From the NCBI RefSeq assembly GCF_017873815.1, contig NZ_JAGGKQ010000004.1, forward strand, positions 62,001-126,000: 64,000 nucleotides of DNA, written 5' to 3'. The position numbers were made by a program, and so were the translations under genes. This stretch comes from Halorubrum alkaliphilum. GTDB lineage: Archaea > Halobacteriota > Halobacteria > Halobacteriales > Haloferacaceae. The stretch's first letter is position 1; every line of letters begins with the position of its first letter. The notes beneath the pieces are model-generated. The model was not told the origin of the DNA, searched no databases, and saw nothing but the letters and a program-made list of their open reading frames with translations. Below, piece after piece: positions 1 through 64,000 of this stretch.

Positions 1-1
1 G

Positions 2-520
2 GTCGGCGACGACGACCACGTGTTGATGCTCCGCGGAGCTGCAGCGTGTGCGGCGCTCGTTCGTGGGGTCGGCTCGTATAAAATGGCCGCCGAACGCGCC
101 GGCGACGGCGTCTCCGTCTCCTTCATTCGGAAGTGGGCGCGGGTCCATGACCTCCCGCAGGCGATCCGCCGACAGGTCGCCCGCGGCCACATCACGCCGA
201 GCGCGGCGAAACACGTCGCCCGCCTCGGCGGCACCGACCGCTACCAGTTGGCGTGGGCCGCTATCGACGGCGAGATGACGGTTCGTGAGGTCAGATCCGT
301 TGCCTCCGCGGTCAACGACGGCACCGGCGTCGAGAGCGCGCTCCGCGAGGTCGGGATCGAACTCGGTCGGATACAGGTCGACCTCCCGCCGGAGACGTAC
401 GTCGAACTCCGTCGGCGGGCGGCGATGCGGAACGTCGAGCCCGGAGCCATCGTCTCGGCGGCGCTCGACGGCTACTTCTCCGACACCTCGGTCGATGACC
501 GACTGGAGCCGGACCGTTAA
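2..520 (+). CDS. HTH (ParB-like) haloarchaeal protein, 5' end outside the window
   Basis: The frame is open to the window edge, so the true start lies upstream and about 172 residues are visible. The visible N-terminal part contains a ParB-type helix-turn-helix stretch (SVSFIRKWARVHDLP, then GHITPSAAKHVARL), as in proteins that recognise DNA after a KorB/ParB-like fold. The C-terminal part (about 120-165) reads PPETYVELRRRAAMRNVEPG, resembling a ribbon-helix-helix-like tail. I recognise it as a conserved haloarchaeal family of unknown function. A DNA-binding role is inferred from the HTH only. Its stop overlaps by 4 bp the stop of the convergent M20 peptidase gene. Confidence 0.75.
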   Translation, partial: VGDDDHVLMLRGAAACAALVRGVGSYKMAAERAGDGVSVSFIRKWARVHDLPQAIRRQVARGHITPSAAKHVARLGGTDRYQLAWAAIDGEMTVREVRSVASAVNDGTGVESALREVGIELGRIQVDLPPETYVELRRRAAMRNVEPGAIVSAALDGYFSDTSVDDRLEPDR

Positions 521-1854
521 CGCGAACGTCCGGCGAACCGCCCAACCGCGGCCGCGATCGCCGCTCGTCCGTCCTCGACGGCCTCCCACTCGATCGTCTC
601 GTTCGGATAGTGTGCCTCGTCGATCGTCCCCGGGCCGAAGACGACGGTCGGGATCCCGGCCTCGATGTAGTGGCGCGCGTCCGTCCCATAGGTCGCACCG
701 ACCGGTTCGACATCGGGGAGCCCGGCGTCGGCGAGGCCCGCGCGCACTGCCGCAACGATGGGCGCATCGCCCGGTATCTCGCTCGGCTCGAACTGGACGG
801 AGAACCGTTCGAGTTCGGGCGGGTGCTCGCGTAGCCACGGGTCGTCGTCGACGACCGAATCGAGCCGGTCGCGGAACGCGCGTTCCACCTCCTCGACGGT
901 CTCGCCGGGCGCGACCCCGATCCGGAACTCCGCGGTCAATGCGGCCGGCACGGTCGACGCCCACGATCCCGCCTCGATGGTCCCACAAACCACCGGCCAC
1001 GGGACGGGAAACTCCTCGAACAACGGATGGGAGACCGTCCGGGTACGCTCGTCTTCGAGCGCCGAGAACGCCCTGCGGATCGCCTCGAACCGCGGGAGGA
1101 CATCCTCGCCGCGCCAGCGCGTGGCCGCGTGTGCGCTCCGCCCGACCAGCCGCAACTCCGCCATCAGACTCCCTTCACAGGCGACGACCGGTCGGAGCTC
1201 GGTTGGCTCCGCGACGATCGCCGCGTCGCGCTCGAACGGGTACGGGTTCGCGAGCGCCGCGGTCGCCGCGCCGTAGCCGCCGTCCTCCTCGCCGGCAACC
1301 GCCTCGACGACGATCCGGAGACCGCCATCAGGGAGCCGGATACCCCCGCTCTCGACGCGGTCGCGCACGTCGAGTGCCGCGCCGACGCACGCCGCGACCC
1401 CCGATTTCATGTCCGCCGCGCCGCGAGCGGCGAGGATTTCGTCGCCCTCGTCCGTCGTCCCCCACTCCGGCTCGAAGGGGTCACTCGACCACTCCGCCGG
1501 TTCGGCCGGCACGACGTCGATGTGGCCGTTCAGGACGACCGTGAGGGCGTCGTCGTCACCGATCGCGTTCCCGTTGCTCCCGTTTTCGCGCCCGTCCGCG
1601 TCGCCCTCGACGTCCGCGCCGCCGAGCGCGAGAACGCCCGCGACGCTGCGACGGCCGACGGCGTCGATCGCTTCCGGCTCATCCGGGAAGGAGGGATGGT
1701 CGGCGAGCAGGTCGGCATCGGCCTCCCACGTATACGTCTCGAAGCCGATATTATCGAGGCGGTCTCGGACCCAGTCGGCGGCAGCGGCCTCCTCGCCGGC
1801 GGTGGAGGGAATCGCACAGAGACCGGCCGCGAACGCGCGCATGTCGAAGTCCAT
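517..1854 (-). CDS. M20 family metallopeptidase (ArgE/DapE/carboxypeptidase G2-like)
   Basis: 445 aa, the usual length of M20 zinc amidohydrolases. The first metal site is visible as VVLNGHIDVVPAEPAEW (His, then Asp two residues on), the bridging Asp in AARGAADMKSGVAA, and the catalytic Glu-Glu pair in VAGEEDGGYGAA. Near the C-terminus, TYGTDARHYIEAGIPTVVFG carries the late conserved region that supplies the last metal ligand. The substrate (acetylornithine, succinyl-diaminopimelate or a dipeptide) cannot be decided from sequence. It is a soluble cytoplasmic enzyme with no signal peptide. Start at 1854; an in-frame Met four codons later is also possible. Convergent with the HTH gene on its right strand end. 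Confidence 0.85.
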   Translation of the reverse strand: MDFDMRAFAAGLCAIPSTAGEEAAAADWVRDRLDNIGFETYTWEADADLLADHPSFPDEPEAIDAVGRRSVAGVLALGGADVEGDADGRENGSNGNAIGDDDALTVVLNGHIDVVPAEPAEWSSDPFEPEWGTTDEGDEILAARGAADMKSGVAACVGAALDVRDRVESGGIRLPDGGLRIVVEAVAGEEDGGYGAATAALANPYPFERDAAIVAEPTELRPVVACEGSLMAELRLVGRSAHAATRWRGEDVLPRFEAIRRAFSALEDERTRTVSHPLFEEFPVPWPVVCGTIEAGSWASTVPAALTAEFRIGVAPGETVEEVERAFRDRLDSVVDDDPWLREHPPELERFSVQFEPSEIPGDAPIVAAVRAGLADAGLPDVEPVGATYGTDARHYIEAGIPTVVFGPGTIDEAHYPNETIEWEAVEDGRAAIAAAVGRFAGRSR

Positions 1855-1964
1855 GCTCGCGGCGACGGCGGGTGAGCGGAAACCGTTTCGGGTCGGAGAC
1901 GATCACTCCGCCGCACGCGGTTTCTAAACGTTTATCCGTGCTCTCTCCCTACAAATTCGTGTCT

Positions 1965-2038
1965 GGGCCGGTAGCTCAGTTAGGGAGAGCGTCCGGCTTT
2001 TAACCGGACGGTCGGGGGTTCGAATCCCTCCCGGCCCG
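1965..2038 (+). tRNA. tRNA-Lys (anticodon TTT)
   Basis: 74 nt cloverleaf: acceptor GGGCCGG (1965-1971) pairs with CCGGCCC (2031-2037), discriminator G at 2038. The anticodon stem GTCCGG/CCGGAC encloses a loop with TTT, and the T arm carries GGTTCGAATCC. No intron, no encoded CCA. A TATA-like gtttatcc lies near 1929-1936. The 3' 22 nt (2018-2039) is copied several times downstream (see repeat entries). Confidence 0.95.
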
Positions 2039-2072
2039 TTTTCCTGCGACCAACGGGAGCAGTGAAAACGTC

Positions 2073-2552
2073 AGAGGGATTCGAAGAGACCAGTCGCGCG
2101 CAGCGAACGAAGTGAGCGAGCACGTCTGGGCGTAGTTCGAATCCCTCCCGGCCCGTACAACGAGACGGTGAGCAGCGCGAACCGTCGAGTGAACCGGCAG
2201 GAGGGATTCGAATCAGAGAACGGAGCAACGCGGAGTGACCGTGGTTCGAATCCCTCCCGGCCCGTACAACGAGACGGTGAGCAGCGCGAACCGTCGAGTG
2301 AACCGGCAGGAGGGATTCGAATCAGAGAACGGAGCAACGCGGAGTGACCGTGGTTCGAATCCCTCCCGGCCCGTACAACGAGACGGTGAGCACATCGCGA
2401 GCGACAGGTCTCGGAGGGGGATTCGAAGAGGCCAGTCGCGCGCAGCGAACGAAGTGAGAGCACGTCTGGGCGCGGTTCGAATCCCGTCGGACTGCGACGC
2501 GATCCGACTGCCCCCACGCTCGCTTTGCTCGCGTGGATCCCTCCCGGCCCGT
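2073..2552 (+). repeat. Array of tRNA-Lys 3'-end copies with inverted partners
   Basis: The 22-nt tail gttcgaatccctcccggccc+gt of tRNA-Lys recurs exactly at 2135-2156, 2244-2265 and 2353-2374, and as a shortened copy at 2535-2552. In between, its reverse complement (ggagggattcgaa) occurs before copies 2 and 3, with shorter variants before copy 1 (about 2073) and at about 2417, so each unit can form a hairpin with about 13-bp arms. A related unit containing cagtcgcgcgcagcgaacga appears at about 2090 and 2433. No protein-coding gene is credible here. Confidence 0.9.
2157..2374 (+). repeat. Perfect 109-bp tandem duplication ending in tRNA-Lys tail
   Basis: 2157-2265 and 2266-2374 are identical over 109 bp, each beginning acaacgagacggtgagca and ending in the tRNA 3' tail. 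A third partial unit starts at 2375 and diverges after about 18 bp; the opening also recurs near 2554 (gtaacgagacggtgagcag). Confidence 0.9.
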
Positions 2553-2777
2553 GTAACGAGACGGTGAGCAGCGCTTGTCTGCTGGATATCGATGCTCAAC
2601 GAGCCGCCGGCTACGCGGCCAGTGGTTGTCGTCGATAAAAATTGCGTGTCGTCGAGGCCTGAAAAGGCACGCGACGGTCAGTTGAGAGGCGGTCCGGCGT
2701 CAGGTCGGAACGGGTGGGCGCGTGAGTTCGTGCCGAACTTCACACCTCGCGGGTCGCGTGCGCTCCCCGCTCGGAAT
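2553..2777. other. Intergenic tail between tRNA-Lys repeats and thermosome gene
   Basis: About 225 bp without a supported gene. It begins with one more truncated copy of the repeat opening (acgagacggtgagcagcg) and otherwise shows no promoter, RNA or ORF I can support. Confidence 0.6.
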
Positions 2778-2798
2778 CGAGGTTCTTTCAGAACCTCG
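2778..2798 (-). terminator. Hairpin directly after the thermosome stop codon
   Basis: A perfect inverted repeat, cgaggttct / agaacctcg, with a 3-nt loop sits one base beyond the stop codon of the chaperonin gene (minus strand). The position suggests a 3'-end stabilising or terminating hairpin. There is no long T-run. Confidence 0.5.
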
Positions 2799-2799
2799 C

Positions 2800-4485
2800 T
2801 TACATCGCACCGCCCATGCCACCCATGCCGCCCATGCCGCCGCCCATTCCGCCGGGCGCGCCGCCGGGACCGCCCTCGTCGCCGCCGTCGTCGGAGCCGC
2901 CGCCCTTGAGGTCGCCGGCCGCGATGACGTCGTCGATGCGGAGGATCATGACTGCCGCCTCGGTGGCGGACTCGATGGCCTGCGTCTTGACGCGGAGCGG
3001 CTCCACGACGCCTTCCTCCTCCATGTCAATCACGTCGCCCGTGTAGGCGTCGAGACCGGCACCGAACTCGCCGCCGTCGTGGCGCGAGCGGAGGTCGACC
3101 AGCGAGTCGATGGGGTCGAGACCCGCGTTCTCGGCGAGGGTGCGCGGGATGACTTCCAGCGCGTCGGCGAACGCCTCGACAGCGAGCTGCTCGCGGCCGC
3201 CGACGGAGTCGGCGAAGTCGCGGAGCTGGAGCGCGAGCTCGGTTTCGGGTGCGCCGCCGCCGGGCAGCACCTGCCCGTCGAGCAGCGTCGTGCGGACGAC
3301 GCCGAGCGAGTCCTCGATGGCTCGCTCGACCTCGTCGACGACGTGTTCGGTGCCGCCGCGGAGGATGAGCGTGACGGATTTGGCCTCCTCGACGTCCTCG
3401 ACGAAGATGCGCTCGTCGCCACCGACGTCCTTCTGAGCGACGGAGCCGGCGAAGCCGAGGTCGTCCGTCTCGATGTCGTCGAGGTTGGAGACGACGCGGC
3501 CGCCGGTCGCGCGGGCGAGGCGCTTGAGGTCGTCGGACTTCGCGCGGCGGACGGCGAGGATGCCCTCCTGTGCGAGGTAGTGCTGGGCCATGTCGTCGAT
3601 GCCGTCACCGACGAAGACGACGTCCGCGCCGATGTCGACGAGGTGGTCGACCATCTCGCGGAGCTGCTCCTCCTCCTGATCGAGGAACTGCTGGAGCTGG
3701 TCGGGGTCCGTGACGTTGACCTCGGCGTCGATCTCCGTCTCCTTCACTTCGATTGCGCCGTCGAACAGCGCCACGTCGGCGTCCTCGACCGCGTAGGGCA
3801 TGTTCTCGTCGACGCGCTCTTTGTCGACGATGACGCCCTCGACGAGCTCGGAGTCGTCGATGGAGCTGCCGACGACTTTCTCGACGGAGACGTTCTCCGT
3901 GTCGATGTCGTCGTCATCAGCGACCGCGGTGACCGCGTCGACGACGAGTTCGGCGAGAAGCTCCTTCGCGTTCTCCGCGCCCTTGCCCGTCATCGCCGTG
4001 GAGGCGATCTGGACGAGCGTTTCACGGTCCTCCTCGGAGACCTCGATGGCCTCGTCCTCGAGGATCTCCTTCGCTTTCTCGGCGGCCTGACGGTATCCCT
4101 GCGCGAGCGTGGTCGCGTGGATGTCCTGATCGAGGAGGTCCTCGGCCTGATCGAGGAGCTCGCCGGCGACGACGACTGCGCTCGTGGTGCCGTCTCCGAC
4201 CTCGTCTTCCTGGGTCTCCGAGACCTCGACGATCATGTTGGCCGCCGGGTGGTCGATGTCCATCTCCTTGAGGATCGTAACGCCGTCGTTCGTGACGACG
4301 ACGGATCCGCCGGAGTCGACGAGCATCTTGTCCATCCCTTTCGGGCCGAGCGTGGTGCGGACGGACTCGGCGACGGCTTTCCCGGCCGTGATGTTCATGT
4401 TCTGGGCGTCCTTTCCGGAGGTTCGCTGCGACTCCTCGGAAAGTACGATCATGGGCTGATTGCCCATCCGCTGGCGCTGTGACAT
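2800..4485 (-). CDS. Thermosome subunit (group II chaperonin, CCT family)
   Basis: 561 aa from the preferred ATG at 4485 (MSQRQRM). This is an ATP-dependent protein-folding chaperonin forming a double ring in the cytosol. Signatures: [16 protein letters not shown] near the N-terminus, the nucleotide-binding [12 protein letters not shown] and [16 protein letters not shown], and [14 protein letters not shown] in the C-terminal equatorial domain. The extreme C-terminus is the Gly-Met-rich tail ([11 protein letters not shown]) typical of haloarchaeal thermosomes. A TATA box centred near 4514 on the minus strand puts the transcript start at about 4487, so the upstream in-frame ATG at 4494 would precede the transcript; this decides the start. 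Haloarchaea carry two or three paralogues and I cannot assign which one this is. Confidence 0.97.
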
Positions 4486-4510
4486 TACAACCATTGATTG
4501 ATTGTGATTC

Positions 4511-4518
4511 TATATAAA
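4511..4518 (-). promoter_or_regulatory. TATA box of thermosome gene
   Basis: Reads tttatata on the minus strand, centred about 29 nt upstream of the ATG at 4485, consistent with a leaderless or nearly leaderless mRNA. Confidence 0.7.
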
Positions 4519-4904
4519 TCTGTCGTTCGATTCGTGCGAAAACGCAACACGGAGGGGGGCTATGAACCCCGTATGTGGCTCGTTATCACGGGTGTTTATA
4601 TAGAACGGCGGATCGTCCGTTCCGCCTCACCACGGTCGAGTCGCATCGAGAACGGACGTGTTCCGGTCCGATCCGGGTCAGTCCGGATACGTCGGTGATC
4701 GGTCTCGGGTGTCGGTCGATCAGATCGACGGCAACGAGATCGTATTTAAAAGGACGTGAGCGGCCCCGACGATCAGTTATAAACTGTCGCTAGCACCACC
4801 GATCGTTCGGTGATAAACAACCACCACGACGTGTTGCGAGGTTCACTCCCGCCATCGCGTACCGGTTCTCGTTCGCTCCCCGATCCGTTCAGCCGAGCGC
4901 GGTC
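4519..4904. other. Intergenic region with orphan TATA-like boxes
   Basis: About 390 bp without a convincing ORF. It holds TATA-like tttatata at 4595-4602 (plus), gtatttaaaa near 4742, and agttataaactg near 4776. The first is followed by a small inverted repeat (ggcgga/tccgcc, about 4606-4625). No gene on the plus strand begins before 6625, so any transcript would be non-coding or antisense to the KH gene. Confidence 0.4.
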
Positions 4905-5447
4905 CTACTGTGGCGACTGAAAATCGACATCCTCGTTCAGCTCGTTCGACTTCCGTTCGAGGTACGAGTACACCGCGCCGTGGGGTGCGCCGTCGAGCAA
5001 CATGCCGACCGCCCGCCGCACCACCTGAAGCTCCTCGGGGCCGCCGACCGCGCCGACGGTCGTTCCGTACACGACGACGTTCGCACCCGAGAGCTCCTCG
5101 ATGAGCTCGCGAGTCCGCCCGTTCTCACCGATGATCCGGCCCTTCTTTCGCTGGAGATCGTTGTCGTTGCGGGTGTGTTCTGTCAGGTCGATCAGTTCGA
5201 GCGTCCGGAGGTCGTGATCGAGAATCGACAGCGCGGTCTCTGGTTTAAACCCGCGACCGATCGCTTTGATGATGTCCGGCGCGACCATCGCGGCGACGGG
5301 GTCACCCGCCTCCTCGATGGCGACGCTGCCGGAGTCCGAGTCGACGTCGAGCCGCACCCCCGCCCGCTCCTCGATCTCCCGCATCGTCTCGCCACCGGCA
5401 CCGATGACGACGCCGATCCGGTCCTGCGGAACCGTCACGTGTTGCAT
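4905..5447 (-). CDS. KH-domain RNA-binding protein (archaeal Dim2/Pno1-like)
   Basis: 180 aa with two KH domains. KH1 has the GxxG loop in RIGVVIGAGGETMREIE (about 9-25) and KH2 in GRIIGENGRTRELIEEL (about 103-119). This matches the archaeal Dim2/Pno1 homologue that binds the 3' end of pre-16S rRNA during small-subunit maturation. It lies 90 nt downstream of rio1 on the same strand. The rio1-KH pairing is common in archaea and supports a shared role in 30S biogenesis. Confidence 0.92.
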   Translation of the reverse strand: MQHVTVPQDRIGVVIGAGGETMREIEERAGVRLDVDSDSGSVAIEEAGDPVAAMVAPDIIKAIGRGFKPETALSILDHDLRTLELIDLTEHTRNDNDLQRKKGRIIGENGRTRELIEELSGANVVVYGTTVGAVGGPEELQVVRRAVGMLLDGAPHGAVYSYLERKSNELNEDVDFQSPQ

Positions 5448-5537
5448 ACACCGAGATACCCGGCCGAGCCTTTTAAACGTGTTCCGGTGGGCTCGGTGTG
5501 TGCCACCGTAACGGGCGTGTGAGACCCGCTATTTCCG

Positions 5538-6542
5538 TTAGCGCTCTTCGCCGATGTCGCTACTCGATTCGGGCCCCGCCTCGGTCGCCGAACTCGCTCC
5601 CGGATCCGGCTCTCCGTCCGGTTCCGACTCCTCGTCGGGTTCTGGTTCCGTCACGTACGCACGCAGGTCGTCGGGGTCGACCTCGGTCCCCTGTCGAGTA
5701 AAGAAGGCGGCCACGTTCTCACAGTCGCGGTCGAGGAACTCCCCGGCGTTCGGGTGATGAACCGTCACGGCCTGCCCCATGTCGATGACGACGAGTTCGC
5801 CCTCGTGGATGATCATGTTGTATTCCGAAAGGTCGCCGTGGATCAGTCCGGCGCGGTAGAGTCGCCGCATATACTCGCGGACGACCTCGTAGGCCGTCTC
5901 CGGGTTCTCCACGTCGACCTCGCTCAGTCGCCGAGCGCGGTCGTCGGCGTGGCCGACGAGCTCCATCACGAGGACGTTCCGCTGGACTGCGATCGGTTCG
6001 GGCACCCGGACGCCGGCCGTACGGGCGCGTTTGAGGTTCGCGAACTCCTTTTTTGTCCACGCCAGCACGACCGCCTTCTTGTCGTTCGCGATTCCCTCGA
6101 AACGCGGGTCTCCCTCGAGGTAGTCGCGCATCTGCCGGAAGTTTGAGGAGTTGATTCGGTACACCTTCACCGCCACCTCGCGGTCGGGGGTGACTCCCTC
6201 GGGGCCGCCGCCCGCCGCCGCAGAGCCGGGCTCCGGGCGTTCACCAGCCTGCCCGCCGAGCGCCTCGAAGACGCTGGCCTCCTTGCCGGTCGAGACCGGC
6301 CCACCAAAGGCGTCGACGTAGCCGTCCTGAACCAGTTTGTACACCGCTGCCAGCGTCGCGTCGTCGAACACCGACTCCTGGAGTTTGAACTGCTCCGTGT
6401 CCTTGATCCGCTTCCGGAACTCGTCGAACTCCCGGTCCTGTCGCCGGGCGATCCGGTCGGCTTCCGTGTCGGAGACGTCGAGCGCCTCCCACTCGTCGCC
6501 GGGCTGGTCGTCCGGTTCGAGCAGCACGAACTCCTCGGTCAT
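5538..6542 (-). CDS. rio1: RIO1-type serine/threonine protein kinase
   Basis: 334 aa from ATG 6542 (MTEEFVLLEP). An atypical kinase acting in late 30S ribosome maturation. Visible: the nucleotide loop STGKEASVF, the Lys strand EVAVKVYRINSSNFRQM, the catalytic loop IHGDLSEYNMIIH, and the metal-binding VIDMGQAVTVHHP. An acidic/Ser-rich tail follows (about 290-334). Start choice: a TATA box at 6569-6574 (minus) is about 29 nt upstream of 6542, so the longer in-frame extension to 6641 would start before the transcript. Divergent from the DUF460-type gene and probably cotranscribed with the downstream KH gene. Confidence 0.95.
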   Translation of the reverse strand: MTEEFVLLEPDDQPGDEWEALDVSDTEADRIARRQDREFDEFRKRIKDTEQFKLQESVFDDATLAAVYKLVQDGYVDAFGGPVSTGKEASVFEALGGQAGERPEPGSAAAGGGPEGVTPDREVAVKVYRINSSNFRQMRDYLEGDPRFEGIANDKKAVVLAWTKKEFANLKRARTAGVRVPEPIAVQRNVLVMELVGHADDRARRLSEVDVENPETAYEVVREYMRRLYRAGLIHGDLSEYNMIIHEGELVVIDMGQAVTVHHPNAGEFLDRDCENVAAFFTRQGTEVDPDDLRAYVTEPEPDEESEPDGEPDPGASSATEAGPESSSDIGEER

Positions 6543-6568
6543 TCGTCCGTCGTTTCGCCGCCGTGACG

Positions 6569-6600
6569 TATAAGCGGGTGGGGTCGGCGTGGGGTATATA
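6569..6600. promoter_or_regulatory. Back-to-back TATA boxes for rio1 and the DUF460-type gene
   Basis: Minus-strand cttata at 6569-6574 serves rio1 (start 6542). Plus-strand tatata at 6595-6600 is about 27 nt upstream of the GTG at 6625. Both spacings fit leaderless transcripts, and they fix both start codons within an 82-bp intergenic gap. Confidence 0.75.
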
Positions 6601-6624
6601 CGACCGACCGGCCTATGGTATTCT

Positions 6625-8670
6625 GTGCCATCCCGAACCATCCGTGCCCGCGACCGGCCGGTGTTCGGCGTCGACGTCCAGAGCGGCGACGTCCGCGGCG
6701 ACGACCCCTCCTACGCGCTGGTGATCCTCGATCCGGTCGGGGAGGACGACCCCGACGCACCGGACGCCGACGGCCCGCTCGCCCGAGTCACGCGCGACGT
6801 CGTCTCCCTCCGCAAGCTCCGCCGACTGATCGACGACCGCGAGCCGCTGTACGTCGCCACCGATAACGCCTACGAACTCGCGCCCGACAAGAACGCGCTC
6901 GTCGGACTACTTCGGAGCCTCCCGGACGGCACCCGACTCGTCCAAGTGACCGGTGCGGAGCGACCAGAACCCCTCTCCCGGGTCGCCTCCCGTCACGGGA
7001 TCCCGTACGGAAAGAAGCCGATGAAGGAGGCGGAGGCCGCCGCGCGTCTCGCCGCCGCCAACGTCGGCCACGAGGTGACCGCCTTCACCGACGAGACGAC
7101 GGTGAAGGTCTCCCGCGGGCGATCCACCGGAAAAGGCGGCTGGAGTCAGGACCGCTACACCCGCCGGATCCACGGCAACGTCAAGAAACGGAGCCGACAG
7201 GTGGAGACGAAGCTCACGGAGTCCAACCTCGAATACGAACGCGACGTGACCAAAAAGTACGGCGGCTACTCGAACGCCGTGTTCACCGTTCAGGCCCGTC
7301 CCGAGGACATCCCGGTCTCGAACTCCCGCGCGGGCGACGTGCGCGTCGAGGTGGAACGCGAGCGCCGCGACGGGATCGAGTACGAGCCGCTCGTCCAGCG
7401 TCGCGACCGCGTCATCGTCGGGATCGACCCGGGAACGACCACCGCGGCCGCCGTGGTCGGACTCGACGGCACCGTCCACGCCCTCTACTCGTCGCGAACC
7501 GCCGACACCGCCGCGGTGACGGAGTGGGTGATCGAGCAGGGCCGCCCTATCATCGTCGCCGCCGACGTCGAGCCGATGCCCGAGACCGTCGAGAAGTTCC
7601 GGCGGTCGTTCGACGCGGCGGGCTGGCGGCCGACGACGGACCTCCCGGTCGACGAGAAGCTTCACCGGACCCGCGAGGCGGCCTACGAGAACGACCACGA
7701 GCGGGACGCGCTCGCGGCCGCCTTATACGCCTACGACGACCACGCCGACCAGTTCGAGCGGATCACGGAGAAGACCCCGCCCCGAATGGACCGCGAGGCC
7801 GTCATCGCCGGCGTCGTCGCCGGCGGCGCGTCTGTCGAGGCCGTCATCGAGGACCTGCGTGAGGACCCCGGCGACGACGAGGGAGACGGCGGGGAGCCGG
7901 ACGCGGACCCGACCGAGCCGGAGCGGAGCGAGGAGGAGGAGACGATCCGCCGGCTCCGCGAGCGGGTCGAGCGACTGGAGTCGCACGCGGAGTCGTTGGA
8001 GTCGGATCTCGACGATCGCGACGATCGGATCGCGGAGCTGGAGGAGGCATTATCGGACGCCAAACGAGAGGAACGGATCGAGGCGCGCACCCGCCGGGAG
8101 GTCTCACGGCTGGAACGTGAGACGGAGCGGCTCGAACGCGAGCGCGACGAGGCTCGCGAGGCGGTCGCCGACCTCGAACGGAAGGTTGAGACGCTCAAGG
8201 AGCTGTGGAAGCTCGACCACTCGAACTTCGCGGACGTCGCGGAGGGTGAGGGACTCGTCAGCGTGAAAGTGGTCGAACAGTTCACGCTCGACGCGCTCGA
8301 CGCCGCGGACGAGGCGTACGGGCTCGTCGCCGGCGACGTCGTGTACCTCCGTGACGCCTCCGGCGCGGGACGGCGAACCGCCGAGCGACTGGCCGACGCG
8401 GAGCCGCGAGCGGTGATCCGCGACGGCAACCTCTCGGAGGTCGCCGATCAGGTACTGTTCGATCACGAGGTTCCGGTGGTGCCGGTCGACGCCGTCCCCG
8501 TCCGCGAGGTCGACGAACTGGCAGTCGCCGACGAGACGAGACTGGCGGCCGCGGTCGACGACTGGGAGGCCCGCGCCGAGCGTCGACGCCGCGACGAGAA
8601 GGCCGAGCGACTCGACCGGATCATCTCCGAACACCGAGCGGGAACGACGCTCCCAGAGAGCGAGGAGTAG
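6625..8670 (+). CDS. DUF460 family RNase H-like protein with coiled coil
   Basis: 681 aa from GTG 6625 (then PSRTIRARDRPVFGVDVQSG). The N-terminal region begins with an RNase H-like strand (VFGVDVQSGD). A second RNase H-like module is visible at about 260-365, with VIVGIDPGTTTAAAVVGLDG and later NDHERDALAAALYAYDDH, the acidic residues of which could bind metal. Residues about 435-530 are a long Arg/Glu-rich coiled coil (ERDEAREAVADLERKVETL). The family is archaea-wide and of unknown function; a nuclease or resolvase-like activity is an inference from the fold. The GTG start is preferred because of the TATA box 27 nt upstream; an earlier in-frame GTG at 6589 lies before that box. Confidence 0.85.
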   Translation: MPSRTIRARDRPVFGVDVQSGDVRGDDPSYALVILDPVGEDDPDAPDADGPLARVTRDVVSLRKLRRLIDDREPLYVATDNAYELAPDKNALVGLLRSLPDGTRLVQVTGAERPEPLSRVASRHGIPYGKKPMKEAEAAARLAAANVGHEVTAFTDETTVKVSRGRSTGKGGWSQDRYTRRIHGNVKKRSRQVETKLTESNLEYERDVTKKYGGYSNAVFTVQARPEDIPVSNSRAGDVRVEVERERRDGIEYEPLVQRRDRVIVGIDPGTTTAAAVVGLDGTVHALYSSRTADTAAVTEWVIEQGRPIIVAADVEPMPETVEKFRRSFDAAGWRPTTDLPVDEKLHRTREAAYENDHERDALAAALYAYDDHADQFERITEKTPPRMDREAVIAGVVAGGASVEAVIEDLREDPGDDEGDGGEPDADPTEPERSEEEETIRRLRERVERLESHAESLESDLDDRDDRIAELEEALSDAKREERIEARTRREVSRLERETERLERERDEAREAVADLERKVETLKELWKLDHSNFADVAEGEGLVSVKVVEQFTLDALDAADEAYGLVAGDVVYLRDASGAGRRTAERLADAEPRAVIRDGNLSEVADQVLFDHEVPVVPVDAVPVREVDELAVADETRLAAAVDDWEARAERRRRDEKAERLDRIISEHRAGTTLPESEE

Positions 8671-8733
8671 TCGACGTCTCGGCTCTCGAACGGTTCCAGA
8701 AGTCATATGCCGAGCCGTCACGCTATCGTAGGC

Positions 8734-9720
8734 ATGGACGCCCACGAGCTGATCACCCGGAACGCGGCCGAGGTGGTCACGGAGGAGGAGATCGAGACGC
8801 TGGCCGACGACCCCGACGGGAAGCGGGCGTACGTCGGCTACGAACCCTCCGGCGTGCTCCACATCGGGCACATGCTCACGGCAAACAAGCTGATCGACCT
8901 CCAGAAGGCGGGCTTCGAGGTCACCGTCCTCCTCGCGGACGTCCACGCGTACCTCAACGACAAGGGATCGTTCGCGGACATCCGACATACCGCCGAGCGG
9001 ATGCGCGACCAGTTCATTGCGTACGGGCTCGACGAGTCGAACACGCAGTTCGTGCTCGGCTCAGACTTCCAGCTTGACGACGACTACACGCTCGATTTAC
9101 ACGCCTTGGAGCTGGAGACGACGCTCGCCCGCGCGGAGCGCGCGATGGCCGAGATTACCTCCGGCGACTCCGTGAAGGTGTCACAGGCGGTGTACCCGCT
9201 GATGCAGGCGCTCGATATCCCGTACCTCGGCGTCGATCTGGCGGTCGGCGGGATGGAACAGCGCAAGGTCCACATGCTCGCACGCGATGTGCTGCCGAGC
9301 ATCGACCGCGAGCCGCCGACGAGCCTTCACACTCCGCTCATCGCCGACCTCGGAACCGGTCGCGGAAAGATGTCCTCCAGCGAGGGCGTCACCATCTCGA
9401 TGGAGGACTCCCGCGAGGAGATCGAGGAGAAGGTGAACGGCGCGTACTGCCCGCCGACCGCGGACCCCGATCCGACGGAGGAGGGTACCGACCGGGAGAA
9501 CCCCGTCCTCCAGGTCTTCGAGTACCACGTGTTCCCCCGGTTCGAGGACGTCGTCGTCGAGCGCCCCGAGGAGTACGGCGGCGACTTGGAGTACGCGGCG
9601 TACGACGACCTCGAGGCCGACCTCGAATCTGGTGAGCTCCACCCGGCGGACGCGAAGGGTGCGCTCGCCGAGTACCTCGACCGGCTGATCGCACCCGGCC
9701 GGGAGCAGCTCGCGGAGTAG
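8734..9720 (+). CDS. tyrS: Tyrosyl-tRNA synthetase
   Basis: 328 aa, archaeal/eukaryal-type class I synthetase that charges tRNA-Tyr. HIGH motif as GVLHIGHMLTANKL, tyrosine-pocket region VSQAVYPLMQALDIPYLGVD, and KMSSS loop as GRGKMSSSEGVTISM. The missing bacterial C-terminal S4-like domain fits the archaeal form. Start taken at ATG 8734 (MDAHELITRNAAEVV); an in-frame ATG 27 nt upstream at 8707 is possible but adds residues not expected in the family. It follows the DUF460-type gene by 63 nt on the same strand. Confidence 0.93.
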   Translation: MDAHELITRNAAEVVTEEEIETLADDPDGKRAYVGYEPSGVLHIGHMLTANKLIDLQKAGFEVTVLLADVHAYLNDKGSFADIRHTAERMRDQFIAYGLDESNTQFVLGSDFQLDDDYTLDLHALELETTLARAERAMAEITSGDSVKVSQAVYPLMQALDIPYLGVDLAVGGMEQRKVHMLARDVLPSIDREPPTSLHTPLIADLGTGRGKMSSSEGVTISMEDSREEIEEKVNGAYCPPTADPDPTEEGTDRENPVLQVFEYHVFPRFEDVVVERPEEYGGDLEYAAYDDLEADLESGELHPADAKGALAEYLDRLIAPGREQLAE

Positions 9721-9750
9721 CTCCCTGTCTCGCGTTTCAGTCGTTTCCAT

Positions 9751-10506
9751 CTACTCTCCGCTCACGGTGTGGCCCTCCAGCTCGCAGGTACCGTCCACAC
9801 AGCTCCGGCCGGCCGCGGTCTCGAAGACGGGGAGCCCGCAGCCGCACTCGTCGACGACGACGCCCGAGGGGATCGAGAGCGTGGTCCCACAGTCGGTCTC
9901 GTGTTCACACGCGAGGTACACCCGTCCGGGCGCGAACTCGACGGTTAGGTCGCCGTCGCAGTCAGGACAGTCCCACACGCGATCAAACCGGTCGCTGACG
10001 GCGGCCTCCATCGGGTCACACGACGGGTCGAGACAGAGGTGGAACGGCTCGCCGCGCTCGACGCGGATCTTCGGCAGCCCGCAGTCGTCACACGTCGCGT
10101 CCGTCACGCTCGCGCCGGCGGGGAGTCCCCAGCGCGCCTCGCAGTCGAGACAGACCACGTCCCCGCGCGAGCGGACCAGCGGGCCGCCGTCGTCCGGGCA
10201 GCTTCCGACCGGGACCCCTGCCTCCGTGATCGGGAGTCCACGGCTGGCGGTCGCCTCTTCGGCGACGACGCGGAGCCGTCTGGTCCCGTCGCGAGCGGTG
10301 ACGGTGAAGCCCGCACCGTCCCCCTCGACGACGACCGAGTCCGGTCGAGTGAGCCACGCGACCGGTTGATAGCCGTCCGCGTCGTGGACGAGCGTGGTGT
10401 TGTCGGGCTTTATAAGCACGACGACGCGCCCGCGATGCGTCCGGGTGCGGTCGCCGCGTTCGGTCACCTGACAGTCGCCTGCGAGCACGCGGAGTCGTTC
10501 GGGCAT
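9751..10506 (-). CDS. NucS N-terminal-like domain fused to zinc-ribbon repeats
   Basis: 251 aa. Residues about 5-60 (RVVVLIKPDNTTLVHDADGY, then QPVAWLTRP) closely resemble the N-terminal DNA-binding/dimerisation domain of the mismatch nuclease NucS/EndoMS. The rest has no NucS catalytic domain and instead carries successive Cys pairs: CPDDGG..CLDCEARW, CDDCGLPKIR..CLDPSC, CPDCDGDL..CEHETDC, CGCGLP..CVDGTC. These look like topoisomerase I-type C4 zinc ribbons. Probable role is structured or single-stranded DNA binding, inferred from the domains. Convergent with tyrS. Confidence 0.75.
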   Translation of the reverse strand: MPERLRVLAGDCQVTERGDRTRTHRGRVVVLIKPDNTTLVHDADGYQPVAWLTRPDSVVVEGDGAGFTVTARDGTRRLRVVAEEATASRGLPITEAGVPVGSCPDDGGPLVRSRGDVVCLDCEARWGLPAGASVTDATCDDCGLPKIRVERGEPFHLCLDPSCDPMEAAVSDRFDRVWDCPDCDGDLTVEFAPGRVYLACEHETDCGTTLSIPSGVVVDECGCGLPVFETAAGRSCVDGTCELEGHTVSGE

Positions 10507-10699
10507 GGGGGGCGTGGCCGCGGTATCGGTGTTAAGCGGTCGGAACGGGGGTTTATGAGGGATACGGAGGGGGTGACGGTACGGATTGTGGTCGCGTGTT
10601 CCTCGTTGCCGGCGCAGGGGCCTTTTTCGGCGTTTCGGTCTGTCCTTTATAAAGAGTGATTACGGATCGGTGATGAACGCCTCGAAAGTCCCGACCGCT
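10507..10699. other. Intergenic segment before repeat copy A
   Basis: Contains a degenerate preceding unit of the repeat opening: ctttataaagagtgattacgg at about 10640 followed by gaacgcctcgaaag at about 10676, parallel to gtttataagtgattgattacgg and gaacgcctccaaag about 60 bp later. No gene seen. Confidence 0.5.
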
Positions 10700-11070
10700 C
10701 GTTTATAAGTGATTGATTACGGAGCGATGGGGAACGCCTCCAAAGCCCCCAGCCGGGAGGACGGCGTACGCTCGCTGCGCGCTTCGGTCACTCGCGCTGC
10801 TCGTTCCCTCCAGTGCTTGCGTCGTCATCAGAACGCTCCGCGTTCTGATTGGCTCACGAGAGCGCCGCTCTCGTGAACGCCTGCGCCGTCCTCCCGACTG
10901 CCCCGTTGAGTCCTGCCCCACAGCAACCGCACCTCACGCCTCCCCGGCCTCGTCGGCCGGCCTCCGCGTTGCTCCGGCCGGCCGACTCCCTCGCGCGACG
11001 CTCCTCGCGCCCTACTGGGCGCTCGGAGGGGCGCGCCACCGCATCGTTTATTTATAAAGAGTCGTCGCCG
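10700..11070 (+). repeat. Structured intergenic repeat, copy A
   Basis: About 370 bp that aligns throughout with copy B (28957-29315). Fixed landmarks: cctccaaagcccc at about 10738, a long-range stem 10755-10766/10884-10895 (12 bp), the segment cagtgcttgcgtcg at about 10811, the conserved cacctcacgcctccccggcct region at about 10930, an 11-bp hairpin 10952-10962/10976-10986, a hairpin 11007-11012/11017-11022, and the end ccaccgca at about 11036. Inside the main stem this copy has two extra perfect hairpins (10827-10849 and 10855-10875). tttataa boxes lie at both edges (about 10703 and 11047). No ORF is supported. Confidence 0.85.
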
Positions 11071-11136
11071 TCGCTCGATCCGTTATAAATATCATCCGGC
11101 AAGAGAGGTCACGGGAGCGGGTTCCGACCCGCCAGA

Positions 11137-13479
11137 CTACTCGACCCGCACCGTCCGCGTCGCGCGCACCGGCATCAGCGGGAGGTCGGGGAAGACGACC
11201 TCGACGACGAACTCCAACTCGTCCGCGTCCGGCGGGCCGAACACACCGACCGGAACCGTCGTCTCCCCGTCGAGATACGTCGTCGTCTCGGTCATCTCCA
11301 CGTCGTTGACGGTGACCCGGATCCCGGTTCGGGCCGCACCGGAGACGGTTGAGACGCCGACCTCGCACATGTCGTTCTCCCCGACGCCGATCGCCTCCGG
11401 GAACTCGCCCCAGTCGACATCGATCCGTGGGCAGTCGCGAGCCGCCTCGACGATCCGCTCGGCGACTGAGTCGCTCATCCCGGCGTTCGCGAGCGCTTCC
11501 GGGCCCGCGTCGACGACGGCGGTCGGGGACGTGAGCCCGGCACCGGCGAGCCGCTCCGCGCGGCCGGAGCCGACCCCGTCGATCGCGGTGAGCGGGACCG
11601 CCTCCCGCGAGACGCCGTGTTCGACGCGCGCCTCGACCCGGCACGCGAGGTTGGCGGCCCGAGGTCCGGCGAACCGGTCGAGGAACTCCGAGAGCGCGGC
11701 GAGGAGTCGGAGCGCGTTCTGCCGGATCACCCACGCGTCCGAGCGGAGGTCAGACGGGATCGAGTCGGCCATCCCCGCGAGCAGGATGGCGAACACCTTC
11801 CGGTGGCCGTCCTCCAACTCGGTGTCGTGACCGTCGAGAATCCGGTCTATCGCGTCGGACTCGGCCGAGCGCGCCGAGACGGAGTCGAACTCGCCGGCGG
11901 CGGCGACCGTCTCCAGGATCCGATCGACGGTGAGCCGCTCCCGCTCGGCGAGCGCGTGGAACTCGCGAGCGGTGTCGAGCCGGAGGTAGTACTTCGAGGC
12001 GAGCCGTCCCAGCGCGGTCGGCTCGATCGCGAGGTCGTCGCCGGCGTCGACGAATCCGGTCTCGATCAGCGAGTCGAGCGTGTCGCGAACACGATCGCGA
12101 AGCCCGTCGAACCCGTACTCGGTTGGCTCCGACCGGGCCCGGACGTAGTAGAACGTCGTCTCTAACCACTCCATCACGTCCTCCAGCCCGCGGATCGTCC
12201 CCATCGATATCTCCGCGTTGAGGTGTGATTCGAGGTCTCCGGCCAGCCGCGACTCGATCTCCTTGCCCTCCCGCAGCAGCCGGCGATACTTGTCGGCGTC
12301 CGACCGGTCACAGACGACCCAGCCGTAGCCCACGTCGTCGTAGCCGGGCCGCCCCGCGCGCCCGAGCATCTGGAGTACGTCGAGCGGCGAGATGTCCGTC
12401 TCCCCTTCCAGCGGATCGTGATACTTGGTGTCGCGGATCACGACACACCGCGCCGGGAGGTTGACGCCCCACGCGAGCGTGGACGTGGAGAAGAGCAGCT
12501 TGATCTTCCCCTCCTTGAACCACTCCTCGACGCGGTCGCGGTCCTCCTTCCCGAGCCCGGCGTGGTGGAAGCCAACCCCGTCGAGCACGGACTGCCGAAG
12601 GGTGTCGTTCGAGAGCGATTTCGCTTCGTTGTGGAAGTCGTAGTTGCCTCGCGAGTCGACCGGGATGTCGCGGTCCGTGATCTCATCGCGTGCCTTTTTT
12701 GCGGCCTGTACCGTGTCCTGACGCGAGGAGACGAACACCAGTGCCTGTCCGTCCTCGCGGACGTGCGGCTCCGCCAGATCGAGCGCGCGGTAGAGCCGCC
12801 GGTACTTGTCGGCGAACGCGTTCGAGCCGTGTGAGTACGTCTTCACGCCCGTCTCCAGATCGACCGGGCGGTACTCGTCGCCGAACGCGTAGGTCGTTTC
12901 CGGCGGCGCGTCGAGCCACTCGGCGACGTCGTCGACGTTCGGCATCGTCGCCGATAGCGCCACCACGCGGGGGTCCTGGAGGCGTCGGAGCCGGGAGACG
13001 GTCACTTCGAGGACGCCGCCGCGCTTCTCGCTGTCGAGCAGATGAACCTCGTCGATGACGACGCAGTCGACATCGGTGATGAACGAGTAGCGCGCGGAGT
13101 CGTGTTTTCGGGTCGCGCTGTCGGCTTTCTCGGGGGTCGTCACCAGCACGTCCGCACGCTCCGCGCGACGGGGGTTGAGGTCGCGCTCGCCGGAGACGAC
13201 GTAGACGGAGTAGCCCAGTTCCTCGAACCGCTCCCACTCGCTTTCCTTCTCGTTCGTGAGCGCGCGAAGCGGCGCGATAAAGAGGGCGGTACCCCCCTCC
13301 GAGAGCGTCTTACAGATCGCTAACTCGGCGAGTGCGGTCTTCCCCGATGCGGTCGGCGCGGACGCGACGACGTTGTGATCGGACTCCAAGATTCCCGGAA
13401 GCGCCTCGCGTTGCATCCGGTTGAACTCCTCGAAGCCGAAGGCGTCGGCGAACTCCGGGACCGCGTCTGCGACCTTCAC
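11137..13479 (-). CDS. Ski2-like DEAD/DEAH-box helicase
   Basis: 780 aa superfamily 2 ATPase of the archaeal Ski2/Hel308-related group. Walker A ASAPTASGKTALAEL, DEVH box VVIDEVHLLDS, motif III LSATMPNVDD, motif VI QMLGRAGRPGYDDVG. The C-terminal half has a winged-helix/helical region, then a helix-hairpin-helix (AIDGVGSGRAERLAGAGL, about 660-680), and a beta-rich end. Probable role is nucleic acid unwinding in repair or RNA processing. Start: GTG 13479 (VKVADAVPEFADAFGF) best fits family N-termini; ATG 13491 is four codons upstream. Divergent from the TRAM gene. Confidence 0.88.
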   Translation of the reverse strand: MKVADAVPEFADAFGFEEFNRMQREALPGILESDHNVVASAPTASGKTALAELAICKTLSEGGTALFIAPLRALTNEKESEWERFEELGYSVYVVSGERDLNPRRAERADVLVTTPEKADSATRKHDSARYSFITDVDCVVIDEVHLLDSEKRGGVLEVTVSRLRRLQDPRVVALSATMPNVDDVAEWLDAPPETTYAFGDEYRPVDLETGVKTYSHGSNAFADKYRRLYRALDLAEPHVREDGQALVFVSSRQDTVQAAKKARDEITDRDIPVDSRGNYDFHNEAKSLSNDTLRQSVLDGVGFHHAGLGKEDRDRVEEWFKEGKIKLLFSTSTLAWGVNLPARCVVIRDTKYHDPLEGETDISPLDVLQMLGRAGRPGYDDVGYGWVVCDRSDADKYRRLLREGKEIESRLAGDLESHLNAEISMGTIRGLEDVMEWLETTFYYVRARSEPTEYGFDGLRDRVRDTLDSLIETGFVDAGDDLAIEPTALGRLASKYYLRLDTAREFHALAERERLTVDRILETVAAAGEFDSVSARSAESDAIDRILDGHDTELEDGHRKVFAILLAGMADSIPSDLRSDAWVIRQNALRLLAALSEFLDRFAGPRAANLACRVEARVEHGVSREAVPLTAIDGVGSGRAERLAGAGLTSPTAVVDAGPEALANAGMSDSVAERIVEAARDCPRIDVDWGEFPEAIGVGENDMCEVGVSTVSGAARTGIRVTVNDVEMTETTTYLDGETTVPVGVFGPPDADELEFVVEVVFPDLPLMPVRATRTVRVE

Positions 13480-13642
13480 GGCACACCACATCCGTGTGTG
13501 AGTCGTCGTCGACCGCGGCTGAATCGCATTGGATCGAGTCGGGGGCTTCGAGGGCAAAGGCGTTTCTCATGCGGGCGGGATCGGCGGTCGCGGCAACGGC
13601 GGACCCCGGGCGTTTAGGTGACTCGGGGTCGACCGCTCGGGT

Positions 13643-14005
13643 ATGATACCGTCGTCTCCGATCGTCATCGGAACCGCCATAGTCGTCGTCCTACTCGTCC
13701 TGTTTGCCGTCGTGCGTCGCGCTCGCGGGCCGTCAGCGGATGCGCGCGAGTCGAAGCAGGCACACGAGGCCGCACAGGAACGCGACCCGCCCGTCGAGAT
13801 CGGCGAGACCTACGAGTTCGGCGTGACCGAAATGACGGATCACCACTCCGGCGAGGAGGTCGCGGTCGGCAAGGTTGAGGGGTTCGTCGTCTTCACCGAG
13901 GACATCCCTCGCGGCCTCAAGAAGGGCGACGTGATCCGCGCGAAGGTGCTCTCGTTTAACGAGGGTCGAACGTCCGCGGACGCGACGTTCGTGACGAAAG
14001 CGTGA
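13643..14005 (+). CDS. Membrane-anchored TRAM-domain protein
   Basis: 120 aa. Residues about 5-25 form one hydrophobic segment (IVIGTAIVVVLLVLFAVV). After a charged linker, residues about 50-118 form a TRAM beta-barrel: VEIGETYEFGVTEMTDHHSG, VGKVEGFVVFTED and VKGDVIRAKVLSFNEGR-like strands. TRAM domains bind RNA, and here the domain would sit at the inner face of the membrane. Short haloarchaeal TRAM proteins have been linked to RNA-chaperone or cold-response functions; that is an inference for this copy. It precedes mcm by 91 nt on the same strand. Confidence 0.85.
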   Translation: MIPSSPIVIGTAIVVVLLVLFAVVRRARGPSADARESKQAHEAAQERDPPVEIGETYEFGVTEMTDHHSGEEVAVGKVEGFVVFTEDIPRGLKKGDVIRAKVLSFNEGRTSADATFVTKA

Positions 14006-14096
14006 ACGCGGCGGAACGCGCCGCAAGGGGCCGATACACGATCACCTCCGCCCCGAGCATGAGGTTCATACGTGATGCCGACGAAGTGATGTCGTA

Positions 14097-17000
14097 ATGG
14101 CTCAGGCCGGCAATCAGGACCTCACGGAGCGGTTCATCCAGTTCTACCGCAACTACTACCGCGAGGAGATCGGCACCCTCGCACAGCAGTACCCCAACGA
14201 GAAGCGCTCGCTGTACGTCGACTACGACGACCTGTTCCAGTTCGACCGCGATCTCGCGGAGGACTTCCGCACGAAACCGGACCAGATGCGCGAGTACGCC
14301 GAGGAGGCGTTGCGGCTCTACGACCTCCCCGCAGATGTCAGTCTCGGGCGCGCCCACGTGCGGATCGAGAACCTTCCAGAGAGCATCGACATCCGCGGCA
14401 TTCGCGTCCACGACGACCACATCGGAAAGCTGGTCTCGGTCAAGGGAATCGTCCGGAAGGCGACCGACGTCCGCCCGAAGGTGACCGAAGCAGCGTTCGA
14501 GTGCCAGCGCTGCGGGACGATGACGTACATCCCCCAGAGCGACGGCGGCTTCCAAGAACCCCACGAGTGTCAGGGCTGTGAACGACAGGGCCCGTTCCGC
14601 GTCAACTTCGATCAGTCCGAGTTCATCGACTCCCAGAAGCTTCGCATCCAAGAGTCGCCGGAGGGGCTCCGCGGCGGTGAGACGCCACAGTCGCTCGACG
14701 TCGACATCGTCGACGACATCACCGGGAAGGTGAGTCCGGGCGACCACGTCACCTGCGTCGGCGTCCTCCACATCGAGCAGGTCGAACAGGGCAACGAGAA
14801 GTCCGCCATCTTCGATCTGTACATGGACGGCGTCGCCATCGGTATCGAGGACGAGGAGTTCGAGGACATGGACATCACCGAGGCGGATCGCCGCGAGATC
14901 ATCGAACTCTCCAACCGCGACGACATCTACGACGCGATGGTGAACTCCATCGCACCCGCCATTTACGGTTACGAGGAGGAGAAGCTCGCAATGATCCTCC
15001 AACTCTTCTCCGGCGTCACCAAACACCTCCCCGACGGCTCGCGGATTCGAGGTGACCTCCACATGCTCTTGATCGGTGACCCCGGTACGGGAAAGTGTTT
15101 GCATGGGGACACAAAAATCACTCTTATTGACGGCCGAGAGGTTCCGGTACGCGATCTCGTTGAAAATAATCTGGACGAGCCGAAACCGATAGACGACGGC
15201 GTTTTCGACGAGGTTGACTTCGAGGTGCCGTCGCTCCGGTCCGACGGGACCGTGGGGTCCGCCCGAGCGACGAAGGTCTGGAAACGAGAGGCTCCCGAAA
15301 CGATGTACCGCGTCGAAACCGCGTCTGGTGCGGAAGTGGAAGTAACGCCGTCGCATCCGCTGTTCGTTCAGCGTGACGGACAGTTTGAGGCGGTCGTCGC
15401 GGACGAGCTAAGCGAAGGCGAGTTCGTCGCTGCTCCGAAGCGACTCAACGTAGAAAGCGACGACGCGATCGACGTCGGATTCCGCCGCGCCCAGTCGCAC
15501 AACGCGGTTCGGCTCGATCTGCCTGACGAGTGGACACCGGCTCTCGGGCGTCTCCTCGGATACATCGTCGCTGAGGGGTACGTCGAGCGGCGTGACGACC
15601 ATTCGGGGCTCGTGTCGATCACGAACAACGACGAGGCGGTCCTGTCCGACGCCCGCTCGACGTTCGAGATGCTGGGTCTCCAAACCACAACCCGCGAACC
15701 ACATGACGGAAAGGACGCGAGGGAGCTGACGTGTTCCGCAGGGGAGTTCGTTAGTTTCCTCGAAAACCTCGACGGGATGCTACTTGAGGGGTCCGCAGAC
15801 CAGCGGATTCCGAGACCGATCCTCGGGGCGTCGCCTTCCACCACGCGGATGTTCATAAGGGGATTCGTCGAGGGGGAGGCTCACGTCTCAGCGAAGCAAC
15901 GGGAGATTACCGTGGCATCGATGAGCGAAACGCTCCTCACGGATCTTCGGACGCTTCTGCTTCGGCATGAGATCACCAGTCAACTCCACGAGCGGAAGAA
16001 CGGAAGCCACCGGCTGCGCATTAGCGGGGCGCAGTTCGACCGGTACGTGACCAATATCGGGTTCGTAACCGACCGGAAGCAGGAGGCGGCAGAAGAACAT
16101 CTCGAAACAGACCGAAACACCAACCTCGACGTCGTTCCGAACGTCTCCCCCGTCCTCCGACGAGTCCGTGACTCGCTCGGACTGACGCAATACGAGTGCG
16201 GCGTTCCTCGCAATACCTATCGTCACTACGAAGCGGGATCGCGAAATCCGAGCATCGGTGCGCTGCGGAACATCGTCAAAGCGTTCGAGGGCGCTCACCT
16301 ACCCCCGACAGACAGCAGTGAGATCGGAAGCGTACAGACCGATGGAGGGGGAGTAGCTGCCGATATTGCGGCCCTTCGACAACGGGTGGATGACGACATT
16401 CGGTGGGACCGCATCGAGTCGATCGAACCGGTCAAGCCCGAAGACGATTGGGTGTACGATCTCGAAGTTGGAGGAACGCACAACTACGTCTCAAACGGGA
16501 TCATCTCACACAACTCACAGATGATTTCGTACGTGGAAAACATCGCACCCAGATCTGTCTATACCTCCGGTAAAGGCAGCAGCGCGGCCGGTTTGACGGC
16601 CGCCGCCGTGAGAGATGACTTCGGCGACGGCCAACAGTGGTCGCTTGAAGCCGGAGCGCTCGTCCTCGCCGACAAGGGGATCGCCGCAGTCGATGAGCTG
16701 GATAAGATGGACTGTGTTACCGGCGACACGCTGGTCTCGTTGGCGGACGGACGCGTGGAACGCATCGATGAACTCGCGAGAGAGGCCGCTGAAGACGGCA
16801 ATATCGAGGAACTCTCGAACGGCCGCCACATCCGCGACGTCGACCTCGATGTCTGGACGATGGACGATGGGGGGCGGCTGGTCGAACGGCCGGTCTCAGC
16901 GGTCCACGAGTACGACGCGCCGGCGGAGCTGACCCGAGTGACGATGGAGACCGGGGAGTCGCTGACGGCGACGGCTGATCACCCGTTCTTCGTCCTCGAA

Positions 17001-19559
17001 GACGGGAAGCGAGTCGAGCGCGAGGCGGCCGCGCTCGACGACGGCGACTGGGTGTACGTCCCCCGAGAGATTCCGACGAAGGCCGCCGACGGCGGGGCGG
17101 TGGCCGCGAACGGTGGAGACGGACCAGCGACCGAACTCGCCGAGGGCGGCGAGGGAGTCGACGCCGCGATGGCGAGCGTGCTCGGATACCTCTCCGGCGA
17201 CGGGAACGTCTTCTACGACCGCGACGAGGGCGTCTACGGCGTTCGGTTCACCAACACCGACGACGAACTCTTAGATGACTTCGAACGCGCTGCGCGCGAG
17301 GCGTTCAACGCCGAGCCGACGCGGCCGCCGAGCGAGCAGCGCGACGACGGGGCCGAAACGGTCCGCGTCACCGGGAAGGAACACGCCGACGCCGTCCTCG
17401 ACGCGGGAATGAACCTCAGCCGGTGCGACGAGAAGTGCTTCCCGACGCCCGTTTCGGCCGGAAGCCGGGCGGCCAAGGCCGCGTTCGTCCGCGCGCTCGC
17501 CGACAGCGAGGGCCACGTCGACGAGTCGGCGGGCAACGTTTGGATAGCGTCTGCGAGCCGAGACCTGCTGGATGGCACACGGAACCTCCTCTTAGGGTTC
17601 GGCGTGTCGAGCCAGCTCCAGCACCGCGAACGAGACGGTGGTCGCGACGTGTTCTACCTCACGGTGACCGACGCGGATTCGCTCACGTCGTTCCGGGATC
17701 TCGTCGGGTTCACGGCCACGCGAAAGGCCGAGGCTCTCGACCGCGTCGTCGATTCAGCCGACGGTGATCGCACGATTCTCGACGTGATCCCGGATGTCGG
17801 CGACGCGCTCGCGCGGTCTCGCGATTCGCTTCGTCTTCATCAAAACGAGTGCGGTCTCGACGCGGTCACGTACCACGACTTTGAGAGCGGGGATGCGAAC
17901 GTCTCACTCCACCGCGCCGGCCGGATACTCGCGGCGTTCGAAGACCGACGAGAGGCGGCCGTTGAGGACCGGTGTCGACTCGACGAGAGACCGACGTGGG
18001 AGACGCTCTCGGAGCTCCGAGGCCGGTATCACGTCTCGCAGTCCGAACTCGCGGACGGAACACCGTTATCCCAACAGCAGATCTCCCGCGAGTGGGGTGA
18101 ACGCGACGAGGTCCGTCGGACGGTGGCTGAGCGGCTCCGAGAGATCCTCACCGACATCGCGGCGACCGACCTCGACGACCTTCGTGATCTCGTCCGGGGA
18201 GACGTGAAGTGGCGTCGGGTGGGATCGGTCGAAACCGTTCCGCCCGAGTCGACCGAACACCGCGGCGAGGTGCTCCGACAGCGTCTCGCAGCCCTCATCG
18301 GGGGGCCGGTGGGGACAGTTGAAGAGCGTGCTCGCGAGCTGCTCGACTGCGGCCCGATCGGCGAAACACGGACGGAACTATCGGCGACGCTCGACGACTA
18401 CGGAGTCAGTCAGGCGGACGTAGCGTCGGGACTCGACGTGAACCAAGCGACGGTGTCGCGGTGGCTGTCCGGCACCGTCGAAACGGACCGTCGTGACGAC
18501 CTGCGCGATGCTATCGCCGAAGAGGTCGACGCCGTGAAGGCAGAACTGCGGTCAATACTGGCGCGAATAGAGGACGGGCGGCAACCGAAGGTGTACGATC
18601 TGACCGTCGAGGAGACGCACAACTTCGTCGCGAACGGGCTCGTCGTCCACAACTCCTCGGACCGTTCCGCGATGCACGAGGGGCTCGAACAGCAGAAGAT
18701 CTCCGTCTCGAAGGCAGGGATCAACGCCACGCTCAAGGCTCGCTGCTCCCTGCTGGGTGCGGCGAACCCGAAGTACGGTCGGTTCGACCAATACGAGCCG
18801 ATCGGCGAGCAGATCGACCTCGAACCCGCGCTCATCTCACGATTCGACCTCATCTTCACGGTGACTGACAGTCCGGACCCGGAACACGACTCTCGGCTGG
18901 CGAAACACATCATCAAGACGAACTACGCCGGCGAGCTCAACACCCAGCGAACGGAGCTGGCGAGTTCGGAGTTCACCTCCGATCAGGTTGCGGAGGTGAC
19001 TCAGGAGGTCGCACCAGAGATCGACGCCGAGTTACTCCGAAAATACATCGCGCACGCGAAACGCTCGTGTTATCCGACGATGACCGACGAGGCAAAAGAG
19101 CTGATAGAGGAGTTCTATGTCGATCTCCGCTCGAAGGGAGCCGACGAGGACGCACCCGTGCCCGTCACCGCCCGGAAGCTGGAGGCGATGGTGCGGCTCT
19201 CGGAGGCGAGCGCGCGCGTCCGACTCTCGGACACGGTCGAGCGCGAGGACGCGGATCGTGCGACGAACATCATCGAGTCGTGTCTCAAGGACATCGGCGT
19301 CGACCCGGAAACGGGACAGTTCGACGCCGACGTGGTCGAGACCGGGACATCGAAGAGCCAGCGCGACCGGATCAAGAACATCAAGGGGCTCATCGCGGAC
19401 ATCGAAGAGGAGTACGAGGAGGGCGCACCGGTCGACGAGGTGCTCGACCGTGCGGGCGAGATCGGCATGGACCCAGGGAAGGCGGAATCGGAGATCGAGA
19501 AACTCCGCACCAAAGGCGAAGTGTACGAGCCCAAACAGGGGCACTTACGGACGACGTAA
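14097..19559 (+). CDS. mcm: MCM replicative helicase precursor with two inteins
   Basis: 1820-aa precursor; removal of inteins of 473 and 647 aa leaves a 700-aa MCM, the normal archaeal size. N-terminal part: OB-fold region and zinc ribbon (CQRCGTM..CQGCERQ, about 139-165). Walker A is GDPGTGK+S, cut by intein 1 right after the Lys. Walker B/sensor region VDELDKMD is cut by intein 2. The C-extein resumes with SSDRSAMHEGLEQQ, has the arginine-finger region LISRFDLIF, and ends in a winged-helix domain. Hexameric MCM unwinds DNA at the replication fork. Both inteins sit in ATPase motifs, so splicing is required for activity. The stop codon abuts the next gene's ATG. Confidence 0.97.
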   Translation: MAQAGNQDLTERFIQFYRNYYREEIGTLAQQYPNEKRSLYVDYDDLFQFDRDLAEDFRTKPDQMREYAEEALRLYDLPADVSLGRAHVRIENLPESIDIRGIRVHDDHIGKLVSVKGIVRKATDVRPKVTEAAFECQRCGTMTYIPQSDGGFQEPHECQGCERQGPFRVNFDQSEFIDSQKLRIQESPEGLRGGETPQSLDVDIVDDITGKVSPGDHVTCVGVLHIEQVEQGNEKSAIFDLYMDGVAIGIEDEEFEDMDITEADRREIIELSNRDDIYDAMVNSIAPAIYGYEEEKLAMILQLFSGVTKHLPDGSRIRGDLHMLLIGDPGTGKCLHGDTKITLIDGREVPVRDLVENNLDEPKPIDDGVFDEVDFEVPSLRSDGTVGSARATKVWKREAPETMYRVETASGAEVEVTPSHPLFVQRDGQFEAVVADELSEGEFVAAPKRLNVESDDAIDVGFRRAQSHNAVRLDLPDEWTPALGRLLGYIVAEGYVERRDDHSGLVSITNNDEAVLSDARSTFEMLGLQTTTREPHDGKDARELTCSAGEFVSFLENLDGMLLEGSADQRIPRPILGASPSTTRMFIRGFVEGEAHVSAKQREITVASMSETLLTDLRTLLLRHEITSQLHERKNGSHRLRISGAQFDRYVTNIGFVTDRKQEAAEEHLETDRNTNLDVVPNVSPVLRRVRDSLGLTQYECGVPRNTYRHYEAGSRNPSIGALRNIVKAFEGAHLPPTDSSEIGSVQTDGGGVAADIAALRQRVDDDIRWDRIESIEPVKPEDDWVYDLEVGGTHNYVSNGIISHNSQMISYVENIAPRSVYTSGKGSSAAGLTAAAVRDDFGDGQQWSLEAGALVLADKGIAAVDELDKMDCVTGDTLVSLADGRVERIDELAREAAEDGNIEELSNGRHIRDVDLDVWTMDDGGRLVERPVSAVHEYDAPAELTRVTMETGESLTATADHPFFVLEDGKRVEREAAALDDGDWVYVPREIPTKAADGGAVAANGGDGPATELAEGGEGVDAAMASVLGYLSGDGNVFYDRDEGVYGVRFTNTDDELLDDFERAAREAFNAEPTRPPSEQRDDGAETVRVTGKEHADAVLDAGMNLSRCDEKCFPTPVSAGSRAAKAAFVRALADSEGHVDESAGNVWIASASRDLLDGTRNLLLGFGVSSQLQHRERDGGRDVFYLTVTDADSLTSFRDLVGFTATRKAEALDRVVDSADGDRTILDVIPDVGDALARSRDSLRLHQNECGLDAVTYHDFESGDANVSLHRAGRILAAFEDRREAAVEDRCRLDERPTWETLSELRGRYHVSQSELADGTPLSQQQISREWGERDEVRRTVAERLREILTDIAATDLDDLRDLVRGDVKWRRVGSVETVPPESTEHRGEVLRQRLAALIGGPVGTVEERARELLDCGPIGETRTELSATLDDYGVSQADVASGLDVNQATVSRWLSGTVETDRRDDLRDAIAEEVDAVKAELRSILARIEDGRQPKVYDLTVEETHNFVANGLVVHNSSDRSAMHEGLEQQKISVSKAGINATLKARCSLLGAANPKYGRFDQYEPIGEQIDLEPALISRFDLIFTVTDSPDPEHDSRLAKHIIKTNYAGELNTQRTELASSEFTSDQVAEVTQEVAPEIDAELLRKYIAHAKRSCYPTMTDEAKELIEEFYVDLRSKGADEDAPVPVTARKLEAMVRLSEASARVRLSDTVEREDADRATNIIESCLKDIGVDPETGQFDADVVETGTSKSQRDRIKNIKGLIADIEEEYEEGAPVDEVLDRAGEIGMDPGKAESEIEKLRTKGEVYEPKQGHLRTT
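15096..16514 (+). mobile_element. Intein 1 of MCM (in Walker A), LAGLIDADG type
   Basis: 473 aa. First residue Cys (CLHGDTKITL, block A), block B TPSHPLFVQ, last residues SNGIISHN followed by Ser of the C-extein, as needed for splicing. Two LAGLIDADG motifs are visible: LGRLLGYIVAEGYV and FIRGFVEGEAHV. After the endonuclease comes a helix-turn-helix module (VRDSLGLTQYECG, TYRHYEAGSRNPS) before the C-terminal splicing block. All splicing and homing motifs look intact. Confidence 0.95.
16713..18653 (+). mobile_element. Intein 2 of MCM (after DELDKMD), LAGLIDADG type
   Basis: 647 aa, unusually long. It starts CVTGDTLVSL, has block B TADHPFFVLEDG, and ends HNFVANGLVVHN before Ser of the C-extein. 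LAGLIDADG motifs: MASVLGYLSGDGNV and FVRALADSEGHV. Three HTH-like modules follow: RDSLRLHQNECG (related to the module in intein 1), YHVSQSELADGTPLSQQQIS, and YGVSQADVASGLDVNQATVS. The additional HTH modules explain the extra length and probably aid target-site binding. Confidence 0.94.
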
Positions 19560-19847
19560 ATGGACCGAATATCGGCGTTACGGAACATCGAGGACGCGCT
19601 CCAAGCGTTTGAGAACGGCGAGGTCGACCTCACGGAGACGGAGCGGCGCGTCGCCGGGATCCTCCGGACGTACGCCTCGGAGCTCGACGGCGACGACGAC
19701 GTGTTTCGCGCGGTCGGCGAGGGAGCCGTGGACGGGCGGGTCGTCGTCGCCCCCTCGAAGCCCGCGGCGAGAGAGCGCGTGTTGGCCGCCGCGGGGGTCG
19801 ACCCCGACACGGACCCGGTGCCCGAGTTCCACGTCGAACGGGTCTGA
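19560..19847 (+). CDS. Small haloarchaeal protein of unknown function downstream of mcm
   Basis: 95 aa, beginning on the base after the mcm stop codon, so translationally linked. Helical N-terminal half (MDRISALRNIEDALQAFENG, ERRVAGILRTYASEL) and a basic/hydrophobic C-terminal part (GRVVVAPSKPAARERVLAAA). No catalytic motif or membrane segment. I recognise it as a conserved haloarchaeal protein next to mcm. A role in replication is a guess from position only. Confidence 0.8.
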   Translation: MDRISALRNIEDALQAFENGEVDLTETERRVAGILRTYASELDGDDDVFRAVGEGAVDGRVVVAPSKPAARERVLAAAGVDPDTDPVPEFHVERV

Positions 19848-19928
19848 GTCGTTCGACCCACTTCGTTTCAGCTCTCGATTACGATCTCGTTCGGAACCGA
19901 TTTATTTCGGAACCGAACACCCACTCCT

Positions 19929-20267
19929 GTGTTGTTGGTCGTGACGTATTCGGAGCCCGCTCGGACCGGACTCCGAAACGTGTGTCGACGCCATTCCGAG
20001 CAGATCGCTCGCCGATTCGGCCGCGCGGCGCTGTTCGATCCGACCGTGTACGGCGCGTTTCTCGCCTTACGACTCCGCGAGGCGTACGGCGATGCCGTTC
20101 AGATCGAGCGGACGGAGCCGTTCAACGAGTTCACCGCGGTCGACGATGCGGTCCGTGAGGCCGCGGCCGCGTACGCGAACCGTGAGACGAAGTCGACGCC
20201 GTACACGTCGTTTGCGGCCGGAACGGACCACCCCGACCCGGAAACGATGAAGGGGGAGGAACTGTGA
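19929..20267 (+). CDS. Conserved haloarchaeal protein, unknown function
   Basis: 112 aa from GTG 19929 (then LLVVTYSEPARTGLRNVC). A TATA box (tttattt, 19901-19907) about 27 nt upstream supports a leaderless transcript starting a new unit of four genes. Visible features are an alpha/beta-like start, RRHSEQIARRFGRAALFD, and a C-terminal TPYTSFAAGTDHPDPE. No domain recognised. Its stop codon overlaps the GTG of the next gene. Confidence 0.75.
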   Translation: MLLVVTYSEPARTGLRNVCRRHSEQIARRFGRAALFDPTVYGAFLALRLREAYGDAVQIERTEPFNEFTAVDDAVREAAAAYANRETKSTPYTSFAAGTDHPDPETMKGEEL

Positions 20268-21148
20268 CGGGTACCGACCGTTCGGAGGAGGTGGCTGACG
20301 AGCTCTCGGTACCAAGGGACTCGTCCCCCGTCGTGAACGTGCGCGATGGTACGGAGATCCACCTCGATGACCGCGTCGTGTCCGCCGACCACGCTCGACC
20401 TAGCGGATCCGCCCCGTCCGCCGGCGTTCCCGTACCGAACCCGCCCGAGGTGCTCGGTCGGATCCCGACGGGAACGACGCTGCGGACGGAGCTCGCGGCG
20501 GCGGCACGGTCACGGGGGCTGGCGTCGTCGTTCGCGGCGGAGCTCTCGACGCTCCACGAGTCGATCGAAGCGATCGAGATACCGAGCGTCGACCTCGAAG
20601 GGGCTCGAAAGCGACTCGCGGAGGCGACGGGTGAAGAGGAACGGTTGAAGGAACGCGTCGCCGCGACGCGCGGAAACGTTCAGGGCAGGCGTGAGGTCGA
20701 CGCCGACGCGAAGGGGTCGCTCGCGGATCTCGAGGAGGCGGCGGCCGCACTCTCGGCCGCCCAGACGGAGCGGATAGCTGCCGAACAGGCGCTCGAACGG
20801 GCACGCGATCGGGCGGCCGCGGCTCGTGACGAACGCGAGCGACGCCTCACCCTGCGAGACCGGCTGGATAACCGCCGTCGGGACGCCCGGTCGGAGCTCG
20901 CGAACGCGACGTATCCCGCTTTTTGCGAGGCACTCCCGATGGTTCCGAACGGAGCGATGGCGGATCCGGGCGACGCGCCGTCGGCGTACGAGGGGTCCTC
21001 GCTTGCTGCCTCGTTCGCCGCGGTCCGGATCTCGGAGGTCGACGGACCCGTCGTGCTCGGTCCGGACGCCGCAACCGCGTTCGACCGGTGGGACGGTCCC
21101 TCGCCGGAGACGGCTCTCGGCGTCCCCGCGGTCCGTCCCGACCTTTAG
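20264..21148 (+). CDS. Coiled-coil haloarchaeal protein, unknown function
   Basis: 294 aa from a GTG that overlaps the previous stop by 4 bp (translational coupling). The middle (about 100-230) is a long Ala/Glu/Arg coiled coil (LEGARKRLAEATGEEERLKE, AALSAAQTERIAAEQALE, RAAAARDERERRLTL). The C-terminus (about 255-294) is globular (VDGPVVLGPDAATAFDRWDG). Part of a fixed run between mcm and a MinD-like ATPase, so it may be a partner of that ATPase. Function not recognised. Confidence 0.75.
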   Translation: MTGTDRSEEVADELSVPRDSSPVVNVRDGTEIHLDDRVVSADHARPSGSAPSAGVPVPNPPEVLGRIPTGTTLRTELAAAARSRGLASSFAAELSTLHESIEAIEIPSVDLEGARKRLAEATGEEERLKERVAATRGNVQGRREVDADAKGSLADLEEAAAALSAAQTERIAAEQALERARDRAAAARDERERRLTLRDRLDNRRRDARSELANATYPAFCEALPMVPNGAMADPGDAPSAYEGSSLAASFAAVRISEVDGPVVLGPDAATAFDRWDGPSPETALGVPAVRPDL

Positions 21149-21172
21149 ATACCATGCCGAGCCAGCCGGCGT

Positions 21173-22150
21173 ATGAGCGTGGATCTCTCGTGGACCGTCG
21201 ACGAGGTCGACGGCGTCCGTTTCGTTGCCTGTCGCGTCCACAATGAGGCTGACGTCGTCCGACGGGTCCGGATCGACAGCCTCCTTTCCGGGCCGGTTCT
21301 CCCCCCGCGCCGCTCCGGCGTTCCGGAGGCCGGTTGGGATCGCGACGGGGTGACGCTCCGTCTCGATGCGGACGAGCGGCGCGGCGTCGGCTTCGCCTCG
21401 CCCGCACCGGCCACCGATCCGCCGGTCGAGATCGCCGAGTTCGAGTCGCTTGCCGGAGAGGATGCGGAACCGGAGTCGGACACGACGGCCGAGGCGATTC
21501 GAACGTTGGGAGAGCATCGCCCGCCGGGCGAGGCCGTGGCGACCGACGCCTCCGCGTCCCTCGAATCGGCGGACTCGCTCGATTTTGGAACCGACGTTCC
21601 CTCTGAGCACGGTCGAGCGGCATTCGACGGCGGCGCGACTACGAACCCGACTCGATCGTCCATGCCGGATCGCCCGGCCGATCCCGTCTCGGGGGGCGCC
21701 GGGTCGGACGGCCCCGGGCCGGAGGACGCCGGGTCGGAGGACGCCGGTTCGACGCACCTCGATCCGGGTGCTCTCGATCCGAATGCCCTCGATCCGAATG
21801 CCCTCGATCCGACGAGTGCCTGCTCGACGAGTCCGGATCCGGCCGACTCCCCGGTTCGATCGTCACGCCCGGAGCACGATCGGACTGCCATCGGTCCGGA
21901 TCGGATCGACGACTGGTTCGACGCGGTCGAGCGGCGGATCGAACGTGCGGAGCGTCTGACGGACGGCGATCTCGATTCGGCGACGGAGGCGGTCGCCGCG
22001 CTCGGCGGGACGAACGCCGTCGCCGATCTCGACCGGCGGGTGTCGGACGACGCCGTCCGCCTTCGACGGGTGAGCGATCGAGCAGCGGCGCTGGCTCGAC
22101 GCGCCGAGGAGACCGACGCGCCCGTGGAGGCGCTGGAGCGGTTGGCGTGA
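21173..22150 (+). CDS. Haloarchaeal protein with beta N-domain, repeat linker and helical C-domain
   Basis: 325 aa. N-terminal about 90 residues are beta-rich (LSWTVDEVDGVRFVACRVHN, VTLRLDADERRGVGFASP). A long disordered acidic linker follows, containing LDPGALDPNALDPNALDPT-type repeats (15-bp DNA repeats near 21757-21812). The C-terminal 70 residues are helical (WFDAVERRIERAERL, RRVSDRAAALARRAEE). Ends by overlapping the GTG of the MinD-like gene by 4 bp. No known function. Confidence 0.75.
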   Translation: MSVDLSWTVDEVDGVRFVACRVHNEADVVRRVRIDSLLSGPVLPPRRSGVPEAGWDRDGVTLRLDADERRGVGFASPAPATDPPVEIAEFESLAGEDAEPESDTTAEAIRTLGEHRPPGEAVATDASASLESADSLDFGTDVPSEHGRAAFDGGATTNPTRSSMPDRPADPVSGGAGSDGPGPEDAGSEDAGSTHLDPGALDPNALDPNALDPTSACSTSPDPADSPVRSSRPEHDRTAIGPDRIDDWFDAVERRIERAERLTDGDLDSATEAVAALGGTNAVADLDRRVSDDAVRLRRVSDRAAALARRAEETDAPVEALERLA

Positions 22151-22797
22151 TCCTCGCCGTCACCGGCGGCAAGGGCGGGGTCGGAAAGACGACGCTCGCG
22201 TACAACGTCGCGGCCGTCCTCGACGCGGTTGTCGTCGACGCCGATCTGGGGATGGCGGACCTCCCTGCCGGTCGGGGGCCGGACCTTCACGACGTGCTCG
22301 CCGGCCGTGCGGCCGTCGCGGAGACGGTGTGTCCCGGGCCGGTGGACATCGTCCCCTGTGGCCGAACCCTCGCCGGTGCTCGGGCGTCCGACCTCACACA
22401 CCTTGCCGACGCGGTCGAGACGCTCGAACGCGAGCACGGATCGATCGTGATCGACTGTCCGGCCGGTCGACGGGCGGACGCCGGGGTTCCGCTCGCGGTC
22501 GCGGACGCCTGTCTGATCGTCGTCTCCTCGCGGGCGTTCGCGCTGGCCGACGCGATCAAGTGTCGGGCGCTGGCCCGGGAGTTGGACGCCGGACTAGTCG
22601 GCTGTGCGGTCAACCGCGTGACCGGGGGCGCGCCGACGGACGCGATCGCCGACGCCCTCGGCGCGCCGGCGGCGGTCGTCCCGGCGGACCCCCGCGTCGG
22701 CCGGTCGATCGTGGCGGAACGACCGGTGGTCGACGAGGCTCCTGACAGCGAGGCCGCCGAAACGATCCGAACGCTTGCGGGGCGAGTTCCGGACTGA
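22147..22797 (+). CDS. MinD/ParA-like P-loop ATPase
   Basis: 216 aa from GTG 22147 (ILAVTGGKGGVGKTTLAYNVAA). Deviant Walker A GGKGGVGKTT, switch I region VVVDADLGMADL, and Walker B-like SIVIDCPAGRRADAG. No C-terminal amphipathic membrane helix is obvious. Such ATPases position cell structures or segregate DNA; the partner here is unknown. It is the last gene of a coupled set (three genes with 4-bp overlaps or short gaps) behind mcm. Confidence 0.88.
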   Translation: MILAVTGGKGGVGKTTLAYNVAAVLDAVVVDADLGMADLPAGRGPDLHDVLAGRAAVAETVCPGPVDIVPCGRTLAGARASDLTHLADAVETLEREHGSIVIDCPAGRRADAGVPLAVADACLIVVSSRAFALADAIKCRALARELDAGLVGCAVNRVTGGAPTDAIADALGAPAAVVPADPRVGRSIVAERPVVDEAPDSEAAETIRTLAGRVPD

Positions 22798-22898
22798 AGG
22801 AATCACGCTCCCGACGGACCCGCGAGTCGGCACGGCAAACGGAACCGTCCGGATCGAAACCGCGTGGTTTTACCCGCCACACGACCGATGCCCGGTCG

Positions 22899-23552
22899 AT
22901 GCTCACGGTCGCCTTCCTCGTCGGGGTCGTCGTCGTCGCGTTCCTCGCGGTCGAGGTCGGCCCCCTCGTCGTCAACGACCGCTTCCGCGACCTCCGGGAG
23001 CCGACCGACCCCGAGCGGGCCGCGCTCGACGCGCTCCGCGAGACGGCCGGGCTCGACGTCGACCGGGTGGCGATCGTGGAGACGAGCGGCGACGAGTCCG
23101 TCGACGTCGCGGTCCGCGGACCGCCGCGCAGGCGCGTGCTCTTCGTCACCGACTACGTCCTCGACGAACTCGACGAGGACACGGCCGTCGGTCTTCTCGC
23201 AGCCGAAGCTGGACGGGTGGACACGTACTACGGTGAGTTCCGGGCGGTCTCGGTCGCGGCGGTCGTCGGCATCCTCGCGGCGATCGTGGCCACGGTAGTC
23301 CCGTTCGGCTCGGGGTTCACGGCGGTCATCGTCGTCGGCGTCGCCTCCTTCTGGGTCGGGCGGCGCGTCCAGTACGTCGCCGACGACCGGGCCGCGGACG
23401 CGGTCGGGGCCGCACGCGTCGCCGACGCGTTCGAGGCCGTCGCCGCCCTTCGCGGGGTGGACCCGGAGACCGGCGACTGGTCGACGTGGTTCGAGGTACA
23501 ACCCCCGCTCGGCGACCGCATCGCTGCGCTTCGAGAGCGCTCGGGGGAGTGA
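22899..23552 (+). CDS. M48 (HtpX)-like membrane protein lacking the HExxH motif
   Basis: 217 aa. An N-terminal membrane segment (AFLVGVVVVAFLAVEVGPL), then a soluble M48-like part: LFVTDYVLDELDEDTAVGLL aligns with the helix before the zinc site of HtpX, but the following residues are AAEAGRVDTYY where HELGHV would be expected. Two further membrane segments (about 110-155), then QYVADDRAADAVGAARVADA, equivalent to the ExxxD region, and a C-terminal PLGDRIAALRER as in M48 proteins. Probably a non-catalytic homologue; the fold assignment is by pattern recognition. Confidence 0.75.
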   Translation: MLTVAFLVGVVVVAFLAVEVGPLVVNDRFRDLREPTDPERAALDALRETAGLDVDRVAIVETSGDESVDVAVRGPPRRRVLFVTDYVLDELDEDTAVGLLAAEAGRVDTYYGEFRAVSVAAVVGILAAIVATVVPFGSGFTAVIVVGVASFWVGRRVQYVADDRAADAVGAARVADAFEAVAALRGVDPETGDWSTWFEVQPPLGDRIAALRERSGE

Positions 23553-23601
23553 GGGGATCCGGCGGCTCGTCGGTCGAACCGCGTCGGCCGCGAACGCAAC
23601 A

Positions 23602-23608
23602 CATATCC
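23602..23608 (+). promoter_or_regulatory. TATA-like box upstream of the pheST leader ORF
   Basis: catatcc centred at 23605, 27 nt before the ATG at 23632. No comparable box stands 27 nt upstream of the pheS ATG (23871). Confidence 0.5.
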
Positions 23609-23631
23609 TTCGTCACGAGCCACGTGAGCGT

Positions 23632-23706
23632 ATGCCATCCGAACACGCGGCTGGCGGGATCACCCGCGGGACCGACGGCGACGCGTTCGGGGCCTTCTTC
23701 CGCTGA
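23632..23706 (+). CDS. Possible 24-aa leader peptide ending DAFGAFFR
   Basis: A short ORF, MPSEHAAGG to DAFGAFFR then TGA, with three Phe among the last six residues. It lies 164 nt upstream of pheS on the same strand. Its ATG is exactly where a leaderless transcript from the 23602 TATA box would start. Phe codons before a stop upstream of the PheRS operon recall the attenuation leader of bacterial pheST. In archaea this is not established, and the ORF may be chance. Confidence 0.45.
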   Translation: MPSEHAAGGITRGTDGDAFGAFFR

Positions 23707-23808
23707 GTCGCGCGCGGCGGATCCGTCCCGTGGCGGGACGGTGAAACCGGGCGACTCGGCGGGCGGCCGCATCGGTTCGAGGAGTCGAGACCGACTTCGG
23801 CCGCCGCG
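23705..23808 (+). promoter_or_regulatory. Candidate structured leader of pheST
   Basis: Stem 1: gagtcgc (23705-23711) with gcgactc (23751-23757), enclosing a perfect 8-bp hairpin 23723-23730/23734-23741. Stem 2: ggcggccg (23762-23769) with cggccgcc (23798-23805), with further pairing inside (tcggt/accga). An alternative pairing cgcggcgg (23713-23720) with ccgccgcg (23801-23808) would exclude stem 2. No T-run follows, so a classical terminator is not evident. Confidence 0.4.
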
Positions 23809-23870
23809 TACCGCGCCGGCGACGTGCCGGAACCGTTACCACGCAGCCACACACGTATCCATACAACCGA

Positions 23871-25409
23871 ATGCGACTCCCGGAACGACAGCTCGCGGTC
23901 CTCGAAGCCGCGAGCGCGACGGACGAACGGACGATCGACCAGATCGCGGCCGAGACGGGACTCAAACCCGAGACGGTCACCGGCGCGGCGTTCGACCTCC
24001 GCGACGAGGACCTGCTCGACGTGACGGAGACGAGCGTCGAGGCCGCCGAGATAACCGACGAGGGGAGCGCCTACGTCGCCGACGGACTCCCGGAGACGCG
24101 GCTCCACCGGGCGGCCGCGGACGCGGGCGCGGCCGACGATCCCGTTTCGATGGGTGAAGTCATCGGCCGGGCCGATCTCGCGGGCCCCGAAGTCGACATC
24201 GCGCTCGCAAACTTCCCGCGGAAAGGGTTCGGAACGGTCGACTCCGGCGAGTTGACCATCGACGCGTCGGTCGACCCCGACGACGACCCCGAAGCGACCG
24301 CCCTCGCGGCGATTCAGAACGCGAGTGACGCAGACGACGCAGGCGACGGGGACGTCCTGACCGACGTCGACGACGAGGTTCTCGACCGGCTCGCCTCTCG
24401 TGGGCTCGTCGAACTCGCGGAGCGAACCACCCGCTCGGTCACGCTCACTGACGCGGGCGTCACCGCGCTGATGGAGGGCGTCGAGGTCGCGGAGACGGTC
24501 GCACAGGTCACGCCCGAACTGCTCGCGAGCGGCGAGTGGCGTGACGTCGAGTTCACCGAGTACGACGTCGAGGCCGACGCGCCCGACGTCGGCGGCGGAC
24601 GGAAACACGTGCTCCGCCGGACGGCGGATCGGGTGAAGGACGTGCTCGTCGGCATGGGATTTCAGGAAATGGAAGGGCCACACGCTGACAGCGACTTCTG
24701 GATCAACGACTGTCTGTTCATGCCGCAGGACCATCCGGCTCGAACCCACTGGGACCGATTCGCGCTCGACGTCCCTCCGATGGATGATATCCCAAAGACG
24801 CTCATCGATCGCGTCGAGTCGGCCCACCGGGAGGGGTACGGGGATGACGGCGACGGCTACCACTCCCCGTGGTCCGAGGCGTTCGCCCGTGAAGTTGCGC
24901 TCCGCGGCCACACCACCTCGCTGTCGATGCGGTACCTCTCCGGGTACGCCGGCGCGGAGCTGGAGCCGCCACAGCGCTACTTCTCCGTCGAGAAGGTGTA
25001 TCGAAACGACACCCTCGACCCGACGCACCTCCTCGAGTTCTTCCAGATCGAGGGATGGGTGATGGCCGAGGACCTCTCCGTCCGTGACCTGATGGGCACC
25101 TTCGAGGAGTTCTACCGACAGTTCGGCATCACCGACGTCCGCTTCAAGCCGCACTACAACCCCTACACCGAACCCTCCTTCGAGCTGTTCGGGAAACACC
25201 CCGAGACCGGCGAGGAGATCGAGATCGGCAACTCCGGCATCTTCCGCGAGGAGGTCACCGGCCCGCTCGGCGTCGACTGCGACGTGATGGCGTGGGGACT
25301 CGCCTTAGAGCGGCTGGCGATGTTGACGACCGGCGCGGAGGATATCCGTGATCTCCACGGAACCCTAGCCGACATCGAGTTCCTGCGGAACGCGGAGGTG
25401 AGCTACTGA
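23871..25409 (+). CDS. pheS: Phenylalanyl-tRNA synthetase alpha subunit
   Basis: 512 aa, archaeal/eukaryal-type. The N-terminal about 230 residues have winged-helix-like DNA/tRNA-binding modules (QLAVLEAASATDERTIDQIA) and an insertion rich in Asp. The class II core starts at about 240: motif 2 region RYFSVEKVYRNDTLDPTHLLEF, then FKPHYNPYTEPSFELFGKHP, and motif 3 VMAWGLALERLAMLTTG. Catalytic subunit of the heterotetramer that charges tRNA-Phe. Stop overlaps the pheT start by one base. Confidence 0.96.
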   Translation: MRLPERQLAVLEAASATDERTIDQIAAETGLKPETVTGAAFDLRDEDLLDVTETSVEAAEITDEGSAYVADGLPETRLHRAAADAGAADDPVSMGEVIGRADLAGPEVDIALANFPRKGFGTVDSGELTIDASVDPDDDPEATALAAIQNASDADDAGDGDVLTDVDDEVLDRLASRGLVELAERTTRSVTLTDAGVTALMEGVEVAETVAQVTPELLASGEWRDVEFTEYDVEADAPDVGGGRKHVLRRTADRVKDVLVGMGFQEMEGPHADSDFWINDCLFMPQDHPARTHWDRFALDVPPMDDIPKTLIDRVESAHREGYGDDGDGYHSPWSEAFAREVALRGHTTSLSMRYLSGYAGAELEPPQRYFSVEKVYRNDTLDPTHLLEFFQIEGWVMAEDLSVRDLMGTFEEFYRQFGITDVRFKPHYNPYTEPSFELFGKHPETGEEIEIGNSGIFREEVTGPLGVDCDVMAWGLALERLAMLTTGAEDIRDLHGTLADIEFLRNAEVSY

Positions 25410-27145
25410 TGCCCGTCGTCGATGTCGACCCCGACGAGCTGCGACAGCTCACCGGGCACACGGACAAAGACGACAAGACGTTCAAGCAGGACCTGTTCGG
25501 ACTCGGCTTAGAGTTCGAGGGAGAGACCGACGACGGCGACCTCCAGTTCGAGTTCGCGCCCGACCGGCTCGACCGCCTCAGCGTCGAGGGCGTTGCGCGG
25601 TCGCTCCGATACCACTACGGCGACGACCGCGGCGTGTACGTTCCCGACACGAACGACCCCGAGTGGACGATAGAGGTAGACGAGTCGGTGCCCGACGAGC
25701 GCCCGTACGTCACGGGCGCGGTGATCCGCGGCGTCGATCTGGATGAGGCGGCGCTCGAATCGCTGATCCAGCTACAGGAGAAGCTCCACGCGACGATGGG
25801 GCGCGGTCGCGCGAAAGGTGCGATCGGGATCCACGACCTCGCGATGGTGAAGGGCGCGCCGCTGAAGGAGGGGGCGGAGCGATCGATCACGTATCGCGGT
25901 GTCGAGCCCGAGGGAGACACGTTCGTTCCGCTCGACGCGAACGACGAGTTGAGCCCGGCCGCGGTGCTGACGGACCACGGGACCGGCCGCGAATACGCGG
26001 ATCTCGTCGAGGCGTACGACCGCTATCCGGCGATCTACGACGAGCTCGGCCTGTTCTCGTTCCCACCGGTGATCAACGGACGGCGGACGGAGGTGACGAC
26101 CGGCTCCCGAGAACTGCTCGTCGAGCTCACCGGCACCGACCAGTGGACGATCGACCGGATGTGTGCGATCGTCTGTTACGCGCTCTCGGCACGAGGCGCG
26201 ACGATCGAGTCGGTCGAGGTCGAGTACGCTGACGGCGCGAGCGCCCCCGAACAGTACGGGTCGGAGCTGGTCCGCCCGAACCTCGATATCGACGAGAAGT
26301 CGGTGACTCACGACCGGATCGAGACGCTGCTCGGCGTCGAGTTCGAGCCGGAGGAGGTCGTCGACTGCTTCGAGCGCTCGGGGCTCGACGCGACGTACAC
26401 CCTCGACGAGGAGGTGACCTACGAGGTCGAGATTCCGCCGTACCGCGTCGACGTGCTCCACCCACTAGATCTCGTCGACGACGTGGGACGCGCGTACGGC
26501 TTCGACAACCTCGCCCCGCGCTACCCCGATATCGGCACCGTCGGCGGGCGACACGAGCGCACGCGACTGGAGGACGCCGTCCGAACCAGTCTCGTCGGGC
26601 TCGGCTTCGAAGACCTGTTGAATTTCCACATGACGAGCGGGGTCGCAAACTACGACCGGATGAACGTCGAACCCGGAACCGATGTCCTCGGCGGCGGCGA
26701 GCCCGTGTCGATCACGGAGCCGTACAGCGAGGAGTACACCCAGTTGCGGACGTGGGCGCTCCCGTCGCTGCTGATGCTGTTAGAGGGTAACACCCACAAC
26801 ACGTATCCGCAGGATGTCTCGGAGATCGGGTTCGTCGCCGAGCGCGACGAGACCGAGAACACGAACGTCGCGGAGTCCCGGCACGTCGCCGGCGCGGTCG
26901 CCCGACGTGACGCCTCCTATGAGGCGGCGAAGGGCCGTCTTCAGTCGGTGTGTGACGACTTCCGTGCCGACCTCTCGACACCACCCACAGACCACCCGTC
27001 GTTCATCGATGGACGGGTCGCCGAGGTCGTGATCGACGGCGACTCAGTCGGCGTCGTCGGCGAGGTCCACCCCGCGGTGCTCGTCGAACACGATCTGGAG
27101 GTGCCGGTGGCCGCCTTCGAGTTCGACCTCGACGCGCTGCGGTAG
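25409..27145 (+). CDS. pheT: Phenylalanyl-tRNA synthetase beta subunit
   Basis: 578 aa, archaeal-length beta subunit. B3/B4 editing region VRPNLDIDEKSVTHDRIETL nearby, B5 domain with YEVEIPPYRVDVLHPLDLVD, and the catalytic-like module LEDAVRTSLVGLGFEDLLNF, ending with GEVHPAVLVEHDLEVPVAAF. Forms an alpha2beta2 enzyme with PheS; the beta subunit edits mis-charged Tyr. Start ATG overlaps the pheS TGA (TGATG), indicating coupled translation. Confidence 0.96.
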   Translation: MPVVDVDPDELRQLTGHTDKDDKTFKQDLFGLGLEFEGETDDGDLQFEFAPDRLDRLSVEGVARSLRYHYGDDRGVYVPDTNDPEWTIEVDESVPDERPYVTGAVIRGVDLDEAALESLIQLQEKLHATMGRGRAKGAIGIHDLAMVKGAPLKEGAERSITYRGVEPEGDTFVPLDANDELSPAAVLTDHGTGREYADLVEAYDRYPAIYDELGLFSFPPVINGRRTEVTTGSRELLVELTGTDQWTIDRMCAIVCYALSARGATIESVEVEYADGASAPEQYGSELVRPNLDIDEKSVTHDRIETLLGVEFEPEEVVDCFERSGLDATYTLDEEVTYEVEIPPYRVDVLHPLDLVDDVGRAYGFDNLAPRYPDIGTVGGRHERTRLEDAVRTSLVGLGFEDLLNFHMTSGVANYDRMNVEPGTDVLGGGEPVSITEPYSEEYTQLRTWALPSLLMLLEGNTHNTYPQDVSEIGFVAERDETENTNVAESRHVAGAVARRDASYEAAKGRLQSVCDDFRADLSTPPTDHPSFIDGRVAEVVIDGDSVGVVGEVHPAVLVEHDLEVPVAAFEFDLDALR

Positions 27146-27274
27146 TCGCGGGTCGCCAGCGATCGCTTATATTTATCCGACGGTCGTCATGCCGTCGCTC
27201 GTTATCTTATAAGTCCCGTCCAACTCTCACGCCTCGGAGTCGAATTTTTATTGATCGCGCCGTGACGTACCCGT

Positions 27275-27694
27275 ATGTCCCTCCATGACGCTCCGGTGTC
27301 CCTTCTCCGACGCCGCGCCCCCGGCGAGAGCGATCTGTCCGGGTTCGAACGAACGATGTACGCGGTCGTCTGCGTCACGTCCGGGTTGTTCGCGTTCTTG
27401 ATCGGGGCGGCCGCGCTGTTGACGGGGCCGGTGGCGGTGGACGCGGCCGTCCAGCCGGGCGTCGTCACGGCAGCCGTGTACGGCGGGTTCGGATCGCTCG
27501 CGGTCATCAGCGGTGTCGCCTTATACCGGCAACGAGTCCTCGGGTGGGTCGGTGGGGTCGTCGCGCTCGCCATCATCGCCGGCTGGGGGCTCGTGCTCGC
27601 CGTGGGGGGTGCCGTCCACGGAGTCCTGACGACGATCGCTCTCGCTCCGGTCGTGTGGCGGCTCGTCGCCGACCGACCGCGACGGCATTTATAA
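27275..27694 (+). CDS. Four-helix membrane protein, unknown function
   Basis: 139 aa. Four hydrophobic segments at about 30-50, 62-80, 85-105 and 108-130 (AVVCVTSGLFAFLIGAAALL, GVVTAAVYGGFGSLAVISG, GWVGGVVALAIIAGWGLVLA, GVLTTIALAPVVWRLV). No family recognised. A TATA-like ttttattga at about 27247 is about 27 nt upstream of the ATG. Convergent with the M29 aminopeptidase gene, 17 nt apart. Confidence 0.75.
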   Translation: MSLHDAPVSLLRRRAPGESDLSGFERTMYAVVCVTSGLFAFLIGAAALLTGPVAVDAAVQPGVVTAAVYGGFGSLAVISGVALYRQRVLGWVGGVVALAIIAGWGLVLAVGGAVHGVLTTIALAPVVWRLVADRPRRHL

Positions 27695-27711
27695 ACAGTG
27701 CCGACGATCCG

Positions 27712-28851
27712 TCACGCCTTGAAGCCGTCTTCCCACCGGAACGTGCCGTTTCGCTGGACGACCTCGCCGTCGACGGCCATGAACGAGTCCTCGCTCACGT
27801 CGCTTATCATGTCGACGTGGACGGCGCTGTCGTTCCCGGACTCGCCCTCGGGGAGGCAGGCGTCGTAGGCGCGGCCGACGGCCATGTGGACGGTGTCGCC
27901 CATCTTCTCGTCGAAGAGGATCGAGTCGGTGAAGCGATCGATGCCACGGTTCATGCCGATTCCGAGTTCACCGAGTCGACGTGCGCCCGCGTCAGTGTCG
28001 AGGATACCTGCGAGCGCGTCCTCACCTGTCTCCGCCGAGAAGTCGACGACTTCACCGTCCTCGAAGGTGAGGTGGACGTTTCGCACTCGGGTCGCGTCGA
28101 TCGTCATCGGCACGTCAAAAAACGCCTCGCCTGTGGTGTCGTACGGCGCGGTGAACACCTCCCCCGAGGGGAGGTTATGCGAGTCGTACGCGACGGAGGC
28201 GGCCGAGTTGACGGCGGTTCGACCCGCGATCGACATCGTGATATCGGTGTCGGGCGCGTCGTCGCGCTCGGTGACGATCCGAACCTCCTCGCCGGCGTCG
28301 AGCACGTCTTTCATGTTCGCCATCTCGTCGGCCAGCGCCTCCCAGTCGCGGAGGACGGCGTCGTACACGAACTCCTGATACTCCTCGTAGGCCATCCCGG
28401 CCTGTTGTGCGAGGCTGCGCGTGGGATGGACCGTCGACACCCAATCGGTGTCCATCCGAGCCTCGCGGACCCCCTTCCGGGCCGTGGCGTAGGCTTGGCG
28501 GGTCTCGCGGTTCACGTCAGCGGAGGCGGTGGTGTTACGCCCGCCGCCGATCCGGAGATAGGCGTCGGCGGCCTCGAAGAGCGCGCGATCGACGGCGGGG
28601 TCGTCGTCGAAGTCGGCGGCCTCGACATCGCCGTCGGCGGCCGACTCGACGCCTTTTAAATAGGCGCGGCCGATCTCGTCGGACCCGTACAGCGTCGTGA
28701 CGTTTGCGCCCCGCTCACCGAGCGCCTCAGCGACGGCGACGCCAAGCTCGTGGGCGTCTTCTGCGACCGAGACGACCACGTCGTCGCCCGCCTCGACTCG
28801 TGCGCTCCAATCGACCAGCAGTTCGGCGTGTTCGCGTACGCGTTCGTCCAT
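27712..28851 (-). CDS. M29 family aminopeptidase (AmpS/thermophilic type)
   Basis: 379 aa. Contains the M29 hallmarks: RIGGGRNTTASADV, LPSGEVFTAPYDTTGEAFFD (metal-ligand Glu), HLTFEDGEVVDFSAETGE, GELGIGMNRGIDRF, ILFDEKMGDTVHMAVGRAY and DMISDVSEDSFMAVDGE. Cytosolic metalloaminopeptidase that removes N-terminal residues from peptides. ATG 28851 chosen over the preceding GTG because a TATA-like gatttatcg is about 27 nt upstream (about 28877). Downstream on the same strand there is only the convergent membrane protein gene. Confidence 0.93.
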   Translation of the reverse strand: MDERVREHAELLVDWSARVEAGDDVVVSVAEDAHELGVAVAEALGERGANVTTLYGSDEIGRAYLKGVESAADGDVEAADFDDDPAVDRALFEAADAYLRIGGGRNTTASADVNRETRQAYATARKGVREARMDTDWVSTVHPTRSLAQQAGMAYEEYQEFVYDAVLRDWEALADEMANMKDVLDAGEEVRIVTERDDAPDTDITMSIAGRTAVNSAASVAYDSHNLPSGEVFTAPYDTTGEAFFDVPMTIDATRVRNVHLTFEDGEVVDFSAETGEDALAGILDTDAGARRLGELGIGMNRGIDRFTDSILFDEKMGDTVHMAVGRAYDACLPEGESGNDSAVHVDMISDVSEDSFMAVDGEVVQRNGTFRWEDGFKA

Positions 28852-28956
28852 CACACGGTGTGTCGTAGAGGAGCGATAAATCGGTGCCGGGTCGGTGATC
28901 GTTGCGCCGACCCAGTTGTAGTCTATTTATAAGAGGGTGGTAGCCGGTTGGCTGGG

Positions 28957-29315
28957 AACACCTCCAAAGCCCCAGCCGCTTGCTTATAAGTCGTTCTTGG
29001 CATATCGACGGCGAACACCTCCAAATCCCCAGCCGCTTGCTTATAAGTCGTTCTTGGCATATCGACGGCGAACACCTCCAAAGCCCCAGCCGCGAGGCCG
29101 GCGCACGCTCGCTGCGCTCCTCAGTCGCTCACTCCGTTCGCTCCTTCCGGTGCTTGCGTCGCCTGCGCCGGCCTCGCGGCTGCCCCTTTGAGTCCCACCC
29201 CGCACAGCACCTCACGCCTCCCCAGCCTCGCCGCTCGCGCTTGAAAGCGCTCGCGGCGTCCCTCGCGCGGTCGCTCGCGGGCCGAAGGCCCGCTCACGGC
29301 ACACGCCACCGCAGT
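28957..29315 (+). repeat. Structured intergenic repeat, copy B, with 57-bp tandem leader
   Basis: Opens with the unit aacacctccaaagccccagc at 28957, again at 29014 and 29071 (57-bp period; each of the first two units carries gcttataagtcgttcttggc). The core has a perfect 16-bp long-range stem 29088-29103/29166-29181, the segment gtgcttgcgtcg, a hairpin 29229-29258 and a 7-bp perfect hairpin 29277-29283/29287-29293, and ends ccaccgca at about 29305. The same order is seen in copy A but with different arm sequences. No ORF supported. Confidence 0.88.
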
Positions 29316-29353
29316 TCGACTGATAAACAAACGTCTGTAGGTCTTTGGACGGT

Positions 29354-31153
29354 CTATTCCAGATCGAGCAGCGCCGCGACCTCGTCGAGGTACTCCCGGT
29401 AGATTCCCGCGGCCGATTCGATCGGGTCGGGCGAGGACATGTCGATCCCGGCGCGCTCGACGACACCGAGGGGGTAGTCGGAGCCGCCGGCTTTCAGCAT
29501 CTCGCGGTAGTCCGCGGCGGCGGGCTCGCCCTCTTCGAGGACGCGCTCGACGATGGCGGCGGCCGCGGAGATCCCGGTCGCGTACTGATAGACGTAGAAG
29601 TCGTAGTAGAAGTGCGGGATGCGCTGCCACTCGCGCTCGATACCCCCGGTGAGTTCGGCGGGCTCGTAGAAGTCGCCCTTGAGATCGGCGTACATCTCGT
29701 CGAACGCATCGGGGGTGAGCGCCTCGCCGTCCTCGACGCGCTCGTGGATCCGCTGTTCGAAGGTTGCGAACATCGTCTGTCGGAACAGCGTCGAGCGGAA
29801 CCGTTCGAGGTACTCGTCGAGGACATGGGTCCGAAGTTCCTCGTCCTCGACGTTCTCCAGCAGGTAGTGGGTGAGGAGAGTCTCGTTGACCGTCGAGGCG
29901 ATCTCCGCGACGAAGATCTCGTAGCTCGCGTCGTGCCACGGCTGTGCGTCGCCGGCCAGCTCCGAGTGCATGGAGTGCCCGAGCTCGTGTGCCAGCGTGT
30001 ACATCGAGGAGACGTCGTCCTGGTAGTTCATCATGATGAACGGCTGTGTGTCGTACGTGCCGGAGGAAAACGCGCCCGAGCGTTTCCCGCGGTTCTCGTA
30101 GACGTCCACCCAGCGGCTTTCGAGTCCCTCAGCCATCCGCTCCTGATACGCCTCACCGAGCGGCGCGACCGCCTCGATAACCCACTCGGCGGCCTGATCG
30201 TACTCCACGTCGGGCCCCTGATCGCCCGTCAGCGACATGTACAGGTCGTGACTCTCCAACTGGTCGACACCGAGCGCTGCCTCCTTCAGCTCCGCGTGAC
30301 GGTGGAGCGCGTCGAGGTTGTCGTCGACGGTGTCAACGAGGGTGTCGTACACCTCGACCGGGACGTTCGAGCCGTCAAGGGCGGCCGCGCGGGCGGAGTC
30401 GTAGTTCCGGATCTCGGCGCTCGTCACGTGTTCGCGGACAGCCTTTTCGAGGCTCGTTCCGACGGTGTTGCGTACGTCAGCCCACTCGTCGTAGAACGTC
30501 TCATGGACCCGACGACGGAACTCGCGGTCGGGGTTCGTCTGGAGCTTCGTGAAATTCGCCTGCGTGATCTCGACCTCCTCGCCGTCGGGATCCTCGACGA
30601 CGCCGTAGGTCATGTCGGCGTTCGTCAGCATCGAGTAGATCTCACTCGGTGCGTCGGTGACCTCCGACAGCTCCGCGAGCACCTCCTCGACCTCGGTCGA
30701 CCGGGTGTGGGGTTTCATCCGCAACACGTCGTCGAAGTAGTGTTCGTAGGTCGCGAGTTCGGGCTCGGTCTCGATGAACGCCTCGACGTCGTCCTCGCTC
30801 AGCGACTGTAGCTCGGGCTCGAAGTAGGAGGTCGCGCTCGACGCCTCGGAGCGGAGCGACGACGCCTTCGCCGCCATCGCTTGGTACTCCTGGTTTCGGG
30901 TGTCCTCCGCGCTCCGGAGCTGCGGATACGTCGCGACACGGGCGAGCTCGCGGAAGACCTCCTCGCGCAGCTCCAACAGTTCCAGAAGGGTCTCCGCGCT
31001 CTCCGTGACGCGACCCTCGTACGCCCGTAGCTCGTCGATCCGGTCCCCGATATCCTCGTAGGTCGCCGCCCACGCGTCATCGTCCTCGAAGATGCTCTCG
31101 AGGTCCCACTTGTACGACTCGTCGATCTCGGATCGTTCGGGAACCGAACTCAT
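29354..31153 (-). CDS. pepF: Oligoendopeptidase F (M3B metallopeptidase)
   Basis: 599 aa, the typical PepF length. Zinc motif TLAHELGHSMHSEL (HExxH at about 389) and downstream ligand region EIFVAEIASTVNETLLTHYL. The N-terminal about 200 residues are the helical M3 domain (DLESIFEDDDAWAATYEDIG). A cytosolic enzyme degrading peptides of about 7-17 residues. Followed downstream by repeat copy B and preceded by rimI on the same strand. Confidence 0.95.
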   Translation of the reverse strand: MSSVPERSEIDESYKWDLESIFEDDDAWAATYEDIGDRIDELRAYEGRVTESAETLLELLELREEVFRELARVATYPQLRSAEDTRNQEYQAMAAKASSLRSEASSATSYFEPELQSLSEDDVEAFIETEPELATYEHYFDDVLRMKPHTRSTEVEEVLAELSEVTDAPSEIYSMLTNADMTYGVVEDPDGEEVEITQANFTKLQTNPDREFRRRVHETFYDEWADVRNTVGTSLEKAVREHVTSAEIRNYDSARAAALDGSNVPVEVYDTLVDTVDDNLDALHRHAELKEAALGVDQLESHDLYMSLTGDQGPDVEYDQAAEWVIEAVAPLGEAYQERMAEGLESRWVDVYENRGKRSGAFSSGTYDTQPFIMMNYQDDVSSMYTLAHELGHSMHSELAGDAQPWHDASYEIFVAEIASTVNETLLTHYLLENVEDEELRTHVLDEYLERFRSTLFRQTMFATFEQRIHERVEDGEALTPDAFDEMYADLKGDFYEPAELTGGIEREWQRIPHFYYDFYVYQYATGISAAAAIVERVLEEGEPAAADYREMLKAGGSDYPLGVVERAGIDMSSPDPIESAAGIYREYLDEVAALLDLE

Positions 31154-31239
31154 ACACGCCCGTTCATGCCCGGGGAACTAAGCCTTGTCAAAACCGGAAG
31201 GGGAAGCCGGGTCCGAGCGTCATCGTGCCCGTCTCAGCC

Positions 31240-31713
31240 CTACTCTCCGTTCGCCCACACCGCGAGGTCGACGGCGAGCACGAGCGCGTCCTCGCCGTCG
31301 CGGTAGTAGTTCGCCGCCCGCCGGATCGGTTCGAACCCCTCCTCCGCGTACAGCGAGCGCGCGACCTCGTTGCTCTCGCGGACCTCCAGTCTGACGACCG
31401 CCGCTCCGGCCGCGCGGAGTCGGGCGAGCCCGGAACGGAGGAGCGCCCGTCCGATACCTCGCTCCCGGGAGTCGGGCCGGACCGCGAGGTCCTTTACGTG
31501 GCCGATGTCGCGCCCCGCGTTCGGCGTCACGTCGCCGACGACGAAGCCGACGACGGTTCCCTCCCGCTCGGCGACGAGGAACCCCGGCTCGTCGAGCAGG
31601 CGCTCGAAGACATCGTACGCCCACGGGTCCGAGAAGCACGCCCGTTCGATCCGGACTACGGCAAGGAGGTCGGCCCGTTCGACCGGACGGATCGTCGTCT
31701 CGACGGGTGTCAC
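31240..31713 (-). CDS. rimI: N-alpha-acetyltransferase of the RimI/Ard1 (GNAT) family
   Basis: 157 aa from GTG 31713 (TPVETTIRPVERADLLAVV). GNAT fold: IERACFSDPWAYDVFERLL, acetyl-CoA loop VRPDSRERGIGRALLRSGL, and the late VRLEVRESNEVARSLYAEEG then PIRRAANYYRDGEDALVL. Acetylates N-termini of ribosomal or other proteins. GTG preferred because a TATA box (aaataag in the plus orientation, 31737-31743) is 27 nt upstream. Confidence 0.92.
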   Translation of the reverse strand: MTPVETTIRPVERADLLAVVRIERACFSDPWAYDVFERLLDEPGFLVAEREGTVVGFVVGDVTPNAGRDIGHVKDLAVRPDSRERGIGRALLRSGLARLRAAGAAVVRLEVRESNEVARSLYAEEGFEPIRRAANYYRDGEDALVLAVDLAVWANGE

Positions 31714-31773
31714 GCCGGCAGTTGGACGGCCAGGGAAATAAGCGCGGCGGGGTGACCTGCCGTCCACCTCCGA

Positions 31774-33279
31774 TCACCGATCGATCCACGTCCGCCTCCG
31801 GTCGCCGCCTGCGACGTCGTTATCGGCGGCGGCGTTGTCGGCGGTGTCGGAGACGCTCCCCTCCGCATCGTTAGTGCTGACACGGCCCGCGCGTTTGGGG
31901 GTCGGTGCTCGGATCTCGAAGCAGGCACCGTCGGGAGCGGGGCGGTCGATGTCGGCTCCCGCCACCCGATCGAAGTCGGTGAGCGCGACGCTCCAGTCGT
32001 GTGCCTCGACTATCCCACGCACGATGTCGAGGCCGTAGCCCGTCCCGTCCTCGCGGGTCGTGAATCCCGATTCGAACACGTCCGACTCGTGGTCGGGATC
32101 GATCCCGGGGCCGTCGTCGGCGACGACGAACCCGCGATCGGTGGCGGTGACGACGACTCGGAGGTCCCGGGGTCCGCCGTGTTCGACGCAGTTGCGGAAC
32201 AGGTTCTCAAGCGCCTGTCTGAGGCGACTCCGGTCCCCGCGTATCCTCGCGCCTCTCCCCACGACGAGGTCGGCGTCGGCCGTCCCGACGGTGTCCCACG
32301 CCTCGCGAGCGACCCGTTCGAGCGGGAACTCCGACGGGTCGTCGATCCCCTCTCCCTGTCGAGCCAGCGTCAGCAGCTCGGTCGTCAGCCGCTCGATCCG
32401 GTCGACGGCGCGCTCGCCGCGCTCCAGCGGATCGGTCTCTCCTCTGTGTCGTGCCATCTCGATCGACGCCCGGACCACCGATAGCGGGTTCCGAAGGTCG
32501 TGTGAGACGATGCTAGTGAACCGGTCGAGTCGGTCGTTCCGGTCCGCGAGCCGTCGCTCTCGGTGTTTCCGCTCGGTGACGTCCCGCGAGTTGATAACGA
32601 GCCGGCCGACTGCGGCGTCGTCGGGCAACGACCGGGTCCGTGACTCCAGCCAGACCCAGTCGTCGTCGGCGGTCCGGTATCGGTACTCCAGCGTCGATGC
32701 GGCGTCGGGATCGGAGAGCGCTCCGTAGAACTCCTCGGTGACCCGATCACGGTCGTCGGGGTGGACGTACCCGAGGGGGGACCGTCCGACGAGCGAACCC
32801 TGTTCGTAGCCGAGCACTTCCTCGACCGACGGGCTCTCGTAGCGAACGCGTCCGTCGTCGTCGACGACGGTGACGATGTCCGTTCCGTATTCGAGGAACG
32901 CCCGGTATCGCTCGGGAAACGTCCCGTCGACGCGTCGGCTGGTGACGACGCGCCCGCCGAACTCCGGAGCGACCTCGTCGTCGACGACCGACTCGACCCG
33001 AACGTATCCCCCGCTCGCGTGTCGAACCCGGTGGACTACGCGCCTGTCGACCGCGACCGCCGAGAGCGCGTCCGAGACCGCTTTGCGCCCGCTCGGATGG
33101 ACGTGTTCGAGGAAGTCGTCTCCGACCAGCGTCTCGCGCTCGACGCCGAGAACCGAGGGAACGGACGGCCCCGCGAACAGTACTTCTCCGTCGACGGCGA
33201 CGGCTACGAGGAATCGGTCGGCGTTCGGCGTGGAGGCGGTCTCCGTAGCGTGGGGTTGATCCATCGGGTGGAGGGTCAT
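31774..33279 (-). CDS. Soluble PAS-PAS sensor histidine kinase
   Basis: 501 aa with no membrane segment. A first PAS-like domain at about 20-110, a second at about 125-240 (YGTDIVTVVDDDGRVRYESP, GYVHPDDRDRV, ending DVTERKHRERRL), HisKA with the phosphorylated His in FTSIVSHDLRNPLSVV (about 255), HATPase boxes NLFRNCVEHGG, VADDGPGIDPD and DGTGYGLDIVRG, and a low-complexity C-terminal tail. Cytosolic sensing is inferred. No response regulator is adjacent. TATA tttatac at about 33311 fits a short 5' leader; an alternative Met at 33264 exists. Confidence 0.92.
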   Translation of the reverse strand: MTLHPMDQPHATETASTPNADRFLVAVAVDGEVLFAGPSVPSVLGVERETLVGDDFLEHVHPSGRKAVSDALSAVAVDRRVVHRVRHASGGYVRVESVVDDEVAPEFGGRVVTSRRVDGTFPERYRAFLEYGTDIVTVVDDDGRVRYESPSVEEVLGYEQGSLVGRSPLGYVHPDDRDRVTEEFYGALSDPDAASTLEYRYRTADDDWVWLESRTRSLPDDAAVGRLVINSRDVTERKHRERRLADRNDRLDRFTSIVSHDLRNPLSVVRASIEMARHRGETDPLERGERAVDRIERLTTELLTLARQGEGIDDPSEFPLERVAREAWDTVGTADADLVVGRGARIRGDRSRLRQALENLFRNCVEHGGPRDLRVVVTATDRGFVVADDGPGIDPDHESDVFESGFTTREDGTGYGLDIVRGIVEAHDWSVALTDFDRVAGADIDRPAPDGACFEIRAPTPKRAGRVSTNDAEGSVSDTADNAAADNDVAGGDRRRTWIDR

Positions 33280-33382
33280 CTCGCTTGCGCACGGCTATGA
33301 CCGGTGGTGTATAAAACCACACCCGCAAATTATCGGATCCGAAATACAGGGACGGAACGAACGCGCGGGAGATCGGTCGGGC

Positions 33383-35878
33383 TCAGTCGTCACCTGCCGC
33401 GGCGAGCCCGTCGTCGGACCGGTTCGGACGGGGTCCCGAGGTCGTGAACCTGTCCCAGAGGAACAGTGCCGGCGGGAGCGCGACGATCGCCGCCACGAAC
33501 GAGTAGACGACGCTCATCGCCATCAGGAACCCGAAGTCGCCGAGCACGGGCGTCACTGCGAGCGCGAGCGAGCCCGTTCCGAGCGCGGTCGTGAGCATAC
33601 TCCCCGTGAGCGCACCGCCGGTCCCGGACAGCGTCGTGCGCAGCGACGTGTACGTGTCCCCGCTGGCGTTGTACTCGTCGATGAACCGGGCGGTGATGTG
33701 GACCGAGTACGCGATCCCGATCCCGATGGCGATCGAGAGGATGGTCCCGGTCAACGCGTTCAGCGGCATGCCGAGGTACCGCATCGTCCCGATCAGCCAC
33801 GCGACCGCGATGGCGATCGGGAACACGTTGACGATGCCGAGCATCGGTTTCCCCTCCAACACTCCGTACGAGACGACGAGGAACACGGTCGTCAGGATCA
33901 ACGCGAGTATCAGCCCCTGGATCGCGGACTCGAAGATGATCTGCGTGATCGCGTCGAAGATGACGAGCTGCCCCGTCGCCGTCGCGGTGTACCGGAAGTC
34001 GGCCGCGTGTTCGGCACCGTCCTCGGACACCTCCGCCTGCGACGCGCCGGCCTCGACGGTATACTCGACCTGCGCACCCCGTCTGTCGTCGGTCAGGAAC
34101 TGCTCGGCCTGCGGACCCGCAGAGGAGGCGAACAGCTCGTCGTAGATCCGGTCGAGGTTCCGGTCTGGAATCCCGTTACCGCTCCGGTCGTTACGGGCGA
34201 CCAACGCGGCGAACTCCTCGTCGTTCTCGGCGTGTGACTGGATCACCGTGACGATGCTCTGCGCGTCGGCCTGACCACCGGGACCGATCGCAAGGGTCCC
34301 TGGCGGGTCGTCGTCGGGGCTCGTAAGCGCCTCCAACGCGTGGTCCTCCTCAAAGGACCCCTCGACGAATATCGTGATCGACTCGTCTTGGTTCGCGTCG
34401 AACCGCTCGTCAAGCAGGTTGATCGTTCCCGTGACCGTGTACTCGTCCGGCGCGAACGGCTCGGGAATGTGTTCGACGTACCAGGCCTCCTCCTCGGGCG
34501 GGAGGAAGTCCTCCTGCTCGAAGGAGGTGTCGACGCCCATCCCGTAGGCACCCATGCCCCCGCCGACGAGGAGCAGGACGACGACCAACAGCGCAGGAGC
34601 CTTTCGTCCGACCGTCACGGACACGGACAACAGTCGTCCGAGCGTCGAGTCCTCGGACGCGATCGGCGTCGAGTTGAACTCCGGCACGCCGTATCGCTCG
34701 CGGATCCGGTCGACCTCGAGTTTCGTCGCCGGAAGGAACAGCCCGAACGTGAGGAACGTGAACACGATCCCGATCGCCGAGACGATGCCGAGGTTCCGGA
34801 TCGGACCGAGATCCGAGACGATGTTCGCCCCGAACCCGAACACCGCGGTGACGGTAACGATGACGAACGCGATCACCAGCTGGTTGGCAGCGATCCGCAT
34901 CGCCGGTATCGGCTCGATCCCCTTCACCGTCTCCTCGCGATAGCGGTTGATGTTGTGGATCCCGAAGTCGACCCCGACCGCCAACAACAACACCGGAACG
35001 GAGATCATCTGTTGGTCGAACGGGATACCCGAGAGTCCGAGGAACCCGAACGTCCAGACGATCGTCATTAGCAACGAGAGCAGTCCGAGCGCGAGGTCGA
35101 TCGGGTCACGGTACGCGACGACCAGGAAGCCGAGCAACATCACGACCAGCACCGGCATGACGATCGCCAGCGAGTCGCCGATGATGTTCGCGAACTCCGA
35201 ATTGATGACACCGGGACCGAACGCACGGATGTCGGCGGGCTCGTCGTCGGCGAGCTCGCCGATCGTCGTCTGGACGTCCTGTAAGTCGTCGTCGGAGAAC
35301 CCCCGCGGAACGTCGTGGGAAACCACGGTTATCGAGGTCGACGCCGACGCGTGGTTCTCGTTGAAGTCGTCGGAGACGATCGCCGTGAACTGCGGGTTCT
35401 CCGAGAGCTGCCGAACCACCTGTCTGATCTCGGAACTGGTCGCCCGCTCCACGGCACGTCGCTGTTCGGCGGGCGTCGTCGCAGTCGGATCCAGCGACTG
35501 GGCGACAAGGGTCGCCGGACCGTTCGCGGAGTCCATCCGGAGGTCGTCCCGCGAGTCGATCCGCTCCAATAACCGAAGTGAGTTCAGTAGCTCCCCGCGT
35601 GTGAGAACGTCGTTGCCGTCGTGGATCAGCTGTGTCGTCTCCTCGTCGGCTTCGAACGGATCGTCGAACTCGTCGTTGATCGCGTCGAGCGCCTCCTGTT
35701 CGGGGAGATCGTCGGTGAACCCGCCGGTCGCGTCCGTCTCCGTCGTCACGGCCGTCAATCCGCCGGCGAACACGGCCGTCACGAGCAGGAACGCGACGAT
35801 GACTCCTCGCGGACGAGAGACGATCACCTCGTTGACGCGGCGGGTGAAGTCCTCGACGCGTTCGCCGAGTCGACTCAT
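33383..35878 (-). CDS. MMPL/RND family transporter
   Basis: 831 aa with a two-fold repeat of one N-terminal helix, a large extracytoplasmic domain (about 55-225 and 430-640), then clusters of about five helices (about 230-390 and 660-810). PVLLLAVGVDFGIHNINRYR and LSIAIGIGIAYSVHITARFI are the paired TM4-like segments typical of RND/MMPL sterol-sensing-like pumps. Exports hydrophobic substrates or lipids. Starts immediately (no gap) after the stop of the upstream COG1361-like gene, so the two are an operon. Confidence 0.92.
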   Translation of the reverse strand: MSRLGERVEDFTRRVNEVIVSRPRGVIVAFLLVTAVFAGGLTAVTTETDATGGFTDDLPEQEALDAINDEFDDPFEADEETTQLIHDGNDVLTRGELLNSLRLLERIDSRDDLRMDSANGPATLVAQSLDPTATTPAEQRRAVERATSSEIRQVVRQLSENPQFTAIVSDDFNENHASASTSITVVSHDVPRGFSDDDLQDVQTTIGELADDEPADIRAFGPGVINSEFANIIGDSLAIVMPVLVVMLLGFLVVAYRDPIDLALGLLSLLMTIVWTFGFLGLSGIPFDQQMISVPVLLLAVGVDFGIHNINRYREETVKGIEPIPAMRIAANQLVIAFVIVTVTAVFGFGANIVSDLGPIRNLGIVSAIGIVFTFLTFGLFLPATKLEVDRIRERYGVPEFNSTPIASEDSTLGRLLSVSVTVGRKAPALLVVVLLLVGGGMGAYGMGVDTSFEQEDFLPPEEEAWYVEHIPEPFAPDEYTVTGTINLLDERFDANQDESITIFVEGSFEEDHALEALTSPDDDPPGTLAIGPGGQADAQSIVTVIQSHAENDEEFAALVARNDRSGNGIPDRNLDRIYDELFASSAGPQAEQFLTDDRRGAQVEYTVEAGASQAEVSEDGAEHAADFRYTATATGQLVIFDAITQIIFESAIQGLILALILTTVFLVVSYGVLEGKPMLGIVNVFPIAIAVAWLIGTMRYLGMPLNALTGTILSIAIGIGIAYSVHITARFIDEYNASGDTYTSLRTTLSGTGGALTGSMLTTALGTGSLALAVTPVLGDFGFLMAMSVVYSFVAAIVALPPALFLWDRFTTSGPRPNRSDDGLAAAGDD

Positions 35879-37558
35879 CTACGTCTCCCGTGCGTACAGG
35901 TAGTATCCACCGCCCGCCGCAGCAACGAGAACCAGCGCGCCGATGACGAGGAGCCACGGGAACCCGCCTTCGGTAGGCGTCACCGTTATCGGAACCCGAG
36001 TCGTGTCCGACAGCTGGCTGCTACCCCGTTCGTCGTCGTACCGGAAGTCGAACGAGACCGGATACGTCTTCGCCGTCGCCCCGGACTCCGCTTCGAGTTC
36101 GAAGGTCATCGTCGTCGACTCGCCGGATTCGAGCGATTCCACGTACGCCTCGTCGTCATCGCTGTCGAGGGGATCGTTCGCGAACAGGCGCGCCTCGACG
36201 TCGTCGACCGTCTGATCGAGGTTGTTCGTCACTTCGATGTCGAACGCGATCGTCTCACCGGCGGTGATCTCGCGGTCCTGTACCTCGAGTCGGAACTGGT
36301 CCCGCTTCGGTTCGACGTCGAACAGCAGCTCTACATCCTCGTACGCTCGCCGTTCGAGGTCGGCGTTACGGTACTGGATCGCGATGTCGGCGGTTCTATC
36401 GACGGGATCCGCCTCGCCGCCGATCTCGATCGGCATTCGGAAGTCGCTGGACTCTCCGGGTCCGAGCGTCCCCACTGCGACGGAACTCTCGATCGGGATC
36501 ACGTTCGGCGACTCGTCCGTGTACTGGACGACGACGTTTCGAGCCTCGTTCGGCCCTTCGTTGGTGACCGTTCCGCGTACGTCTCCGTCCTCGCCGACGT
36601 ACAGGTCGGACTCGATGTCATCGACGGTAAAGCGCTGCTTCTCGAACGGCGTCACGCCCGTCCGGATCCCCTCGTCGATCCGCTGGATCCCGTCCGCGTT
36701 TCTGAACTGTACGTCCCCGCTTAGCGAGTACTGGCGGAGCGGTGCGTCCCCGGACAGCGACGCGTCGTACGTGACTGTCGCCGTCTCACCGGGCTCCAAC
36801 TCGCCGATCCGAGCGCTGTCCCCCGCCTCCGGCGATTCACCGATGACGAGGCCCGTACTCGCGGAGTCGAGAACCACGTCGACGTCGCTCGCCGCCGCGG
36901 AACCGATGTTTTCGACCTCGGCGTCGACCGTTCCAGTGTCACCGATCTGTACGTCGGTCGTTGCGCCCGTGATGCTGAACCGGGCCTCGTCACGCACTTC
37001 CACCTCGACCGTCTCGGTCACGGTGCGCGAGCGATCGAACGTGACGCCACCGTCCTGTTGACGAGTGTGTGCGTATCTCAGTTCGACGTCGATGTCGTAG
37101 GTCCCCTCCTCGACGGTTTCGGGGACGTCGACGGCGATCGGTACCTCACGAGGTTCGTTCTCGCCGATCGTACCGATCGCACTCTGACCGGTCGTGACCG
37201 TCAGCGGGTCGTCCGCTTCGGCCTCCAACCGGACGTTGCGGGCGGTCGTCACGACCTCACGTACCTCCGCGGTGCCGAGGCTGAGAGAGCCGTCGTTGGA
37301 GACCTGAACCGTGACCTCGTTCGTGTTGCCCGGCGTCACGAACTTGTCCGGCGCGGTGACGTCCAAGTCCGGAGAGCCACGCACGAGCTGCTGTTGCGGC
37401 TGTGGCTGGGCGTCGCCCCCGGGAGAGGCCTGATCCGCGGCGGCAGTACCGATGGCGAGTGCCGGACTGCCATCCGCCGGTGCGAGTCCGGTGGCGGCAA
37501 CACCGGTCGTGAGCAACGCAGCCGTGATGATCAGGGTTAGAAGCGTTTTCGTTCGCAT
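35879..37558 (-). CDS. COG1361-like secreted/membrane-anchored protein partnering the MMPL pump
   Basis: 559 aa from ATG 37558 (MRTKTLLTLIITAALLTTG). A signal peptide at about 1-30, then a series of beta-sandwich (CARDB/NEW3-like) repeats, each with N(D/E)GPNEARNVVV-like and GELEPGETATVTYD-like turns, and a C-terminal membrane anchor FPWLLVIGALVLVAAAGGG then YYLYARET. Faces the outside, anchored by its C-terminus. A GGTGATC sequence precedes the ATG. Such proteins regularly pair with MMPL pumps in haloarchaea; an adaptor role is inferred. Confidence 0.85.
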   Translation of the reverse strand: MRTKTLLTLIITAALLTTGVAATGLAPADGSPALAIGTAAADQASPGGDAQPQPQQQLVRGSPDLDVTAPDKFVTPGNTNEVTVQVSNDGSLSLGTAEVREVVTTARNVRLEAEADDPLTVTTGQSAIGTIGENEPREVPIAVDVPETVEEGTYDIDVELRYAHTRQQDGGVTFDRSRTVTETVEVEVRDEARFSITGATTDVQIGDTGTVDAEVENIGSAAASDVDVVLDSASTGLVIGESPEAGDSARIGELEPGETATVTYDASLSGDAPLRQYSLSGDVQFRNADGIQRIDEGIRTGVTPFEKQRFTVDDIESDLYVGEDGDVRGTVTNEGPNEARNVVVQYTDESPNVIPIESSVAVGTLGPGESSDFRMPIEIGGEADPVDRTADIAIQYRNADLERRAYEDVELLFDVEPKRDQFRLEVQDREITAGETIAFDIEVTNNLDQTVDDVEARLFANDPLDSDDDEAYVESLESGESTTMTFELEAESGATAKTYPVSFDFRYDDERGSSQLSDTTRVPITVTPTEGGFPWLLVIGALVLVAAAGGGYYLYARET

Positions 37559-37778
37559 CCGATCACCTCTCACCGGTGACGGACTGAACGGATGACACGA
37601 AGCGGAACGACTTCGATTCGAATGACGTTCGATTCACACTCGACATGAAGCTCATGAACGCATAATTCTTTTGTTCCTGTAATCGGTGGCGTTTTGTGTC
37701 TGCCATCTGTGGGAGTCGTATGGAGCTACGAGGATCGTATGGTTCAGACCGTATCGACCGAGGGAGGCGGTTCCCTCG

Positions 37779-38387
37779 ATGAGTTCGTTCGATGACGGCG
37801 ATCGCGAGCGGATCCGTGCGGAACTCGTCGAAGCCGGGCGGGAACTGTTCGCACAGTTCGGCTTCGAGCGAACCCGGATCAGAGACGTTACCGAGGCCGT
37901 CGACATCGGAACGAGCACGTTTTGTCAGTTCTTTGATTCTAAAGAAGCGCTGTACGTGGTGGTGCTCACCGCCGAGCGTGAAGCGATAGAGGAGATGCTT
38001 AAAACGGCAGTTGACAGCGCTGAAACGCCCAAAGACGAAGTCAGAACGCTTCTCAGGACCCTGTTTTCCGAGGTCCGTTCGAATCCGCTCATCGCACGGC
38101 TGATCGTGGAGGGTGAGCTACGACAGATCCAGGACCAACTCTCCGACGCGGAGTGCCGATCGGTCTCCACGTCGCCCTCAGAGGACAGGATCACGTTAGC
38201 CGAACGGTGGGCGGGAATAGAGGAGTTCAGATATGACGATCCCGACCTGATCCGCGGGATCTTCCGCTCGCTCGTGTTCGTTACTCGATCGCAGGAGACG
38301 CTCATCGGGACCCTCCACGTCGAGGAGTACGCGGAAGTCGAAGAACGACTGATCGAGACGATAGTCGACGGCCTGTTCATCGAATGA
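37779..38387 (+). CDS. TetR/AcrR family transcriptional regulator
   Basis: 202 aa from ATG 37779 (MSSFDDGDRERIRAELVEAG). N-terminal HTH: FAQFGFERTRIRDVTEAVDI then GTSTFCQFFDSKEALY, the TetR signature. The C-terminal about 140 residues form the ligand-binding domain. Divergent from the COG1361-like/MMPL pump genes 220 bp away, which makes that operon the likely target. A purine-rich GGGAGGCGG about 12 nt upstream may serve ribosome binding; earlier in-frame starts are not needed. Confidence 0.9.
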   Translation: MSSFDDGDRERIRAELVEAGRELFAQFGFERTRIRDVTEAVDIGTSTFCQFFDSKEALYVVVLTAEREAIEEMLKTAVDSAETPKDEVRTLLRTLFSEVRSNPLIARLIVEGELRQIQDQLSDAECRSVSTSPSEDRITLAERWAGIEEFRYDDPDLIRGIFRSLVFVTRSQETLIGTLHVEEYAEVEERLIETIVDGLFIE

Positions 38388-38518
38388 CGACGGACGGCAG
38401 GGCCGACGCGAGTTCGGCGTTCGAGTAAGGTGGATCAACAATGAAACCGAACGTCACCGAGCACGGTGGACTCGGGAGTCAGAAGGGTTAAACACTCGCC
38501 CGGGATACGCGTCCATGA

Positions 38519-38591
38519 GGGCGCGTAGCTCAGCGGACAGAGCACTTGGTTCCGGACCAAGATGCCGCGGGTTCAAATCCCGTCGCGCCCG
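38519..38591 (+). tRNA. tRNA-Arg (anticodon CCG)
   Basis: 73 nt. Acceptor GGGCGCG (38519-38525) with CGCGCCC (38584-38590), discriminator G. The anticodon stem CTTGG/CCAAG encloses loop TTCCGGA (anticodon CCG). T arm GCGGGTTCAAATCCCGT. No intron. Its 3' 13 nt is the left attachment core of the provirus. Confidence 0.95.
38579..38591 (+). other. attL core (tRNA-Arg 3' end)
   Basis: cccgtcgcgcccg, identical to 52637-52649 and 53628-53640. Integration leaves the tRNA gene intact. Confidence 0.8.
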
Positions 38592-38768
38592 CCTTCTCAC
38601 GAACCGATCGCCGACCAATAGCGAACTAGCCGTAGCGGCGCTCTTACTCCCGAAAACTACGGATACGCGTCTTCGAGAACCGGCCCCTCAAATCGGGTTG
38701 AATACGTCCCGTAACGCGCCCCTCTCACGTCGGGCGATCGGGTCGACCAACCGTGAGGTGGTTCTCGG

Positions 38769-39014
38769 ATGATGAACCTCCGGGAAGACACCCGTGAACC
38801 CGGTGCCTGTCGCAGTTGCGGTGCCCACGTCCCGGCGGACTTCCGTCGGGTCCACGGCGACGACGACGATCGGGCTCACCGGTGTCCCGAGTGCGACTCG
38901 TGGGTACGGATCTGTGAGGGGAGTGCCGCCGGGAAGGACGCGCCGACGCCGGATCCCCAGCATAGTCCGGCGCGGAACGGCGGCGAGCCGTGGAACGGAG
39001 GGCTTTCGGGATGA
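38769..39014 (+). CDS. Small zinc-ribbon protein at left end of provirus
   Basis: 81 aa. CRSCGAHVPADFRRVHGDDD then HRCPECDSW gives a CxxC...CxxC zinc ribbon (about 14-45), followed by a disordered tail. Similar short zinc ribbons are common in haloarchaeal viruses and plasmids and are thought to bind DNA. First of a run of coupled plus-strand genes; its TGA overlaps the next ATG (ATGA). Confidence 0.7.
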   Translation: MMNLREDTREPGACRSCGAHVPADFRRVHGDDDDRAHRCPECDSWVRICEGSAAGKDAPTPDPQHSPARNGGEPWNGGLSG

Positions 39015-39130
39015 CGCCGTTCGTTCGTGCGAGCCGGCTGTACGACCCGGCCCACGGCCCACGAGCCCACGTCACCGACGCCGCGCGGCTCCGGTGGCGG
39101 CGTGACGCCGAACGGGGGCGATCCGCGTGA
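39011..39130 (+). CDS. 39-aa basic protein
   Basis: MTPFVRASRLYDPAHGPRAH followed by a very Arg-rich tail (ARLRWRRDAERGRSA). The ATG overlaps the preceding stop and the TGA overlaps the next GTG start. This 4-nt overlap at both ends is the main evidence that it is translated. No family recognised. Confidence 0.5.
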   Translation: MTPFVRASRLYDPAHGPRAHVTDAARLRWRRDAERGRSA

Positions 39131-39825
39131 GCGACCGGTCTGACGGATCTACCGATCGTCTGGTGTGTCTCGATCTCTTCGCTGGTCTCGGGGGCTTCTC
39201 GGCCGCGTTCGAGGAGTCGGATCGGTGGGACGTCGTCACGGTGGAGCTGGAAGACGAGTTCGACCCCGATATTCAGGCCGACATCATGGATCTTCGACCG
39301 CGGGACCTCCCCGCCGCCGATCTTGTTCTCGCCAGCCCGCCGTGTACCTACTTTTCGACGGCAGGGAATCATCACGCGTGGAACTTCGAGACCCATCAGC
39401 CAGTTACCGAAGACGCTCGGGAAGCGGTCGCGCTCGTCTTCCACACACTCGGCCTGATTCGCGCTCTCGCGCCTGAGTACTGGTTCCTTGAAAACCCGCA
39501 GGGACGGCTCCGCTGGTTCCTCGATAGGCCGGCTGGAGAGGTAACTTACTGCCAGTACGGCCGCCCCTACATGAAGCGGACCGACCTGTGGGGCGACCAT
39601 CCGCCAATGACGTACCGGTCGTGTTCGCGAGGGCGGTCCTGCCACGAGGCAAATGTCGAGTACGACGGTACGAGCGCGACGCGAGTTCTCGGAGACACGC
39701 CGGCCGAACGGGCGAAGGTGCCCTACGAACTGTCGGGCGCGATTCGCGAAGCGGTCGAGGCCGCGATCGACGTCCCGACGACTGAACAGTCGGAGCTAAC
39801 CGAGGTGGCGACGTTTGCCGAGTGA
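39127..39825 (+). CDS. DNA (cytosine-5) methyltransferase, short viral type
   Basis: 232 aa from GTG 39127. Motif I LVCLDLFAGLGGFSAAFEES (SAM binding), motif IV LASPPCTYFSTAG with the catalytic Cys, and motif VI WFLENPQGRLRWF. The target-recognition part is reduced, as in orphan viral enzymes. It would methylate cytosines in viral or host DNA. No cognate endonuclease is adjacent, so protection against host restriction is the likely use (inference). Confidence 0.85.
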   Translation: MSDRSDGSTDRLVCLDLFAGLGGFSAAFEESDRWDVVTVELEDEFDPDIQADIMDLRPRDLPAADLVLASPPCTYFSTAGNHHAWNFETHQPVTEDAREAVALVFHTLGLIRALAPEYWFLENPQGRLRWFLDRPAGEVTYCQYGRPYMKRTDLWGDHPPMTYRSCSRGRSCHEANVEYDGTSATRVLGDTPAERAKVPYELSGAIREAVEAAIDVPTTEQSELTEVATFAE

Positions 39826-40144
39826 CGACCAACTCGGAGAAAGTTTGGATCGCTCTGGGGAGGTGGCCGCGATCTTCACGACTCACGGCGCCCTTGACGC
39901 CGCGACCACGATCGGCGCGGCGCGGGTCGCCGGTATCGACGCCGAAGCCAACCCCGTCGTTCGCGGGCTCCTCGAGATCGGCGAACTGCCGACCGCGCTC
40001 GTCATGCTCGCCGCGGTCATCGTGTGCTGTGTCCTGTGGCCGACCGCCGCCGACGCGCTCGACGTCTCCCCCTGGGTCGGCTTCGGGGTCGCCCTGATCG
40101 GCGCGGTCGTTGCCGCTGTCAACCTGGTGGTGATCTTCGCGTGA
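39815..40144 (+). CDS. Small membrane protein of the provirus
   Basis: 109 aa from TTG 39815, overlapping the methyltransferase by 11 nt; a later GTG is an alternative. About three hydrophobic segments: FTTHGALDAATTIGAARVAG (weak), LPTALVMLAAVIVCCVLWP and WVGFGVALIGAVVAAVNLVV. Resembles haloarchaeal short membrane proteins of unknown function. Ends 4 bp into the next gene's start. Confidence 0.65.
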   Translation: MPSDDQLGESLDRSGEVAAIFTTHGALDAATTIGAARVAGIDAEANPVVRGLLEIGELPTALVMLAAVIVCCVLWPTAADALDVSPWVGFGVALIGAVVAAVNLVVIFA

Positions 40145-40689
40145 GCCTGTTCTCACACGAGTTTCACGAGAATAGTAGTGACGAGTTCGGCACACCAGCT
40201 GAGTTCGTCAGACCGATCGCTGAGGCAGTCGGAGATTTCGATCTCGACCCCGCATCGGGTGCCGAAGCAACGCCACACGCGTCGACGCGTTTTACGAAAG
40301 AGGACGACGGACTGAGCCGCGAACGGTTCGGTACCGTTTGGTTGAACCCTCCGTTTTCGGAGAAAGAGCGATGGGTTCGTCGAGCGCGATCCGAAGTCGC
40401 TGCTGGGCATGTTGAGACGGCAGTCGTTCTCCTCCCGGTAGATACCAGTACACAGCTGTTCCACGAACACGTCGCCCCTGCGCCGGTCGTCTGCTTCGTC
40501 GAGGGGCGGTTGTCCTTTATTGGTGGTGACCGAAACCCGAACTTCGGAATCCTTCTCGCCGTGTTTGGTGAGGTTCCCGACGGGCTGCTTGATGTACTCG
40601 ACAGGAGGGGAACGGTCTACTACGAAGGAGAACGCTACCAGCGAGCCCGTCAGCAGCGTCTTTTCGCTAACGAGGGGGATGAGTCATGA
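40141..40689 (+). CDS. Phage-type DNA N6-adenine methyltransferase (Dam family)
   Basis: 182 aa from GTG 40141 (SLFSHEFHENSSDEFGTP). DEFGTPAEFVRPIAEAVGDF then DLDPASG gives the SAM-binding motif region of the phage Dam family, and VWLNPPFSEKERWV has the catalytic NPPF (DPPY equivalent). The start overlaps the preceding stop by 4 bp and its stop overlaps the next ATG. Together with the C5 enzyme it could shield viral DNA from host defence; recognition sequence unknown. Confidence 0.83.
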   Translation: MSLFSHEFHENSSDEFGTPAEFVRPIAEAVGDFDLDPASGAEATPHASTRFTKEDDGLSRERFGTVWLNPPFSEKERWVRRARSEVAAGHVETAVVLLPVDTSTQLFHEHVAPAPVVCFVEGRLSFIGGDRNPNFGILLAVFGEVPDGLLDVLDRRGTVYYEGERYQRARQQRLFANEGDES

Positions 40690-42305
40690 AGGCGGTCGCG
40701 ACCGCCCCTCACGAGTACATGGCGAACTACGTGTACGCCGATGGGCTTGGGCCGTGGTTCGGGGCCGCCCGGCTGTGCGACGCGACCGGGAGCCGCCGCG
40801 GCAGCTTCACGCTCGACGGCGAGACGTGGCGGGTCACCCTGTCGTATCAGGAGTCCGGGCTCGCCCCGCCCGACGGCGGCGAGACCCCCGACGGGACGCC
40901 CGTCGAGTTCGACACGCTTCGGGAGTTCCGGCTGAACGCGGTCGTCGACGACGAGATCGGCGAGCGGAAGGTGAAAGCGCTGATCCAACCGCGGTGGCGT
41001 GGGCTCGAATCCGAGTCCGGGAAGTCGGTCGCCCGGCCGCTGTGGGACGCGGGCGACGCAGTGAACGTCCGCGTGAACGCGTCGAACGTCGAGTTCGACC
41101 GGGTGGAGACGGTCATCCAGCGGGCGGCCGGCGCGGTGACCCTCGACCCGATGCACTTCGAGTCGCGGAGCGACGAGTACAGCGTGGTCGTCGACGCGGC
41201 GCGATACGTCCGGCTCCACCGGGACGTGTCCGGGCCGGTCCACGCCCGCGAGGGGCCGATCGCGCGGCTGGGTCACCTCCTCGAAAGCGACCGGTCCGGC
41301 TACCGGAAGGTCGTTCAAGACGACACGGAACGGGCCGGCTACTACCACACAGTCACGCTGGGACCGAAGCGGATCCGCGAGTGTTTCCCCGACCACCGGG
41401 TGCCGAAGGAGTTGAAACACTACTACGCGAGAAACGCCGAGTCGATGCCCGACGACCACCCGCTCGCCCATCCGAAGCTGGAGGCGTCGTATCAGTCGAG
41501 TCGCTGGGACGAGACGCTCCGGCCGGCGGACCACGACCTCCTCGTCGACGAGCTGGAGGAGGCGGTCCTCGCGGTGTTGAACGAGGCGGGGCTGCCGACG
41601 CAGCCGCTCGACGAGGACGGGCCCGGTGGCGGGCGGACGTTCGTCGAGGACGCGTACTTCGACGCGGAGACCGTCGACCGGTCGCGCGTGCTGGCGCTGA
41701 ACCTGGAGCGGGTCGAGAGCGACCAGCGGAACGTCGTGGTCCGGCAGCTGGCGGACGGTCTCTCGCCGGTCGAGTGGGACTCGTTACAGACGCTCGTCGC
41801 CGACGGCGGGGACGTGTCGCCCGCGGAGATCGCCGAGGAACACGACTGGCATCCCGATAGCGTGCGGCGTGGGCTCCGGCGGATCGAGGACATGGTGGTC
41901 CGCGAGCAGGGGTCCGTGGCGCTCCGGTCGCATCACGTCGCCGAGCAGGTCGTGGAAGCGCTCACGGCGGCGCGTGAGGGCGTGCGGAACGCCGTGGGTG
42001 CCGCGGCGAACGCGGTCCAGAACGCCGAGCGGAAGGCGCTCGACGAGCGGACGGACGAACTGATCGCGTTCTGCCAGGCGAACGGGATCCACGTCGAGGA
42101 GCGCGAGGCGCGGCTCCGGGTGAAGATGGGATACCTGGCGGACGAGTCCTGGTCGGAGCTGGTGACGCGGCTGAAACGGTACTGGGTCGACGCGGGTCGT
42201 GATCCGGAGCGGTTGAAGGACGCGGAGACGCACTACCGCGACGACGCGGGGCCGAAGATCCGGCCGGCGCGGGGTGCGTGGGGGAGGGGTCAGACGCTCG
42301 GGTAG
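40686..42305 (+). CDS. Large haloviral protein with C-terminal HTH, possibly replication-related
   Basis: 539 aa. The N-terminal two thirds show no motif I can name (DTLREFRLNAVVDDEIGERK, VNASNVEFDRVETVIQRAAG, GPKRIRECFPDHRVPKELKH). About 390-415 is a helix-turn-helix (EIAEEHDWHPDSVRRGLRRI), followed by a long helical region and a basic C-terminus. It is the largest non-structural gene of the provirus. Betapleolipoviruses carry one large early protein suspected of acting in replication, and this may be its counterpart; this is tentative. Confidence 0.65.
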   Translation: MKAVATAPHEYMANYVYADGLGPWFGAARLCDATGSRRGSFTLDGETWRVTLSYQESGLAPPDGGETPDGTPVEFDTLREFRLNAVVDDEIGERKVKALIQPRWRGLESESGKSVARPLWDAGDAVNVRVNASNVEFDRVETVIQRAAGAVTLDPMHFESRSDEYSVVVDAARYVRLHRDVSGPVHAREGPIARLGHLLESDRSGYRKVVQDDTERAGYYHTVTLGPKRIRECFPDHRVPKELKHYYARNAESMPDDHPLAHPKLEASYQSSRWDETLRPADHDLLVDELEEAVLAVLNEAGLPTQPLDEDGPGGGRTFVEDAYFDAETVDRSRVLALNLERVESDQRNVVVRQLADGLSPVEWDSLQTLVADGGDVSPAEIAEEHDWHPDSVRRGLRRIEDMVVREQGSVALRSHHVAEQVVEALTAAREGVRNAVGAAANAVQNAERKALDERTDELIAFCQANGIHVEEREARLRVKMGYLADESWSELVTRLKRYWVDAGRDPERLKDAETHYRDDAGPKIRPARGAWGRGQTLG

Positions 42306-42597
42306 CGCGGCCCCTCGTGAGTGGCAACACTATTCTGACCTCCTTTTTACGACGTTTTTCGCCGGAATCGACCGGGTGTGACCGGCGGGTCGGCCACGAT
42401 CTCGGTCGCGCCCATAGCCCACGGCGACCTCGACGAGCCGCGAGTCGGACTCGAATCGACCCCGGGGGTCGGTCGCACGTTAGGGGTGTGGCTAAGGCCA
42501 CAGATTCTAAGGTACCCCTCCGGTTTCGCGGGATCGGCCGCGCGCCGGAGGCGCGCTCGCCGCTCGCCCCCTGGGGGCGCGCGAAAAAATCAGCCGT
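42306..42597. other. Provirus intergenic region between convergent genes
   Basis: 290 bp. Contains the plus-strand T-runs, an inverted copy of gtgggctatgggcg (42409-42422), and a GC-rich stretch with hairpins (cgcgcc/ggcgcg near 42540). On the minus strand there is a T-run right after the nuclease stop (42583-42590). No ORF supported. Confidence 0.6.
42340..42359 (+). terminator. T-rich terminator after the early plus-strand operon
   Basis: cctttttacgacgtttttc, two runs of five T about 40 nt after the stop at 42305; archaeal terminators are T-runs. Confidence 0.5.
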
Positions 42598-42993
42598 TCA
42601 GAACACGTCGCCGATCGCGACTTTCGCCTGCTGGCTGTCGCGATGGCTGCCGCCCCCGTGCCACCGGAGCGTCGGGAGCCTCGACGCCCGAACCGCCGTC
42701 GTCTTCAGGATCTGCGTGCCGGTCCCGCGCCGCCGGTACACGGCGAACCCGTACCACCCGCCCTGCTGCTGGAGCTTCCCGTGATACGTCTCGTAGATTT
42801 TGAAGTTGCCCGGGTTGCCGTCGGCGTGGCGGTGCGCGGTCGCCTTGAACTCCCACGGCGTGCCGTCTTTCAGCCCATCGTACCAGCTCGTGTCGAGCCG
42901 CTTCCCGTCCTCGTCGACGAGCCGAACGTTGTACCGATCCGCGAGGTGGTACTCACACGCCGTCCCGTGTTTGTTCGCCTTGTGTGACGGCAT
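42598..42993 (-). CDS. Putative PD-(D/E)XK nuclease
   Basis: 131 aa. HKANKHGTACEYHLADRYNV at the N-terminus, then TSWYDGLKDGTPWEFKATAH, which fits the D-(X)n-ExK core of restriction-like nucleases, and NFKIYETYHGKLQQQGGWY with a following strand. The pattern resembles haloviral Holliday-junction-resolvase-like or RecB-like nucleases. A minus-strand TATA (gatatataag, about 43027) lies 35-40 nt upstream of the ATG. Catalytic assignment is by pattern only. Confidence 0.65.
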   Translation of the reverse strand: MPSHKANKHGTACEYHLADRYNVRLVDEDGKRLDTSWYDGLKDGTPWEFKATAHRHADGNPGNFKIYETYHGKLQQQGGWYGFAVYRRRGTGTQILKTTAVRASRLPTLRWHGGGSHRDSQQAKVAIGDVF

Positions 42994-43125
42994 CGATCAC
43001 ACGCTCTCGCGCCTCGCACGCGTCTTATATATCAACTCCTCGCCACGTCTCGACGCCGGCCCACGGCTCGCGCCGCTCGCCCCGCGAGCGCGCTGTGGGC
43101 TATGGGCGACCCCGTAGTACGCGGG

Positions 43126-43147
43126 GGGTGTCCGGACGCGGACACCC
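43126..43147 (-). terminator. Strong hairpin downstream of the structural operon
   Basis: gggtgtcc/ggacaccc, 8 bp perfect with a 6-nt loop, 17 bp beyond the stop of the ATPase gene (minus strand). It may end or protect the viral structural transcript. Confidence 0.45.
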
Positions 43148-43163
43148 GGACACCGTACCGGAG

Positions 43164-44318
43164 TCATGCGGTTATGGCCTCCACCCTGTCCAGGGCTCCG
43201 GCGTGCTCGCCCTCGCGGATCTCCGGCCATCGGTCGCCGACCCACGACTTCCCGAATGGAACGAATTTGGCCGTCTCACGGTGTGAGAGTCCGTCCTCCT
43301 TACACGCTTTGACCGTCCACAGCGCCACGTCGTACGCGACTTCCCCCGGCTCGGGCTCCTCGTCGTCGTCCTCGTCCGTCCACGACCACACGGAGGGGTC
43401 TTTCGTGTCGTAGCGCCAGTCTGTCTGCGGAATCCCGTCGATCTCGAACTGGATATCTCGGAGTTCCCCCGACTTGATCTTGTCCGCGACGATCGCCCGC
43501 TTCTTGGCCGTCTTCTTGACGATCACGCCGACCCGCCACAGCAGCGGGTGGATCGACGACTCGTCGTGTGCGATGTAGATCAGCAGGCCGTCGTACTTCC
43601 GGATCTTGAACACGAGCGGCCCCATCTTCTGTCGCATCAGGTGGCCGCTCTTACCGCTCCCGGAGCCGACCGACGAGAACTCGTCGCCGAGGAACAGCTT
43701 GCGGGACTGGTCGTTTTCGAGCGGGTCACCGTCCTGGCGGACCCACTCGTCCATCGTCGCGAAGTTCGGGACGAACCCCGTTCGAGCCTCCCCGTCGCCG
43801 TCGATCCACGGGTCGGTCTCTTCGAGCGTCGGGATGTTGCTCGCCACCTTGTCGACGCCGAGGAGGTGCGTGGCGCGTTGCCCGAGGAGACCGGCGAAAT
43901 CGGTCTTTCCCGCGCCCATCTCGCCGAGTATCACGATCACCGGCGCGGGGGAGGTGATGATCTGGTCGAGCTGCTGGATGGCCTTCATCCCGGAGATGTC
44001 CGCCCGTTGCTGCTGGTCGCCCGTGAGGTGTTTCAGGGTCGGCATGTCGCCGTTCGCGAGGGCTTCCCGGCCGGTCTCCGTGGCGGCGATCGATCGGATC
44101 TGTTGGACCTCGCCGAGTTCGTCGTAGGTGCCCGGCATATGACCCGGCTGGGACGCCTCACGCGGGTCGTACTCGTTCGCGACGACGGAGAGGTACCGCG
44201 AGACCGTCGGGTCACGTACGACGCCCGTGTGGCGGTCGGCGTCAGCGTCGCGGACCCCGTAGCCGTCCTGATGCTCGCGGAACTGTGCCGGCGTGTATAC
44301 GTCGTTGTCGTCGGTCAT
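43164..44318 (-). CDS. Pleolipovirus VP8-like P-loop ATPase
   Basis: 384 aa from ATG 44318 (MTDDNDVYTPAQFREHQDGY). Walker A VIVILGEMGAGKTDFAGLL (about 140), Walker B candidate SRKLFLGDEFSSVG, then YDGLLIYIAHDESSIHPLLW with a possible sensor, and a C-terminal HTH-like part (LSHRETAKFVPFGKSWVGDR). Pleolipoviruses all encode such an NTPase as the last gene of the conserved block; its exact role in virion assembly or budding is not established. The start overlaps the stop of the tiny membrane protein upstream. Confidence 0.85.
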   Translation of the reverse strand: MTDDNDVYTPAQFREHQDGYGVRDADADRHTGVVRDPTVSRYLSVVANEYDPREASQPGHMPGTYDELGEVQQIRSIAATETGREALANGDMPTLKHLTGDQQQRADISGMKAIQQLDQIITSPAPVIVILGEMGAGKTDFAGLLGQRATHLLGVDKVASNIPTLEETDPWIDGDGEARTGFVPNFATMDEWVRQDGDPLENDQSRKLFLGDEFSSVGSGSGKSGHLMRQKMGPLVFKIRKYDGLLIYIAHDESSIHPLLWRVGVIVKKTAKKRAIVADKIKSGELRDIQFEIDGIPQTDWRYDTKDPSVWSWTDEDDDEEPEPGEVAYDVALWTVKACKEDGLSHRETAKFVPFGKSWVGDRWPEIREGEHAGALDRVEAITA

Positions 44319-44434
44319 GGGGCTACCTCGCGGAGCCGGGCGGCGGCCGCCCGGAGCGGTCGGTGATACAGGACGACGACCCCGACACACGCGGCCCAAA
44401 AGCCCACGGCGCGGAGTAGTTCGGCTTCAATCAT
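44315..44434 (-). CDS. 39-aa single-helix membrane protein
   Basis: MIEAELLRAVGFWAACVGVV then VLYHRPLRAAAARLREVAP: one transmembrane helix with a basic tail. Its ATG overlaps the stop of the upstream gene and its TGA overlaps the ATPase ATG, so it is embedded in the coupled structural operon. No family recognised. Confidence 0.6.
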   Translation of the reverse strand: MIEAELLRAVGFWAACVGVVVLYHRPLRAAAARLREVAP

Positions 44435-45251
44435 CGGCGACCGCCTCCGCGGTTCCGTTGGCGATCTCCTCGCCGGCTCCGGTCGTCTTCGGCTCGTCGA
44501 CGACCGCGCCGTCTCCGCTCACGTCGTCGGCGAGGTCGTCGAGGTCGATCGTCGGGAGGTCGCCCGGCCCGGTGCCGCCGATGTCCTCCTGGAAGGACTC
44601 GAAGACCTCCTTCACGGCGGTCTCGTCGACCATCGTCCCGCGTTCGCGGGCCTCCGCGCCGGTGTTGACCACCCGCTTCTGGATGTCGGCCCCGAACTCG
44701 CTCACCGAATCACGCATCACGTTGAGGGCGATGTGGGATTCGGTGAGCTTCCCGTAGATCGCTTCCATATGCGATTTAGCGGTGAGTAGCTTCGTGTCCT
44801 CGGCTTCGGAGAGCCACACTCCGCTGACGGTGAGTTCGTCGACGTCTTCGAGATGCTCGAACGACTGAACCGCCCAGCCGGATCCGCCGTTGACCGGGTA
44901 CGGGTTGGCGTCCTCGACGGTCTTTTCGGCCCACATCTCGGGGTCGACGTAGTACTTTTCGAGGGTGTCGCCCGTCGCATCGACGTGGTGAACGGGGATC
45001 ATGTGGCTCTCACGGAGCCGGCGGACGAACACGACCCAGAACCCGAAGAGGGGCGGGCCGAACAGGAACAGCGCGGCGGTCCACCCGATGACGATGGGCG
45101 GGACCGACGGGAGCGACGGGCGGAAGATCACGAGCGCCGCACCGACGCTGAACAGGAGCCCGAGAACGACGAGCTGCCCCTCGGCGAGGACGTACGTGAG
45201 TCGGTCACTCCAGCCGCCGAAGGTCCCGGAGAGATCGCCGTCGTCGCTCAT
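44427..45251 (-). CDS. Viral membrane protein (pleolipovirus ORF7-like)
   Basis: 274 aa. Two membrane helices at about 24-42 and 52-75 (LVVLGLLFSVGAALVIFRPS, VIGWTAALFLFGPPLFGFWV), then a cytoplasmic or intravirion domain (about 85-210; ESHMIPVHHVDATGDTLEKY, AKSHMEAIYGKLTESHIALN) and an acidic C-terminus. Position between the ORF6-like and ATPase genes matches the conserved pleolipovirus block. Start ATG overlaps the upstream stop. Confidence 0.75.
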   Translation of the reverse strand: MSDDGDLSGTFGGWSDRLTYVLAEGQLVVLGLLFSVGAALVIFRPSLPSVPPIVIGWTAALFLFGPPLFGFWVVFVRRLRESHMIPVHHVDATGDTLEKYYVDPEMWAEKTVEDANPYPVNGGSGWAVQSFEHLEDVDELTVSGVWLSEAEDTKLLTAKSHMEAIYGKLTESHIALNVMRDSVSEFGADIQKRVVNTGAEARERGTMVDETAVKEVFESFQEDIGGTGPGDLPTIDLDDLADDVSGDGAVVDEPKTTGAGEEIANGTAEAVADD

Positions 45252-45829
45252 GCCTTGATCACCCCGCTATCCTCGCGCCACAGGACGTATCCCGCGCCGC
45301 CGAGCGACGTGAGAACCGCGAGTCCCATCCCCGAAAACAGGCCGCTCTCCCCGCCGAAGTACTGGAACGGGTCGTCTCCGGAGGCGTCCATGTCGGTCGA
45401 GAGTCGGACGGACTCGCCACCCGCGCCGACGGTCGCGGCGTGGCCGCCGCCGAACTCCTCGACCGGGAAGACGAGCACGGTGGTCCCGTCGAAGACGCGT
45501 TCGGTCGAGACGGGGACGCGGGTCGCGCCAGCCTCTCCGATGCCGGCGGTGTCGTCGGACATGCTCACGCGGGTGGGTCGATCGGCTTCGACCGCGACGC
45601 GGAGCTGGTCGTCGGCGAACTCCCAGCCGACGAGCGTCGTCGAGGACTCCAGTCGGATCTCCTCTTGGTTCGCGAGCGTGTCGGCTTCCGAGTCGGACTC
45701 GATCACGTCGGTGACGTTGGCGTCGGTCGGATCCTCCTGTGCGGACGCGCCGCCGGCGAGCCCAAAGCCCACGACGGCCGCGAGGGTGACGACTCCGATG
45801 ACGACAACGAGCCGGATGCTCCGGGTCAT
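45248..45829 (-). CDS. Viral secreted membrane protein (pleolipovirus ORF6-like)
   Basis: 193 aa from ATG 45829 (MTRSIRLVVVIGVVTLAAVV). A signal peptide ending near GGASAQED (about 30), a beta-rich external domain (STTLVGWEFADDQLRVAVEA, TERVFDGTTVLVFPVEEFGG) and a C-terminal helix (GLFSGMGLAVLTSLGGAGYV then LWREDSG). Predicted to be exposed outside the membrane. Start overlaps the spike stop (ATGA). Longer upstream reading is excluded because it would lie inside the spike gene. Confidence 0.75.
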   Translation of the reverse strand: MTRSIRLVVVIGVVTLAAVVGFGLAGGASAQEDPTDANVTDVIESDSEADTLANQEEIRLESSTTLVGWEFADDQLRVAVEADRPTRVSMSDDTAGIGEAGATRVPVSTERVFDGTTVLVFPVEEFGGGHAATVGAGGESVRLSTDMDASGDDPFQYFGGESGLFSGMGLAVLTSLGGAGYVLWREDSGVIKA

Positions 45830-47808
45830 TTGCCCGGGATGTAGAGGGACGCGATCTGTCTCACCGCTCCGAAGAGAACGAGGACGACGGCGACCCCGGC
45901 GGCGGCTGCCGCGCCACCCGGAACCTCGGGGATCCCGCCGTCGAACGGGTCCCACCCGCCAAGTACCCCGTCATCGTCCATCGCGTCCTCGTACCGCTCG
46001 ATGAGTTCCTGATTCTGGTCCTCTAGATCGTCCCACTCCTCCTGAGTGATGTAGTTCTCGTCGTTCTGCGGCTCGGTCCGGGTATACTCGGTTTCGCCGA
46101 CCTCCTCGCCGTCGCTGTTTTCGATGGCTTCGATCGTGAACGGGTCGTTAATTTGGACGGTCTCATAGCCTGTCTCGCCGTCCTCGGCGTAGACGCTCGC
46201 GGGCTCGTCCTCGTCGACGTAGGCGCGGTCGATCTCCGCGGTTACCTCGGCGATCTCGGCGATCCCGAGATCGGTATCGACCTCGTAGGACCCGTTGGCC
46301 TCCTCGAAGCTGCTGGCGGTGACCTCGGCGGCGTCACCTTGGTTGGTGACGATCTCGAAGTCCGTGGGGTCGTCGGGAAGCGATCCGAAGGTGACCGTGC
46401 CGCCGTCGATCCCGGTCTCGAAGTCGGTCCACTCCTCGGCAGTCCGCTCCACTTGGTCGGACACGTCGGCGACCCACGTCCCCCCATCCTCATCCTCGTC
46501 GAAGTCGTCGGTCACGACCTCGACCGTCCCCTGATTGGTGGGCACTTGGTAGAGCGTGTCCGCATACGGCTCGTCGGTAAAGACGAGCTCGCCCTGACTG
46601 ATTGTCGGCTCGACCTCGGCCCAGCCGCCGGAGCCGAGCGCCGGGTCGTATGTGAAGTACAGATCCCCGTCCTCGGCGGCAGGGTCGTAGCTGTTGCCGG
46701 TCTGGAACCCGTCTTCTGGCGGGCTCGTCGGAGCCATCAACCCGGAGATGGTGATATCACGGTCGTCGAAGGAGATCGTCGCCTCCCGGTCCGGGTCCAC
46801 CGGGATATTGAGCGCGATAAGATCCGCCACCGCCTGCGGATACTCCTCGTCATCGCTCAGTAGTTCCGCCTGCTCGCGTGGTGTGAGTAGGTCCGCCACG
46901 TCGATACTACCGGACTGTACCTCGGAGTAGACGTTCGCCGTCCAGTTCTGGAGTCCGCCGGTAACGCTATCTAATTCGTCCTCTATTTCTTCAAATATCT
47001 CGCCGAATCCCTCCACGTCCAGATACCCGCTAAAATTATCTCCATCGCTCGGGTGTTTAACTATGATTTCCCGGCTCGTCGTGGAATAACCCGGTGCTCG
47101 GGGGTAGTCGACTGTCGACCATCCGCTAGTATCCCAAACAGGTGTGTGCGTCTCCACCTCAAATTCACCGTTCGCAGTCTCAACCATTTGGGACCCCTCT
47201 ACCGTCTCCCATCCGGTAAAATTGCGAGTACTCTGATCCTCCATCGTGATTACGTCGTCTACGTCCAATTCCTCCGACTGATCGAGGCTATTGTAGATCC
47301 CCCGGAACTCCCGAACCGACTCGTTCCACGTTTTGAGTAGATTCTCCTGAACGGTCACAAAGTGCTCCCGAGCCGCCTCATCCGCCGCATCTTGGACAAC
47401 TTCCAGCGACGACTCGTTATTCAACTCCTCTATCGCCGCGATTTTCCCATCAGTATATGCGATGTTACCTATCCCAGATATGATGTTTTTGTTGTCGATG
47501 AAGGTACTCTCATTCTCCGATTTGGTTCGCGTCGTCATCTGAAACACCTGATTATGTAGAGCGTCCGGCCCGAGTCCGTCGGTTGGTTCGTCACCTGTCA
47601 GGGCCTCATACCCCTCTCGGACCGCCCAGCCGACTGCCGCCGCGGCTCCAGAACTCGCAACGCCGATTGCCAACGGTGGGAGGGCCTGCGCCTCCCCGAC
47701 GGGTCCGCGGGTCGAGCCCATCCCCACCGCGAGGGTGCCGGTCGCCCCGATCCCTTTGACGAACGTTCTGCGGTCGATACGACTCTCGGGTTCCGTGTTG
47801 TGTGACAT
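45826..47808 (-). CDS. Spike protein (pleolipovirus VP4-like) with Tat signal
   Basis: 660 aa. Twin-arginine signal (IDRRTFVKGIGATGTLAVG, about 12-30), so exported folded. A large acidic ectodomain follows, helical around 110-170 and beta-rich with several repeats of TVTFGSLPDDPTDFEIVTNQG-like strands around 460-560. A C-terminal region has a coiled segment (EEWDDLEDQNQELIERYEDA), then the membrane anchor (GAAAAAGVAVVLVLFGAVRQ). Pleolipovirus spikes have this design (C-terminal anchor, fusion role). The DNA for about residues 80-280 is visibly less GC-rich than the rest. Confidence 0.82.
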   Translation of the reverse strand: MSHNTEPESRIDRRTFVKGIGATGTLAVGMGSTRGPVGEAQALPPLAIGVASSGAAAAVGWAVREGYEALTGDEPTDGLGPDALHNQVFQMTTRTKSENESTFIDNKNIISGIGNIAYTDGKIAAIEELNNESSLEVVQDAADEAAREHFVTVQENLLKTWNESVREFRGIYNSLDQSEELDVDDVITMEDQSTRNFTGWETVEGSQMVETANGEFEVETHTPVWDTSGWSTVDYPRAPGYSTTSREIIVKHPSDGDNFSGYLDVEGFGEIFEEIEDELDSVTGGLQNWTANVYSEVQSGSIDVADLLTPREQAELLSDDEEYPQAVADLIALNIPVDPDREATISFDDRDITISGLMAPTSPPEDGFQTGNSYDPAAEDGDLYFTYDPALGSGGWAEVEPTISQGELVFTDEPYADTLYQVPTNQGTVEVVTDDFDEDEDGGTWVADVSDQVERTAEEWTDFETGIDGGTVTFGSLPDDPTDFEIVTNQGDAAEVTASSFEEANGSYEVDTDLGIAEIAEVTAEIDRAYVDEDEPASVYAEDGETGYETVQINDPFTIEAIENSDGEEVGETEYTRTEPQNDENYITQEEWDDLEDQNQELIERYEDAMDDDGVLGGWDPFDGGIPEVPGGAAAAAGVAVVLVLFGAVRQIASLYIPGK

Positions 47809-47831
47809 AATGAAATCCGTGGGCTGTGGGC

Positions 47832-48257
47832 TTAGGCCGTGTAGCTAATCCAGACGGTCGCGACCGACAGGAGCAGGGTGAAGAACACGCGGCTCAGGTC
47901 GTGGTAGTTCACCAAGGTCTCGAACGCCGGAATGAACACGTACATGAGCGGCGCGAGGAACGCGATCGCGACGATCGCGAGTTCTTCCGGCTGGTAGTCG
48001 TTGCCGTCGATCGCGTTGGTCGCGAGGATCCACGCGACGCCGCCGAGCACGATCAGGAGCGCGGCCGAGATCTCGGCCCCGGCGACCGTCCAGATCGGGC
48101 TCGCGAAGTCGTACCCACCGAAGATGTTGACCTCGAAGGTGAACACGCCGAAGATGAACGACCCGAAGAACGGGACGATCGCCAGCGCGAGGGTGTCGAG
48201 GAGCATGTTCTGTTTGCCGCTCAGGTTCGTCAGACCGGACGTGTATGAGGTTGCCAT
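47832..48257 (-). CDS. Internal membrane protein (pleolipovirus VP3-like)
   Basis: 141 aa with four hydrophobic helices (LALAIVPFFGSFIFGVFTFE, IWTVAGAEISAALLIVLGGV, LAIVAIAFLAPLMYVFIPAF, RVFFTLLLSVATVWISYTA). Small four-helix proteins preceding the spike gene are the major internal membrane proteins of pleolipovirus virions. First gene of the minus-strand structural operon, 23 nt before the spike. Identification is by topology and gene order. Confidence 0.78.
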   Translation of the reverse strand: MATSYTSGLTNLSGKQNMLLDTLALAIVPFFGSFIFGVFTFEVNIFGGYDFASPIWTVAGAEISAALLIVLGGVAWILATNAIDGNDYQPEELAIVAIAFLAPLMYVFIPAFETLVNYHDLSRVFFTLLLSVATVWISYTA

Positions 48258-48369
48258 ACCCGTGTGCGGGCCACGGTGACCGTAATGAACCCGAGGATTG
48301 TGGATACGGCATGGATACGCAGGGGATACGGCGGTACTGTTTTGTACCCCACCGTGCCCGCAGGGATCG

Positions 48370-48576
48370 ATGTCGTCACTACGAAAGCTAGTCGACTGCG
48401 ACGGAACGCCTCGAGTAACGCTCGATAAAGGTGAACTCGGCGTAGATGGAGTTCTCGACGAGGGAGAGATCCCGGCGGATCAGCACATGCACGTCCAGCG
48501 GTTGAGTCGCGGGGTGTACGTGGTTCGCGCCGTCGACGACGATGGGATCCCCGAGCTTCCCGAGGTGGTTCGGTGA
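48370..48576 (+). CDS. 68-aa conserved small protein, divergent from structural operon
   Basis: MSSLRKLVDCDGTPRVTLDK opening, then ELGVDGVLDEGEIPADQHMH and RLSRGVYVVRAVDDDGIPEL. The alternating strand pattern is reminiscent of AbrB/SpoVT-like or short beta-barrel regulators, but I cannot name a family. Starts 112 bp from the VP3-like gene on the opposite strand, a typical place for a viral regulator. Confidence 0.6.
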   Translation: MSSLRKLVDCDGTPRVTLDKGELGVDGVLDEGEIPADQHMHVQRLSRGVYVVRAVDDDGIPELPEVVR

Positions 48577-48817
48577 AACCCGCTGGAAGGGGGTTCTCGA
48601 CGCGACCCCGTGGGGTTCGACGTAGATGTATTCACGATCCGCGATCTATGCACATCCCCGTGGGCTATGGGCGCGAGAGGTGCATCAGATCGGCAGGGGT
48701 CGGGTGGGGTCCCCGCGGTGATCGCGGGGGATCACCCGGCACTCCTTATGAACGAGCGGGGGTCGAGTCACCGCGGATCGACGGGATCGCGACCCCGGTA
48801 CATACGGAGGGGCATGA
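48577..48817. other. Provirus intergenic region with repeat motif and hairpin
   Basis: 240 bp. Holds gtgggctatgggcg at 48660-48673 and a perfect 7-bp hairpin ccccgcg/cgcgggg (48711-48729) that competes with an overlapping pairing ggtgatc/gatcacc. No ORF supported. Confidence 0.55.
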
Positions 48818-49078
48818 ATGACCCGTCGAACCAGCCTGAAAATCACCGACGAGCGGGAGCGGCGGCTGGAGCGGGCGACCGAGATCGTGGCGAGCGGTCC
48901 CGACGACGACCCGCCGATGAGTGTCGTGATCGACGCGGCGCTCGCGCACTTGGTGGAGAGTGAAGAGAACATTCGGGACGCCCGCGACGAGTATGAGCCG
49001 GTGCTTATTCAGGAACTGTGTAACACGTCGGTTCTCGGGTTACAGTACCGGACGCGTATAAAAAGTCGATGGCGTTAA
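48818..49078 (+). CDS. Ribbon-helix-helix-like DNA-binding protein
   Basis: 86 aa. [20 protein letters not shown] at the N-terminus gives the short beta strand and first helix, and [20 protein letters not shown] the second helix of an RHH fold. The C-terminal part includes [19 protein letters not shown] recognise this as a family frequent in haloarchaeal chromosomes and elements. Likely a small transcriptional regulator. Convergent overlap of 4 bp with the pilin gene. Confidence 0.75.
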
Positions 49079-49560
49079 TTAGCAGAGAAGTCGATCTCGT
49101 CGTCCCCGACCTCGAGCACTTCACCAAGTTCGAACGTGCGGTCAAGGAGGAAGGAGTCACTAGGGTTGTGAACGATTCGAACTCGGACATCCTCAGAAGT
49201 CACCGTATCGCTGCCTTGAGTGAATTCCCCGGTTACGGAGTTCCCAACAGTGAGTGCTTCTTCGATGTCTCCTTCGACACGGTCAGTACTATCTTCCGCA
49301 TCGCTCACAATCACGGTCAGTGTGTCCGAGTCAATTCGATCACCGCCATTGTGTTCAATAGTTATATTGCCATCTCCATCGGTATCAATTTCAACGCTCA
49401 ACTGCGCCGTCGGCTGATTATCTCCGAGCGAGTCGCCGAGTCCGAGCACGAACGTCCCGATGACGGCGGCGAGGATCACAGTGATTGCGACCATCAGTAT
49501 AACGCCGATAACGGGACTGACGGCACGGTTCTCCGATTTGAACGGGTTGGTTGGTTTCAT
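49075..49560 (-). CDS. Type IV pilin (archaeal PilA-like)
   Basis: 161 aa from ATG 49560 ([20 protein letters not shown]). The short basic leader followed by [20 protein letters not shown] is the archaeal Pilin_N class III signal: cleaved by PibD, with the hydrophobic helix driving assembly. The remainder is a beta-rich acidic head ([40 protein letters not shown]). An alternative Met lies six codons upstream. Lower GC than neighbouring provirus genes suggests recent acquisition. Confidence 0.88.
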
Positions 49561-49726
49561 GGGTTTGAATCCAGCCATACGCCGCCACGGGTCGGAACGC
49601 ACCGATCCCGTACGGTTGCTGGTTATTTGAATGGTAATGGAACTCACGTATGTACTTACCGATCTGCTTATCAGGTGTAAAAATTAGTTGGGTAGGTTCA
49701 AATCAGTAGCCGAGCGATCGGATCGC

Positions 49727-50503
49727 ATGGAGCCCACGGCCCACGCCCTCGCCCGCACCTACAGCGATCGGGTGTACCCCGACCCGTGGGAAAAGGTCCT
49801 CGACCACCGCCGCGTCGTCGAGTACGCCGCCGACCACCCGAACGCCGGCCGCGTCCGCGTCGGCAACGCCCTCGACCTCCCGAACGAACGCGTTCGCGGC
49901 TGGTTGAACGGAGCCCTCCCCGACCCCGTCCGCGGGATCAACACGGCCACCGACTACGGTTGGATCGACCCCGACCCCGACGGCGAGACCGCCGCGGCGC
50001 TCGGCGAGCTGCTCGCGCACGTGCTGGCCGGCGGCAGCATCGGGCAGCGGACGTTCGGCGTTGCCGTGACGCTCGGCCGGCGTGTCGGTATCGACGAGAT
50101 ACAGGCCGCCTTCGAGCGCGTCGGCGTGGAGACGACGACCCGGCACGATGACGCGTCCGGGCGCGCGACGGAGGTTGTCCCGACCGCCGACAGGTCGGTT
50201 CTCGGTCGGTGCCTCGTCACGATGGGCGCGGCACGCGGCGAGAAGACCGATCTCGACCGACTCCCGCCGGTCGTGTGGGACGTTCCGCCCGCGGTCCGTG
50301 AGTCGTTCGCGCGGATCTACGTCCGCCACCGGGCGATCGAGCAGGACGGGAGGGCCACCCTTTCGATTCAGGAACGCCGACCGAACTCGTACCTCGACGA
50401 TCTCCGTCGGTTGCTCACGGACTCGACCGGCGAAAGGGTGACCGTCGGCGACCGGGCCGTGACGATCTCGGCGGACGCGGCTCGTGAGTTGGGGGTCGTG
50501 TAG
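49727..50503 (+). CDS. HTH protein with degenerate LAGLIDADG-like core
   Basis: 258 aa from ATG 49727 (MEPTAHALARTYSDRVYPDP). A helix-turn-helix at about 32-75 (VGNALDLPNERVRGWLNGAL), then segments spaced like a LAGLIDADG endonuclease: ALGELLAHVLAGGSIGQRTF and later VRESFARIYVRHRAIEQDGR, with matching beta strands. The acidic catalytic residues expected at the ends of the two helices are missing (AGG, RHR), so it is probably a DNA-binding relic. A family common in haloarchaeal genomes and elements; function unknown. Confidence 0.65.
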   Translation: MEPTAHALARTYSDRVYPDPWEKVLDHRRVVEYAADHPNAGRVRVGNALDLPNERVRGWLNGALPDPVRGINTATDYGWIDPDPDGETAAALGELLAHVLAGGSIGQRTFGVAVTLGRRVGIDEIQAAFERVGVETTTRHDDASGRATEVVPTADRSVLGRCLVTMGAARGEKTDLDRLPPVVWDVPPAVRESFARIYVRHRAIEQDGRATLSIQERRPNSYLDDLRRLLTDSTGERVTVGDRAVTISADAARELGVV

Positions 50504-50764
50504 CTATTCGAGATCGTCGGCGTTGAGGTCGCCCGCGAGGTACGCTCGCCCCCGATCGGTGATGTGGTAGTATCCCCGTTTCTCGGGCGCTTTCGCGACG
50601 AGCCCGTGGTCGTCGAGAACCGGGAGACGCCGCTTCACGGTCGGATGCGAGACCCCATCGATATTGTGAGAAATAACGGCCGGCGGGATCTCTAGGTCGG
50701 ACTCCTCAAGCAGTTCCAGTATCGCGGGGTCCGACTTCGTCATCCACGACACCAACGGGCGCAT
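50504..50764 (-). CDS. Winged-helix repressor of the PhiH1 type
   Basis: 86 aa. MTKSDPAILELLEESDLEIP, NIDGVSHPTVKRRLPVLDDH and GYYHITDRGRAYLAGDL form a winged helix as in the repressor of Halobacterium phage PhiH1. Convergent with the HTH gene (0 bp gap) and facing away from the integrase operon across 400 bp. Likely keeps lytic or excision genes off. An internal Met at residue 8 is an alternative start. Confidence 0.8.
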   Translation of the reverse strand: MRPLVSWMTKSDPAILELLEESDLEIPPAVISHNIDGVSHPTVKRRLPVLDDHGLVAKAPEKRGYYHITDRGRAYLAGDLNADDLE

Positions 50765-50786
50765 ACCTGCCTAACTCGATTCCGAT

Positions 50787-50799
50787 GTGATAACATCAC
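50787..50799. promoter_or_regulatory. Candidate operator near the repressor gene
   Basis: gtgataacatcac, a perfect 5+3+5 inverted repeat 23 bp upstream of the repressor ATG; it could be an autoregulatory site. Confidence 0.35.
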
Positions 50800-50856
50800 G
50801 TGAGACGTTGACCTTCGATCCTATTTAGTCCCTGTTCTAATACCATCTAGTATCAA

Positions 50857-51041
50857 AATATAAATAGCCCGCATTCTTGTGTCACAGACATCGGAAGCAC
50901 TCCCGCGGACCCGTCGCTCCTCGATGGGTCCCGTCGTTCGCAAAAGCGGACCCCGCTGGTGGGACAGCGGGTCCGCGTGAGCTTCCGTGAGCAAGCACGA
51001 AAGCCATGTATTCGCACAACGCTGGGGGCCTAAAAGCCCCC
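50857..51041 (+). ncRNA. Possible structured RNA between repressor and integrase operon
   Basis: A TATA-like aatataaata (about 50857-50866; also readable on the minus strand) is followed by three strong hairpins: 50907-50916/50922-50931 (10 bp, one G-T), 50946-50957/50965-50975 (11 bp with one bulge) and 51024-51029/51036-51041 (6 bp). No ORF covers them. They could be a non-coding RNA or part of a replication origin. Confidence 0.4.
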
Positions 51042-51132
51042 GACGACGACCGAACCGTATCGACGGCCGAGCGGATCGCCCGCCCGCGCCGGGACCACTT
51101 TCAGTTTCACTCCGCGCGTCTGGATTGGGCCT

Positions 51133-51138
51133 TTTATA
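51133..51138 (+). promoter_or_regulatory. TATA box of the integrase operon
   Basis: tttata centred 27 nt upstream of the ATG at 51162, giving a leaderless transcript for the zinc-ribbon/acidic/integrase genes. Confidence 0.7.
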
Positions 51139-51161
51139 CACCCGTCCGTCGTCGGACGGTG

Positions 51162-51422
51162 ATGCCCTCGAAAGAAGTCGTGCGGATCGAAGACCGGCAG
51201 GACAGGTGGCGGTTCGTGTGTCCCCGCGGCCACCGATCGTGGGAGCCCACGAACCACCATTTCTGGTGTCAGAAGTGCGCCGCGAGCGACGACGCTGACG
51301 GCGTCTTTCACGAACTCCGAGACAAGAAGACCGACGCGCACCTCGGTCGCGACCAGGTGCGGCTCGTCACGCCCGTCGGACCCTACGACGGAGATCTCGA
51401 CCGGAGGGCCTCGGATGACTGA
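51162..51422 (+). CDS. Zinc-finger protein, first gene of integrase operon
   Basis: 86 aa. WRFVCPRGHRSWEPTNHHFW then CQKCAASDD gives Cys, His and CxxC ligands for one zinc. Leaderless start at 51162 is fixed by the TATA box. Overlaps the next ATG by 8 nt. In SNJ2 the integrase is cotranscribed with two small genes needed for normal excision/integration; this protein may correspond to one of them (inference from operon layout). Confidence 0.75.
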   Translation: MPSKEVVRIEDRQDRWRFVCPRGHRSWEPTNHHFWCQKCAASDDADGVFHELRDKKTDAHLGRDQVRLVTPVGPYDGDLDRRASDD

Positions 51423-51549
51423 CGACCGCGGCCACGCGAGCCGGATCGCCGACCAGCTCGCTATGGGCATGGGCGACGACGGAGACGTCGAGCCCGACGC
51501 CGACGACGAGGACGGTCTCGACGACGACTTGGAGGATCCCGATGAGTGA
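51415..51549 (+). CDS. 44-aa very acidic protein, second gene of integrase operon
   Basis: MTDDRGHASRIADQLAMGMG followed by an Asp/Glu-rich tail (DDDLEDPDE). Overlaps both neighbours (8 nt each), so it is translated within the operon. Possibly an integrase accessory factor as in SNJ2-like viruses; no domain visible. Confidence 0.65.
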   Translation: MTDDRGHASRIADQLAMGMGDDGDVEPDADDEDGLDDDLEDPDE

Positions 51550-52585
51550 CGATCTGGATCCGATCCCGCCCGAGCGGGCCGTCGAGATGCACCTAGAGAA
51601 GATCAAGGAGGACCTCGCCGAGTGGACCCAGACCACCCACCGGAGCGAGCTGCGTCCCTTCGTCGAGTGGTGTCGCGAGGAGGGAGCGATCGACAACATG
51701 AACGAACTCGCCGGTCGGGACCTCTACGAGTACCGGATCTGGCGTCGTGAGGGAGGATACAGCAAGAGTAAGGTCGACGAACTTGCGAAGAAGACGCTTC
51801 ACTCGAACCTGTCGACGCTCCGGTCGTTCCTCAAGTTCTGTGGGCAGATCGAGGCGGTCCCTCCCGATCTCTACGAGAAGGTCCCGCTGGTGAAGCTGAC
51901 TCGCGACGACGAGGTGAGCGATTCGTACCTCGCGCCGGAGCGCGCGAGCGACATCGTGGAGTATCTCTCGCGATACGAGTATGCCAGTCGCGACCACGTC
52001 GTGTGGGCGTTGATCTGGCATACCGGCGCGCGACTCGGAGCGGTCCGTGCGCTCGACCTCCGCGATCTCGAGCTGGATGGAAACCAGCCGTCGATCTCGT
52101 TCGTCCACCGTCCGGAGACGGGTACCCCGCTGAAAAACGACGCCCGGAGCGAACGGGTGAACCGGATCAGTCAGCGCGTCGCCCAGATCTTACAGGATTA
52201 CATCGACGGTCCGCGGAAGGAGACGGTCGATGATCACGGTCGGACGCCGCTCGTCACGACCGACGCGGGGCGGGTCGCGGCCGGGACCATCCGGAAGGCG
52301 TTCTACCGGTGGACACGCCCGTGTTTCATCGGGAAGGAGTGCCCGCATGACGAGGACCCGGAGACGTGCAAGTTCGCGACGTTCCGGCACGTGAGCGAGT
52401 GTCCGTCCGCCCGGTCACCCCACGACGCGCGGAAGGCCCGGGTGACGAAGTACCGGAACGACGGCGTGCCACGCGGTGTCGTCTCGGATCAGCTCAACGC
52501 GAGCGAGGACGTGCTGGACAAACACTACGACCGCGCATCGGAACGCGAGAAAGCCGATCGCCGATGGAGGATCATACAACAATGA
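51542..52585 (+). CDS. Tyrosine integrase of the provirus
   Basis: 347 aa. N-terminal SAM-like arm/core-binding domain (about 5-110: LRPFVEWCREEGAIDNMNEL). Catalytic domain: Arg I in ALIWHTGARLGAVRALDLRD (about 160-175), box II in SPHDARKARVTKY (HxxR, about 296), and the nucleophile in VLDKHYDRAS (about 331). A C-rich insert (CPHDEDPETCKFATFRHVSE) precedes box II. Layout and context match SNJ2-type pleolipovirus integrases. It lies 51 bp from the right att core and catalyses integration into tRNA-Arg. Confidence 0.93.
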   Translation: MSDDLDPIPPERAVEMHLEKIKEDLAEWTQTTHRSELRPFVEWCREEGAIDNMNELAGRDLYEYRIWRREGGYSKSKVDELAKKTLHSNLSTLRSFLKFCGQIEAVPPDLYEKVPLVKLTRDDEVSDSYLAPERASDIVEYLSRYEYASRDHVVWALIWHTGARLGAVRALDLRDLELDGNQPSISFVHRPETGTPLKNDARSERVNRISQRVAQILQDYIDGPRKETVDDHGRTPLVTTDAGRVAAGTIRKAFYRWTRPCFIGKECPHDEDPETCKFATFRHVSECPSARSPHDARKARVTKYRNDGVPRGVVSDQLNASEDVLDKHYDRASEREKADRRWRIIQQ

Positions 52586-52635
52586 GTATCACACAAATTC
52601 AAGCCGATTGTAACCCGATAATTACGGGACTGAAG

Positions 52636-52831
52636 GCCCGTCGCGCCCGTATCGTTCTAATCGCATGCCGGCGTCGATGCTGACGCCGTAATAGTGCGAG
52701 GCGCGTGCGTTCGTTCGATAGCTGGCCGTCCACTGGTGCATCGGTGGGGTTCGCGTACATCCAAACTGGCGTAGGGAGAGAAAATCAATTGGCGATTGAC
52801 ATCCCAGAACGGATTCAAACGCGACCCAAGT
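52636..52831 (-). pseudogene. Decayed copy R1 of the 196-bp direct repeat
   Basis: 196 bp, no indels and about eight mismatches against 53627-53822. Read in the frame that is open in the second copy (minus strand), R1 contains in-frame TGA codons, so the coding sequence is broken here. It starts with the att core, suggesting it was carried in by, or left after, an integration event. Confidence 0.8.
52637..52649 (+). other. attR core of provirus
   Basis: cccgtcgcgcccg, identical to the tRNA-Arg 3' end, 51 bp after the integrase stop. Confidence 0.75.
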
Positions 52832-52835
52832 GCGA

Positions 52836-52976
52836 TTATTCGTCTTCGAGGGCGTCGTAGACATCCCGATTCGAATCCCGGTCGTCCGCCGCGACCCGTC
52901 GAACCAGCTCCCGCCGGATGTCCGCCATCACGTCGTCAAGCGGTGATGTCGTTTCTGCGCCTTCTTCGGTGGCCAT
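52836..52976 (-). CDS. 46-aa putative antitoxin partner of Doc
   Basis: MATEEGAETTSPLDDVMADI opening, then a helical basic part (RRELVRRVAADDRDSNRDVY) and acidic end (DALEDE). 25 nt downstream of the Doc gene on the same strand. Small, charged and partly disordered, as antitoxin tails are. No other candidate antitoxin adjoins the toxin. Assignment is by position and size only. Confidence 0.5.
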   Translation of the reverse strand: MATEEGAETTSPLDDVMADIRRELVRRVAADDRDSNRDVYDALEDE

Positions 52977-53001
52977 GCTTGAACGGACGCGTCGAACACC
53001 G

Positions 53002-53490
53002 TTAATCGTTCGGGTCCGACGAATCGCCGACCAGCCGGTCTAGCCCATACCGGACGAGTTCGTCTCGCCATTCGTCGATCTCACCGGCCAGATCCAACTC
53101 TTCGGTGTGGGATCGCAGATACTCGGTGGTTTCTTCCTCATCTACCGCCGCTTCGTCGGTGCCAAACGCTTTCAGAATCGCCCTCACTTCGTCATCGTAC
53201 TCGAACCGATACCCGTTGAGGAAGTAGAAGACGACCGTCACGTTGAGTGCAGTTCGTTTGTTCGCATCGACGAAGGGGTGATTAGCGACGAGGAGCCGCA
53301 GAAGATGATACGCCTTCTCGTGGATGGTTTCCGGCGCTGAGCCGAAGCTCCCCTCTTCGATGTAGTTCAGTACGAACTCGATATCGCCGCGGTTCCGAAC
53401 CCCGGCGGGAGTATCGGGATACTCCGCGACGACGTCGTCGTGGATGGTGACGACGTCTTCGACGGACGGGTACCACAACGGGTCGGCCAT
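53002..53490 (-). CDS. doc: Doc/Fic family toxin (death-on-curing)
   Basis: 162 aa. YPSVEDVVTIHDDVVAEYPD at the N-terminus, IEFVLNYIEEGSFGSAPETI, then the Fic motif NHPFVDANKRTALNVTVVFY (HxFxDANKR, about 70-80) and YEFDDEVRAILKAF-like C-terminus. Doc toxins phosphorylate EF-Tu and stop translation. All catalytic residues (His, Asp, Asn-Lys-Arg) are present. Located between two att-like cores, i.e. cargo of a small island; toxin precedes the presumed antitoxin. Confidence 0.88.
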   Translation of the reverse strand: MADPLWYPSVEDVVTIHDDVVAEYPDTPAGVRNRGDIEFVLNYIEEGSFGSAPETIHEKAYHLLRLLVANHPFVDANKRTALNVTVVFYFLNGYRFEYDDEVRAILKAFGTDEAAVDEEETTEYLRSHTEELDLAGEIDEWRDELVRYGLDRLVGDSSDPND

Positions 53491-53586
53491 TCGCTCTGGC
53501 GTCGGTGCTGCACCGGTGTAGATTTTGTCATCGCCGGCTGAACGATGTCGGATATCACCGCTTCAATGACGTCGAATTCGGCCGCC

Positions 53587-53874
53587 TCACGCCTCAAAGG
53601 TCGAGTCGTTCGACAGTCGAAGTAGCGCCCGTCGCGCCCGTATCGTTCTAATCGCATGCCGGCGTCGATGCTGACGCCGTAATAGTGCGAGGCGCATGCG
53701 TTCGTTCGATAGCTGGCCGTCCACTGGTGCATCGGTGGGGTTCGCGTACATCCAAACTGGCGTAGGGAGAGAAAATCGATCGTCGATTGGCATCCCTGAA
53801 CGGATTCGAACGCGACCCGAGTCGAAGAGGTCGTAGTGCCGATCCAGTTCCTCCGACCGACTCACGAAGTCCAT
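53587..53874 (-). CDS. 95-aa protein overlapping repeat copy R2
   Basis: MDFVSRSEELDRHYDLFDSG, RFSLPTPVWMYANPTDAPVD and a basic helical end (RLALLRRQHRRRHAIRTIRA). Open in R2 but broken in R1. The C-terminal codons cross the att core, so integration changed its 3' end. No family recognised; it could also be a chance ORF. Confidence 0.4.
   Translation of the reverse strand: MDFVSRSEELDRHYDLFDSGRVRIRSGMPIDDRFSLPTPVWMYANPTDAPVDGQLSNERMRLALLRRQHRRRHAIRTIRARRALLRLSNDSTFEA
53628..53640 (+). other. Third att-like core
   Basis: cccgtcgcgcccg again, at the left edge of repeat copy R2. Confidence 0.65.
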
Positions 53875-53895
53875 CGTGGTGATGAGTTGACGCTC

Positions 53896-54051
53896 TCAAA
53901 TACTGTCGAGATACCCCCGTCGCTGTTCCATCCTTTCACGCTGACTCCGTCGACCATAGTGTTCGTCGAGAACGCCCGTCGTCACGTGTATACGATCACT
54001 GACGACATCTTTCGGAACATCGCTATCAGGTCGACATCGGGTCGCGATTCC
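53896..54051 (-). pseudogene. Remnant of a tyrosine integrase C-terminus
   Basis: VPKDVVSDRIHVTTGVLDEH then YGRRSQRERMEQRRGYL aligns residue by residue with the provirus integrase end (VPRGVVSDQLNASEDVLDKH, YDRASEREKADRRWRI), including the nucleophilic Tyr. Nothing upstream encodes the rest of an integrase; that side is occupied by the zinc-ribbon gene. It is the scar of an older element at this tRNA. Confidence 0.75.
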
Positions 54052-54295
54052 ATCCCGGATCCTGTCCCGTTCGCTTGATCCGGTCGGCGCGACACGCCGG
54101 ACAGAAGTCGGGAACCCGGGAATCGCCCGGTGGGACGTACACCGCACCGCCACACTCTACGCACGCGTCCGCGACCACGGTGACGCAGTCCGCACAGACG
54201 TTGAAATCGTCGACAGTGAGGTCACGCAGGGGTTCGAGTTCTTTGTCCAAGATGTACTCGTCGATGACCGACTGACAGCGGTGGCATGGTTTCAT
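54026..54295 (-). CDS. Haloarchaeal small multi-zinc-ribbon protein
   Basis: 89 aa from ATG 54295 (MKPCHRCQSVIDEYILDKEL). Three Cys pairs in CHRC, CADC, CVEC and CPAC positions indicate two zinc ribbons. I recognise it as a conserved haloarchaeal protein of unknown function. TATA (ctatatac, about 54326-54334, minus) gives a short leader, disfavouring the ATG at 54310. Its last residues run over the integrase remnant, so the C-terminus was probably altered by an old insertion. Marks the return to host chromosome. Confidence 0.8.
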   Translation of the reverse strand: MKPCHRCQSVIDEYILDKELEPLRDLTVDDFNVCADCVTVVADACVECGGAVYVPPGDSRVPDFCPACRADRIKRTGQDPGWNRDPMST

Positions 54296-54400
54296 AACGG
54301 TCCGTGTCATGTGATGTGTTCACATGGTATATAGTTGTCTCCCGGATGGGATCGGAGCGCCGTGTCCTCCTCGTTTCCTCACGAAGGGAACTGGTGGAAC

Positions 54401-54420
54401 CCCACGCTTTCAGTCGTGGG
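54401..54420 (+). repeat. Possible right-end hairpin of an IS200/IS605-type element
   Basis: cccacgctttcagtcgtggg: 6-bp stem, in a context (ggtggaaccc before, cgctgacac after) like the right ends of haloarchaeal IS200/IS605 elements. No tnpA or tnpB is present, so it is at most a scar. Confidence 0.3.
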
Positions 54421-54493
54421 TCGCTGACACGGGAGTCATGATAACTCGACTCTCGGAAGCGTTATCCCCATCACGGCTCTATGTGTATTCGTA

Positions 54494-54700
54494 ATGGCGA
54501 CAGGCAAGGTTGACTTCTTCAACGACACTGGCGGCTACGGTTTCATTTCGACGGACGACGGCGACCTAGACGACGACGAGGACGTGTTCTTCCACATGGA
54601 AGACGTCGGCGGTCCGGACCTCGAAGAGGGCCAGGAAGTCGAGTTCGACATCGAATCATCCCCCAAGGGACCCCGCGCGACGAACCTCGTCCGCAACTAA
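54494..54700 (+). CDS. cspA: Cold-shock protein (CspA family)
   Basis: 68 aa. A single cold-shock OB domain with RNP1-like GGYGFISTDDG and RNP2-like DVFFHMEDVGG motifs. Binds single-stranded RNA/DNA and acts as an RNA chaperone. The acidic loop (DGDLDDDED) is a halophilic adaptation. Monocistronic, 200 bp from the zinc-ribbon gene on the opposite strand. Confidence 0.95.
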   Translation: MATGKVDFFNDTGGYGFISTDDGDLDDDEDVFFHMEDVGGPDLEEGQEVEFDIESSPKGPRATNLVRN

Positions 54701-54862
54701 CACGGAACGCCGTCCGCCGCCGCTGGCGTCGGACCCGTTTCTTTCTTCGGTATTTCACGCCACGTAGCGACGGCGTCAGGTCTACGTTCCGTCGGCGACC
54801 CGTCGCCCTTTTACTTCTCTCGTGGGTAGGACCGGTCGTGACGAATCCGGGTGACGACGACG

Positions 54863-55372
54863 GTGTCCGCTAACAGAAAGGGTGATCGCCGCGAGCGCGA
54901 GCTCGTCAACGCACTCGACGACGCGGGCTTCGCGGTGATGCGCGCGCCGGCCAGCGGCGCGGCGACGGAGCGGGAACTGCCGGACGTGCTCGCGGGCAAC
55001 GGCGAGACGTTCTACGCCATCGAGGCGAAATCCAGCGCGGGCGACCCCATCTACCTCACGGGCGAGGAGGTCGAGGCGCTGCTGTTCTTCGCCCGGAACT
55101 TCGGTGCGAAGGCGCGGATCGCGGTCCGGTTCGACCGCGAGGACTGGTATTTTTTCCATCCGGGTGATCTCTATACGACCGACGCCGGCTCCTACCGAGT
55201 GAAAAAGGAAACGGCGCTCGCTGAGGGGACCGACTTCCCCGAGTTCGTCGGCGAGACGGAGAAAGTGACACTCGACGAGGTCGGGACCGATCCGGACGAA
55301 GAGCGTCGTGGGATACTGGAATCGGTCCGTGACGGCCACATGCCCGTCGAGGACGCGCTAGACGTGTTATAA
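54863..55372 (+). CDS. hjc: Holliday junction resolvase Hjc
   Basis: 169 aa from GTG 54863 ([20 protein letters not shown]). Archaeal Hjc signature: [10 protein letters not shown] with the catalytic Glu, [12 protein letters not shown] (Asp), and [16 protein letters not shown] (ExK). A C-terminal extension of about 50 residues follows the nuclease core. Cleaves four-way junctions in recombination and repair. A GTG 12 nt upstream (54851) is an alternative start. Confidence 0.93.
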
Positions 55373-55420
55373 CCCATCCCGTCCCCGGAACGGGCAGCAT
55401 GAAGAGTGACGACCGTAATC

Positions 55421-56140
55421 TCAGGTTCCGGTTTCCACCGTCGTTTCGATCGAAACCAGCCGCGAGGCCGGAAACCCGTACCGTCTCGCGTCGTCGACCC
55501 CGTGTGTGGGTCCTAGCGGCTCCGCGTACACCGCCTCGATGACTGGTTCGTGTGCGCCGTACTCGGCGTTCGTGGGGTACTCGTCGACGGGTCGCCCCTC
55601 GTCAGTTCGATACTCGTCGGCGCGTTCGTCCGTGACGCCGGTGACGATGAGAGTTTCCCCCGTTTCACGGTCGCGGACGGCGTCGCCGCGGGCGAAACCG
55701 TGTCGCGCACACAGGTGGGGACCGGAGGCCGTCAGCGGGACGAACGTCTCGACTCCACAGACTGCACAGACGGACACGCGCTCGTCCGGTGCCGGAAGCG
55801 CCCCCTCAGTCACCGCCATGGCGACCCGGCGGAGGTGTTTACATCGCGACCCGCGGATCTCGTGGTTGGGACACGAACACGTTCCGACGTCGAGTGCGAC
55901 AATATACGTTCCGCCCGCGGTGTCGACGAGGTATCGCCGGTCACGAAGGGGGAACACCGTCATCGACTCGCGTCGCGCTCGCCTCGACCGATCCTCGTCG
56001 TTCTCGTCGTCAGTCTCCGAGCTGTCAGTCCCCGAGCTGTCAGTCTCCGAGCTGTCAGTCTCCGAGCTGTCAGTCCCCGAGCCGTCGGTGTAGAGTCGGC
56101 CACGCCCGGGCTGCGCGCACGCGTCTCTCGAGCGTGTCAT
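55421..56140 (-). CDS. SWIM zinc-finger protein
   Basis: 239 aa from ATG 56140. The N-terminal 45 residues are disordered with five tandem TDSSE/G units encoded by 15-bp repeats. SWIM finger at about 80-105 (CSCPNHEIRGSRCKHLRRVA: CxC...CxH). A second Cys cluster CAVCGVETFVPL and CARHG follows, then a region with GETLIVTGVTDERADEY. SWIM domains bind DNA or protein. Function unknown. Confidence 0.8.
   Translation of the reverse strand: MTRSRDACAQPGRGRLYTDGSGTDSSETDSSETDSSGTDSSETDDENDEDRSRRARRESMTVFPLRDRRYLVDTAGGTYIVALDVGTCSCPNHEIRGSRCKHLRRVAMAVTEGALPAPDERVSVCAVCGVETFVPLTASGPHLCARHGFARGDAVRDRETGETLIVTGVTDERADEYRTDEGRPVDEYPTNAEYGAHEPVIEAVYAEPLGPTHGVDDARRYGFPASRLVSIETTVETGT
56011..56085 (+). repeat. 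15-bp minisatellite inside the SWIM gene
   Basis: Five tandem copies of cagtctccgagctgt with C/T variation, encoding Thr-Asp-Ser-Ser-Glu/Gly repeats on the minus strand; likely length-variable. Confidence 0.9.
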
Positions 56141-56304
56141 AGGTTGTCGGTGTATCATGCCTCGTCGGAACGAGACGCGTCACCCGGTTACGTTCTCGGG
56201 CGTGTACCCGGTTCGGTTCGTTCGGCGAACGCGGCAGTGATGACCGTGCCGTCGGCGGCGGTGCCATCGAAGTCCTTTTTTAGTGCCGACGGGAAGCCGG
56301 GAGT

Positions 56305-56526
56305 ATGGAAATCGATGCGGAGCTTCGTCGACAGATCGTCGTCTCCATGGGTGCGGCGGCGGTCTTCCTCGCCGGGCTGGTCGCCATCGGCGTCACCTTC
56401 GACGGAGACACGCTCCCGGAGGACGGTGCGCTCGCGCTGATCGGACTTCTCACGGGGTTCGTCCTCCTGATGGCGCTCGTCGGCCTGTACCTCATGCGTA
56501 GCGAGGACGCGGAAGAGTCGGCGTAG
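56305..56526 (+). CDS. 73-aa two-helix membrane protein
   Basis: MEIDAELRRQIVVSMGAAAV then hydrophobic segments FLAGLVAIGVTF and LALIGLLTGFVLLMALVGLY, with a short acidic tail. A conserved type of small haloarchaeal membrane protein; function unknown. Confidence 0.75.
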   Translation: MEIDAELRRQIVVSMGAAAVFLAGLVAIGVTFDGDTLPEDGALALIGLLTGFVLLMALVGLYLMRSEDAEESA

Positions 56527-56595
56527 CCGGTCGTAGCCCGCCCGCACGACTCTCTCTTCTTCGAACGCGTCTTTTATACCGATACAAGACCTGAC

Positions 56596-56874
56596 TCACT
56601 CAACGTATAGCGAGTAGACGATCACGGCGAAGCCGACCGCCGTCAGCAGGCTGTTGATGGCGATCCCCACGGCGAGATCGGCGCGGATGATCTGGTGTGA
56701 GACACCGCCGACGAGCGCGCCGACGGTGACGATACCGAACCCGACCCCGAGCGCGCGCAACGAGGGATCGCCCGTGCGCTCGAATGCCCGGAGCGCGTAA
56801 TAGGTGATGGAGCCACCTAAAAGCAGGATGGCGGTCTTTGCGACGATGATGGCGATCTCTATGTGTGTGCTCAT
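56596..56874 (-). CDS. 92-aa three-helix membrane protein paired with an HTH regulator
   Basis: Three hydrophobic helices (EIAIIVAKTAILLLGGSITY, ALGVGFGIVTVGALVGGVSH, LAVGIAINSLLTAVGFAVIV). Its ATG overlaps the stop of the wHTH gene by 4 bp. This regulator/membrane-protein pair recurs in haloarchaea and may form a simple membrane-linked control unit (inference). Confidence 0.8.
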   Translation of the reverse strand: MSTHIEIAIIVAKTAILLLGGSITYYALRAFERTGDPSLRALGVGFGIVTVGALVGGVSHQIIRADLAVGIAINSLLTAVGFAVIVYSLYVE

Positions 56875-57254
56875 GTTTCTTCACGGAGTTCGGACCAGAG
56901 GTCGGCGATCCGCTCGTCCCGAGTCCGCTCGGGTCGCTCGAACTCGACGCTCAGTTCGCCGTCGGCGTCCGCGTCGATCGAGACGCGTACCTCCTCGAAG
57001 GCGACCGAGTACCGCGTCGTGTGCTGGCCGTCGCGCCGGATGTCAGTCGATTCCGTCAGCAGGGAGGCGTCGACGAGGTCCTCGAGTTTCCGGTAGGTCG
57101 TCGACAACGGGACGTCACATTCCTCGGAGAGTTCGCTCGCGGTCTTCGGCTCCGAGAGCGCCGCGACGATGCGTCGGGCCGCGTCGTCGGCGAGCGCGTC
57201 GAGCACGTCCGCGACGGCGGGTGGCTCCTCTTCGCGCGACGGATCCCGCACCAT
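56871..57254 (-). CDS. ArsR-like winged-helix regulator
   Basis: 127 aa. VLDALADDAARRIVAALSEP, KTASELSEECDVPLSTTYRK and LEDLVDASLLTEST form the wHTH (about 15-70), then RYSVAFEEVRVSIDADADGE strands. A transcriptional regulator, probably of its own operon with the three-helix membrane protein. No cysteine metal site is visible. Confidence 0.87.
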   Translation of the reverse strand: MVRDPSREEEPPAVADVLDALADDAARRIVAALSEPKTASELSEECDVPLSTTYRKLEDLVDASLLTESTDIRRDGQHTTRYSVAFEEVRVSIDADADGELSVEFERPERTRDERIADLWSELREET

Positions 57255-57369
57255 GGCGGATCGTTTCAGTCCCCGACTCTTAAACCATCGAAATTCGCAT
57301 TGGCAACGGCCGATCGGATACCGGCAGCACGCATACTTTTAAGACCCTTCCTACGGAGAAACCAGTCGA

Positions 57370-57720
57370 ATGAGCCCTCCGCGAGATGATACCGATGGCC
57401 TCGTTCTGGGCCGCGAGGAGGCGTGGGTGGCGCACGCGGCGCTACTTGCCGCCTGCGAGCGGTCCGTCGACGCCGACCCCGACGCGGTTGCGGCAATCGA
57501 AACTGACGCTACCCGCATCGATCCCGCCGAGACCCCGCCACACGGAGTGCCGCTGCGGAGCATCGAGCGCGACGAACCGCTCGATGCCGAGGAGACCGCG
57601 CTGCTTCGAGAGGCGCTCATCGACTACCTCGGCGACGCCCCTGTCCGCGATCGGGCAGCCGGTCGAGCCCTGCTGCGCCGTACCGCGACCGCGGTCGGGT
57701 CGACCTCGAACGGCGTCTGA
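57370..57720 (+). CDS. Haloarchaeal protein of unknown function, helical
   Basis: 116 aa. LVLGREEAWVAHAALLAACE, AETPPHGVPLRSIERDEPLD and ETALLREALIDYLGDAPVRD form a helical small protein without motifs. A T-rich/TATA-like actttta at about 57336 is roughly 30 nt upstream of the ATG. Conserved in haloarchaea, function unknown. Confidence 0.75.
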   Translation: MSPPRDDTDGLVLGREEAWVAHAALLAACERSVDADPDAVAAIETDATRIDPAETPPHGVPLRSIERDEPLDAEETALLREALIDYLGDAPVRDRAAGRALLRRTATAVGSTSNGV

Positions 57721-57721
57721 C

Positions 57722-57755
57722 CGCGTTGGTTTCGGCCGCGCGTTGGTTTCGGCCG
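57722..57755 (+). repeat. 17-bp tandem duplication
   Basis: cgcgttggtttcggccg repeated twice exactly in the gap between two convergent genes. Confidence 0.85.
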
Positions 57756-57769
57756 CGCGTACTCGGCCG

Positions 57770-59941
57770 CTAGGTCCCCGCCTCCAGTGCCTCGATCAAC
57801 AGCTCCGCGACGTCGACGATCTCGACCGCGTCCTCGAACCCGCCGGTCTTCCGACCGTCCTCGAACATCGTCGTACACATCGGGCAGGCGACGACGAACT
57901 TCTCGACCGCGTTGCCCGCGGCGGTGTCCTCCACCGCCTCGCGGAGCCGCTCCTCGCTCGGTTTTACCGCCTCGTCGTGCTCGGTCCAGAGTCCGCCGCC
58001 GCCGCCGCCACAACAGAAGGAGCTCTCGCGGGAGCGCGGCATCTCGTGGAGGTCGGCACCCGTCGCTTCGATCAGCTCGCGGGGGGCCTCGTACTCGTCG
58101 TTGTAGCGACCGAGGTGACACGGGTCGTGATAGGTGACGGTGTAATCGAGCTCGTCGCCCGACAGATCGAGCCGGCCGTCCGCGACGAGCTCCTCGACCA
58201 CCTGCGTCCAGTGGAACACGTCGATCTCGCCGTCCGGGTTCCACGGCTCCTCGCGGTCGAACGGCATCATCGGGTCGTCCGCGAACTCCGCGAAGTCGAC
58301 CTCGGGGTACTCGTGTTTCATCGTGTTGTACGAGTGGGGGTCCGTACAGACGATCGAGTCGAACTCGCAGTCGGCGAACGTCTCGACGTGGTGGCCGGCG
58401 AGTTCGAGATAGAGGAACTCCTCCCCGATCCGGCGGATGTCGTTGCCGTCGGTCTTCTCGTCGTCGAAGAGGATCCCGAACGACACGTCAGCTTCGTCGA
58501 ACAGCCGGGCGAGCGCGCGGGCGACCTTCTTGTTCCGGTCGTCGAAACTCGGATAGTCGCCGACGTACCAGAGGTACTCCACCTCTTGTTCTCGGGCGTC
58601 GTTGAGCTCGAAATCGAGCCCGTCAGCCCAGTCGGCGCGGGTCGCCTGCGACTCGCCGAACGAGTTCCCCTTTTGCATCACGTCTTGGAACATGTCCTGT
58701 AGATGCGAGTCGACTGCCCCCTCGTCGACAAGCTGACGGTTCATTTTGGTGAACGAGGTGAGGTGTTCGATGTCGACGGGACAGGCGTCCATGCAGGCCA
58801 TACAGGACATACACGACTCCATCGACTCCGCGGCGATCACGCCGCCCTCGTCAGCGACAATGGGAACTGTTCCACCGTCGGAGGTGGCCACGCCACCGTC
58901 AGTCGCAACTGACCCGCCGCGTCCGACCACCGGATCGTCGCTGATCGACTCGCGGTACGCCTTCAGGTCGAGGATCACGTCGCGCGGGTCGAGGTTCCGG
59001 CCCACGGTATCGGCGGGACACGCCGAGGTACACCGGCCACACTTCGTACAGGCGTCCCCGTCCATCAGCTCCTTCCAAGTGAAGTCCTCGATGGATTCGG
59101 CGTTGGTGTGATCGAGATCGGCGGGGACGTTGGGGAGCCGCGCGCCGGCCCGCTCGTCGCGGGCGACGACGTTCGCGAACGAGGAGATCATGTGGAACGG
59201 CTTCGCGTACGGGATCCACGCGATGAACGCGAACGCCAGCAGCGAGTGATGCCACCAGATCACGCCGTAGGCGGCCTCCGCGCCGGCCTGCGTGACTCCC
59301 GCCCACTGGAAGGCGTTCGCCATCGCCATCCCGACGAACGAGACGGTCTCACCTGCGCGTTCGGGCTGGCCAACGATCCCGACCGCCTGAACGAGGAATC
59401 CGCCGACGCCGAGCAGAAACAGCGTCCAGACGAACGCGTCGTCCTCCAACGAGGTGTGTTTCCCCCACAGCCGGCCCTCGCGGTTCCGGTAGCGCTTATA
59501 TATCGCCATCCCGACGCCGACGACGAACAGCAGGCCGAACGCGTCGACGACGAACTGGTAGGCGAGATAGAAGTCGCCGACCCAGAACGACTCGCCGGCG
59601 AGCGGGCGATACACGTCGATGTCGAAGCCGAGAATGGCAGTCGCGACCACGAGGACGAGAAACCCCCACAGGACGAACGTGTGCATGATCCCGGCGTACA
59701 GGTCGCGGTCGTACTGGTTCTCGTTCGAGAGGACGGTCTTCGTCGCCGAGCGGATCCGACCCGGGAGGTCCGACAGCCGGTCCCGGGGATCCGCACGTCC
59801 CCGGGAGTACGCCGCGAAGCGGGCGTACACGCCGTAGAGGAACACGAGGATCGCGACCGCGGCGAGCCAGTAGAAGGCAGCCTTCCCGACCGGACCGATG
59901 GTCCAGAACGTCTCCCGGGTGGCCGCCTGTAGGAGCGTCAT
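57770..59941 (-). CDS. Membrane Fe-S oxidoreductase (EtfD/HdrD-like)
   Basis: 723 aa. The N-terminal 270 residues have about six membrane helices of the nitrate-reductase-gamma type (AAVAILVFLYGVYARFAAYS, TFVLWGFLVLVVATAILGFD). Then two 4Fe-4S motifs, CTKCGRCTSACPADTVG and CMSCMACMDACPVDIEH, and a C-terminal pair of cysteine-rich CCG domains (YHDPCHLGRYN, SFCCGGGGGGLW). This is the design of ETF:quinone oxidoreductase EtfD and HdrD-like proteins, passing electrons from ETF (fatty-acid oxidation) to menaquinone. TATA ttttaac at about 59968 supports a leaderless start. Confidence 0.88.
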   Translation of the reverse strand: MTLLQAATRETFWTIGPVGKAAFYWLAAVAILVFLYGVYARFAAYSRGRADPRDRLSDLPGRIRSATKTVLSNENQYDRDLYAGIMHTFVLWGFLVLVVATAILGFDIDVYRPLAGESFWVGDFYLAYQFVVDAFGLLFVVGVGMAIYKRYRNREGRLWGKHTSLEDDAFVWTLFLLGVGGFLVQAVGIVGQPERAGETVSFVGMAMANAFQWAGVTQAGAEAAYGVIWWHHSLLAFAFIAWIPYAKPFHMISSFANVVARDERAGARLPNVPADLDHTNAESIEDFTWKELMDGDACTKCGRCTSACPADTVGRNLDPRDVILDLKAYRESISDDPVVGRGGSVATDGGVATSDGGTVPIVADEGGVIAAESMESCMSCMACMDACPVDIEHLTSFTKMNRQLVDEGAVDSHLQDMFQDVMQKGNSFGESQATRADWADGLDFELNDAREQEVEYLWYVGDYPSFDDRNKKVARALARLFDEADVSFGILFDDEKTDGNDIRRIGEEFLYLELAGHHVETFADCEFDSIVCTDPHSYNTMKHEYPEVDFAEFADDPMMPFDREEPWNPDGEIDVFHWTQVVEELVADGRLDLSGDELDYTVTYHDPCHLGRYNDEYEAPRELIEATGADLHEMPRSRESSFCCGGGGGGLWTEHDEAVKPSEERLREAVEDTAAGNAVEKFVVACPMCTTMFEDGRKTGGFEDAVEIVDVAELLIEALEAGT

Positions 59942-60188
59942 GATCGATCAGGTGGGTAGGTTCGGGTTAAAACTTGCCACAATACGAAGCGAGTGGTCGA
60001 TCGGTTCCGTCCGCGAGGTGATCCACCGACCGAACGCCGGAGGGCGGTGAAATACGGCACGGTCGAAACGGGTCCAAGCGAGCCGAAGTAGTTAACGCTC
60101 ATCCGCGTAAGGACCCTTCATTTTGCTTCGTTGAATCCCTATTATTCAGACATAAAATAGGATGAAACAGCCGATCGCTGAAGAGTGC

Positions 60189-60425
60189 TTATTCGTCGCT
60201 TCCGGTGGCCCAGTCAGGTGTCGGAAGAGACGTATTTGCTGTAATTATCGCAATCAGAGCCGAAATCAAAACAAATAGTATCCCGATTATGGCTAACCCA
60301 GTAGGATCAATTTGTCCGGGCGCTGTAACTAGTAAACCCCCGAAATACTGTAACAGCGCGATGATGACAACAACAACGACTGCCGATGTAAAGAGCTCTC
60401 TTATATCGAGTTTGGGGATCTTCAT
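60189..60425 (-). CDS. 78-aa two-helix membrane protein
   Basis: MKIPKLDIRELFTSAVVVVV then helices AVVVVVIIALLQYFGGLLV and LAIIGILFVLISALIAIITA, with tail SLPTPDWATGSDE. The gene and its flanks (59942-60560) are clearly AT-richer than neighbours, suggesting acquisition. No family recognised. The 247 bp on its left holds only the promoter of the Fe-S oxidoreductase. Confidence 0.65.
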   Translation of the reverse strand: MKIPKLDIRELFTSAVVVVVIIALLQYFGGLLVTAPGQIDPTGLAIIGILFVLISALIAIITANTSLPTPDWATGSDE

Positions 60426-60558
60426 ATATCCGAATTTAATATCACATCATCTCAAACTTTCGGACGGCTGAATACCAATAAACTCGGTAAATCACCTGTA
60501 TTGACCACTGTGAGATCAACGTATATCGCTTGCTGCGGATCTCAACAGAGCCGTGTAT

Positions 60559-61272
60559 TTATATACTGGCCATCGTCGCGACCGCAAACAAACCCACCCC
60601 GACCGCCGTCACCGCGTAGTCACCCCGACCGAACGAGAGCCGGGGGAGCGTCGGGTTCCACGCGAAACACCGGGCGTTCAGCGCGGTTCCAAGTCGGTCG
60701 GCGCGCCCGAACGCCCGGTTTATGCCGCCGACGGCGACGAGACGCATCCGGTCTCGGAGAGGGCGCTCGCCACCGGCCCGCGCGTGTATCGCCTCCCGCG
60801 TCGCGAGCAGATCGCGTTTCAACAGCGGAAGAAATCGGAAGACGAGCGCGACGCCGACTCCGAGGAACTGGCCGGGCTTTCCGGGGATCGCCCACTGGAT
60901 CGCCGCCCGCGAGTCCCGCACCGGTGTCGATCTGACGTACGCCGCGGCCACGACGAGGACGAGCAGGACCCGATAGCTCGCGAGCGTCGTGTCGCGGGCA
61001 CGGTCGAGTCGGAACCACGGCTCGCCGAGCGTCGCCCCGGCGACGAGGGGGGCGACGAGCAGGAACGGTACCGCGAACCGGTATCCCCACAGGTCCCGCG
61101 GGCCGCCCTCGGCCGACAGCAGCGATCCGACGGCGACGACCGTCAGCGCGGCGAGCCCGCGGGGCGTCGTGTACGCGTAGGCCGCAGCCGCGAACGCGGC
61201 CTGAACGAGCAGTTTCGAGCGGGGATCCAGCCGGTGAGCGAGCGAGTCCCCGGGGACGTACGCGAGCGTCAC
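60559..61272 (-). CDS. ecfT: ECF transporter transmembrane subunit EcfT (biotin system)
   Basis: 237 aa. Opens with AYVPGDSLAHRLDPRSKLLV, the family N-terminus, has five hydrophobic segments, and the coupling-helix region LVFRFLPLLKRDLLATREAI then HARAGGERPLRDRM, including an Ala-Arg-Gly-like motif that contacts the ATPases. Energises uptake by the BioY S component. ATG overlaps the EcfA stop by 4 bp. Confidence 0.92.
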   Translation of the reverse strand: MTLAYVPGDSLAHRLDPRSKLLVQAAFAAAAYAYTTPRGLAALTVVAVGSLLSAEGGPRDLWGYRFAVPFLLVAPLVAGATLGEPWFRLDRARDTTLASYRVLLVLVVAAAYVRSTPVRDSRAAIQWAIPGKPGQFLGVGVALVFRFLPLLKRDLLATREAIHARAGGERPLRDRMRLVAVGGINRAFGRADRLGTALNARCFAWNPTLPRLSFGRGDYAVTAVGVGLFAVATMASI

Positions 61273-62123
61273 GGCGACCCCGACCCGGTTTTAGGGGAGC
61301 CCGACCCGTCTCTGTGAGGTCCTGATCCGCCTCCGCGAGGCTCCGACCCGCCTTCACCGGCTCCCGACTCGTCCTTGGGTGCGCAGCTCTCCGGCACGCG
61401 CACGTCGAGTCCGGAAAGCGTCCCGACCGCTTCGGCGGGCGGCGCGTCGACGACGACCCGGCCGCGGGAGAGTCCGACGACGCGGTCGGCGAGGTCGATC
61501 ACGTCACGCAGGTCGTGGGTGACGACGACGACGCTCGTCCCCTCACGATGAAGCGCCCGGAGCCGATCGACGACCGACCGGCGGGCCGGCTCGTCGAGCC
61601 CGGTGAACGGCTCGTCGAGGACGAGATGGTCGGGCTCCATCGCGAGCGCGCCGGCGATGGCGACGCGCTCGCGCTCGCCGCCGGAGAGCGTCTCGACTCG
61701 CTCGTCAGCGCGACCGCTCATGTTCACGGCCGCCAGCGCCTCCTCGACCCGCCGGTCGATCTCGGCGTGAGAGCGTCCGAGGTTCTCCGGACCGAACGCG
61801 ACGTCGCCCCCGACAGTCGCAGCGACGATCTGGTCGCGTGGGTCCTGAAACACCATTCCCACCGTGGTTCGGGCCGCAACGAGGTCCTCGCCGACGGAAG
61901 TTCCGTTGACCGCGACCTCCCCGTCGTCGGGCCTCACGAGCCCGTTGAACGTCCTGACGAGCGTCGTCTTTCCCGAGCCGTTCGCGCCGGCGACGACGAG
62001 GAACTCGCCGTCAGGGATCGACACGGAGACGTCGTCGACGGCGACGACGCCGTCGGATCCGTCTCCCGTCGATCTACCGCCTCCACTCTCGTACCGACAA
62101 GTGACGCCGTCGACCTCGATCAC
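61269..62123 (-). CDS. ecfA: ECF transporter ATP-binding subunit EcfA
   Basis: 284 aa from GTG 62123 (IEVDGVTCRYESGGGRSTGD). Walker A VVAGANGSGKTTLVRTFNGL, Q-loop VGMVFQDPRDQIVAATV, signature LSGGERERVAIAGALA, Walker B DHLVLDEPFTGLDE, His switch VVVVTHDLRDV. The C-terminal 45 residues are a Gly/Ser-rich disordered tail. As the only ATPase in the operon it probably homodimerises. 29 bp after bioY. Confidence 0.93.
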   Translation of the reverse strand: MIEVDGVTCRYESGGGRSTGDGSDGVVAVDDVSVSIPDGEFLVVAGANGSGKTTLVRTFNGLVRPDDGEVAVNGTSVGEDLVAARTTVGMVFQDPRDQIVAATVGGDVAFGPENLGRSHAEIDRRVEEALAAVNMSGRADERVETLSGGERERVAIAGALAMEPDHLVLDEPFTGLDEPARRSVVDRLRALHREGTSVVVVTHDLRDVIDLADRVVGLSRGRVVVDAPPAEAVGTLSGLDVRVPESCAPKDESGAGEGGSEPRGGGSGPHRDGSGSPKTGSGSP

Positions 62124-62152
62124 AAGCGCCCTCCGAGACTGCTCATCGGAAC

Positions 62153-62737
62153 TCAGTTCGCGGCGATCGCGTCCGACCGGACGACGCCGACCGCCGCGGC
62201 CATCTTCACCGCCTCGAACGGGATGAAGGCGAGCGCGCCGGTGAGGAACGCCTCCACGAGGGTGAGTTCGAGGACGACCGCGAACCCGACGACGCCGAAC
62301 GCGTAGATGACGGCGGTACCGGCGACCATCGCGCCGACCAGCCGTGGGAGACCGACGGTGTCGATGTCGCGGAGCGTCACGCCGCCGTGGACGACGAATC
62401 CGATGAGCGCCGCGGCGAACGGGTACGACCAGAGATAGCCGAGGGTCGGCTCCGCGAGCAGCACGCCGAGACCGCCCGTCCCCGCAGAGAAAACGGGCGC
62501 GCCGATCGCGCCGGCCGCGAGATAGAGCACGAGCGCGCCGCCGCCCCACACCGGCCCGAGGAAGATCCCGGCGAGGAACACGCCGAGCACCTGGAGGGTG
62601 ATGGGCGACGCCGAGAACGGGTGGGGAAACGAGACGTACGCGAACGCGCCGACGAGGGCGGCGAAAAGCGCCGCGCGGGCGACGTTCGTTGCGGCTTCAT
62701 CGCCGACGAGATCGACCGATTCCGTTCGTGTCGACAT
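62153..62737 (-). CDS. bioY: Biotin transporter BioY (ECF S component)
   Basis: 194 aa from ATG 62737 (MSTRTESVDLVGDEAATNVA). Six hydrophobic helices with BioY hallmarks: PFSASPITLQVLGVFLAGIF, GPVWGGGALVLYLAAGAIGA and PVFSAGTGGLGVLLAEPTLG, then LGYLWSYPFAAALIGFV. Binds biotin in the membrane; first gene of bioY-ecfA-ecfT. A BirA-like operator covers its promoter. Confidence 0.94.
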   Translation of the reverse strand: MSTRTESVDLVGDEAATNVARAALFAALVGAFAYVSFPHPFSASPITLQVLGVFLAGIFLGPVWGGGALVLYLAAGAIGAPVFSAGTGGLGVLLAEPTLGYLWSYPFAAALIGFVVHGGVTLRDIDTVGLPRLVGAMVAGTAVIYAFGVVGFAVVLELTLVEAFLTGALAFIPFEAVKMAAAVGVVRSDAIAAN

Positions 62738-62751
62738 GTCGTTCGTTCTCA

Positions 62752-62781
62752 CGTAAACCAACTTCAGTGTACTGGTTTACG
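62752..62781. promoter_or_regulatory. BirA-type biotin operator upstream of bioY
   Basis: cgtaaacca (62752-62760), 12-nt spacer, tggtttacg (62773-62781): a perfect 9-bp inverted repeat whose gtaaacc...ggtttac core (14-nt spacing) closely resembles the BirA operator upstream of bacterial bio genes. It lies 15-44 nt before the bioY ATG, exactly over the expected TATA/start region, so binding would block transcription. Confidence 0.7.
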
Positions 62782-62884
62782 ACGTTGCCGCGGGAGCGGC
62801 TTCGAACTGCTCCCGGGAGCACGATCGACTACGAAGGGACCCAACGACACGTTTTTTCAGTCCGAGTCCGTATGTACCGAACGT

Positions 62885-63514
62885 ATGGACGAGAAGACCG
62901 AGAACCTCCGAGACCTCTTCGTCGACGCGACTGGGTCCGAGACGGTGACCGAGCACCAAGCGGAGTCGCCCGGGAGCCTCACCGACCGCGACGACGACGC
63001 GGTCGCCGCCCGCGTCGCCGAACTCGTGTCGGCGATGCGGGACCGGTACGGGTTCGACGCCGGGCTCGACGACGCGGGCTACTGTCGCGTGGTCCGCGGC
63101 TTCTTCGGCGACGAGGACGACGCGGCGATCGCCGCGGATCTGGCGGACGGGACGGGATCCATCGATCCCGGGACGGTCCGTGACGCGCGGCTCGATCTTC
63201 ACCTCGTCGACGACGACGACCGCGACTCGCCCTTCGAGTACGCGGCGTTGAAACGGATGGTTGCCGCGGACCGCGACCGCGACCGCGACCGCGACGAGAT
63301 GGCGAACGAGTTCGACGTCGACCCCGATACCGTCGAGGAGTACGCCGCGGTCGCCCGCGCGGATCTCGCATCGACCCGGGCGAACGACCGGTTCCGTGAC
63401 GAGTTCCGGGACCTGCTGACCGACGCGGAGATCGAGGGGTCACATGCGAGCGACGCCCGCGAGGACGGTCTCCGGGAGGCGACGGAGGACATCGAGACCG
63501 ACGTTTCCTTATAA
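62885..63514 (+). CDS. Conditioned-medium-induced protein 4-like haloarchaeal protein
   Basis: 209 aa. MDEKTENLRDLFVDATGSET opening, then FDAGLDDAGYCRVVRGFFGD and FDVDPDTVEEYAAVARADLA; the middle has a run of Asp-Arg repeats (DRDRDRDRDE) coded by a 6-bp repeat near 63269-63294. Matches my recollection of the haloarchaeal family named after induction by conditioned medium; function unknown. The second helical half looks HTH-like. Confidence 0.65.
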   Translation: MDEKTENLRDLFVDATGSETVTEHQAESPGSLTDRDDDAVAARVAELVSAMRDRYGFDAGLDDAGYCRVVRGFFGDEDDAAIAADLADGTGSIDPGTVRDARLDLHLVDDDDRDSPFEYAALKRMVAADRDRDRDRDEMANEFDVDPDTVEEYAAVARADLASTRANDRFRDEFRDLLTDAEIEGSHASDAREDGLREATEDIETDVSL

Positions 63515-63586
63515 ATCTGCTCGACCCGTTTATATACCCTCGCGGGCCTCCGCAGTCCGTGAGCGGCGGCATCTCCGCCTGAATCC

Positions 63587-63593
63587 TTATATA
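63587..63593 (+). promoter_or_regulatory. TATA box of the Cas4/RecB-like gene
   Basis: ttatata centred 27 nt upstream of the ATG at 63617; predicts a leaderless mRNA. Confidence 0.7.
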
Positions 63594-63616
63594 CGAACCC
63601 GGAACGATCCCGGTAC

Positions 63617-64000
63617 ATGACTCCGTTCAGCGACCTCGCGGCCGCCGCGTACTGCCCGCGGCAGCTGTACTATCGGCGGCAGGAGTCGGACCGCGGCGTT
63701 TCCGAGACGGCCCGCGAGCGGATCGATCTGGCGTTTCGCTATCCTGAGTTGGTGGACGCGTCCGACGCGACGCTCCGGCGACTCCCGATCCGTCGTTCGC
63801 CGGCCGCCTATCGTCGCAACCTCGCGCGGCTTCGAAACCGACCCGTGTACGATCGCCTCGTCGATCCGGTCAAGGAGCGCGCGTTTCTCTCTGGACGCGA
63901 CTGTCACGGGATCGCACACAAGCTGATCGCCGGCCCCGACGACGGTCCGCCGGTACCGGTCCTCTGCTCGCCCGGTGAACCGCCCGAGAACGGCGTCTGG
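63617..64000 (+). CDS. Cas4/RecB-like nuclease, 3' end outside the window
   Basis: First 128 residues only. MTPFSDLAAAAYCPRQLYYR carries the N-terminal Cys (YCPRQLYY) that starts the Fe-S cluster of Cas4/AddB-like nucleases; GRDCHGIAHKLIAGPDDGPP follows and may enter the RecB-like core. The catalytic motifs and the C-terminal Cys cluster lie beyond the window. No other cas gene or CRISPR array is visible, so it may be a solo Cas4-type exonuclease. Confidence 0.75.
   Translation, partial: MTPFSDLAAAAYCPRQLYYRRQESDRGVSETARERIDLAFRYPELVDASDATLRRLPIRRSPAAYRRNLARLRNRPVYDRLVDPVKERAFLSGRDCHGIAHKLIAGPDDGPPVPVLCSPGEPPENGVW

Follow-up and report, generated by a model that had tools for sequence, protein, structure and literature searches.

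In bacteria, REP and REPIN sequences are built from units of 20-40 bp, carry GTAG/CGTC tags and are accompanied by a RAYT gene (PMC3733652, PMC3116915). Haloarchaea harbor PATEs (PMC3119063), found also in Halorubrum lacusprofundi (PMC10544981), which are short, non-coding, palindromic, IS605-related elements with near-terminal palindromes and without target duplication. The SMR-A elements of Haloquadratum are about 110 bp long, reach up to 54 copies, have prominent inverted repeats, cause no target duplication, are inserted in PATE/IS605 palindromes and form families without mutual sequence similarity (PMC3119063). Structured haloarchaeal non-coding RNAs include the omegaRNA/sotRNA of IS200/IS605 (TnpB).

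We analyzed a 64,000-nucleotide stretch of Halorubrum alkaliphilum DNA (hereafter, the window), which holds two copies, A and B, of an intergenic element with divergent but self-complementary hairpin arms. Like REP, BIME and REPIN sequences, the element occurs as many dispersed intergenic hairpins, forms inverted pairs in some lineages and combines long persistence with turnover; it differs in being archaeal and in consisting of an approximately 120-nt rod with a GA ladder and a linker/hairpin domain. Its distribution is REP/REPIN-like, but it lacks the partner gene that defines them (Y1/RAYT), as Y1 is missing in 6 of 19 congeners. With SMR-A it shares a size near 110 bp, prominent inverted arms, copy numbers in the tens and the lack of target duplication, and the dissimilarity among SMR-A families is what nearly free arms would give; however, the present element lies in plain intergenic gaps, and it was set against SMR-A by description only. 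It is like PATEs in being short, non-coding, palindromic, haloarchaeal and free of target duplication, but it persists without TnpB in one genome (G058) or Y1 in the six congeners. Going by the published descriptions, SMR-A/PATE would be the likeliest known home for part of the family. The omegaRNAs are of comparable size, but matches to our covariance model R1 (built from 71 rods) lie off the TnpB genes of the own genome, and G058 does without TnpB. We consider it reasonably probable that A and B belong to a dispersed, non-coding element found throughout the haloarchaea, and that selection acts on its minus strand to keep a single-stranded fold, in all likelihood as RNA.

Layout and spread of the element

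Copies A and B and four blocks common to them were found where a first-pass annotation had placed them, and the segments 10755-10766/10884-10895 and 29088-29103/29166-29181, which it had paired, are exact reverse complements, each lying inside a longer arm pair (86% and 87% complementary, respectively). Its placement of the element was correct as far as it went, but the element reaches further left into tandem 57-bp TTATAA units (10646-10749; 28927-29087). The blocks, described as unpaired, keep their positions, but gtgcttgcgtcg, which reads CGACGCAAGCAC on the folded strand, belongs there to an irregular rod. The folded strand is the minus strand, so the plus sequence, as originally read, is the complement of the folded one.

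Copy A (10646-11057, folded strand minus) includes left TTATAA units and a right TTTATAA box. It starts with two tandem units of about 57 bp (10646-10749; spacing 57), each composed of TTTATAA, 23 nt and a GAACGCCTCCAAAGCCCC-like block. These are followed by the stem-1 domain (10750-10900, minus strand; arms 10750-10771 and 10879-10900), which is matched by R1 on the minus strand (contig C4:72737-72912). The domain contains the GA ladder (10786-10808, minus strand; GG-GA-AC-GA-GC-agc-GC-GA-GT-GA-CC) and a nested 52-bp, two-hairpin cassette (10825-10876) that is absent from copy B. Next come a linker that is G-rich on the minus strand (10901-10951, minus; GGGGAGGCGTGAGGTG), hairpin 2 (10952-10986, minus; an 11-bp perfect inverted repeat), hairpin 3 (11001-11028, minus; internal TC/TC, equivalent to GA/GA on the minus strand) and the conserved end block TGCGGTGG (minus) with the TTTATAA box (11036-11057, minus). 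By Pfam, one neighboring gene encodes a NucS-N-domain protein and the other a DEAD/Sec63-domain helicase.

Copy B (28927-29314, folded strand minus; R1 match 137.7 bits) is flanked by genes for an M29 peptidase and an M3 (oligopeptidase F) peptidase, again by Pfam. Three 57-bp TTATAA units (28927-29087; spacing 57 and 57), the last of which enters the 5' arm, lead into the stem-1 domain, delimited by R1 at 29074-29193 on the minus strand (CTCAAAG-GGG-arm ... arm-GGG-CTTTGGAG; arm pair 29079-29108/29161-29190). On either strand, its predicted fold is far more stable than those of dinucleotide-shuffled sequences (z about -7). Its GA ladder (29123-29145, minus; AG-GA-GC-GA-AC-gga-GT-GA-GC-GA-CT) differs from that of copy A in the 2-bp steps (AG-GA-GC-GA-AC versus GG-GA-AC-GA-GC), which are still paired, with GA/GA kept. 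A linker, G-rich on the minus strand (29183-29229, minus; GGCTGGGGAGGCGTGAGGTG...GGGTGG) and similar to linkers in other families, is followed by hairpins 2 (29230-29257, minus) and 3 (29270-29300, minus), both with GA/GA on the minus strand. As the first reading had it, hairpin 3, the last hairpin, differs in sequence between the copies and pairs within each. Read along the minus strand, both copies thus present the end block TGCGGTGG, hairpin 3, hairpin 2, the G-rich linker, the rod of about 120 nt (CTCAAAG-GGG-arm-tip-arm-GGG-CTTTGGAGG) and the 57-bp TTATAA units.

Other copies carry up to five extra tandem units, which may be promoters or iterons. Cassettes of about 45-55 bp with two hairpins, like that at 10825-10876, recur at set sites inside four named copies and others; they occur in both orientations, have stems that are variable yet complementary (e.g. 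GTCGCCGGC..GCCGGCTGCCAGAG..CTCGC) and are probably a separate repeat family of smaller size, which may be PATE-like.

The supposed restriction to two copies did not hold, as blastn returned 81 pieces in this draft genome, which fall into about 40 loci, and also matched each of 34 congeneric genomes that were sampled. When named genomes were scanned for exact 25-mers, only Halorubrum records were among the matches listed. R1 gave 37 matches in the own draft genome, a few of which are a single locus hit on both strands. At E <= 1e-6, six congeners gave 117, at least 150, 100, 10, 89 and 123 matches, 150 being every scored candidate in that congener and hence a lower bound. Across the class Halobacteria, R1 matched 212 of 292 genomes, which represent 61 of 77 genera, with E-values that are rough and inflated by GC-rich hairpins. 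In a phylum-wide sample of 197 genomes, 22 matched, all in the order of the window, and no match fell outside the class. The best distant matches keep GACUGAAAGGGGC...CGACGCAAGCACCG...GCGCAGCGAG...GGGGCUUUCGAGG; distant families keep GACUGAAAG-GGG-C...GGGG-CUUUC, with C-G of the outer helix replaced by G-C, and some retain the linker and hairpin 3 with GA/GA. In three genomes of this set (G256, G058 and G282), a hand count from the match list gave 17 inverted pairs, all 17 with their 5' ends facing. Draft contigs often end in or beside an element (eight named cases), some of them in C/G runs resembling assembly artefacts; the copy number of the own genome is therefore probably underestimated.

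No Rfam 15 family reached its gathering threshold at the elements (best E-values 2.4 and 1.8, far below it), and over the window Rfam recovered two tRNAs only. A description of the fold was not found in the open-licence literature, and the non-coding family is apparently undescribed.

Covariation and the folded strand

The rod consists of an outer CTCAAAG/CTTTGGAG helix, an invariant GGG/GGG internal loop, an arm helix of 19-22 bp whose sequence is almost unconstrained and, at the tip, a ladder in which 2-bp helices alternate with tandem GA/GA on the minus strand. Covariation was assessed on 71 rods, aligned nearly without gaps (two gap columns, both from one sequence) and hardly fitted to structure. 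Both sides had changed in 24 of 41 pairs. Double-changed cells numbered 282, compared to 73.5 +/- 9.9 after shuffling, although such cells are not independent events, given the common descent of the copies and the gene conversion that has probably taken place among them. On each of five measures, all 500 shuffles fell short of the observed value; this control, like the between-copy exchanges, is independent of the source of the structure, while ignoring relatedness. The pairing of 97.6% of the cells fell to 27-47% when partners were slid by 1-3 columns, a control that somewhat favors the tested structure, which derives from a single member's fold. Unaided, RNAalifold predicted 37 same or equivalent pairs, 23 of them compensated. 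The first-pass annotation had read compensatory change as a sign of selection on a fold, and the strong covariation across many copies, under both the shuffled and the slid controls, bears it out. The aligned sequences support the notion that the element is under selection for one fold while its sequence changes; covariation alone is no proof of transcription or function.

The ladder follows the same rule on a small scale. Its 2-bp steps interchange among GC/GC, GT/AC, AC/GT, GG/CC and AG/CT, while the GA/GA columns are kept in at least 71 of 73 cases. TC/TC, read on the plus strand, makes up 122 of 233 symmetric 2x2 loops, with the next commonest loop at 12 and no such excess in shuffled sequences. 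A ladder is present in 93 of 206 copies, in none of the shuffles and for none of 11 other dinucleotides tried. Hairpins 2 and 3 carry GA/GA in 109 of 206 copies, between 30 distinct flanking helices. The asymmetric loops around CGACGYAAGCAC / GCGCAGCGAG are strongly conserved. As a separate observation, the rod interior is flipped between the arms relative to the flanking blocks in 7 of 253 copies.

On the minus strand, G.U exceeds A.C by 64 to 14, and 175 distinct stems gave the same direction (69 versus 35). The minimum free energy (MFE) of the minus strand lies below that of the plus strand in 204 of 204 copies, a difference due in part to GA mismatches and G.U, which are favorable on the minus strand alone. 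RNA rules applied to the minus strand recovered 92% of the ladder pairs, compared to 11% with DNA rules and 44% for the plus strand, and the ladder was wholly in the optimum in 59 of 73, 6 of 73 and, with plus-strand RNA, 15 of 73 cases, respectively; DNA nearest-neighbor tables may understate sheared GA, so that single-stranded DNA may be compatible with this comparison. By these sequence measures, the folded strand is the minus strand. As the ladder is optimal with RNA minus-strand parameters and not with DNA or the plus strand, we prefer a structured RNA over single-stranded DNA or a cruciform. Of the two forms envisaged initially, RNA or cruciform, the fold itself stands, and the G.U/A.C counts, GA/GA and the RNA-versus-DNA folding favor RNA over a symmetric cruciform; the fold would most likely act as RNA.

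TTATAA boxes, which are near-palindromic, flank the element on both sides, and the direction of a candidate promoter is therefore ambiguous. A box stands to the left of CCTCCAAAG at a spacing of exactly 28 nt in 117 of 253 copies, and 5-8 nt to the right of CCACCGCA in 95 of 203. If the box with the 28-nt spacing is a promoter, it would be aimed at the plus rather than the folded strand. A plus-strand RNA starting at GAACACC, suggested by a 23-nt TATA spacing, was rejected as the folded strand by the wobble counts and the GA ladder, but a plus-strand transcript may still exist.

Siting, turnover and mobility

Among 214 distinct contexts, no copy lies inside a gene called by a codon-usage gene caller. 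The gaps are convergent in 76 cases, same-strand in 55 and 55, and divergent in 28. That there is no orientation link to the neighbors (55 versus 55) speaks against both a leader and a unidirectional terminator. Between the genes that flank copy A, an element is also present in nine other species, with arms that differ greatly among species and are still self-complementary (e.g. CAGTCGCGCTCGGC, CAGCCGCGATTCCCGC, CAGCCGGGAGGCGGGCG). The orthologous gap is empty in four cases and holds a remnant in another; individual copies are therefore dispensable, but every element present has kept the fold. Similar arms recur at different loci and in different species, implying conversion or replacement among copies.

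Along two chromosomes (G008 and G061), the strand of high-scoring copies appears clustered (two-arc permutation p 0.0065 and 0.02), while the same permutation was not significant in three other genomes. Strong replichore polarity, suggested by a Fisher test for G008 (2.4e-4), was weakened by these permutation values and by the null result in the three genomes, and is no more than a lead. Lower-scoring copies of G008 lean the opposite way.

Y1 transposase (PF01797) is absent from 6 of the 19 congeners, all of which carry the element, and G058 has no match for TnpB (PF07282) despite 69 copies. Neither is therefore a required partner in those genomes, and dependence on IS200/IS605 or TnpB was rejected. 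A protein-coding remnant, the transposon fragments against which the first-pass annotation had weighed its reading, was likewise dismissed, as open reading frames over both elements have no Pfam match and copies lie between called genes; so was an origin from viruses or phages, to which no match was found. The Halorubrum query matched four plasmid records weakly, none of them from Halorubrum, although pHLAC01 was in the collection; cores of other families match haloarchaeal megaplasmids, with no annotated gene beneath the match.

Terminal repeats CGGGAGTRGGTCTCGCAAT (TIR-like CGGGAGT ends) bound a minority of copies, 9 of 23 in the own genome and 6 of 169 in others. Terminal inverted repeats GAGYGATRTCGGGAGTRGGTCTCGCAAT bound own-genome copies of about 570-620 bp (L010 1379-1947, L012 1403-2019). 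By inspection, no target duplication was seen at the flanks of TIR-bearing copies; target duplication is common to many MITEs, not all. The TIR-bearing form is perhaps a MITE carrying the element in Halorubrum alkaliphilum.

Competing readings and what the element would mean

The same fold could serve as single-stranded DNA, that is, as a REP/IS200-like hairpin of a spreading element recognized by an HUH or other protein, for example on the lagging-strand template. Dispersed, intergenic, orientation-neutral copies and the inverted pairs in other genera do resemble REP/REPIN, sheared GA occurs in DNA hairpins too, and there is the weak strand polarity along two chromosomes. However, DNA parameters do not give the covarying tip as the optimum, G.U that is both frequent and stable befits RNA more than DNA, Y1 is missing from six element-carrying congeners and the polarity is not significant in three other genomes, and we regard this reading as unlikely. 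An origin of the arms in mutation bias alone, by template switching that perfects quasi-palindromes or by gene conversion, could draw on the similar arms at different loci and species and on the occasionally inverted interiors, which indicate that the palindromes do recombine. Yet such processes are strand-symmetric and would erase mismatches, whereas GA/GA is invariant beside covarying 2-bp steps, G.U exceeds A.C and the asymmetric loops are conserved across families. Quasi-palindrome correction was rejected on the invariant GA/GA and the excess of G.U over A.C; the GA ladder and the wobble asymmetry already largely refute the mutational reading, to which we give very little credence.

It is also rather doubtful that we are dealing with a haloarchaeal mobile element of the usual kind that lacks a transposase (PATE, SMR or MITE) and has a fold that is a transposition signal only. 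The dimensions, copy numbers and inverted repeats of SMR-A speak for it, as do copies with terminal repeats CGGGAGTRGGTCTCGCAAT and without target duplication; but such repeats are found in few copies while the inner fold is kept, 69 copies persist in a genome devoid of TnpB, and there is no viral or phage match. The frequency of convergent gaps might point to a cis-acting 3'-end device after genes, either a bidirectional terminator or an mRNA stabilizer. We consider this improbable, given that neighbor orientation is unbiased though the covarying fold is one-stranded, that divergent gaps are used too and that orthologous genes in other species lack the element.

Returning to the RNA reading, we suggest that the rod of about 120 nt, in full copies preceded by the G-rich linker and two further hairpins, would act as RNA. 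It might be a scaffold to which a protein binds, as both the GA ladder and the conserved asymmetric loops (CGACGYAAGCAC / GCGCAGCGAG) have the look expected of such a site. Copies could behave as a REPIN-like, non-autonomous repeat that spreads and is maintained with the help of a putative protein acting in trans, and would survive where they are least harmful, in gaps between convergent genes. More tentatively, the element may represent a new, haloarchaea-specific class of structured RNA, reaching at least 150 copies, with a GA-ladder rod that is a scaffold for a conserved haloarchaeal protein and with RNA-dependent spread that does without Y1 and TnpB.

Structured RNAs with such covariation are normally encoded by one or a few genes per genome. 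A structured RNA of a class with up to 150 copies, present in most haloarchaeal genera sampled and absent from Rfam, would be an unrecognized large part of archaeal intergenic DNA. Its covarying 2-bp helices between invariant tandem GA would be an unusually clean RNA design, in cells with molar potassium, and the element raises the question of how a repeat moves without Y1 or TnpB transposases.
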